Positions 1-34,158 of a stretch of DNA of 34,158 nt are shown piece after piece. Under the pieces are notes generated by a model. The model was not told the origin of the DNA and ran no database searches. It saw only the letters and a program-made list of their open reading frames with translations. The DNA is from a bacterium (GTDB taxonomy: Bacteria; Desulfobacterota_D; UBA1144). A program made the position numbers and the translations under genes. The stretch lies in NCBI GenBank assembly GCA_002708105.2, contig PAOQ02000017.1:1-34158 (forward strand), given 5' to 3'. Each line of letters opens with the position of its first letter. The stretch's first letter is position 1.

Positions 1-1080
1 AAAAGTTCCAGGTAAGAGCTTCTCAACTAAAGATAAATTTGAAAAAGAAGGCGCTCTAATCTTCATTCTATATGGTACAGATGTTCCATCAGATACGATG
101 AAAAATCCTAATTCGCCTCTTGGGGATTCTACAGAAAAATATGATGAACCTTTCGGCGGACGTGTAAGCTTAGGGCTCTTTAAGGGCTTTCTCGAATTCA
201 AGTCTCCAGAAGGAAGTCCATCTATAATTTGTTGAGCAATCTTTAACGATTCAATGTTCTCTTTCATTCTAACTAATGTTCTATCGTAGGCATCTCCAGT
301 TTTACCAGTGGGAATATCAAAATCCAACTCAGAATAACATTCATAGGGCTTGTTCTTTCTAATATCAAAACTTATCCCAGAACCTCTAAGGATTGGTCCA
401 GATCCACCAGATTCCTCTGCCAATTCTTTAGATATAATTCCTATATTCTTAGTTCTCTTCATAAAAATATGATCATTTGAAATCATGTTTGTATAGTCTT
501 CGAGTATCGGTTTTAGTTCAATGATTAATTTATTAATTTTCTTTAATGATTCATTCTTTACATCATATCTAACCCCACCGATTTGGTTCATATTTGTATG
601 GAACCGTGCACCTGTAAGATCTTCCATTACGTCAAGAATTTTTTCTCTTTCTCTGAAACAATAGAGAAAAAGACTTGCACCACCACCTAGTGCACCGCCT
701 AAATCTAATCCATATGTTCCTAATGCTACTAGATGTGAGCTTATCCTTTGAAGCTCCGCAACTAATACTCTTATGTAGGATGCTTTCCTCGAAACCTCAA
801 TTTCACAGATTTTTTCAACTGCATTAACAAAACCTAAAGAATTAGATGTAGGGGACAAATAATCATCTCTCTCTAATACAGGAGGTAGTTGATCATAATT
901 TAATTTCTCTGAGAGCTTCTCTACTCCCCGATGTAAATATCCTAAATAGGACTCTATTTTATTTATTTTTTCTCCTTGAAGATATAACTTAAGCCTAAAA
1001 ACACCGTGGGTTGATGGATGTTGGGGGCCCATATTTACAGCTAAATCGCCAAAGTCCTGCTCTATAATTCTGTCTTCCAT
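1..1080 (-). CDS. nuoD: NADH-quinone oxidoreductase subunit D (partial, C-terminus off the window)
   Basis: This is the 49-kDa-type subunit of respiratory complex I, part of the peripheral arm that forms the quinone-binding pocket with NuoB. I translated the minus strand from the ATG at 1080; all 360 codons to the window edge are open, so only the last part of a roughly 400-aa protein is missing. The N-terminus has the family hallmark [15 protein letters not shown], followed by YLHRGVEKL and the conserved block [17 protein letters not shown]. The start overlaps the end of nuoBC by 19 bases, so translation is probably coupled. It lies last in the visible nuoA-nuoBC-nuoD order, as in classical nuo operons. 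Identification is firm; the rest of the operon must lie to the left. Confidence 0.96.
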
Positions 1081-2063
1081 TTTTCGTATTCCTTCCTGGT
1101 AGGGCGATATGGGTAAAAATGTGAATCCATTACATATTCTTTTCTTAAAGGATGTCCAATCCATTCATCAGGCATTAAAATCCTTTTAAGATTTGGATGT
1201 CCGTTAAATGAAATTCCAAATAAATCAAAAACCTCTCTTTCTTGCCAATCAGCACCAGAAAAAATTTCTGACAATGAGTCTACTTTTAAATCTTCGTCTA
1301 GCTTTATATTAAATTCTACCTCTTTGTTATCTTCATTGTTCCCTAAAAGGTAAGTTAAAGTTAGATTTGAATCAAAATCAGTTGCAGTAATGAATTTTAA
1401 ATAAGTAAACCCATCATTTTTTAGCTTCTTTACATAACTTACTAAATCAATTTTATTTATAAACTCAGATTGTATTACATTTTTTGACTTCTTTGCTGGT
1501 TTCGCAACCTCAAGTGGAGAAAGTGTTTTTTCTTCCGGTATTGTTGAAGAATGAAATGTTGGTGCGGTAGAACCGGAACCAATAATTTTTTGTAACTCAA
1601 GAATTCCATCAATAAAAGCCTCAGGAGTAGGAGGGCAGCCTGGTACATAAATATCAACAGGAATGACCCAGTCGACACCAGGTACGACACTATATATATG
1701 CCTATAATGATCTCCTGATATTGCACAACTACCAGCTGCTATTACCCATTTTGGTCCAGCCATTTGATCATAAAGGGTTTTTATTCTTTCAGCCATCTTA
1801 ACCGTTACTGTTCCTGCAACAATCATTAAATCTGCTTGTCTTGGAGAAGCACGGGTAATCATTCCTAATCTGTCAAGGTCGTAACGAGATGAAAACGTTG
1901 CCATCATCTCGATTGCACAACAAGCTAGACCGAAGGAAAGAGGCCATAGGCTTGATTTTTTAGCCCAATTAAAAAGATCCTCAGTTTTGGTTATAAAGAG
2001 ATTGGCACCAGGAAGCTTCATAAAAGATCCTATATCTTTTAATGATTTATCTACATTTCCCAT
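1062..2063 (-). CDS. nuoBC: NADH-quinone oxidoreductase fused subunits B and C (NuoBC)
   Basis: A single 333-aa reading frame joins NuoB (residues 1 to about 160) to NuoC (about 205-333) through a Pro/Lys/Ser-rich linker (about 162-200). The NuoB part has the ligands of iron-sulfur cluster N2: tandem Cys48-Cys49 ([11 protein letters not shown]), Cys113 (GSCAISGD) and Cys143 ([10 protein letters not shown]). The NuoC part has the signature [14 protein letters not shown] and ends in HPLRKEY. The frame is open back to 2174, but Met at 2063 ([10 protein letters not shown]) is the likely start: the upstream residues are unlike NuoB and lie inside nuoA. It overlaps nuoA by 13 bases and nuoD by 19. 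Separate nuoB and nuoC are usual, and the better-known fusion is NuoCD, so this arrangement is uncommon. Confidence 0.95.
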
Positions 2064-2413
2064 TCTAAATACCCTTTTTTGTATGCATAAATCCAACCAA
2101 CAAATAGAATTATTAGAAAAGTAATAAATGATAAATAAGAACTTTGAGTAGGTTCTGCTAGATTTAGAATCCAAGGAAAAATAAATACAAGCTCAATATC
2201 AAATAATATAAAAATTAATGCAATTTTAAAATAAGAAATAGGAATTCTTTTCCAGGAAGACTCTATGCTAGGTTCGCCACATTCATAAATCGAATCTAAA
2301 ACATTTTGTTTTTTACCTAATATAAATTTAATGATTTTAGAAGTTAAAATCATTAACACTGGCAAGGAAATTAATGCCATAAAAAAGATAATAAAAAAAG
2401 GATATTCAGCCAT
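2051..2413 (-). CDS. nuoA: NADH-quinone oxidoreductase subunit A
   Basis: Small membrane subunit of complex I, 120 aa, the usual length. Three hydrophobic segments are visible (about 5-27, 60-85 and 90-112). The loop after the first helix holds the family motif [14 protein letters not shown], and the second helix starts with the conserved [20 protein letters not shown]. It precedes and overlaps nuoBC. An AGGG lies very close to the ATG and is a poor Shine-Dalgarno. The 58 bases upstream separate it from the unknown 112-aa gene; a promoter there is possible but not clear. Confidence 0.96.
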
Positions 2414-2471
2414 GCCCTACGACTTATATTTTTAACTAATTATTGGTTAAAAGCAATACTAAATAGATTTT

Positions 2472-2810
2472 TTAGCCGCCTAGTTGCTTACTAATTATAA
2501 GGTTGTAGACAAAATCAATAGTGTTGTTAATTTCGTTGAAAAAATTATCTACGAGTTCAGTATAAAGTTCTTGGTTATTACCCTGTGATTTTGTAATTTT
2601 ATTGCATAAAATTTCATTTTTTTTTGCAATTTTCTTGATAATTTCATCTAAATCAGATTCAGAGATACTTTCTAGCAATGATAAATCTTGTAAATCAATT
2701 TTTAGCTTAGATATTTCCTTTATAATGATTGGTTTTCCTGATAAGGCTATATCTGGCCAACTATTAAAACTTCTAGTAAATATATCTAGGATAATGTTTT
2801 GATTACTCAT
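2472..2810 (-). CDS. Hypothetical protein, 112 aa, charged and helical
   Basis: I do not recognise this protein. It has no signal peptide, no convincing membrane segment, and only one Cys (in LCNKI). It is rich in Ile, Lys, Glu, Asp and Asn and looks mostly alpha-helical, with an acidic stretch around ESISESDLDEIIKK. Its start overlaps the end of the M42 peptidase gene by 8 bases, which implies translational coupling and argues that it is a real gene. It lies 58 bases upstream of nuoA on the same strand. A short open frame on the opposite strand covers the same bases but lacks supporting context. Confidence 0.6.
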   Translation of the reverse strand: MSNQNIILDIFTRSFNSWPDIALSGKPIIIKEISKLKIDLQDLSLLESISESDLDEIIKKIAKKNEILCNKITKSQGNNQELYTELVDNFFNEINNTIDFVYNLIISKQLGG

Positions 2811-3843
2811 CTTTAAATCTATGTATATTTTGAATAGTTGCTGTTAGAAGCTTAATTGTCAATTGAACATCTTTAGCTAAACATACTGAGCTTGGACTAT
2901 GAAGATATCTTACAGGTACTGACATGACCGTAGCTTTAGATCCTTCTCCTGTAACTTGAAAAGCAGTGGAGTTCGTTCCACCAGCATTTTTTGCAGTTAA
3001 TTGATATTTTATTTTTTTATTTCTTGCTATATTCTCAATGTGTTTATTAAAAAATCTATCAGCAATAAGATATTTGTCCGATATTCTAATCTCTGGACCA
3101 TTTCCTAGTTGAGCCAACTTTTTATGAGGTGGAATGCCAGGGAGGTCATTAGATACGGTTCCTTCAAGAGCAATAGAAAAATCAGGTCTTACTTTAGAAT
3201 TTATTATTCTGGCTCCTCTCAGTCCCATTTCTTCTTGAACTGAAGCGGATGCGAATAGATTACATTTTAAATTTTTTTTATTTATTTTTTTTACTGTTTC
3301 CAGTAGAACATATAGCCCAATCCTATCATCTAAAGATTTTGATAGAATTCTGTCATTATCAATTATACATTCAGTTGAAAAAGTAACTTGATCACCAACT
3401 TTAATAATGCTTTTAAGTTTTTTGAAACTTATTCCACAATCGATTAAGCAATCTTCAACAGGGGTAGAAGTATTTGAACTCTTATCTGAGATGTGGGGTG
3501 GGATAGCTGCTACTGTAGCTTCAACCTTTTTCTTTCCCCAGATTGTGAGTCTTTGACCATAAAATAGTTTTGGATCTATACCACCTAGGGGAATTACTCT
3601 AATCATTCCATTTTCTTCAATATGGGAAACTAAAAATCCAACCTCGTCCATGTGTGCATCAATTAATATTACAGGTGCATTTTTAATTGTATCATTTACC
3701 TGAAAAATTAAATTTCCCATTGGATCTTTTAAATGTGCAACACAAGAGTTTTCAATTTCTCTTAAAACAATCTTAGATATCTCTTGCTCAAATCCTGGAA
3801 CACCTGGAGTATTGCAAAGTTCTTTAATTAAATCATCACTCAT
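2803..3843 (-). CDS. M42 family metallopeptidase (glutamyl aminopeptidase / endoglucanase-M-like)
   Basis: A 346-aa cytoplasmic dinuclear-metal aminopeptidase, of usual length for the M42 family, which forms large tetrahedral assemblies that trim peptides. Expected metal and catalytic residues are visible: His64 and Asp66 in DAHMDEVGF, Asp172 in SLDDRIG, Glu204-Glu205 in QEEMGLRGA, Glu227 in ALEGTVSND and His315 in RYLHSP. The N-terminal CNTPGVPGFEQEI is also typical. There is no signal peptide. It leads a minus-strand unit with the overlapping 112-aa gene and possibly the nuo genes. No Shine-Dalgarno is visible; a TATAAT lies 7 bases before the ATG. The exact peptide substrate cannot be told. 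Confidence 0.93.
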   Translation of the reverse strand: MSDDLIKELCNTPGVPGFEQEISKIVLREIENSCVAHLKDPMGNLIFQVNDTIKNAPVILIDAHMDEVGFLVSHIEENGMIRVIPLGGIDPKLFYGQRLTIWGKKKVEATVAAIPPHISDKSSNTSTPVEDCLIDCGISFKKLKSIIKVGDQVTFSTECIIDNDRILSKSLDDRIGLYVLLETVKKINKKNLKCNLFASASVQEEMGLRGARIINSKVRPDFSIALEGTVSNDLPGIPPHKKLAQLGNGPEIRISDKYLIADRFFNKHIENIARNKKIKYQLTAKNAGGTNSTAFQVTGEGSKATVMSVPVRYLHSPSSVCLAKDVQLTIKLLTATIQNIHRFKDE

Positions 3844-3850
3844 TGTGTTT

Positions 3851-3856
3851 ATTATA
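3851..3856 (-). promoter_or_regulatory. Putative -10 element for the M42 peptidase gene
   Basis: On the minus strand the hexamer reads TATAAT and is followed by 7 bases and then the ATG at 3843. A transcript starting at the usual distance would begin at or next to the start codon, giving a leaderless mRNA. No good -35 is visible at 16-18 bases. Confidence 0.5.
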
Positions 3857-3918
3857 TATAAGATATTTTCGAATAATACTTTTTTGATAAAAATTTAAAA
3901 ATCAGTTTAAATACTAGT

Positions 3919-4164
3919 ATGAAGACACCTTTAAATAATAGCATCAATGAATATCTTGTATGTTCAGAGTGTCAAAAAGAATTTGAATCAGGAATGACTG
4001 ATTTTGGATCTATGATGGAATATTCTAGAATAGATGCTGGTTTTACAGATTTGGGATTTCAAGTCTGGTGTAGAAGACATGATCATAATGTTTGTCATAT
4101 TAATTTTGAGGGTAATGAATTAAGTACTGATTTAAGATGTATTATAGCTTCATCTTCAGATTAG
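3919..4164 (+). CDS. Small Cys/His-rich protein, putative zinc-binding
   Basis: An 81-aa protein I cannot assign to a named family. It has CSEC at 15-18, then a dense C-terminal cluster with Cys51, His54, His56, Cys59 and His60 (sequence CRRHDHNVCH), and Cys74. This is the pattern of a small zinc ribbon or knuckle: one CxxC and a second Cys/His cluster about 33 residues later. No signal peptide or membrane helix is visible. It stands alone on the plus strand, divergent from the M42 gene and converging on the QueD-like gene with 4 bases between stop codons. Zinc binding is inferred from residue spacing. Confidence 0.65.
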   Translation: MKTPLNNSINEYLVCSECQKEFESGMTDFGSMMEYSRIDAGFTDLGFQVWCRRHDHNVCHINFEGNELSTDLRCIIASSSD

Positions 4165-4168
4165 AATT

Positions 4169-4573
4169 CTAACCAGAATATTCTACAAAGTTTCGTGGCG
4201 TTTCATATAATCTTATCTTCAAATCAAAATCAGGATTAATTTTCTGTCTAAGAATATTCCATATAACTACTGCTATGTTCTCTGCTGTAGGATTAAGGTC
4301 CTTAAATTCTATGGTATCGAGATTTAAATTTTTGTGATCAAATCTTAACTCAATCTCATCATATATTAAATCACTGAGTTTTTTCATATCTATAAGATAC
4401 CCAGAATCCTTATCTATCTCGCCAGTTACTGTCACATCTAATTCATAATTGTGACCATGATAATTCTTATTGTTGCACAAGCCAAAAAAAGCTTCATTTT
4501 TTTCGTCTGACCAATTGGGGTTGTTGAGTCGGTGAGCTGCGTTAAAATGTGATTTTCTAGTAACTGATATCAT
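4169..4573 (-). CDS. 6-pyruvoyl-tetrahydropterin synthase / QueD-family protein
   Basis: A 134-aa member of the PTPS/6-carboxytetrahydropterin synthase family, which acts on dihydroneopterin triphosphate. Zinc ligands His14 (FNAAHRL), His39 and His41 (YHGHNYEL) and catalytic Cys33 (GLCNNKNYHGH) are present, as are the FDHKNLN block with His80 and the PTAENIAVVIW helix. The CNNxNxHGHNY motif resembles PTPS-type enzymes, while short bacterial members often serve queuosine synthesis as QueD. No other queuosine or folate gene is nearby to decide this. It follows the glyoxalase gene by 2 bases, so both are probably co-transcribed. Confidence 0.88.
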   Translation of the reverse strand: MISVTRKSHFNAAHRLNNPNWSDEKNEAFFGLCNNKNYHGHNYELDVTVTGEIDKDSGYLIDMKKLSDLIYDEIELRFDHKNLNLDTIEFKDLNPTAENIAVVIWNILRQKINPDFDLKIRLYETPRNFVEYSG

Positions 4574-4575
4574 AT

Positions 4576-4956
4576 TTATCTCTGAAGTAGTTCAATCTTG
4601 TAACCATTTGGATCTTCAACAAAGGCTAAAATTGACTTACTACCTTTCATTGGTCCAGGTTCTCTAGTTATTTTACCACCTTTTTTCTTTATTTCTTCGC
4701 ATATTGAATATATATCTTCTACGCCGATTGCTATATGCCCAAATGAGTCACCGAGATCATACTTCTCAACTCCCCAATTATAAGTTAATTCTAAAAAGGG
4801 CTCAGTATCATTTGTTTTGAAAGATAAAAAAGCTAGAGTAAATTTACCATGAGGGTATTCAGTTTTTCTAATTAATTTCATTTTAAGTATATGAACATAA
4901 AAGTTAATTGAATCTTCAAGATTTTTTACTCTAAGCATAGTATGTAAGAATTTCAT
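4576..4956 (-). CDS. gloA: Lactoylglutathione lyase (glyoxalase I)
   Basis: A 126-aa VOC-fold metalloenzyme that converts the hemithioacetal of methylglyoxal and glutathione into S-lactoylglutathione in the cytoplasm. All four metal ligands fall at the positions known for E. coli GlxI: His5 (FLHTMLRV), Glu56 (FLELTYN), His74 (FGHIAIGV) and Glu122 (KIELLQR). The conserved DPNGYKIEL ending is present. It is the first gene of the minus-strand pair with the QueD-like gene and diverges from ccmA. There is no useful Shine-Dalgarno; a TAAAAT hexamer sits 7 bases before the ATG. The short, helix-lacking form suggests the Ni/Co type, by family knowledge. Confidence 0.94.
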   Translation of the reverse strand: MKFLHTMLRVKNLEDSINFYVHILKMKLIRKTEYPHGKFTLAFLSFKTNDTEPFLELTYNWGVEKYDLGDSFGHIAIGVEDIYSICEEIKKKGGKITREPGPMKGSKSILAFVEDPNGYKIELLQR

Positions 4957-5000
4957 TAAATAAATTTTAATTTACCTTCCTTATTAAGTAAAGTTATAAG
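4957..5000. promoter_or_regulatory. Divergent promoter region between gloA and the ccm operon
   Basis: Only 44 bases separate the two divergent start codons. On the minus strand TAAAAT (4964-4969) lies 7 bases before gloA. On the plus strand TAAAGT (4989-4994) lies 6 bases before ccmA. Neither gene has a Shine-Dalgarno. -35 matches are weak on both sides. Promoter assignment is an inference from the hexamers and their spacing. Confidence 0.4.
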
Positions 5001-5618
5001 ATGGACAAGAGCTTGATCGTTAAGAATTTAAATAAATCTTTTAACAATTTAAATGTATTTCACGGTATAAGTTTTGAAGTTAAACCAGGAACCATAGTTA
5101 ATTTATCAGGACCCAATGGATCAGGAAAAACAACTTTAATGAGAATTATTAGCTCTCAAATATTAGATTATGAGGGAGAAGTTGCTATTGGAGATAAAAA
5201 TATTATAGATTTTGATAAAGAAATATTTAGTATAATTTATTATGTTGCTCCTTATTCAAGTCTGTATGAGCATTTAACCTTAAGTGAGAATATTAATTTC
5301 TTTATTGCCTTGAATAATCTTAAAGATAAGAATCAGAAAAATCTCTTAATAAAGAGATTTAAGTTAGAAAGTCATCTTTCTAGAAAAATTCATGAACTTT
5401 CTGACGGCACGCGAAAAAAAGTTTCTATCTTAATACTATTTCTTATAAATCCTGATTTTTGCATATTGGATGAACCATATACATATCTTGATGAAGAGTC
5501 ATCACTTGTTTTGAATGAATTGATTTATGATTATCAGAAGCAGGGCAAATCTTTTTTAATTACGGATAATTCATTAGCCTCTAAAAATCTTAATTTTAAT
5601 GGAGTTGTTGAATTATAA
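5001..5618 (+). CDS. ccmA: Heme exporter ATP-binding protein CcmA (divergent)
   Basis: A 205-aa ABC ATPase, standard CcmA length, working with CcmB and CcmC; in System I the ATPase drives release of holo-CcmE. Walker A is GPNGSGKTT (37-45), the signature is a modified LSDGTRKK (133-140), and Walker B with the catalytic Glu is FCILDEP (Asp157-Glu158). The switch-loop His expected after the last core strand is absent: the segment reads FLITDNS (185-191) where related proteins have a T-T-H type sequence. The Q-loop region YYVAPYSS also lacks a clear Gln. Assignment as ccmA rests on ccmB, ccmC, ccmE and ccmF following directly. No Shine-Dalgarno precedes the ATG. Confidence 0.9.
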   Translation: MDKSLIVKNLNKSFNNLNVFHGISFEVKPGTIVNLSGPNGSGKTTLMRIISSQILDYEGEVAIGDKNIIDFDKEIFSIIYYVAPYSSLYEHLTLSENINFFIALNNLKDKNQKNLLIKRFKLESHLSRKIHELSDGTRKKVSILILFLINPDFCILDEPYTYLDEESSLVLNELIYDYQKQGKSFLITDNSLASKNLNFNGVVEL

Positions 5619-5622
5619 GATT

Positions 5623-6288
5623 ATGGATAGTTTTATTCAGAAAGTTATTTTGATCTTCATGAAAGACTTAAAGACTGAAATAAGAGAGAAGCTCAATGTA
5701 GTATATCTTTTTATTTTGTGCCCGACTTTGTCTTTAATAATGTTTATTTTTTTAGGTGAAAAAAGTATGGTCGAATTATTCTTTTTGACTTGTTTAATTG
5801 TTGCACTAGTAGCAAATCAAAGAATCTCTCGGCAGGAAATATCTGTAGGGGGTGAATTAATACTTATTTCTGCACCAATTGATTTATCAATTCTATGCTT
5901 CAGTAAGATTCTTTTTTTCATATTCATTAATGTTTTTATTAACATTATTGTTTTTATAACATTATTTATGCTCTCGAATAATTTTATTCTTATAGATTTC
6001 ATCGGCTTTTCTTTTTTATGTCTATTATTCACAATAGGACTATCAAGTATTCTTTGTACATTTTCTTTAATGCTTGAGAGGATTAAGGGTGAGGGCCAGT
6101 TTATGTTTATCCTGATCTATCCACTAATTGTTCCTTTTCTTGTATTAAGCTATAATTCAATTAATTTATTGGGCCTGCTTCCTTCTGAAGAATTCTTCTC
6201 CTCCTTTGCTTTGCAAGGATTAGCAGCTTTTGATATACTTCTTTTGACTATTTGCCCGATACTTTTTAGTTATTCTATTAGAAGGTGA
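5623..6288 (+). CDS. ccmB: Heme exporter permease CcmB
   Basis: A 221-aa integral membrane protein with about six hydrophobic helices, matching the length of E. coli CcmB (220 aa). The N-terminus has the family-type cytoplasmic segment FMKDLKTEIREKLNVVY before the first helix. The frame is open a little further upstream (ATG 5599), but the ATG at 5623 begins 4 bases after the ccmA stop and gives the expected N-terminus. It partners CcmA in the CcmABCD complex. Sequence is highly Ile/Phe/Leu-rich, so assignment relies on topology, length and position in the operon. Confidence 0.9.
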   Translation: MDSFIQKVILIFMKDLKTEIREKLNVVYLFILCPTLSLIMFIFLGEKSMVELFFLTCLIVALVANQRISRQEISVGGELILISAPIDLSILCFSKILFFIFINVFINIIVFITLFMLSNNFILIDFIGFSFLCLLFTIGLSSILCTFSLMLERIKGEGQFMFILIYPLIVPFLVLSYNSINLLGLLPSEEFFSSFALQGLAAFDILLLTICPILFSYSIRR

Positions 6289-6291
6289 TAT

Positions 6292-6924
6292 ATGTTTTTG
6301 TTTTTTAGAAAGTATTCTTTCATTTTTTTTGTAATCTTTATGACAGTCTCTCTTTATATGATCTTTCTATATGCTCCAAGAGAAAGGATTATGGGTGACG
6401 TCCAAAGGATATTTTATTTCCATATGGGCTATGTCCTTGTATTTACAATTGCCTATATAATGAATTTGATTTATTCAATAAAATTTTTAAAAAATAATAA
6501 AAATAGTGACTCAGACTTAGCATATATTAATGCTGAAATTGGGACGTTGTTCACTTTGCTTACTCTAGTTTCTGGAATGATTTGGGCTAAGCCAGTATGG
6601 GGGACTTGGTGGACATCGGATCCTCAACTTACTACAACGTTAATTTTATTCATTCTTTATTTTACCTATTTGGTCTTTCATAAATTAGCTGTTAAATCAG
6701 GTGTTCCTAGATATTCTTCAGTATTTGCAATAATTGCATTTATTGATTTACCTATTGTATATATTTCAGTAAGAATAATGAGGGGCATATCCCCGGTGGT
6801 ATTTGGTGGTGATGGTGGAGGGATTTCATCTGAAATGATGGATACTTTGCTTGTCACTTTTGCCGCATTCTTCTTCTTGTACATTTACCTATTAGACATA
6901 AGAATAAAGGTAGATAAAATATAA
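6292..6924 (+). CDS. ccmC: Heme handling protein CcmC (variant heme-ligand residues)
   Basis: A 210-aa membrane protein with six hydrophobic segments. It belongs to the heme handling family that loads heme onto CcmE at the periplasmic face. The first conserved His is present (His44 in IFYFHMGY). The tryptophan-rich loop reads WGTWWTSDPQLTT (103-115), where the family normally has a third Trp before Asp and an Arg before Leu-Thr. The second conserved periplasmic His is missing: the expected position after SVRxxR is Ser167 in RIMRGISPVV (161-170). The gene starts 3 bases after ccmB. Despite these changes, length, helix layout and operon position make CcmC the best call. Confidence 0.9.
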   Translation: MFLFFRKYSFIFFVIFMTVSLYMIFLYAPRERIMGDVQRIFYFHMGYVLVFTIAYIMNLIYSIKFLKNNKNSDSDLAYINAEIGTLFTLLTLVSGMIWAKPVWGTWWTSDPQLTTTLILFILYFTYLVFHKLAVKSGVPRYSSVFAIIAFIDLPIVYISVRIMRGISPVVFGGDGGGISSEMMDTLLVTFAAFFFLYIYLLDIRIKVDKI

Positions 6925-6945
6925 TTGGAAGTTAATATAAATAAC

Positions 6946-7059
6946 ATGAATTTTATTATTGATTCGTTAGAATATCTCTTTTATTCTCAACTTGCTTTTT
7001 GGGGGATTCTTCTAGCTTATCTTTTTTATATTAATCGTAAGATGAATGGTAGAGATTGA
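6946..7059 (+). CDS. ccmD: CcmD-like small membrane protein
   Basis: A 37-aa reading frame fills the gap between ccmC and ccmE. It has an N-terminal segment (MNFIIDSLEYLFYSQ), one hydrophobic helix (about 16-30, AFWGILLAYLFY) and a basic tail (INRKMNGRD). Size, single helix, Tyr/Phe at the helix and location match CcmD, the small subunit that links CcmC and CcmE in System I. Its TGA stop shares the A with the ccmE ATG. CcmD is poorly conserved in sequence, so the call rests on context and topology. Confidence 0.75.
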   Translation: MNFIIDSLEYLFYSQLAFWGILLAYLFYINRKMNGRD

Positions 7060-7475
7060 TGTCGTCCCCAAAGAAAAAAATTAAGATTTTTGTTTGTGTT
7101 TTAATATTATTTTTCTCTTTTTTAATATTTAAGGCTGTTGAGTCCTCTTTAGTCTACTATCTAACTGTTACAGAAGCTCTTGAAAGTAAATCGAAAAGTA
7201 AGATTAAAAGGCTTAGGGTTTCAGGTATTGTCGAAAAAGGATCAATTAAAAAGAATATCGATGGTTCGATAACATTTAATATTACAGATTTCGAGAAAAT
7301 TATTCATGTCAGATATAAAGGGGAAATTCCGGATATTTTTAAAGATGAGATTGAAGCTGTTGTTGAAGGGGAGTTGGTTGACAAGACTTTTATCGCAAAT
7401 AAATTATTTGCTAAATGTCCTACAAAATATGAAGATGAACCAGTTTTGAATGATAAGGTAAGCTTTGCTAAATAA
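7059..7475 (+). CDS. ccmE: Cytochrome c maturation heme chaperone CcmE, CxxxY variant
   Basis: A 138-aa protein with an N-terminal membrane anchor (about 8-25, IKIFVCVLILFFSFLIF) and a beta-barrel OB-fold domain (VTEAL, LRVSGIVEKGSI, GSITFNITD, YKGEIPDIFKDEIEAVVEG, FIANKLFAKCPTKY). Classical CcmE binds heme covalently through His in an HxxxY motif; here the position is Cys120 in KCPTKY, with Tyr124 conserved. This is the CxxxY type known from archaea and some sulfate-reducing bacteria (System I*). ATG at 7059 overlaps the ccmD stop by one base; a TTG directly before it is less likely. The 3' end overlaps the ccmF start. Confidence 0.95.
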   Translation: MSSPKKKIKIFVCVLILFFSFLIFKAVESSLVYYLTVTEALESKSKSKIKRLRVSGIVEKGSIKKNIDGSITFNITDFEKIIHVRYKGEIPDIFKDEIEAVVEGELVDKTFIANKLFAKCPTKYEDEPVLNDKVSFAK

Positions 7476-9387
7476 TATTGGTGAAACAACACTTTTTATG
7501 TCCTTTCTTGTTGGTATTGCTGGACTTGTATCTTTCTTCTTTGGAATACGAAATAAGGATAACAACTTAGTAGCGATTGGAGAGCGGTCAATATCCGCAA
7601 TTTTTATACTTTTAAGCCTATCAGTGTTAACTTTAATATATCTTTTAGTCTCGAAAGATTATACCAATGCATATGTAGCTAAAAATGTAAGCAATGATTT
7701 ATCTCTAGTGTATTCAATAGCATCTTTATGGGCGGGTCAGGAAGGATCACTTTTATTATGGGCATGGATTTTATCATTTTATAATTTTACCGTAAGGTCT
7801 TCTAAGTCATCTAAAACCTTAATCGTCTCTTCAGAAGGTATTTGCCAATTTATATTAGTTTTTTTTATCTTCTTAATAGTATTTATCGAAAACCCTTTTG
7901 AGTCTTTAGATGCTCCTCCTTTAAATGGAAGGGGACTGAATCCCATCTTGCAAAATTTTTATATGGCTATACACCCTCTAACTTTATACGTTGGATACAT
8001 AGCTCTCACAATACCTTTTGCTTTTGGATTGGGATCGATTCTCTCAAAAGATAAAACAGATGACTGGGTTCTTTATAGTAGAAGGTGGACATATTTTAGT
8101 TGGATATTTCTTTCCTTAGGTCTACTGCTTGGTTCAAGATGGGCATATTTAGAGCTAGGATGGGGTGGTTATTGGGCATGGGACCCTGTAGAGAATGTTG
8201 CTTTAATGCCATGGTTAGCACTTACCGCTTTTGTTCATTCTTCAATGGCTCAAGAGACAAGGAGTCTACTTCGAAAATGGAATATATCATTGATTTTCAT
8301 AGCTTTTTTCCTTTCAATCTTTGGAACTTTTATAACTAGAAGCGGTTTAATATCTTCAGTCCATTCTTTTGCGCAATCAAGCATTGGCTCTTATTTTATT
8401 ATATTCATTCTTTTTATAGTAGTTTTTTCAATTTTTATGTATCAAAAAAATAAAAAATTCATTATATCGGTTGAAGAAATTATTTCATTAGTTTCAAAAG
8501 AAAACTTTTTAATTTTTAATAATATTTTTTTTCTAGTTATAACTTTAACTGTTTTTCTAGGTACTGTATTCCCAATTATATCTGAGGCCATTACAGGCGA
8601 AAAAGTTCTAGTTGGCCCAACTTTTTATGATTTAGTAAATTTCCCTAATGTCTTACTTTTAATGTCATTAATGTCAATTGCTCCAATAATTCCATGGAAG
8701 GATGGAAACTTTAAAGATATATATTCTGTAGTATTTAAACCATTACTTCTTTCAGTGATAGCTACAGTTGTTTTTTCTCTTTATTTTAGTGATATAAAAG
8801 TCTTATCTGTTCTTTTCCTTTCTTCCTTTGTCACAGCAATTATTGTGCAAGATTTAATTTTTGATTTCAAAAAGTTAACTAAAGGAAACCTAACTTTTGT
8901 GGATATTTTGAATAAAAGACTTAGAAGATACTGTGCTTTTATTATTCATTTTGGAATTATTATTCTTATTATAGGAATAACATTATCCTCCTCATATGGA
9001 ACTAAATCAGACTTTATTCTAACTAAGGGAGATAGCGTTGTTGTTAGTAATTATAAGATAAAACTTATTAATACATATAAAAAAGAAAATGAAGCAAAGA
9101 GTATACTTGGCGCAAAGCTTTTATTGCGAGATAAAAACAAAGAATTTTTACTTTTTCCGGAACAAAATCTTTATAAATATGAAGGAAATAGAGAAATTAA
9201 CAAAGAAACAGAAGTTGCAATCTATAATACAATCAAAAAAGACTATTACATTATTCTTATTGATGAGCTGGAAGGAGGCAGATTTAATTTTAAAATTTAT
9301 GTTAACCCATGGGTCTCTCTCCTTTGGATTGGAAGTTTGATTTCAATACTTGGCGGAATAGTTATTATATTAAGAAGGAGGGTTTAA
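7465..9387 (+). CDS. ccmF: Cytochrome c heme lyase subunit CcmF
   Basis: A 640-aa polytopic membrane protein that transfers heme from CcmE to apocytochrome c. The WWD-type loop reads WGGYWAWDPVENVALMPW (233-250). All four histidines expected for the family are visible: His170 (AIHPLTLY) and His300 (SSVHSFA) for the periplasmic pair, His258 (FVHSS) and His495 (IIHFG) for the transmembrane heme b. I favour TTG at 7465, which overlaps ccmE by 11 bases, because the Ile-Gly near residue 5 matches family N-termini; ATG at 7498 is the alternative. The stop overlaps the next gene's ATG by one base. Confidence 0.96.
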   Translation: MLNNIGETTLFMSFLVGIAGLVSFFFGIRNKDNNLVAIGERSISAIFILLSLSVLTLIYLLVSKDYTNAYVAKNVSNDLSLVYSIASLWAGQEGSLLLWAWILSFYNFTVRSSKSSKTLIVSSEGICQFILVFFIFLIVFIENPFESLDAPPLNGRGLNPILQNFYMAIHPLTLYVGYIALTIPFAFGLGSILSKDKTDDWVLYSRRWTYFSWIFLSLGLLLGSRWAYLELGWGGYWAWDPVENVALMPWLALTAFVHSSMAQETRSLLRKWNISLIFIAFFLSIFGTFITRSGLISSVHSFAQSSIGSYFIIFILFIVVFSIFMYQKNKKFIISVEEIISLVSKENFLIFNNIFFLVITLTVFLGTVFPIISEAITGEKVLVGPTFYDLVNFPNVLLLMSLMSIAPIIPWKDGNFKDIYSVVFKPLLLSVIATVVFSLYFSDIKVLSVLFLSSFVTAIIVQDLIFDFKKLTKGNLTFVDILNKRLRRYCAFIIHFGIIILIIGITLSSSYGTKSDFILTKGDSVVVSNYKIKLINTYKKENEAKSILGAKLLLRDKNKEFLLFPEQNLYKYEGNREINKETEVAIYNTIKKDYYIILIDELEGGRFNFKIYVNPWVSLLWIGSLISILGGIVIILRRRV

Positions 9388-9497
9388 TGCTTGAAATTTT
9401 ATCAACCGTTTTTATATCGATCTTATCCTTAGTATACGTATTCTATCCTCTTATAGATGATTCTTTAGTGAAAAAAGAAGTAGATTGGGATAATTAA
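9387..9497 (+). CDS. 36-aa single-pass membrane peptide in the ccm operon
   Basis: A small reading frame (MLEILSTVFISILSLVYVF at its N-terminus) directly after ccmF, sharing one base with the ccmF stop. A near-perfect Shine-Dalgarno (AGGAGGG) lies 5 bases before the ATG, one of the strongest in the window, which argues that it is translated. It has one hydrophobic helix (about 3-21), then a Pro-Leu and an acidic tail ending in VDWDN. Its layout recalls the first membrane segment of CcmI, but the similarity is too short to prove. It is followed after 3 bases by the cytochrome gene. No known function can be assigned. Confidence 0.6.
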   Translation: MLEILSTVFISILSLVYVFYPLIDDSLVKKEVDWDN

Positions 9498-9500
9498 AAT

Positions 9501-10745
9501 ATGAGATTTATTATTTTTTTGGTATTTCTTTTCCTACCTTTTTTTTCTGAATCAAAAGACGATGATATTTTATCCTTAGAACAACTTTATATTCAAAAAA
9601 AATGTATAACTTGCCATGTTGTTGGAAGAGGGAGATTCGTTGGCCCTGACCTTTATAATGTCTTTGATAAATATACAGAAAGTGAAATTGCTCAATGGAT
9701 TAAAAATCCCCAAGAGATTTATAAGAAAAAAAATAAAATGCCAATTAACGATGGTTACCCACCTATGCCATATATGAATGTAAATAACGACGAAGCTAAA
9801 AAACTAATTAAATATATTAAGTTAACTCGGAAGTCAGTTAAAAAAGGTACGAAAGTAAGTATTAAAGGGAATATTTTAAATTTTACTAGAAATGAACCAT
9901 TAAATAATCAAAAGGTGGAATTAGAATCTGTTATGGCAGATAAAGTAACAAGCAAGGATGAAATAGTTACTAATCAGGGTGAGTTTATTTTTAAGAAACT
10001 CCTAGGAAATATAGCTTACAGAATTAAGATCTTTTATGATGGAATTGAATACTCAACAGATAAATTTTATTTTTTACCTCGGGAGAATGAAAAAAACGTA
10101 GAACTCACTGTTTACGAGTCCACACAAGATAAAAAAAATATTAGCATTAAGTCATCACATTTCATAATCAGCTATGATGAGGATGCGAATTCAATTGTCT
10201 TTGCGGAGATTGTTAATATCGAAAATAAGTCAAGGAGTATATTCGTTGGTCAAAATGATTTTAGTGAGAAAGTTCGTAAAATAAATTCTTATCCATTATT
10301 TCCTAAAATAACAAACTTAGGATTCCCTCATAGAAGTAGGGATACTTTTATAATTTCTGAAGATAGTGTCACAGATACTTTGCCTATGCCCCCTGGTAAC
10401 AGAAGAGTAGTTTTTACATATGTTAAAAATCTTAATTTATTTTCAACTAAGTTATCACGTGTGTTTTTAAACGATATTGATAGCTTGACTCTTATTGTTC
10501 CTGAAAATAAGCTTTCTATGGAAATAAATGGATTAAATTATACAAAGAAGAAATCTGAAATTGCTGATTTGCCAAATGAGGAATATACAACATATTCATT
10601 AGTAAATATAAAGAAAGGTGATCAGATAGAATTAGTTTTTAAAAAATATGATATTTTTCAAAATCCTAAGGTAATTACATTTACAATATTTGTTATATTT
10701 ATATTTGGAATATTTTTGTATAAAAGATCAAAAAAATTTAGCTGA
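9501..10745 (+). CDS. Membrane-anchored monoheme cytochrome c with a C-terminal beta-sandwich-like region
   Basis: A 414-aa exported protein. Residues 1-17 form a signal peptide (MRFIIFLVFLFLPFFS). A class I cytochrome c domain follows, with heme motif CITCH (Cys35, Cys38, His39) and likely axial Met89 in YPPMPY. Residues about 116-195 resemble a carboxypeptidase regulatory-like beta-sandwich (SIKGNILNF, GEFIFKKLLGNIAYRI). A further beta-rich region reaches about 385, and one C-terminal helix (about 393-407) plus a basic tail anchors it with the bulk outside. It is the last gene of the ccm operon, so it may be a substrate or a helper of the maturation machine. I do not know this exact domain combination. 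Confidence 0.85.
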   Translation: MRFIIFLVFLFLPFFSESKDDDILSLEQLYIQKKCITCHVVGRGRFVGPDLYNVFDKYTESEIAQWIKNPQEIYKKKNKMPINDGYPPMPYMNVNNDEAKKLIKYIKLTRKSVKKGTKVSIKGNILNFTRNEPLNNQKVELESVMADKVTSKDEIVTNQGEFIFKKLLGNIAYRIKIFYDGIEYSTDKFYFLPRENEKNVELTVYESTQDKKNISIKSSHFIISYDEDANSIVFAEIVNIENKSRSIFVGQNDFSEKVRKINSYPLFPKITNLGFPHRSRDTFIISEDSVTDTLPMPPGNRRVVFTYVKNLNLFSTKLSRVFLNDIDSLTLIVPENKLSMEINGLNYTKKKSEIADLPNEEYTTYSLVNIKKGDQIELVFKKYDIFQNPKVITFTIFVIFIFGIFLYKRSKKFS

Positions 10746-10770
10746 ATTTTTATATTTTATTATCTTAGAC

Positions 10771-12093
10771 TTATATTGTTAAAGAGAAATTTTTTATAAA
10801 CCATCTAAAACTTAAATAATAAGTTGTAAATGCATGATCTAACAGTCCTCTTATTTCTTTTGCTGTTAGATTTTGATGATTAAATACTAGCCTCCATTGG
10901 TTAAAGTCCTCAAATTTCTTGGATGTAATTTTCTCCTTAAAGTTTATGTAGACTGGGGTTCCAGGGTAGGGTGTAAAAACACTAAAAACTGCGATATAGG
11001 TATTTAATTCTTTTGCATATTTAATTGTTCTAAGACAGCTTTCTTTTGTATCAGTTTCAAATCCTAATATATACATTCCGATAACCTTAATTCCAAAAGA
11101 TCTAATCATCTCAATTTTTTCTTTTTCTTTAGATTTCTTAAGGCTGAATCTTTTTGCATTTTTAATAACATCATCATTAACGGATTCAATACCTACACGA
11201 ATTATAAATACACCAGCTTTTTTTAATAATTTTATAAGGTCATAATCTAAATTATTTAAATGTGTTTCAATGGTAAATTTTAAGTCTAATTTTTCATTGA
11301 TAATCATTTTTGCTAAATTTATTGTTCTTTCTCTATCAATAGAAAAAACTGGATCACGAAAAACAAACTCTTTGATACCGTATTCATTACTCCAATATTT
11401 TAATTCTTCAACAATTGCTTGTGATGATCGGGATCTGGGAACTCTTCCTTGCGCTAATGGGTAAGTGCAATAATTAAAACATGAATATGGGCATCCACGC
11501 TCTGACATAATAGGGATACAAGTTTTTTTAGTTAACCCCCCACTAAATAAAAGTCGATCTAATACAATGTCCCAGCATGGCATAGGGAGATTGTCAATAT
11601 TTTGATTATCTTTTAATACTGAATTAAATGATTGCTCATTTTTATTTTCTAAGATTTTAGATAATTTATTTCTTAAAAAATAAAATTCTGGTTCACCAAA
11701 TATTACTTTGACTCCTAGATCTAAATAATTTTTTGGGGTATTAGTAACAAAAGATCCTACAACAATGATTTTGCTTTTGTTTTTAATTCTTTTGATCTCG
11801 TTTAATTCAGATTCATGACATACTATTGAGCTAGACATAATAATGCAATCGTACTTATCTTCATTTTCAATATTATTTAAATAATGTATTTCATGGCCTT
11901 GATTTCTTAAGACTGAACCAATATACATGAGGTATATTGGGGGCCAAAAATTTGTTTTTTTTGCTATCTTACTGAGAATTTTTGGAAATAGTGCATCCCC
12001 GTAATCATTTGCTGTTCCATATGAGCCATTTGTATCTTTGCAAATCCTATATTTTGCATTTGGAATATAAACATCTAATAGAAGTACCCTCAT
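10771..12093 (-). CDS. B12-binding-type radical SAM protein with a CX3CX3C motif
   Basis: A 440-aa protein with an N-terminal Rossmann-like region of the cobalamin-binding type (MRVLLLDVYIPN, IYLMYIGSVLRNQGHEIHYL, YDCIIMSSS) and a radical SAM core from about 190. The cluster motif reads RGCPYSCFNYCTYP, i.e. CX3CX3C with one extra residue compared with the canonical CX3CX2C. Later blocks (IKEFVFRDPVFSIDRERT, VGIESVNDDV, MYILGFETDT) are typical for BchE/hopanoid-type radical SAM enzymes. The frame is open to 12132, but ATG at 12093 starts at the natural N-terminus and has a -10 six bases upstream. The substrate is unknown; it is divergent from a membrane glycosyltransferase-like gene. Confidence 0.88.
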   Translation of the reverse strand: MRVLLLDVYIPNAKYRICKDTNGSYGTANDYGDALFPKILSKIAKKTNFWPPIYLMYIGSVLRNQGHEIHYLNNIENEDKYDCIIMSSSIVCHESELNEIKRIKNKSKIIVVGSFVTNTPKNYLDLGVKVIFGEPEFYFLRNKLSKILENKNEQSFNSVLKDNQNIDNLPMPCWDIVLDRLLFSGGLTKKTCIPIMSERGCPYSCFNYCTYPLAQGRVPRSRSSQAIVEELKYWSNEYGIKEFVFRDPVFSIDRERTINLAKMIINEKLDLKFTIETHLNNLDYDLIKLLKKAGVFIIRVGIESVNDDVIKNAKRFSLKKSKEKEKIEMIRSFGIKVIGMYILGFETDTKESCLRTIKYAKELNTYIAVFSVFTPYPGTPVYINFKEKITSKKFEDFNQWRLVFNHQNLTAKEIRGLLDHAFTTYYLSFRWFIKNFSLTI

Positions 12094-12099
12094 TATGCT

Positions 12100-12129
12100 A
12101 TAATACTTATAGTTGTAGTAATTTTGCAA
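12100..12129 (-). promoter_or_regulatory. Putative promoter of the radical SAM gene
   Basis: On the minus strand TTGCAA (12129-12124), an 18-base spacer and TATTAT (12105-12100) form a plausible sigma70-type promoter. The -10 ends 6 bases before the ATG at 12093, so the transcript would be leaderless or nearly so. There is no Shine-Dalgarno. Confidence 0.5.
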
Positions 12130-12199
12130 CATTAACAGTTTGAAAACATTAGGATTTTATTTGAATTCTTTAAAATATACACTTTTTGGGTTATTTTAG

Positions 12200-12403
12200 G
12201 ATTATATTGGAGAAAAAGTTATTTCATTCATTCCTCTAATTTTAAACCTTTTAATTACTACAGCTACTATCTATCTCGTTAGAATTGTAACGCCGATATT
12301 TAAGCTTAATGAGATAATAATCCTTCCTGATTATGTCATATCTTGCATTGTTTTTATCTTATCTTCATTTTTAATTAACTTCATTTTTTATAAAAAAAAA
12401 TTA
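12200..12403 (+). other. Open-frame extension upstream of the membrane glycosyltransferase gene
   Basis: The 310 bases between the radical SAM start (12093) and the TTG at 12404 hold no other gene. The frame of the glycosyltransferase stays open upstream to a TAG at 12197-12199. These 68 codons encode two hydrophobic segments (ISFIPLILNLLITTATIYLV and YVISCIVFILSSFLINFIF), consistent with real membrane protein sequence. They contain no in-frame ATG, GTG or TTG. GGAG at 12209-12212 lies 8 bases before an in-frame ATT (12221). Beyond the TAG the same frame continues with LNSLKYTLFGLF, with TTG codons at 12140 and 12161. Either a rare start codon is used or a nonsense mutation has split a longer gene. 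Confidence 0.45.
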
Positions 12404-14317
12404 TTGAAACTAGATAATCAATTATCTACGAAATATCTTCAATGGTTTTTTATTGTATTTCTATTATATTTTTCTTTTTTTATTGTCAGCTGGGAATCTT
12501 ATACAGTAATTGGATCGAGAAAGTTGCTTCTAACAAATCCTTTTGTATGGTTGTTAGCCTTTTTATTTTTATATTTTGTTTTCTTTTATGAGATTTTGAA
12601 ACAAAATATGAAGGTCAAGTTATCTCGGTACATTAAAATCTTAATTATATTATCCGTTTTGTATATTGGATACCATGTTCCATTTAATGAACTACATGGA
12701 TATAATGAAAATGCCCAAAATTTTCAAAACGTTTTACATGCTATTGTTCAAGTTTATTTAGGAAAGGTTATATACTATGACATTATATCTCAATATGGTG
12801 GTTTTCCTTTTTTTCTAAAGCCAATTTTATTATTAACGGGCGTTAGTGTTTTGTCTGTTTCAGCTATATTTGGTTTTATATTGGCGACTGTTTTTTTAAT
12901 TTGGGCCTTTATCTTATCCAAAGTTATTGAAAATAAAGCATTAGTTTTAGTAGGCTTCTTTGGTTACGTTTATATACATTTATATTCAACTGGTTTATGG
13001 CCATATCAGCTTACGTTTTTCTATTATCCAATTAGAATTTTGTTTCCTTCATTAATGATATTGGCTGCTTTTTTTTATTTTAAAAATCCAAATAATAAAA
13101 ATTTTTTAGTGACAGTTTTCATTTTGTCACTTGGAATAATATGGAATGTTGATGTAGGCATAGTTTGTTTTTTAGCTTTCGCTTTTGTGACTGCTTTTGA
13201 TAAATTTTGTAATCAAGATTCTTTATTAAGAAGATTAAAATCTTTTATATATAGAATTTTAAAATGTTTTATAGTTCCTATTCTTTTATTATTCTTTGTT
13301 AGCTTATATTATAAGCTAAGTCTTGGTTCATGGGCAGACTATACAATGCAATTCGCTGTTCATGAGTATTATATAAAAGGAAGGACAACCTTGGGTATGT
13401 CACGTTTATCTTTGGATGGGACATGGATTTATATTTTTCTTACATATTTATTTTCACTTAATTATTCAATGTATTATATGTTTAGAAGAAATGACTATAT
13501 AGATAAAATTATTCTTCTTCTGACAATTTTTGGAATCGGTTCATTTAGCTATCATGCGTATACATATGTACCTCAAGTTGCTGCTAGGGTTTCTTATCCT
13601 GCACTAATAATTATAATTATATTTCTTGATAGAGAGTTAAGAAAAGATAATCTAAAAATATTTAGCAAGATTAAAACTCTCAATTATTTTAATAATCCAA
13701 ATAAGTTTATAACTTTCTCTTTAATATGTTTTTTTTCATTTTGTACTTCTTTATTTGTTATGGAATATAAAGTTGATTTTAATTCTGAGCATATAAAAAT
13801 TCATGAGTTTTATTTGAAAGATTTAAGAAATTCAAAAAGGTTATGGCATGCACCAGGGCCAAATGGAATCAGATCAACTAAAATAATAAGAATGTCAGAT
13901 TATTTTGCTAACGAAGATTTGATTCCAAGGTGGAAAGACCGATATATCAAAGTAAAAAGATTAATAAGCAAATACGAAATAGAAAAAAATGAAAAAGTAA
14001 TAATTTTTTCAACTTGGGACGCATATATTTACATGAAGCTTCAAATGAAATCGCCTTTGTCTATACCTAACTCCTATCATATTATGCAAGCCAATCAGGG
14101 GCAATATGTTCTAGACCATATAAAAAATAAAAAAGCAGATTGGATTTTTTTTGATAAAGATCCTTTTTTACTTCATGCAAAATACTCCTACTGGACAAAA
14201 GAGATTCCTGAAATATTATCACAGTCCTATAATCAAGTTGAAATTATTCCTTTGATGGATAATTATCATGATGGATGGAGACAAACTAATTTAATTTTAT
14301 ATAAAAAAATAGATTAA
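12404..14317 (+). CDS. Polytopic membrane protein, GT-C glycosyltransferase-like
   Basis: A 637-aa (minimum) membrane protein with about ten or more hydrophobic helices and a soluble C-terminal domain (about 470-637). The first large extracytoplasmic loop (ELHGYNENAQNFQNVLHAIVQ) followed by VIYYDIISQYGGFPFF resembles the R-D-F/I-x-x-Q-Y-G segment in lipid-linked-sugar glycosyltransferases of the GT39/PMT-like type. The C-terminal part contains VIIFSTWDAYIYMKL and KKADWIFFDKDP. Only TTG at 12404 gives a recognised start, without a Shine-Dalgarno, and coding character extends upstream, so the annotated N-terminus is probably too short. It stops 4 bases before the convergent rsmE stop. Donor and acceptor are unknown. 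Confidence 0.65.
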   Translation: MKLDNQLSTKYLQWFFIVFLLYFSFFIVSWESYTVIGSRKLLLTNPFVWLLAFLFLYFVFFYEILKQNMKVKLSRYIKILIILSVLYIGYHVPFNELHGYNENAQNFQNVLHAIVQVYLGKVIYYDIISQYGGFPFFLKPILLLTGVSVLSVSAIFGFILATVFLIWAFILSKVIENKALVLVGFFGYVYIHLYSTGLWPYQLTFFYYPIRILFPSLMILAAFFYFKNPNNKNFLVTVFILSLGIIWNVDVGIVCFLAFAFVTAFDKFCNQDSLLRRLKSFIYRILKCFIVPILLLFFVSLYYKLSLGSWADYTMQFAVHEYYIKGRTTLGMSRLSLDGTWIYIFLTYLFSLNYSMYYMFRRNDYIDKIILLLTIFGIGSFSYHAYTYVPQVAARVSYPALIIIIIFLDRELRKDNLKIFSKIKTLNYFNNPNKFITFSLICFFSFCTSLFVMEYKVDFNSEHIKIHEFYLKDLRNSKRLWHAPGPNGIRSTKIIRMSDYFANEDLIPRWKDRYIKVKRLISKYEIEKNEKVIIFSTWDAYIYMKLQMKSPLSIPNSYHIMQANQGQYVLDHIKNKKADWIFFDKDPFLLHAKYSYWTKEIPEILSQSYNQVEIIPLMDNYHDGWRQTNLILYKKID

Positions 14318-14321
14318 CTTT

Positions 14322-15029
14322 TTATGAACTACATATTAATTTCGTAATACCAATACTCAATATTAGCGCAGTACTCGATCTTAACACTGTGCTTCCTAAA
14401 GATAAATCAAGAAATCCATTATCATTTGCTAATTTTATTTCATTATTTGTAAAACCTCCTTCTGGCCCAACTATTATTGAGATATTTTTCTGAGGTTTAA
14501 AGAGTTTTTTGGTTATCTTATTCTTGCTATTTTCATAAAATATTATCTTTAGCCCTGAATTATTATTGGCAAATATATCTTCATAGGGAATAGGGTTGTC
14601 TATTCTCATAATATCGCTTCTTCCACATTGTTTTGTAGCTGTCTCAATTATTTTAATCCACCTTTCTTTTACTTCGTTTGATCTCTTAATAGTCCTAGCT
14701 GATATAATTGGGATAAATTCTTTTACTCCAAGCTCAACAGATTTTTCTATTATTTCTTCAATTACTTTACCCTTTGGAATAGATTGATATATTGTTATAT
14801 CAGGTTCATTATTTTCTTTTTTAGGTCGAAGATATTGAACCTGAATTATCATGTAGTTTTTTTTGATATCTGTAATCTTAGAAAAGAATTCATTTTCTTC
14901 AGCATCAAAAATTAAAATATTATCACCAATCTTATTTTTTAACACTACAATGCAGTGATGAAAATTTTTACCATCAATCTTTATTTCTTCGTCTTCTTTA
15001 ATTGTTTTATCTATGAAAAATCTATTCAT
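14322..15029 (-). CDS. rsmE: 16S rRNA m3U1498 methyltransferase RsmE
   Basis: A 235-aa SPOUT-class methyltransferase that methylates N3 of U1498 in 16S rRNA. It has the N-terminal PUA-like part starting MNRFFID, the central block ERWIKIIETATKQCGRSD, the cofactor-knot motif IVGPEGGFTNNEI and the C-terminal LGSTVLRSSTALI. In most family members the last block is LGxxILRxETA, so the Ser in place of Glu is a mild deviation. Length is normal. Its start overlaps the stop of the cobA-hemD gene (ATGA type), showing translational coupling. Confidence 0.93.
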   Translation of the reverse strand: MNRFFIDKTIKEDEEIKIDGKNFHHCIVVLKNKIGDNILIFDAEENEFFSKITDIKKNYMIIQVQYLRPKKENNEPDITIYQSIPKGKVIEEIIEKSVELGVKEFIPIISARTIKRSNEVKERWIKIIETATKQCGRSDIMRIDNPIPYEDIFANNNSGLKIIFYENSKNKITKKLFKPQKNISIIVGPEGGFTNNEIKLANDNGFLDLSLGSTVLRSSTALILSIGITKLICSS

Positions 15030-16540
15030 TTTTTATTATTTCTTACTATCTCATTTAAAAGATTATCAATAGTGAACTTTTTACATATTATGTCTGGCTT
15101 GACTCCATAGGTTCTGAGTCTTTTTCCTGTAATTGGACCTATAGTTACAAATTTTGTTTTTTTATTCAATTTTATCTTTTTAGGTGTAATGTACTTGAAG
15201 AAGTTGTCAACTGTTGAGGAGCTTGTAAAAGTTATATAATCAATATTTACTTGATTAATTTTATTTAAAACGTCATCTTTATTTTGCTTTGAAGGCATAA
15301 TTGTGTCATAAATTTTAACCTCTTTTATGTAGTTTCCAGTTTTTCTTAGGCCTTTTATTAGAGCATCTCTTGCCTTAGAGGCTCTAGGGATAAATATTTT
15401 AGACTTGTTAATGTTTAATTTTTTAAAAGAGTCTAAGAGGCCCTCTGCTGTAAAAACTTTCGGAATTAAATCAACTTTTAAATTTAATTTTTCAACAGCT
15501 CTTGCCGTCTCTGAGCCTATTGTTGCAATTTTTAAGTTACTGAGTTTTCTAATGTCTTTATGTATTTTTAAAAATTCCTTAAAGAATATCTCAACACCGT
15601 TCACACTTGTGAAAATAAGCCATTCATAAGTGTTCACATCTTTTAAATTTGGTTTAATAAAATTAGATGCTTTCGGTTTTATCTCAATTGTCGGAATTTC
15701 TATTGGATTTCCACCTAGTCCCATTATTTTTTTTGACAATGTACTAGAATTCTTTCTTGCTCTTGTAACTATAATATTTTTACCAAATAATGGTCTTTTC
15801 TCAAACCAATTTAACTTTGTTCTAATTCTGCATATATCGCCTATTATTATTATGGAAGGCGATTTAATGTTATTTTTTTTAATTTCATCATGAATATTAA
15901 TTAAATTACCAGTCACAGTTTTCTGCTTAGAATAAGTACCCCAATTAATGGCTGCGATTCTGGTTTTTGCTGACATTCCATTAGCAATCAAATTAGCAAG
16001 ATTTTTCTTTAAATTTTTTGTCCCCATTAAAAAGACTATAGATTTCATTTTTGCTAATGAGCTCCAATCTATAGAACTTTGATTTTTTTCAGGATCCTCA
16101 TGACCGGTTACGATTGAAAGAGTACTTGTCATATCCCTATGAGTTACTGGAATCCCGGCATATGCAGGTACAGCTATTGCTGATGTTATGCCAGGCACTA
16201 TCTCAAAATTTATTTTATTTTTTTTTAGTTCTTCTGCTTCCTCAGCACCTCTACCAAATAAAAAGGGATCACCACCTTTTAATCTTACAATTTTTTTATA
16301 ACCCTTTTTTGCAAGAGACACGAGTTTTTTATTTATATTTTCTTGTGTAAGCGCTTTAAATCCTAATCTTTTGCCTGCATTTATTATCTTGCAATCTCTT
16401 TTTGCTTGTGACAGAAAAAAAGGATTACTTAGGTAGTCATAAATAATTACATCGGCGTCTTTAATTAACTCTAACCCTTTAACTGTTATGAGATCTGGAT
16501 CGCCAGGGCCAGCACCTACAAGATATACACAAGACTTCAT
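15026..16540 (-). CDS. cobA-hemD: Fused uroporphyrinogen-III methyltransferase / uroporphyrinogen-III synthase (CobA-HemD)
   Basis: A 504-aa bifunctional tetrapyrrole enzyme. Residues 1 to about 245 are the SAM-dependent SUMT: VYLVGAGPGDPDL at the start, RLKGGDPFLFGRGAEEAE, VPGITSA, and IVFLMGTKNL. Residues about 255-504 are uroporphyrinogen-III synthase: IIVTRARKNSSTLSKKI, GNPIEIPTIEI, WLIFTSVNGVEIFF and ITFTSSSTVDNFFKYI. Together they make uroporphyrinogen III and methylate it to precorrin-2 on the way to siroheme or cobalamin. The frame is open to a TTG at 16576, but ATG at 16540 matches family N-termini. It is divergent from uvrB and upstream of rsmE. Such fusions are known in Firmicutes and deltaproteobacteria. 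Confidence 0.95.
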   Translation of the reverse strand: MKSCVYLVGAGPGDPDLITVKGLELIKDADVIIYDYLSNPFFLSQAKRDCKIINAGKRLGFKALTQENINKKLVSLAKKGYKKIVRLKGGDPFLFGRGAEEAEELKKNKINFEIVPGITSAIAVPAYAGIPVTHRDMTSTLSIVTGHEDPEKNQSSIDWSSLAKMKSIVFLMGTKNLKKNLANLIANGMSAKTRIAAINWGTYSKQKTVTGNLINIHDEIKKNNIKSPSIIIIGDICRIRTKLNWFEKRPLFGKNIIVTRARKNSSTLSKKIMGLGGNPIEIPTIEIKPKASNFIKPNLKDVNTYEWLIFTSVNGVEIFFKEFLKIHKDIRKLSNLKIATIGSETARAVEKLNLKVDLIPKVFTAEGLLDSFKKLNINKSKIFIPRASKARDALIKGLRKTGNYIKEVKIYDTIMPSKQNKDDVLNKINQVNIDYITFTSSSTVDNFFKYITPKKIKLNKKTKFVTIGPITGKRLRTYGVKPDIICKKFTIDNLLNEIVRNNKK

Positions 16541-16591
16541 AGATAAAAAGAAAACCAAAATCAGATAAAAAGTCAATCTCTTTATATCAGT

Positions 16592-16597
16592 TACAAT
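16592..16597 (+). promoter_or_regulatory. Putative -10 element for uvrB
   Basis: TACAAT lies exactly 6 bases before the GTG start at 16604, with no Shine-Dalgarno between, so a leaderless uvrB mRNA is plausible. A good -35 is not seen at 16-18 bases. Confidence 0.4.
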
Positions 16598-16603
16598 ATT
16601 TAT

Positions 16604-18604
16604 GTGAATAAAGATTTTAAGATAGAGACTAAATTTAGACCAAATGGTGATCAGCCAGAAGCAATTTTAAAACTTGCTAAGAACCTAAATGATGGAGTAA
16701 AAGAACAAACTTTATTGGGCGTTACTGGGAGTGGGAAAACTTTTACTATTGCAAATGTAATTGAGAAAGTTAACAGACCCACTGTTATTATGGCCCATAA
16801 CAAAACTTTAGCTGCACAACTTTATGAAGAATTTAGGGAAATCTTTCCAAATAACGCTGTCCATTATTTTGTAAGTTATTACGATTATTACCAGCCTGAA
16901 GCCTACATTCCCTCATCAAATACATATATCGCTAAGGATTCTCAGATTAATGACCATATTGACCAGCTCAGACATGCTTCTACAAGTGCACTCTTTAATA
17001 GAAGGGATGTCATAATTGTATCCAGTGTTTCGTGTATATACGGTATAGGTTCACCAAAAGACTATTTTAATATGACGGTCGAACTAAAGGTAGGTACTAC
17101 GATAAATAGAGAATCTTTGCTTGAAGAGTTGATAAAAATTCAATACACCCGATCAAGATTTGAATTAGCTCGGGGTTCTTTTAGGGCTATTGGAAATAAT
17201 GTTGACATTATCCCTTCAAATTATGAAGATAAAGCTGTTAAAGTTCAATTTAATGATGATTCTATAGCCGCTCTATATGAAATAGATCCTTTGAGTGGAG
17301 AGATAATTCAAGATATAGATCGAGTTGTTATATTTCCAAGTACTCATTATGTAGTAGAAAAAATGACAACAGAAAAAGCAATTCGCTCCATCGAATTAGA
17401 GCTTAAAGATCAGGTAAAATTTTTCAAAAAGAATGGACAGTTAGATGAAATGAAAAGAATTCAAGAAAGAACAGCTAAAGACTTAGAGTTGATGGAGATA
17501 ATGGGTTTTTGTCCAGGAATTGAAAATTATTCAAGACATCTTGATCAAAGGGTAAAAGGCGAGCCACCTTTCACTCTTATTGACTATTTCCCTGATGATT
17601 TTCTTCTTGTAATAGATGAGAGCCATCAAACAATACCACAGATTAGAGGTATGTATGCTGGTGATAGAAGTAGAAAGCAAACTTTAGTTGACCATGGATT
17701 TAGGCTGCCTTCAGCATTAGATAACAGGCCTCTTAATTTAGAAGAGTTTGAAAAGAAGATTAACCAAATTATTTATGTTTCTGCTACACCATCTGATTAT
17801 GAAAAGAAAAAGAGTGGACGTCAGATAGTAGAGCAAATAATAAGACCAACAGGATTAATTGACCCAGTTCTTGAGGTTAGGCCAGCAAAGAATCAAATTG
17901 ATAATTTACTCAAAGAAATTAATAAAAATGTGGAAAATAGTGAGAAAGTTCTCGTTACTACATTGACAAAAAAAATGGCTGAAGAGATTACTTCCTATTT
18001 TAAAGGGCTTGGTGTCAGGGTTGAATATATGCATTCAGATATAAAAACTTTAGAAAGAGTAGAAATCCTAAAAAGATTAAGAAATGACGAATTCGATGTT
18101 TTGGTTGGAATTAATTTATTGAGAGAAGGCTTAGATCTTCCCGAGGTTTCACTTGTGGCAATTTTAGATTCTGATAAAGAGGGATACTTAAGGTCTGAAA
18201 CATCATTGATTCAAACATTTGGAAGAGCTGCAAGGAATATCAATGGAAGAGTAATTATGTATGCAGATGAAATTACTAAATCTATGCAAACTGCAATTAA
18301 AGAATCAAATAGAAGAAGAAATATTCAATCAGATTTCAATAGGGAAAATAATGTTAGTCCTAAATCTATTATCAAGAAAAAAGATTCAAGCATATCCTCT
18401 ATTTATAATATTGAATATAATCAAGAAATACTTAACTTAGATTTTAATATCCCTCCACACAAAATTCCAAAAGAAATTGAGAAATTACGAGGCGAAATGA
18501 AAATATTATCGGATGAGTTAAAATTTGAAGAAGCTGGTAGAATCAGAGATAAAATTAAAAAACTAAGAAAAATTGAGCTTGCATATATCGAAGAGATTGC
18601 ATAG
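16604..18604 (+). CDS. uvrB: Excinuclease ABC subunit B
   Basis: The 666-aa damage-verification helicase of nucleotide excision repair, working with UvrA, UvrC and UvrD. Walker A is GVTGSGKTF (39-47), the beta-hairpin YYDYYQPEAYIP lies at about 91-102 and the DEAD-like motif DESHQTIPQ at about 338. GINLLREGLDLPEVSLVAILDSD and QTFGRAARNINGRV are the helicase C-terminal motifs. A UVR domain that contacts UvrC lies near 625-660. The start is GTG; the overlapping ATG at 16602 is followed at once by a stop. The gene is single and ends just before a strong terminator. Confidence 0.98.
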   Translation: MNKDFKIETKFRPNGDQPEAILKLAKNLNDGVKEQTLLGVTGSGKTFTIANVIEKVNRPTVIMAHNKTLAAQLYEEFREIFPNNAVHYFVSYYDYYQPEAYIPSSNTYIAKDSQINDHIDQLRHASTSALFNRRDVIIVSSVSCIYGIGSPKDYFNMTVELKVGTTINRESLLEELIKIQYTRSRFELARGSFRAIGNNVDIIPSNYEDKAVKVQFNDDSIAALYEIDPLSGEIIQDIDRVVIFPSTHYVVEKMTTEKAIRSIELELKDQVKFFKKNGQLDEMKRIQERTAKDLELMEIMGFCPGIENYSRHLDQRVKGEPPFTLIDYFPDDFLLVIDESHQTIPQIRGMYAGDRSRKQTLVDHGFRLPSALDNRPLNLEEFEKKINQIIYVSATPSDYEKKKSGRQIVEQIIRPTGLIDPVLEVRPAKNQIDNLLKEINKNVENSEKVLVTTLTKKMAEEITSYFKGLGVRVEYMHSDIKTLERVEILKRLRNDEFDVLVGINLLREGLDLPEVSLVAILDSDKEGYLRSETSLIQTFGRAARNINGRVIMYADEITKSMQTAIKESNRRRNIQSDFNRENNVSPKSIIKKKDSSISSIYNIEYNQEILNLDFNIPPHKIPKEIEKLRGEMKILSDELKFEEAGRIRDKIKKLRKIELAYIEEIA

Positions 18605-18638
18605 TCCCTCTTAAATGGTATCATTTTATAAGTATTTT

Positions 18639-18667
18639 GAAGCGGGCTAGTCCCGCTTCTTTTATTT
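18639..18667 (+). terminator. Rho-independent terminator after uvrB
   Basis: A perfect 8-bp stem GAAGCGGG / CCCGCTTC (18639-18646 with 18652-18659) encloses a 5-base loop and is followed by a T-rich tail (TTTTATTT). It lies 35 bases after the uvrB stop and 13 bases before the rimP start, so it both ends uvrB and lies in the immediate leader of the rimP operon. Confidence 0.9.
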
Positions 18668-18679
18668 GAAGGTATTTAT

Positions 18680-19138
18680 TTGGAGAAAGTTAATTTAAAT
18701 AAGATTACTTCTTTTGTTCAAACTATATGTTCGAATAGTGGTTTTGAATTGGTTGATATTGAGCACTCAAATCCCAGTAATTCCTTAAAACTTGTTATTT
18801 TTATTGACAAGAACGGAGGGGTTAGTTTGGATGATTGTGTTGATTTCAATCAAATGATTAATGATAGTGGAGAGCTAGATAATTTAATAAATTCTAGCTA
18901 TACGCTCGAAGTTTCTTCGCCAGGACCTAAAAGGCCTTTGAAAATTCTATCTGACTATGTCAGGTTCAAGGGAAAGAAAGCAAAGATTAAGTTGATTAGT
19001 CTAGACAAAGAGAGTTCGAAGAAAGTTTTCGTTGGAATTATTGAAGACGTTATTGAGAGTAAAATAATAATAAATGATAGTGGAAAAATGTTTCATATAA
19101 ATTTTGATAATATTTTAAAAGCTAACTTAAGTTTGTAG
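18680..19138 (+). CDS. rimP: Ribosome maturation factor RimP
   Basis: A 152-aa protein needed for 30S subunit maturation, of normal length. It has the typical N-terminal GFELVDIEHSNPS, the FIDKNGGVSLDDCVDFN block and TLEVSSPGPKRPL, with a C-terminal SH3-like barrel. Start is TTG at 18680, preceded by GAAGG (18667-18671) at good spacing. It opens the conserved rimP-nusA-infB cluster, 9 bases before nusA. The terminator just upstream means its promoter is either very close to or inside the hairpin region, or transcription reads through. Confidence 0.95.
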   Translation: MEKVNLNKITSFVQTICSNSGFELVDIEHSNPSNSLKLVIFIDKNGGVSLDDCVDFNQMINDSGELDNLINSSYTLEVSSPGPKRPLKILSDYVRFKGKKAKIKLISLDKESSKKVFVGIIEDVIESKIIINDSGKMFHINFDNILKANLSL

Positions 19139-19147
19139 AGGAAAATA

Positions 19148-20482
19148 ATGAATGAAGAATTAGCCAGAGTAATTGAATCAGTTTCTAAAGATAAAGGAAT
19201 TGAAAAAGAAATAATATTGGAAGCAGTTAATGAGTCTGTTGTTTCAGCGGCACATAAATTGCTTAAGACTGATCCAAGATATAAAGATTTAGAATGTCAA
19301 TTTAATGAATATAATGATATTGAATTATTTGAATTTAAAAAAGTAGTTGATGATCTTTTCGATGAAGACATGGAAATTTCTATAGAGGAAGCAAGAAAAC
19401 TTGATCCAGAAATTCAAATTGGTGAAGAGATAGGAATTAAGCTCGATCCAAGCTATACGAGAATTGCGATTCAAAATGCTAGACAAAAAATCATTCAAAA
19501 ATTAAAAGAAGCTGAGGCTAAAGTTATTTATGAAGAATTTAAATCACGCCAAGGTGAGCTTGTTAATGGAATAGTTAGAAGGATTTCCAAAGGAACAATT
19601 ATTGTTGATATTGGTAGAACAGAGGCGATTATTCCATACGAAGAACAGGTTCCTAGAGAATATTTTCAGCCAAAAGATAGGTTGAGAGCCGTTTTATTAA
19701 ATATTGAAGAAGATAAGAGAGGAACAAAATTAATTATATCTAGAGCTCATAAAGATTTTGTTGAGTCGCTATTCAAAGCAGAGGTTCCTGAAATTGGTGA
19801 GGGTATAGTTCAAATAATGGGTATTTCAAGAGATCCAGGTGGTAGAACTAAAATTGCGGTATCTTCAACAGACCAAGACATAGATCCAGTTGGAGCATGT
19901 GTTGGGATGAGAGGATCAAGAGTTCAAAATATTATTCAAGAGCTTAAGGGAGAAAAGATAGACATAGTACCATGGTCAGTAGATGTAGCTCGGTATGCAT
20001 GTAATTCATTGTCCCCCGCTAGAGTTAACAAGGTTATAATGGATGATGTTTCTAAGGCAATGGAGGTTATAGTTGACGAGGATCAATTTTCACTAACAAT
20101 TGGCAGAAAAGGTCAAAATGTTAGATTAGCTTCTGATTTATTAGGTTGGGATATAACTATCAAGACCGATGTACAACTGAGAGAAGAGCAGCAAAACGTA
20201 GTAAAATTACTATTAACTCTCCCAAAAGTGTCAGAAGTAAATGCAAACCTTTTATTCGCAGGTGGTTTTCATACTTTAGAGGATGTTGCTTTTGGTGAGA
20301 TCGAGGCAATACAGAAATCTTCTGGTATCACAGATACTGAAGATGTAGAAAGAATACAGATTGCTGCAAAAACTGCTTTACAGGAAAAACTTAGAAATGC
20401 ACCAGTTGAAGAATTAGAAAGTATTGATGAGGAAGATAAAATTACTGAAGAGGATAAAATTGCCGAGGAAGATAAAACATAG
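19148..20482 (+). CDS. nusA: Transcription termination/antitermination factor NusA
   Basis: A 444-aa RNA polymerase-binding factor that modulates pausing, termination and antitermination. The N-terminal domain (1 to about 125) binds polymerase; an S1 domain follows (GELVNGIVRRISKGTIIVDIG, about 137-157 onward). Two KH domains have GMRGSRVQNI (near 255) and GRKGQNVRLA (near 319), and a helix-hairpin-helix-like part follows (VNANLLFAGGFHTLEDVA). The tail ends in a tandem acidic repeat, EEDKIT-EEDKIA-EEDKT. A Shine-Dalgarno GAGG precedes the ATG. It is followed by infB after 3 bases. Confidence 0.97.
   Translation: MNEELARVIESVSKDKGIEKEIILEAVNESVVSAAHKLLKTDPRYKDLECQFNEYNDIELFEFKKVVDDLFDEDMEISIEEARKLDPEIQIGEEIGIKLDPSYTRIAIQNARQKIIQKLKEAEAKVIYEEFKSRQGELVNGIVRRISKGTIIVDIGRTEAIIPYEEQVPREYFQPKDRLRAVLLNIEEDKRGTKLIISRAHKDFVESLFKAEVPEIGEGIVQIMGISRDPGGRTKIAVSSTDQDIDPVGACVGMRGSRVQNIIQELKGEKIDIVPWSVDVARYACNSLSPARVNKVIMDDVSKAMEVIVDEDQFSLTIGRKGQNVRLASDLLGWDITIKTDVQLREEQQNVVKLLLTLPKVSEVNANLLFAGGFHTLEDVAFGEIEAIQKSSGITDTEDVERIQIAAKTALQEKLRNAPVEELESIDEEDKITEEDKIAEEDKT
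20429..20479 (+). repeat. 18-bp tandem repeat encoding the acidic NusA tail
   Basis: Nearly three copies of an 18-bp unit (20429-20446, 20447-20464, 20465-20479) encode EEDKIT, EEDKIA and EEDKT directly before the nusA stop codon. Units differ at several third positions, so the repeat is not brand new. Confidence 0.8.
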
Positions 20483-20485
20483 TCA

Positions 20486-22996
20486 ATGAAGAAAGTTAAA
20501 ACAAAAGTTAAAGATTTAGCGTTAGAGATTTCTGTAGAAATTAAAGATATTTTATCTAAATGCAAAGAACTTTCTATTATCGCTAGAAGCGCATCTAGTA
20601 CAATTAAAGATGAGGATGTTGAACGAATCAAAGGTTCTTTTTCAAAATCAAAAATCAAAACAGAAAAATCAGATAGAGATATAGTAAAGCGTGCTGGTGG
20701 AAAGGTAACGATACGAAGAAAGAAAATGAAACCTAAGGAAGAACCTAAGGAAGAAGAGAATAAAATCAAAAATGAATCTGAAAAGATAGATGAAACAGAA
20801 ATAGAAAAAGGATTAGAGAATCAAGATTCAGTTATCGAGTCTGCAGATGTAAATGATACATCTCCAGAAGTGCAGAAAGAGCTAAAAGTAGATGCAGTGA
20901 CTTTAGATGACAAGTCTTCAACTGAAGACGAAGCAGTTGTACCAGATATAGAAAAATCAACATCTACTCCAAATCAAAATTTCAATCAACCAAAAAAGAA
21001 AGATTTAGAACAAAAACCAAAGAAAAAGTCAAAAATTAAAGTTTCAAAAGAAGTCATAATAGATGATGAAGCTATGGACGCATTGAAGAGTGCTGTTAAA
21101 GCAAAGCTACCAGGTACAAGAAAAGAGTTTTTGGTTTCAAATAATTTTCCAAAAAAAGCAAAGAATCAAAAAGATTCTCAACAAGATGAATCTTTGAATG
21201 GTGGCTCTAATGAGGGTGATTCAGAAGTTAAGAAGAAGGTAAATAAAATAAAAATTCAAGAAAAGATTCTGGTTACACTCCTTGCATCAAAGTTAAAAGT
21301 CAAAATAAATGAAGTTATCAAGAAAGCTTCTTTACTTGGTTTAAATGTAACCTTTAAAGATGAGATTGACTCAGATGAAGCTACCATTATAGCTTCCGAA
21401 TTTAATTATGATGTCGAAGTTGATTCATATAATGAAAAAACTGTTTTAAGTGAGGGGATTTCAAGAAAGGATTCGGATATTAAATTGAGACCTCCAATAA
21501 TTACAGTTATGGGCCATGTTGATCATGGGAAAACATCATTGTTAGATTATATTAGAAAGTCAAAAGTCGCAGATAAAGAATATGGAGGCATAACACAATC
21601 GATTGGAGCATATAGTGTTAAATTTAATAAAAATGAATTAGTATTTATAGATACTCCAGGACATGCTGCTTTTTCTTCAATGCGTTCTAGAGGCGCTAGT
21701 CTGACAGATATAGTTATATTAGTTGTTGCTGCTGACGATGGAGTTATGCCTCAAACTGTTGAGGCTATAAACCATGCAAAGTCGGCTGATGTGCCAATAA
21801 TTGTAGCTATAAATAAGATTGATAAGGCGGACTCTAATATTGATAATATTAAAACTAAATTATCAGAACATGGTCTTACACCCGAAGATTGGGGTGGAGA
21901 AACAACTTTTGTCCCTGTATCAGCTTTAAATGGACAAGGTATTGATGAATTATTAGAGCTAATAAGTCTGCAAGCTGAAGTGATGGAGTTGAAAGCGAAT
22001 GCCGAGGTATTTTCTTCTGGTTACGTACTAGAATCATTCTTAGATAAGGGAAGAGGAGTTGTTGCAACAATTATTCCCAAAGAAGGAAAGATTAAGAAAG
22101 GGGATACGATTCTTTGTGGAACAAGCTCTGGTAAAATAAGAGCTTTGATTAGTGATAGCGGAGAACAACTTAAAGAATCAGGACCTTCTATTCCGGTTGA
22201 AATATTAGGTTTAAATTCTGTTCCTGATGCTGGCCTGCAATATAATATTGTAAAAAACGAAAAAATTGCTAAAGAGATTATCAAGAACAGGTTGGATACA
22301 ATCGTAGAAGAGGAAACTTTTGCTAAACATACAGTTGACTTAGATTTTATTAATTCTGATTTAGAACTGAATACAATTAAGGAATTGCCAATAATTATTA
22401 AGGCAGATACTCAAGGCTCATTAGACGCATTAGTCTCAGCTTTATTTAATTTCGAATCTTCGAAATGTAAACCTAAATTGGTTCATAGTGCTGTTGGAAA
22501 CATTAACGAGTCAGATTTTACTCTCGCTGAATCAACAGGCTCATTAATTTTGGGTTTTTCAACCTCGATAGAGTCAAAAGTAAAAACGCTCTTAGATAAA
22601 TCCTCGGTGAGATGCGAAGTCTTTAAAATAATATATGAAATATTGGATCGTATTAAAGAGTTATTAGAAGGACTATTGGATCCAATTTTAGAAGAAAAAG
22701 TACTTGGTCACGCAGAGATAAAAGAGATATTTAATCTTACAAAGCAAGGAAGGGTTGCTGGCTGTATGATTACAGATGGAAAGGCAGTTAGGGGCTCTAA
22801 TATGAGAGTAACAAGGGAGGGGGAATTAGTTCTCGAAACAGAAATAAATTCTCTTAAAAGATTTAAGGATGATGTTAAAGAAGTGGCAAATGGCTTTGAA
22901 TGTGGAATAGGCTTTGAAAATGATCATAATATCAAAGAAGGTGATATTATCGAAATTTTTACTTATGATAAAATAACTCAAAAGATAGATTTCTAA
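20486..22996 (+). CDS. infB: Translation initiation factor IF-2
   Basis: An 836-aa GTPase that brings initiator tRNA to the ribosome. The N-terminus has an IF2_N-type helical domain (VKDLALEISVEIKDILSKC), then a long Lys/Glu-rich low-complexity linker (about 55-250), then a second IF2_N-like segment (ILVTLLASKLKVKINEVI). The GTPase has G1 GHVDHGKT (near 343), G3 DTPGHAAF (near 390) and G4 NKID (near 443). The C-terminal domains are complete to residue 836. ATG begins 3 bases after the nusA stop. rbfA, which often follows infB, is absent; the next gene starts with no gap. Confidence 0.98.
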   Translation: MKKVKTKVKDLALEISVEIKDILSKCKELSIIARSASSTIKDEDVERIKGSFSKSKIKTEKSDRDIVKRAGGKVTIRRKKMKPKEEPKEEENKIKNESEKIDETEIEKGLENQDSVIESADVNDTSPEVQKELKVDAVTLDDKSSTEDEAVVPDIEKSTSTPNQNFNQPKKKDLEQKPKKKSKIKVSKEVIIDDEAMDALKSAVKAKLPGTRKEFLVSNNFPKKAKNQKDSQQDESLNGGSNEGDSEVKKKVNKIKIQEKILVTLLASKLKVKINEVIKKASLLGLNVTFKDEIDSDEATIIASEFNYDVEVDSYNEKTVLSEGISRKDSDIKLRPPIITVMGHVDHGKTSLLDYIRKSKVADKEYGGITQSIGAYSVKFNKNELVFIDTPGHAAFSSMRSRGASLTDIVILVVAADDGVMPQTVEAINHAKSADVPIIVAINKIDKADSNIDNIKTKLSEHGLTPEDWGGETTFVPVSALNGQGIDELLELISLQAEVMELKANAEVFSSGYVLESFLDKGRGVVATIIPKEGKIKKGDTILCGTSSGKIRALISDSGEQLKESGPSIPVEILGLNSVPDAGLQYNIVKNEKIAKEIIKNRLDTIVEEETFAKHTVDLDFINSDLELNTIKELPIIIKADTQGSLDALVSALFNFESSKCKPKLVHSAVGNINESDFTLAESTGSLILGFSTSIESKVKTLLDKSSVRCEVFKIIYEILDRIKELLEGLLDPILEEKVLGHAEIKEIFNLTKQGRVAGCMITDGKAVRGSNMRVTREGELVLETEINSLKRFKDDVKEVANGFECGIGFENDHNIKEGDIIEIFTYDKITQKIDF

Positions 22997-23989
22997 ATGA
23001 ATAATAGTAGCTTTGCAGAACTAAAATCAATAATTGAGAGCAAGAAGAAAGTTTTAGTAGTTAGTCATTATAATCCTGATGGTGACGCGATTGGATCTTC
23101 GTTTGCCTTTGCAAATTTTTTAAATTTATTTGGTATAGAGGCACATGTATATAATTTGGATAAAGTTCCCAATTATCTAGATTTTCTCAAAACATTAAAT
23201 TTTCATAATTCAATTAAAACAATTCCCAACGACATAGACTTATATGTGATTGTTGACTTTAATGATTTAGAAAGAAGTGGAAATGAGATGATGAATTATC
23301 TAGAACGTAAAATTAAGGAAAAAAAGCCATTAATATTAATTGATCATCATGAGAATAATAAGGTTAACTATGGGCATAGATTTATTGATACTTCAGCATC
23401 TTCAACGGGAGTTCTTATATATAAATTATTAGCAGAATTTGATCAAGAAATTAATTCTGAAATCTCAACAGCCTTACTTACAACAATAATTACCGATACG
23501 TCTTCATATAAAAATTCCAATGTTAATACAGATTCTTTTTATATTTCAGCTGAGCTTATTAAATCTAAGGCTGATATAGGGCTCATTAACAGGAATATAT
23601 ATAAACTAGGCAATATCAATGCATTGCAACTTAGAAATAAAATCCATGGAACCCTTCATTTTATAGAAGAGCATAAATTGGCAATTTGCTATTCTTTAAA
23701 TGATTTCTATAATCAAACTAGAACTACAAAGGAAGATTCTGAAGGTATAGCAAATGGTTTAATCTTTTACAATAATGTTGAAGTAGGTGTATTTATTCGT
23801 GAGATTAAAGAAAATAGTTGGAAAGTAAGCATGAGGACAAATAATTATATTAATCTATCAAAGTTTGCTCAAGTATTCGGTGGTGGCGGTCATAAAAATG
23901 CTTCAGGATTTACATATACTGGAAAGCTTGAGAATTTAATTGAGAAATTAATAGAAAATATGAAAAATGAATCAGATAATTGTAGTTGA
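22997..23989 (+). CDS. nrnA: DHH/DHHA1 phosphoesterase, NrnA-like nanoRNase / pAp phosphatase
   Basis: A 330-aa DHH-superfamily protein. Manganese-site motifs include HYNPDGDAIGSS (24-35), VIVDFND (88-94) and the name-giving DHHEN (from about 115); the C-terminal DHHA1 domain has FGGGGHKNASGF (about 294-305). Family members degrade 2-5-nt RNA and dephosphorylate pAp, and cytoplasmic location fits. The gene abuts infB (stop TAA then ATG) and overlaps truB by 23 bases, the same neighbourhood as in many bacteria. Substrate preference, RNA, pAp or cyclic-dinucleotide products, cannot be told. Confidence 0.9.
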   Translation: MNNSSFAELKSIIESKKKVLVVSHYNPDGDAIGSSFAFANFLNLFGIEAHVYNLDKVPNYLDFLKTLNFHNSIKTIPNDIDLYVIVDFNDLERSGNEMMNYLERKIKEKKPLILIDHHENNKVNYGHRFIDTSASSTGVLIYKLLAEFDQEINSEISTALLTTIITDTSSYKNSNVNTDSFYISAELIKSKADIGLINRNIYKLGNINALQLRNKIHGTLHFIEEHKLAICYSLNDFYNQTRTTKEDSEGIANGLIFYNNVEVGVFIREIKENSWKVSMRTNNYINLSKFAQVFGGGGHKNASGFTYTGKLENLIEKLIENMKNESDNCS

Positions 23990-24857
23990 TAAGCCATATG
24001 GACTTACTTCGTCCTACGTAGTAAAAAAATTAAAAAAACTATTTGGCGCAAAAAAGGCAGGACATTCTGGAACTTTGGACCCATTAGCTACAGGAGTTCT
24101 TGTTGTTTACTTTGATGATATGACAAAGCTGATACCTTATGTTGATGAGAATATAAAAAACTACCAAGTTAAGATCTTGCTAGGGTTAGAAACTGATACT
24201 TTAGATATATCTGGAAAAATAACAAATCTATCAAAAATTAAAGATTATTCAATTGCCGACTTTAATAAAACTATTTCTAATTTTATTGGTGAATACATTT
24301 ATTCTCCACCTATATATTCTGCTATTAAGGTTAAAGGCATCCCTTCTTATACATATGCAAGAGATGGAGTAGATGTTGAACTACCTGTAAAGAAATCCAT
24401 TATAGAAAAGATCAAAATCATTGAATCTGGTTTGTCGACTTTAAATTTAAAAGTTACATCTTCTAAGGGAACCTATATAAGAGCATTGGCGAGAGATATT
24501 GGGCTTTCACTGGGTTCTTATGGAACTGTATCAAAATTACGCAGGCTTAGTACTGGGAAGTTTAATATAAATGAGGCAAACAATTATAATTCATTAATTA
24601 AAGGAGATAGGCCAACTTTCATTAATTTAAAAAATATTTTTTTATCGGTTCAAATAGATAGTAAAATTTATAGCAAACTATTAAATGAAAAAAATTATAA
24701 GAAAGTAGATTTAACAGTTTTTTTGGAAGATTTTCCAAATTCAGAGAGGATTTTATTGTTTAAAGATGATGATCCAATCTTAATTGCCGTAAATAAATTC
24801 AATGATGTATCGAGCTATATATCGTCAGAAATAAAGTTTTTTAGTAAAAAAAATTAA
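23967..24857 (+). CDS. truB: tRNA pseudouridine(55) synthase TruB
   Basis: A 296-aa enzyme that makes pseudouridine 55 in the T-loop of tRNAs. The catalytic Asp is Asp38 in AGHSGTLDPLATGVL. Other family blocks are IVVDKPYGLTS at the start, KNYQVKILLGLETDTLD, SPPIYSAIKVKG and KGTYIRALARDIG. The C-terminal part (about 215-296) is divergent and Lys/Asp-rich, replacing the usual PUA-like tail. The start lies inside nrnA by 23 bases, which suggests coupled translation. ribF, often next to truB, is not here. Confidence 0.97.
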   Translation: MNQIIVVDKPYGLTSSYVVKKLKKLFGAKKAGHSGTLDPLATGVLVVYFDDMTKLIPYVDENIKNYQVKILLGLETDTLDISGKITNLSKIKDYSIADFNKTISNFIGEYIYSPPIYSAIKVKGIPSYTYARDGVDVELPVKKSIIEKIKIIESGLSTLNLKVTSSKGTYIRALARDIGLSLGSYGTVSKLRRLSTGKFNINEANNYNSLIKGDRPTFINLKNIFLSVQIDSKIYSKLLNEKNYKKVDLTVFLEDFPNSERILLFKDDDPILIAVNKFNDVSSYISSEIKFFSKKN

Positions 24858-24920
24858 ACTTACTTGATTTTCTTTAATTATTCATTAATTATTAAGCTAT
24901 TAAAAATTAAAGAGGTTGTT

Positions 24921-25181
24921 TTGGGAATTAGTAAACAAGAGATAATATCTGAATTTGGTAAAGATTCTAAGGATACAGGTTCAACAGCGGTACAAATTTC
25001 TATACTAACTAAAAGAATTGAAGTACTTACAAAACACATACAAGGCATGAAAAAAGATGTCTCGTCAAGAAGAGGGCTTTTATTGCTTATTGATAAAAGA
25101 CGAAAGCTCCTTAAATATATTAAAAATAAAAATAACACCCAATACTTGGATTTATTAAATAAACTAGGTTTAAGAAAATAG
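24921..25181 (+). CDS. rpsO: 30S ribosomal protein S15
   Basis: An 86-aa ribosomal protein that binds 16S rRNA early in 30S assembly. Typical blocks are KQEIISEFGKDSKDTGSTAV, HIQGMKKDVSSRRGLL and DKRRKLLKYIK. The frame is open upstream to 24864, but the TTG at 24921 gives the usual N-terminus (GISKQEI) and has AAAGAGG 5 bases before it. The 63 bases between truB and this start form an AT-rich leader in which S15 could bind its own mRNA as in other bacteria; I see no clear conserved structure. pnp follows after 6 bases. Confidence 0.96.
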   Translation: MGISKQEIISEFGKDSKDTGSTAVQISILTKRIEVLTKHIQGMKKDVSSRRGLLLLIDKRRKLLKYIKNKNNTQYLDLLNKLGLRK

Positions 25182-25187
25182 CATTTC

Positions 25188-27287
25188 ATGTCAAATTACA
25201 AAAAAATATCTGAAAATATACAAGGTAAAGATTTTACTTTTGAAACAGGAAAACTTGCAAAGCAAGCAGATGGTGCAGTTTTTGCTCAAATAGGTGATAC
25301 ACAGGTTCTTGCTACGGTTGTAAGTTCACATGAAGCAGTAGAGGGAGACTTTTTACCTTTAACTGTTAATTATCAAGAAAAAGCTTTTGCTGCGGGTAAA
25401 ATACCAGGTGGTTTTTTTAAGCGTGAGGGCAGACCTACAGAATCTGAAACATTAATTTCAAGATTGATAGATAGGCCGTTAAGACCGATGTTTCATAAGG
25501 ATTATAATTTTCCTACACAGGTTATAATTTCTGTTTATTCTGCAGATGATTTAAATCCCCCTGATGTTTTAGCTTTAACTGCTGCTTCAGCTGCTCTAAC
25601 AGTCTCTGATATTCCATGGGATGACCCAATTGCTGCAGTTAGAATTGTCAGAGTTGAAGGTCAATTGATTTGTAACCCGACATATGCTGAGATAGAAAAT
25701 GCGGATTTAAATTTTATAGTTGCAGGAAGTTCAGATGCAATATTAATGGTAGAAGGCGGAGCTAATGTAGTTCCTGAACAAGATATAATAGATGCGCTTA
25801 TGTTTGGACATGAGCAAATCAAAAAATTAATAGAATTCCAAAAACAGCTTATTCCTGATAATCAAACAAAAAGAGAAGTTATTGAGAAGGAAGTTAACAC
25901 GGAATTGGCAAGTAATTTAAATAGTATTGTCTTGGAAGATATAAAAAATGCTGCAAAGATAAAATCCAAACAGGATCGTAGCAATAAATTTGGAGAGATT
26001 TATTCTTCTGCAATAACTACGCTTGGAGATGATTCAGGGTTTGAAGAAAAAGAAGTTAAGAGTATTTTTGATAAAATTAGAAAGGATTCAATTAGGGGAA
26101 TGATGATAAGCGAGAAAACTCGTATCGATGGAAGAGGATTTGAAGATATAAGGAATATTTCTTCAGAAATTAATCTTCTACCAAGGGCTCATGGCTCAGC
26201 AGTTTTTACTCGTGGTGAAACACAGGCTCTAGTTGCAGTTACATTAGGAAGTAAAGAAGATCAACAAAGAGTTGACTCACTGATTGGTGAGGAGAAAAAA
26301 CCATTTATGCTTCACTATAACTTCCCACCTTTTAGTGTCGGTGAAGTTTCAATGAGACTTGGAACCGGTAGAAGAGAAATAGGACATGGAGAATTAGCTA
26401 AGAGGGCAGTTCAAGCAATATTGCCTGATGTAGAAGATTTTCCTTATACAATCAGAATTGTTTCTGATATTTTAGAGTCTAATGGTTCGTCGTCAATGGC
26501 CACTGTTTGCGGCTCATCTCTATCTTTAATGGATGCAGGTGTTCCTGTTAAAGCGCCAGTAGCTGGTATCGCTATGGGTTTAATTAAAGAAGGAGATGAA
26601 TATATAATTCTCTCAGATATTTTAGGTGATGAAGATCATTTAGGTGATATGGATTTTAAAGTTTGTGGAACCTCAGAGGGTATTACTGCCTTACAGATGG
26701 ATATAAAAATTAAAGGTATAAGCGAAGGCATAATGAAAGAGGCCCTTGAGCAAGCAAAGATGGGAAGAAATCATATACTTTCAGAGATGTCACAAACAAT
26801 CTCTACTCAAAAAGATAATATTTCCTCTTTCGCACCAAGAATTACTACAATCATGGTAGACCCTGCAAAAATTAAAGATATTATTGGCTCTGGTGGTAAG
26901 AATATAAGAAAGTTAATTGAAGATAATAATGTAAAGATTGATGTTGATGATACTGGTAGAGTTAACGTAATAGCAGTAAATGAAGACGATGCTAAGGGTG
27001 CACTTAAAGATATCAACTATATAGTAAGAGATATAGACGTGGGCGAGTATTATATTGGAACAGTAAAAAGAGTGTTAGACTTCGGAGCTATTGTTGGATT
27101 AAGCCCTACTATGGATGGACTAATTCATGTTTCTGAACTTGCAAAAGAAAGAGTAGCTAAGGTGACTGATATTCTTAATGAAGGGGACGAGGTCTTAGTT
27201 AAGTGTTTAGAAAAGGGAAGAGATGGAAAGATTAGGTTGAGTAGAAAAGAGGCTCTCGATCAAGACATTGAAAATTTCAGAGAATAA
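25188..27287 (+). CDS. pnp: Polyribonucleotide nucleotidyltransferase (PNPase)
   Basis: A 699-aa phosphorolytic 3'-5' exoribonuclease, normal length. It has two RNase PH domains (about 10-145 and 310-540) separated by the helical domain. The first contains VNYQEKAFAAGKIPGGFFKR, and the second IDGRGFEDIRNI, LHYNFPPFSVGE and SSMATVCGSSL. A KH domain has GSGGKNIRKL near 566, and a C-terminal S1 domain begins at about 617 (YIGTVKRVLDFGAIVGL). The order rpsO-pnp is widely conserved. No Shine-Dalgarno is obvious, so translation may depend on coupling to rpsO 6 bases upstream. The 3' end overlaps miaA. Confidence 0.98.
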   Translation: MSNYKKISENIQGKDFTFETGKLAKQADGAVFAQIGDTQVLATVVSSHEAVEGDFLPLTVNYQEKAFAAGKIPGGFFKREGRPTESETLISRLIDRPLRPMFHKDYNFPTQVIISVYSADDLNPPDVLALTAASAALTVSDIPWDDPIAAVRIVRVEGQLICNPTYAEIENADLNFIVAGSSDAILMVEGGANVVPEQDIIDALMFGHEQIKKLIEFQKQLIPDNQTKREVIEKEVNTELASNLNSIVLEDIKNAAKIKSKQDRSNKFGEIYSSAITTLGDDSGFEEKEVKSIFDKIRKDSIRGMMISEKTRIDGRGFEDIRNISSEINLLPRAHGSAVFTRGETQALVAVTLGSKEDQQRVDSLIGEEKKPFMLHYNFPPFSVGEVSMRLGTGRREIGHGELAKRAVQAILPDVEDFPYTIRIVSDILESNGSSSMATVCGSSLSLMDAGVPVKAPVAGIAMGLIKEGDEYIILSDILGDEDHLGDMDFKVCGTSEGITALQMDIKIKGISEGIMKEALEQAKMGRNHILSEMSQTISTQKDNISSFAPRITTIMVDPAKIKDIIGSGGKNIRKLIEDNNVKIDVDDTGRVNVIAVNEDDAKGALKDINYIVRDIDVGEYYIGTVKRVLDFGAIVGLSPTMDGLIHVSELAKERVAKVTDILNEGDEVLVKCLEKGRDGKIRLSRKEALDQDIENFRE

Positions 27288-28191
27288 TAAGAAAAAATTA
27301 ATAGTTCTTACTGGTCCTACTTGCAGTGGAAAATCATCAATAGCACTAAATTTATCTGATTTAATCCCAATAGAAATAATTTCCGCAGATTCAATGCTAG
27401 TCTATAAAGATTTTAATATTGGTTCAGCGAAACCTTCGGATCAAACTCTTTCATCAACAAAACATCATCTTATTGATATAATAAATCCAAACGAGGACTT
27501 TGATGCATGGAAATATATGGAAATGGGAAGAGAAATAATAGATGTTTCTAAATCAAAAAATTTTTTAGTAGTTGGAGGAACACAGCTATATATTAAATCT
27601 TTAATAGAGGGACTAACTATTGATATATCCCAGAATAAGCAGATACGTGAAACAATTTATGAAGAGTTATCTAGTAAAGGTTTAGAATATTTATATTTAA
27701 AACTAAAAAATATAGACCCTGATTCTGCTCTTAGAATTAGTCCAAGAGATAAACAAAGAATTATTAGATACCTCGAAATAAATCAGATAACTGGCCTAAA
27801 AGTTTCTGAAGTATTTAATGTTAAATCCTCACAAAAGATAAGAGATGTTGATTATATCAAAGTTGGATTATCGGTCGACAAGGATGATTTGAATTTAATG
27901 ATAAGCGATAGAGTTGATGAAATGATATTAAAAGGTTTTGTAAATGAAGTAGAGGAACTTAGAAATAGATATTCATCAAAACTTAAGCCATTTAGATCTA
28001 TTGGATATAAAGAGATATGTGATTATTTAGATTCAAAAATTACATTGGAAGATGCTATAAATTTAATCAAAATTCGAACAAGACAGTTCGCCAAAAGACA
28101 ACGTACATGGCTAAGGAAGGATTCTGAAATTATCTGGTTTGATGAACCTCAAGACTTGATAGAGCATTGCATAAAATATGTTGCTAGCTAA
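27268..28191 (+). CDS. miaA: tRNA dimethylallyltransferase MiaA
   Basis: A 307-aa enzyme that adds the isopentenyl group to A37 of tRNAs reading U-starting codons. The P-loop is GPTCSGKSS (16-24), followed by SADSMLVYKDFNIGSAKP with Asp41, HHLIDIINPNEDFDAW, VVGGTQLYIKSLI and the C-terminal RTRQFAKRQRTWLR. The start is TTG at 27268, 20 bases inside pnp; no later start would keep the P-loop. Its end overlaps the convergent TSUP gene by 8 bases. Partner gene miaB is not in the window. Confidence 0.97.
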   Translation: MKISENNKKKLIVLTGPTCSGKSSIALNLSDLIPIEIISADSMLVYKDFNIGSAKPSDQTLSSTKHHLIDIINPNEDFDAWKYMEMGREIIDVSKSKNFLVVGGTQLYIKSLIEGLTIDISQNKQIRETIYEELSSKGLEYLYLKLKNIDPDSALRISPRDKQRIIRYLEINQITGLKVSEVFNVKSSQKIRDVDYIKVGLSVDKDDLNLMISDRVDEMILKGFVNEVEELRNRYSSKLKPFRSIGYKEICDYLDSKITLEDAINLIKIRTRQFAKRQRTWLRKDSEIIWFDEPQDLIEHCIKYVAS

Positions 28192-28534
28192 TTACAAGTT
28201 TGATACCGACAAGCACCATTAGTAATCCAAAAAAGATTTTTAAATTTTCTGGCGATATAATTTGAGCTATTTTTGAACCAAAGAAAATACCTATGCAGAA
28301 AAACAATGCAATTGTAAGTGCTGCTTTAATATCAACATTACCATTTTGATAATAGTTAAAAGCACCTATTGCAACTACCGGTATAGTAAGCACCGCTAAT
28401 GATGTACCTTGAGCTAAATGCTGATTGAATTTAGCGAAAAAGACCAGAAAGGGGACCATTATTAATCCACCACCAATACCCATAAAGCCACTAAAAAAAC
28501 CTCCAACAAGGCCTGTTAAAATTAAATATATCAT
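28184..28534 (-). CDS. Half-size TSUP (TauE/SafE) family membrane transporter
   Basis: A 116-aa membrane protein with four hydrophobic helices. It carries one copy of the TSUP repeat: the glycine-rich motif GGFFSGFMGIGGGLIMVP in the first helix and AQGTSLAVLTIPVVAIGAF in the second. Typical family members are about 240-260 aa with two inverted repeats, so this protein would need to pair with itself. Family members export sulfite, sulfoacetate or related organic sulfur anions; the substrate here is unknown. The start overlaps the stop of the upstream TPR-like gene (ATGA), and the 3' end overlaps miaA on the other strand by 8 bases. Confidence 0.87.
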   Translation of the reverse strand: MIYLILTGLVGGFFSGFMGIGGGLIMVPFLVFFAKFNQHLAQGTSLAVLTIPVVAIGAFNYYQNGNVDIKAALTIALFFCIGIFFGSKIAQIISPENLKIFFGLLMVLVGIKLVIS

Positions 28535-29004
28535 TTACTTCCTCCTGATGTACTTAAGCAATTCCTTATTTCTTCAGCAGAAATATCTTTTATAGACTGA
28601 TGATATGAAATTTGATTGTAAGATCTTAAGCCATCGTCACATAAACCTTTTCCAGCCAAAGCCCTTGCTTTTAGCATAAAGATTAACTCTTTTATTATTA
28701 AAGATTTTGAATTTAAAACATTATCTAGTACTTCGATAGATTCGTTATATTTTTTCTTCTCTATTAAATGATTTGCATGAAGGAGTTTGATTATATCTGT
28801 TGATTTATAAGATTGATTTAATGATTTTATTAAATTTTTAAATTCGTTCTGATTTTGGTATATTTTTTTTTCTATACTAGAATTAACTTCCTCATTATTT
28901 TTTATTTTTTTATCTTTTCTATGATTAATAATAAAACTCGAAGCCGCATAAATTATAATGAGAGCAATCGAAGCGAATATAAGTCTTTTTAATAAATTAT
29001 CCAT
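28531..29004 (-). CDS. Membrane-anchored TPR-like protein, 157 aa
   Basis: One N-terminal membrane helix (about 8-27, IFASIALIIIYAASSFII) is followed by a charged stalk (NHRKDKKIKNNEE) and a helical region whose pairs (LLHANHLIEKKKYNESIEVLDNVL, LKARALAGKGLCDDGLRSY) look like tetratricopeptide repeats. This resembles the YfgM type of periplasmic TPR proteins in layout, but I cannot confirm the family. The frame is open to 29073; ATG at 29004 is preferred since it starts right before the anchor helix and has TATAAT six bases upstream. It overlaps the TSUP gene by 4 bases and is probably co-transcribed with it. Confidence 0.7.
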   Translation of the reverse strand: MDNLLKRLIFASIALIIIYAASSFIINHRKDKKIKNNEEVNSSIEKKIYQNQNEFKNLIKSLNQSYKSTDIIKLLHANHLIEKKKYNESIEVLDNVLNSKSLIIKELIFMLKARALAGKGLCDDGLRSYNQISYHQSIKDISAEEIRNCLSTSGGSK

Positions 29005-29010
29005 AAAAGA

Positions 29011-29016
29011 ATTATA
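29011..29016 (-). promoter_or_regulatory. Putative -10 element for the TPR-TSUP unit
   Basis: A perfect TATAAT on the minus strand ends 6 bases before the ATG at 29004, with no Shine-Dalgarno between. It supports both the chosen start and a leaderless transcript. The -35 at 17 bases is weak. Confidence 0.55.
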
Positions 29017-29055
29017 CACTTTTAATTTGACTTCGACTAAACTAAGATAATCTAC

Positions 29056-30573
29056 ATGGGAAGTGTAATTCAAATAGAATCAATGAATGTTTATGAAGAC
29101 GATGAAACATCTTCACCTCTCCTGCTAGATATAAATATTGAAATAGAAAAACCATCGATTGTTTCGGTTACTGGAGAAAGTGGGACTGGAAAATCATTAT
29201 TAGCCTTTTCTCTGTTATCCAAAGAATATCTATATAATGCATATAAAGAATACGAAATGTTTTCTCTAAATGGGGTTGATATCTCAAACGTCCTAAGCTC
29301 TGATTTTGCCTACATACCACAAGAGCCTTTATCATCTTTAAATCCAACAATAAATATTAAGAAACATTTTGAATTTAATAATAAAGATTTATTACAGAAA
29401 GATTTAACTGACTATTATAGATTGTTATTGCGCGAAGTGGGATTTGGTGCTGATGAAGAAATCCTGATTAAATATCCCCATGAATTGAGTGGTGGAATGG
29501 CACAAAGAGTTTTAATTGCCTTAGCCTTGCAAAATAATCCAAAAATTTTAATCGCAGATGAGGCAACATCTTCTTTGGATGCAGTAAATGAGAAAAATAT
29601 TTTAGATTTATTAAAACGAATTTCAGATTCTAGGGAATTGACTACTATACTAATTACACATGATGTCAGAGTAGCAAGAAAATATTGTACCAGACATTAT
29701 AATATCAAAGAAAAGAAAATTTACTTACTTGAAAGTATAGAATCTACTCCTTTGCTGCATAATCAATCTCTTTTTAAAGAAAAAAATTCTACTAAAAATA
29801 ATCAAGAAGTAATTAAGGTGGAGAACTTAAGTTTTAATTTTAAAAGTAACAATGAAATTTTAAAAGGAATTAATTTTGCTATAAATACCCGCGAGATTGT
29901 AGGACTTATTGGATTGAGTGGTTCTGGAAAAAGTACTATAACAAAACTTCTTATGAAGTTACATAAGCCAAGAAAAGGAATTTCATATTTATTTGGAAAA
30001 GATATTAGTGAGTATAGTCCCAAAGATTATGCCTCTTACGTTCAAATAGTTTTTCAAGATTTATATGGATCTCTAAACCCTAAAAGAAAAATAATTGATA
30101 TTTTACTTGATTCTTTTTTAATTAATCAATCTGATGAAGATGAAAATATTGAGAATTCAAAAAAAAATAATTTATCAACTAAAGAAGAAATAATTTATGA
30201 ATACATAGATAAAGTAGGATTAGACAAACAGATTTTACATAGATTTTCTCAATCATTAAGTGGAGGTCAAAGGCAAAAAATATTAATACTGAAGGCTTTG
30301 CTTGTTAAACCAGCGATAATCATTTTTGATGAACCAATGTCTTCGCTTGATATAAAGTCTCAAAATGAAATAATAAAAATCATTAAATCCCTATATTTAG
30401 AGGATAATCTAACAATATTATTCATAACTCATGATTATAGACTAGTTGAAGCTCTATGTAATAGGGTTATGGTTCTATCTGATGGTGAGATAGTAGAAAA
30501 TGGTGATGTACAAGAAGTTCTAAATAATCCAAAGCATTCTGGGTCCAGAAAAATATTGGAAGTTGTAAAATAG
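29056..30573 (+). CDS. Tandem ABC transporter ATPase (oligopeptide/YejF-like)
   Basis: A 505-aa protein with two complete ABC ATPase domains. Domain 1: Walker A GESGTGKS (40-47), signature LSGGMAQR, Walker B ILIADEATSSLD and switch His in ITHDVR. Domain 2: Walker A GLSGSGKST (about 286-294), signature LSGGQRQK, Walker B IIIFDEPMSSLD and His in ITHDYR. The fused arrangement and motifs match ATPases of dipeptide/oligopeptide importers such as YejF. No permease or binding protein gene is in the window, so partners are elsewhere or lost. The start ATG at 29056 lacks a Shine-Dalgarno; TAAGAT lies 7 bases upstream. Confidence 0.9.
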   Translation: MGSVIQIESMNVYEDDETSSPLLLDINIEIEKPSIVSVTGESGTGKSLLAFSLLSKEYLYNAYKEYEMFSLNGVDISNVLSSDFAYIPQEPLSSLNPTINIKKHFEFNNKDLLQKDLTDYYRLLLREVGFGADEEILIKYPHELSGGMAQRVLIALALQNNPKILIADEATSSLDAVNEKNILDLLKRISDSRELTTILITHDVRVARKYCTRHYNIKEKKIYLLESIESTPLLHNQSLFKEKNSTKNNQEVIKVENLSFNFKSNNEILKGINFAINTREIVGLIGLSGSGKSTITKLLMKLHKPRKGISYLFGKDISEYSPKDYASYVQIVFQDLYGSLNPKRKIIDILLDSFLINQSDEDENIENSKKNNLSTKEEIIYEYIDKVGLDKQILHRFSQSLSGGQRQKILILKALLVKPAIIIFDEPMSSLDIKSQNEIIKIIKSLYLEDNLTILFITHDYRLVEALCNRVMVLSDGEIVENGDVQEVLNNPKHSGSRKILEVVK

Positions 30574-30590
30574 AATTTATATCATATAAT
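30563..30590 (+). promoter_or_regulatory. Putative promoter of the rpmF-fab operon
   Basis: TTGTAA (30563-30568), a 16-base spacer and a perfect TATAAT (30585-30590) lie just upstream of rpmF. The -35 overlaps the 3' end of the ABC gene. Unlike other promoters here, it leaves a short leader with AAGGA before the rpmF start. Confidence 0.65.
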
Positions 30591-30611
30591 ACTCGATAAA
30601 AAGGATAGAAA

Positions 30612-30776
30612 ATGGCTACACCAAAAAGAAAATCTTCAAAATCAAAAGTGGGTAAAAGAAGGAACAATACTAAGCTTAATTTGCCGGGAATTTCTAAAGA
30701 TAAAAAATCTGGCGAATTGAAGATTACTCACAGATATAGTTCGATTGAAAAATATGAAGAATCAAAGAAGGCTTAG
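30612..30776 (+). CDS. rpmF: 50S ribosomal protein L32
   Basis: A 54-aa protein beginning MATPKRKSSKSKVGKRR, the classic L32 start, with SGELKITHRY in the second half where L32 has the T/S-G-E-x-x-x-x-H block. It lacks the zinc-binding cysteines, so it is the C-minus form. An AAGGA Shine-Dalgarno (30601-30605) lies 6 bases before the ATG. rpmF next to fatty-acid synthesis genes is a widely conserved arrangement; here plsX and fabH, which usually come between, are absent. Confidence 0.93.
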   Translation: MATPKRKSSKSKVGKRRNNTKLNLPGISKDKKSGELKITHRYSSIEKYEESKKA

Positions 30777-30803
30777 GTTAAGAACCCTAGGAGGGAAGAT
30801 ATT

Positions 30804-31718
30804 TTGTTAAGTTTAGTATTTCCAGGTCAAGGTTCTCAATATGTAGGAATGGGGAAAGACCTTTATCATAACTTCAAAATTGCTAGAGAAACTTTTGCTC
30901 AGGCAAGTGATAAATTAAATTTAGATTTAAAAAAACTTTGTTTCGAATCAGAGGATGTTCACTTAACTGTAAATGCACAGCCTGCAATCTTAACAGTTAG
31001 CACTGCAGCATTTAGAGTTCTAACTTCAGAAAGAGATATAAAGGCTGATTTTGTTGCTGGCCATAGTTTAGGAGAGTACTCTGCTTTGGTAGCATCAGGA
31101 TCTTTAGACTTTGAAGACGCTATATGGGCTGTTCGGAAAAGAGGAGAATATACTCAAGAAGCAGTGCCCTTAGGTGTTGGTGGGATGGCTGCTGTTCTTG
31201 GTTTGCCAGATGACCAAGTAGATAAGATATGTACGGAAGCATCTGAGGATAATTCTTATGTATCTGCTGCAAACTATAACAGTATTGGTCAAGTTGTTAT
31301 TTCAGGTGTAAAAAAAGCTGTTGAGAATGCAGCGAACCTTGCTAAAGAGGCGGGTGCAAAAAGAGGTGTTCTTTTAGATGTGAGTGCCCCTTTCCATTCA
31401 AAACTTATGAAATCTGCTGTACACAAGATGAAAGATGTTTTAGACGGAATTAATTTTCTAGATTTTAAAATCCCTATGGTTACTAATTTTGATGCAAAAA
31501 CTATCTCTGATAAAAGTAAAATAAGAAATTTATTGTTAGATCAGTTAATTAGCCCAGTGCTATGGCATCAATCAATTAAATATCTAAATTCAAATCTTGG
31601 AGTTAAATCTTTTATGGAAGTTGGACCTAAAAATGTGTTGACTGGACTTATAAAAAGAATTGTGCCAGAATGTGAAACATCGAATTTTGGCGAAAAGGCT
31701 GATTTGGATAAAATCTAA
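30804..31718 (+). CDS. fabD: Malonyl-CoA:ACP transacylase FabD
   Basis: A 304-aa cytoplasmic enzyme that moves malonyl from CoA to acyl carrier protein. The FPGQGSQYVGMG start and the nucleophile motif GHSLGEYSA with Ser88 are present; the catalytic His lies in SAPFHSKLM (near 198), and the C-terminal FMEVGPKNVLTGL is typical. Start is TTG at 30804, preceded by a strong AGGAGGG (30789-30795) at 8 bases. It follows rpmF by 27 bases and precedes fabG by 2. Confidence 0.97.
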   Translation: MLSLVFPGQGSQYVGMGKDLYHNFKIARETFAQASDKLNLDLKKLCFESEDVHLTVNAQPAILTVSTAAFRVLTSERDIKADFVAGHSLGEYSALVASGSLDFEDAIWAVRKRGEYTQEAVPLGVGGMAAVLGLPDDQVDKICTEASEDNSYVSAANYNSIGQVVISGVKKAVENAANLAKEAGAKRGVLLDVSAPFHSKLMKSAVHKMKDVLDGINFLDFKIPMVTNFDAKTISDKSKIRNLLLDQLISPVLWHQSIKYLNSNLGVKSFMEVGPKNVLTGLIKRIVPECETSNFGEKADLDKI

Positions 31719-31720
31719 AA

Positions 31721-32461
31721 ATGTTAAACGGAAAAATTGCATTAGTAACAGGTGGTTCTAGAGGAATAGGGAGTTCAATATGTCTTGAGCTTGCTAAAGC
31801 TGGGGCAACTGTAATAATAAATTATTCAAATTCCAAGGATTCAGCCAGTAAGGTACTTGAAGAGATTAAGAATAATAACGGTTCTGGTGAAATAATAGGC
31901 TTTGATGTTTCTGATTCGAGCTTAGTTGACCAAAGCATTAAAGGTTTAATAGAAAAGTACGATAAAATAGATATTTTGGTTAATAATGCTGGCATAACAA
32001 GAGATTCACTTTTTATGAGAATGAAGGAAGATCAATGGGATGAGGTTTTTGAAATTAATATAAAAGGTGTTTTTAATTGTACTAAGAATGTTGTTAGAAC
32101 AATGGTTAAGAATCAATATGGAAAGATTATTAATATTACATCTGTAGTAGGAGAAATGGGGAATCCCGGGCAAGTTAATTATTCATCTACAAAGTCTGGA
32201 TTAATTGGGTTCACCAAGTCTTTGGCCAAGGAGTTGGGTGGAAAGAATATAAATGTTAATGCAGTAAGTCCTGGATTTATAGAAACTGAAATAACAGATG
32301 TGCTATCAGACACTATAAAAAATAAATATAAGGAAATAATTCCGCTTTCTAGGTTTGGTAAAGCAGAAGATGTAGCTAAAGCTGTATTGTTTTTAGCTTC
32401 AGATGATTCATCATATATAACTGGAGAAGTTTTAAAAATTAATGGTGGTTTGTACACTTAA
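31721..32461 (+). CDS. fabG: 3-oxoacyl-ACP reductase FabG
   Basis: A 246-aa short-chain dehydrogenase that reduces 3-oxoacyl-ACP with NADPH in fatty-acid elongation. The cofactor motif is TGGSRGIG (10-17), and NNAG lies at 88-91. The catalytic residues are Asn113, Ser141 (INITSVVG), Tyr154 and Lys158 (NYSSTKSG). The C-terminus SYITGEVLKINGGLYT is typical. It starts 2 bases after fabD and is followed by acpP, consistent with function in the type II pathway instead of a generic dehydrogenase. Confidence 0.97.
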   Translation: MLNGKIALVTGGSRGIGSSICLELAKAGATVIINYSNSKDSASKVLEEIKNNNGSGEIIGFDVSDSSLVDQSIKGLIEKYDKIDILVNNAGITRDSLFMRMKEDQWDEVFEINIKGVFNCTKNVVRTMVKNQYGKIINITSVVGEMGNPGQVNYSSTKSGLIGFTKSLAKELGGKNINVNAVSPGFIETEITDVLSDTIKNKYKEIIPLSRFGKAEDVAKAVLFLASDDSSYITGEVLKINGGLYT

Positions 32462-32473
32462 TGGAGGATTATT

Positions 32474-32713
32474 ATGTCAGAAGAAACTAAACAAAAGGTA
32501 GTAGCCTTGATTGCTGAGCAATTAGGTAAGAGTGAGGATTTGGTTACGTTGGAATCCCAATTTATTGAAGATTTAGGAGCAGATTCATTAGACTTAGTTG
32601 AGCTTATAATGAGCATGGAAGACGAGTTTGGTGTTGAAATTGCTGATGAGGATGCAGAAAAAATTCTTAAAGTAAGTGATGCTGTAGACTACATAGTAAA
32701 AAATATGAAGTAA
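32474..32713 (+). CDS. acpP: Acyl carrier protein
   Basis: A 79-aa acidic four-helix protein carrying the growing acyl chain on a phosphopantetheine attached to Ser38 in [11 protein letters not shown]. Length and the C-terminal [11 protein letters not shown] are typical of AcpP. A Shine-Dalgarno GGAGG lies 8 bases before the ATG. It is placed between fabG and fabF, the common order. Confidence 0.98.
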
Positions 32714-32717
32714 TAAT

Positions 32718-33953
32718 ATGAATAGAGTAGTAATAACTGGTATAGGAATGTTGTCGTCGCTAGGAGTAGGCTATGAGGAAGTTTGGCCAAAAATTAAAGA
32801 TGGAATTTCTGGTGTAGATTTTTTAAAAAAAGTTGATGCTTCCGATTTGAAAACAAAATTTGGAGCTGAGGTCCCTCAGAGTTTTAATCCCGAAGATTTT
32901 ATGGACCCAAAAGAAGCTAGAAGAAGCGACGCGTTCATTAGATTTGCAGTAGCTGCTGCATCTTTAGCAATAAAAGATTCTGGTATAGAGATTACTGATA
33001 AGAATTCTCATTTGATTGGCTCATATATTGGCTCAGGAATTGGTGGAATACAAACATTTGTTGATAATACATTAGTATATAATGAAAAAGGCCCATCTAG
33101 GGTTTCTCCATTCTTTGTACCATCAATGGTTCCAAATATGGCTGCAGGCTATGTTTCAATATTTAATAATCTTAAAGGTCCTAACTGTGCTGCTTGTACT
33201 GCTTGTGCTGCTGGGGCACATTCAATTGGATATGCCGCAATGATGATAGAAAGAGGTGATGCGGTTGCAATGGTAGCTGGAGGAGCAGAGGCACCTTTAG
33301 TCCATGTAGCAATTTCAGGTTTTAATGTTATGAGAGCAATTTCTACAAGAAATGAAAATCCAAGTGCTGCATCAAGACCTTTCGATAAAGATAGAGATGG
33401 TTTTGTAATGGGAGAAGGATCTGGATTAGTGCTTCTTGAGGATTTAGAGCATGCAAAAAAAAGGGGCGCTAAAATATATGCTGAACTTATTGGTTCTGGT
33501 ATGAGTGGAGATGCTCATCATATTACATCACCAAATATTGATGGACCTGTTATATGCATGGAGTCTGCTTTGAAAAATTCTAAAATTAATTATGATGATG
33601 TGGATTATATAAATGCACACGGAACATCTACCCAACAAAATGATATAAATGAAACAAATGCAATAAAAAAAGTTTTCAATTCCCATTCTAGTGAACTTTT
33701 GGTTAGCTCTACTAAGTCTATTACTGGCCACCTGCTTGGAGCTGCAGGAGGACTAGAGGCTGGAATCACAGCATTGTCTCTTCATGAAGGAATTGTTCCT
33801 CCAACCATTAATTTGGATAACCCTCAAGAAGGATGTGATTTAAACTATGTACCTCACAATACAATAAATAAGGATATAAAAATTGCTGTTAGTAATTCTT
33901 TCGGATTCGGAGGTACTAATTGCACTTTAATATTTAAAAAGTTCGAGGATTAA
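32718..33953 (+). CDS. fabF: 3-oxoacyl-ACP synthase II FabF
   Basis: A 411-aa condensing enzyme that elongates acyl-ACP with malonyl-ACP. The active Cys163 lies in CTACAAGAHSIG, at the same number as in E. coli FabF; the two catalytic His residues are in NAHGTSTQQND and KSITGHLLGAAGG. The end NSFGFGGTNCTLIF is typical. The GPNCAAC run before the active Cys has three extra cysteines, an unusual local richness. The gene begins 4 bases after acpP. Confidence 0.98.
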   Translation: MNRVVITGIGMLSSLGVGYEEVWPKIKDGISGVDFLKKVDASDLKTKFGAEVPQSFNPEDFMDPKEARRSDAFIRFAVAAASLAIKDSGIEITDKNSHLIGSYIGSGIGGIQTFVDNTLVYNEKGPSRVSPFFVPSMVPNMAAGYVSIFNNLKGPNCAACTACAAGAHSIGYAAMMIERGDAVAMVAGGAEAPLVHVAISGFNVMRAISTRNENPSAASRPFDKDRDGFVMGEGSGLVLLEDLEHAKKRGAKIYAELIGSGMSGDAHHITSPNIDGPVICMESALKNSKINYDDVDYINAHGTSTQQNDINETNAIKKVFNSHSSELLVSSTKSITGHLLGAAGGLEAGITALSLHEGIVPPTINLDNPQEGCDLNYVPHNTINKDIKIAVSNSFGFGGTNCTLIFKKFED

Positions 33954-33955
33954 AA

Positions 33956-34158
33956 ATGAAAATCGCAATAGGTTCTGACCATAGAGGCTTCAGTTTAAAA
34001 GAAGATTTAAAAGAGTATATTCAAAAGCTAGGATTTGATTATAAGGATTTTGGAACTTTTTCAGAAGAAAAATCAGACTATCCTGATTCTGCTGCAGAGG
34101 TCTCCTTAAAAGTTTCTCAAGGTCATTATGATAGAGGAATACTTATTTGTGCCTCAGG
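33956..34158 (+). CDS. rpiB: Ribose-5-phosphate isomerase B (partial, C-terminus off the window)
   Basis: The first 67 codons of an RpiB/LacA-type isomerase: MKIAIGSDHRGFSLKEDL with the conserved Asp-His, then DYPDSAAEV and GILICASG, which leads into the active-site Cys loop (GILxCxxG). It converts ribose 5-phosphate and ribulose 5-phosphate. It begins 2 bases after the fabF stop, so it belongs to the same transcript. Neighbouring fabF-rpiB(-glyA) arrangements are known in several phyla. Confidence 0.93.
   Translation, partial: MKIAIGSDHRGFSLKEDLKEYIQKLGFDYKDFGTFSEEKSDYPDSAAEVSLKVSQGHYDRGILICAS

Follow-up and report, generated by a model that had tools for sequence, protein, structure and literature searches.

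Serine in place of the second periplasmic heme-ligand histidine in a clade of bacterial CcmC proteins

Results

The ccm operon

The window, the whole 34,158-nucleotide stretch of DNA that was analysed, carries a compact operon with the order ccmA-like, ccmB-like, ccmC, a ccmD-like 44-aa ORF, ccmE, ccmF and a c-type cytochrome gene, all on the + strand. The genome, that of a marine member of Candidatus Dadabacteria, is a 0.9-Mb draft; among named relatives, the nearest are MAGs of marine origin that carry the label Candidatus Dadabacteria or Deltaproteobacteria. The CcmA-like ABC ATPase (5001–5618) matched Pfam ABC_tran (5e-24), and its best NCBIfam match was ccmA (1e-32), under the cut-off of that model. 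The CcmB-like membrane protein (5599–6288) gave a weak match to ABC2_membrane_5 (2e-4) and is placed between ccmA and ccmC. CcmC itself (6292–6924) is followed by the CcmD-like single-helix ORF with a TTG start (6925–7059), situated between ccmC and ccmE; no Pfam match was found for this ORF, and an EYLFYSQxAxW pattern is kept in its relatives. CcmE (7056–7475; Pfam CcmE, 7e-27) exhibits the heme-binding motif CPTKY (Cys120, Tyr124), which is of the CxxxY form and assigns the system to the Cys-type System I.

The CcmF protein (7465–9387; Pfam CcmF_C and Cytochrom_C_asm) has an intact WWD loop and His at the positions of E. coli residues 173, 261, 303 and 491, so that all four heme histidines are present, including its own P-His1 and P-His2. 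The same four were kept in 35/35 loci encoding a serine-type CcmC (described below), which suggests that only the CcmC step is altered. Directly 3' of ccmF lies a short single-helix ORF (MLEILSTVFISILSLVYVFYPL...; 9388–9497, + strand) with no family match. The monoheme c-type cytochrome (CITCH motif; 9501–10745; Pfam Cytochrom_C, 5e-9) is a likely client of the ccm pathway.

A CcmH was found on contig C18 of the same genome, together with three cytochrome c domains in the genome as a whole. The search for System II with the ResB profile gave a single weak match, inside ccmF and under the cut-off, and System II therefore appears to be absent. The genome's second Cytochrom_C_asm (PF01578) protein (L003:1471–2253, − strand, contig C8 of G000) is HemX-like, is without the WWD motif and adjoins a peptide release factor gene. 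A System II backup that relaxes the demands on CcmC was accordingly rejected.

Identity and fold of CcmC

The ccmC ORF encodes a protein of 210 aa. It scored 81.3 bits against the Pfam domain Cytochrom_C_asm (1e-22; cut-off 29.9), and its best NCBIfam match was TIGR01191 ccmC (1e-29), at 103.5 bits against a curated cut-off of 186. Its gene shares the operon with ccmAB, ccmE and ccmF, in keeping with a System I CcmC. The AlphaFold model (pLDDT 86) shows the six-helix CcmC fold, and the best PDB matches were the E. coli CcmC chains 8ce1_C and 7f02_C (TM 0.80–0.81, probability 1.00). In the model, His44 lies within the second long helix and the WWD loop connects the next two helices. Ser167 precedes the last helix, in a poorly ordered loop that also holds P-His2 in E. 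coli. This is loop 5, a mobile segment for which the model is poor (pLDDT <60).

The two heme-ligand positions

His44 (6421–6423, CAT) corresponds to P-His1 (E. coli His60) and is invariant in all aligned CcmC. The position of P-His2 (E. coli His184) is occupied by Ser167 (6790–6792, TCC). The sequence-only reading had proposed exactly this pair of residues, and the codons of the ORF and the alignment confirm it. Ser167 falls unambiguously on the P-His2 column, which reads RGISPVV here, RGVHPVV in L135, RGIHPVV in L114 and TLHQG in E. coli. The only histidines of the protein are His44 and His130, none being found within loop 5 (residues 156–185). A His shifted along loop 5 was also considered for the clade and rejected, as none is conserved: members of family f253 have a downstream His (TSHS or TTHS), but in L212, also from f253, the residue is Arg.

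In a non-redundant alignment, from which L187 and the HxxxY contig L088 (see below) were excluded, every row had His at P-His1 (29/29 in the clade, 111/111 elsewhere), and P-His2 was Ser in 29/29 clade rows and His in all 111 other, diverse CcmC. Ser was present in all 52 Dadabacteria CcmC that were read, in the contexts RGISPVV, RGVSPIV and RDISPVV. As these came from 52 independently assembled genomes, chance, contamination and assembly error were excluded as the source of Ser167.

The wider survey took in 387 genomes, for the most part one or two from each bacterial family beyond the class of the window, and gave about 95 further CcmC; the sampling was bacterial throughout. Every survey CcmC that covered the site had His except L113, which has Ser, and L187, a lone divergent CcmC-like ORF. 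Among the relatives of the L113 genome, serine-type proteins were found in three more families, bringing this second bacterial lineage to 14 genomes from four families. Evidence against the assignment was looked for: no other His stood at the ligand position, and Ser occurred in no other sampled CcmC. Phrase searches of the open-access literature found no report of a natural CcmC that lacks P-His2.

Several unusual loci were encountered during the survey. L187 (6971–7984, − strand), from another genome, lacks both P-His1 (FYFYFSF) and P-His2 (TLFPAQ); no ccmE was found nearby, and it is perhaps a decayed or repurposed CcmC. In the CcmC of L086 and L087, which belong to family f3 in the Dadabacteria class, one extra residue is inserted in the WWD loop (WWVWWDAQLQA) and one more ahead of the serine (VVKRDISPVV); no ccmE was found in the stretch read. 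One Dadabacteria MAG (G011) contains a second ccm cluster, L088, on contig C21 (7,957 bases). This cluster is of the HxxxY type with a normal P-His2, its CcmC is only distantly related to the MAG's own, and it is likely a contaminant contig.

The WWD loop

The residues typical of the WWD loop are present (W98, W103, W106, W107 and D110), the loop itself extending from W103 to L113 (WGTWWTSDPQL; 6598–6630). Two changes within it had been pointed out from the sequence, Ser109 for Trp and Gln112 for Arg, and both are there, though only the latter belongs to the trait of the clade. Gln112 (6625–6627, CAA; E. coli R128) was found in 28/29 clade rows and 3/111 others. Ser109 (6616–6618, TCG; E. coli W125) is limited, within the clade, to the genus of the window, with Thr in one sister genus and Trp in the rest. 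The same WWTSDPQL sequence also occurs in L066, the His-retaining CcmC of a Flavobacteriales genome, and Ser109 was consequently not counted as part of the trait. The pairing of Gln112 with Ser167 has exceptions in both directions, L189 having Ser with Arg and L135 having His with Gln.

Phylogeny and codon usage

When the loop 5 columns were left out of the tree, the serine-type proteins formed one clade (SH-aLRT 98) holding a single His-bearing lineage, L135/L205; the split of the clade inside the second bacterial lineage had moderate support. None of 500 shuffles was as clustered as the serine type. The two nested proteins, L135 and L205 (genomes G274 and G388), have His at P-His2 (RGVHPVV) and still have Gln at the Arg position. 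A serine group without L135 as one clade was rejected by the AU test (p 0.018, for a group picked after the sequences had been seen and with a bootstrap not fully settled), and a reversal from Ser to His or a repeated loss of His has therefore occurred.

Of 66 distinct proteins, 63 encode the serine by TCN and three by AGC. Since these codons are two base changes apart, the retention of Ser across both indicates selection on the amino acid. Judged from these sequences, the loss of P-His2 is an old and conserved change, and by its descent within the CcmC tree the window protein is to be regarded as a CcmC variant lacking P-His2 and not as a standard member.

The CcmE partner

The CcmE of serine-type loci had CPT[KR]Y in all 56 cases where it was read, and no serine-type CcmC was accompanied by an HxxxY CcmE. 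The partners of His-type CcmC had CPS, CAS or other Cys motifs (54), CPT (4, two of these being the L135/L205 lineage) or HxxxY (35). Cys and Tyr of the CcmE motif were invariant in 59/59, and Thr122 was likewise present in 59/59 as compared with 4/57 other Cys-type CcmE; no conserved His was found in CcmE.

It had been suggested that loss of the His co-varies with the Cys of CcmE. The pairs that were read do not support this as stated: 58 CxxxY systems outside the serine type, including two from the nested His lineage, and 35 HxxxY systems keep P-His2, the loss being confined to partners with CPT[KR]Y. The Cys of CcmE is therefore not what removes P-His2, and a general co-variation was rejected. 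As the clade has a single origin, the association with CPT is itself worth little more than one event. The broader proposal, a changed heme handling at the CcmC:heme:CcmE stage, is still a fair reading because the loss is real, old and conserved; its link to the CcmE Cys is not supported as stated, and the explanation through that Cys holds only in part.

Discussion

Comparison with known systems

The window CcmC resembles that of E. coli (PDB 7f02, 8ce1) in fold (TM 0.80), place in the operon, P-His1 and WWD loop, and two of the three CcmE-docking residues are kept in kind (E31 and R39 for D47 and R55). It differs in having Met34 for the third docking residue, Q50, Ser167 for His184 and Gln112 for R128, at 26% identity, and its partner CcmE uses Cys instead of the His of the E. 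coli system. CxxxY-type System I is attributed to archaea and some bacteria by Allen 2006 and Goddard 2010, as they are cited in PMC9084895. The present system shares the CxxxY motif of CcmE with that type. Unlike the archaeal form, which has neither CcmH nor CcmD, it is accompanied by the CcmH on contig C18 and by the CcmD-like ORF. With CcmF and CcsBA, CcmC shares the WWD family and a periplasmic heme site. A review describes P-His1 and P-His2 in all members of this family (PMC10663686), CcmF and CcsBA included, and the window CcmC departs from both in lacking P-His2.

A proposed heme site with one histidine

The ORF at 6292–6924 probably encodes a working System I CcmC. The invariance of Cys and Tyr in CcmE and of the four heme histidines in CcmF indicates that the pathway is under constraint, and the intact state of CcmE and CcmF led us to reject a degenerate ccm pathway. 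In the clade, P-His2 has permanently given way to Ser and the heme-contacting Arg of the WWD loop to Gln. Most likely, heme is held by nothing more than P-His1 and the WWD loop and is released without a ligand switch. We give this explanation an even chance of being correct.

The ligation state and the lack of a switch are what we infer from the residues. Periplasmic heme would be held by His44 and the WWD loop, leaving the opposite face open to water or hydroxide, or to Tyr124 of docked CcmE, while Cys120 of the CPTKY motif would bond to a heme vinyl group. The switch from P-His2 to the CcmE Tyr, proposed for release in E. coli (PMC9616876), would be unnecessary, and loop 5 would be left with the part of a mobile lid, or of a lever that CcmB moves. 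A P-His1-only state does exist, as the E. coli cryo-EM structures have heme on P-His1 only, with P-His2 swung toward CcmB (PMC9616876; PMC10457321). What stands against this explanation is that P-His2 is essential in E. coli, where H60A and H184A each abolish holoCcmE and H184A makes no cytochrome c (PMC9616876). Moreover, P-His2 is retained by the majority of CxxxY systems, so that Cys chemistry is not enough by itself to make it superfluous in CcmC, and the regained His of the nested lineage suggests that P-His2 can still be useful. A fuller version, put forward only tentatively, is that the serine type follows a distinct loading route in which one-His heme would have Tyr124 of CcmE as its sixth ligand from the start and form a thioether to Cys120, with no switch from P-His2, a step regarded as shared by CcmC, CcmF and CcsBA.

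A second iron ligand may instead come from elsewhere, from CcmB, CcmD, CcmE or another CcmC residue such as Met34, Met45 or Tyr42. In favour of this, every member of the clade has Met34 and Tyr42, loop 5 is mobile, and the P-His2 loop adjoins CcmB in E. coli (PMC9616876). Met45, however, is found in Dadabacteria only. In a screen of CcmC, no other His, Met, Lys or Cys was both conserved in the clade and specific to it, the only such columns being Gln112, Phe145, Phe171 and Ser167, and apart from Gln112 and Ser167 no ligand-type residue was clade-conserved and rare outside. The screen also took in the window's CcmD-like peptide, which is without His, and CcmE, in which no His is conserved. A one-histidine heme site is favoured by these results, and we regard a ligand from elsewhere as less likely.

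The two clade-specific columns could also be read as a different catalytic set, with P-His2 serving less as a ligand than to assist, together with R128, in proton or redox steps when CcmE is added to the vinyl group, and His-to-Ser and Arg-to-Gln exchanged together, perhaps along with Ser-to-Thr in CcmE. Gln112 and Ser167 are indeed the two most clade-specific heme-site columns, the near-exclusive Thr122 of CcmE fits, and R128 has been suggested to assist adduct chemistry in E. coli (PMC9616876). But these changes share their ancestry, so that their co-occurrence amounts to little more than one event, and L189 and L135 show that they are separable. R128A also works in part in E. coli, where cytochrome c synthesis is 31% with R128A and 79% with R128K (PMC9616876), and R128A complements in Shewanella (PMC11868835). 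An exchanged catalytic set is thus less probable still. That the gene is decaying or has been given another role, with CcmC function dispensable, might be imagined from the small streamlined genome and the essential P-His2 of E. coli (PMC9616876). The gene is conserved throughout an entire phylum and also in the second lineage, its partners are intact, cytochrome clients are present and no System II was found, all of which makes this highly improbable, and the preferred reading is still a working CcmC with heme on P-His1.

Implications

P-His1 and P-His2 have been described as common to CcmC, CcmF and CcsBA, the three WWD proteins, and the switch from P-His2 to Tyr is the basis of the current model for release of CcmE (PMC9616876, PMC10663686). 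Given that H184A abolishes holoCcmE in E. coli, nature provides in the serine type an exception to what has been taken for a universal rule. A phylum-wide clade that is without P-His2 and keeps the rest of the machinery offers a natural experiment for separating the parts of P-His2 in binding, chemistry and release. Sister proteins that differ at this position are available, with Ser in L113 and L191 and His in L135 and L205, and a reporter system for testing them is ready in E. coli. As far as can be told from the sequences, a feature deemed essential is apparently dispensable in nature, and the residue rule derived from E. coli would be contradicted.
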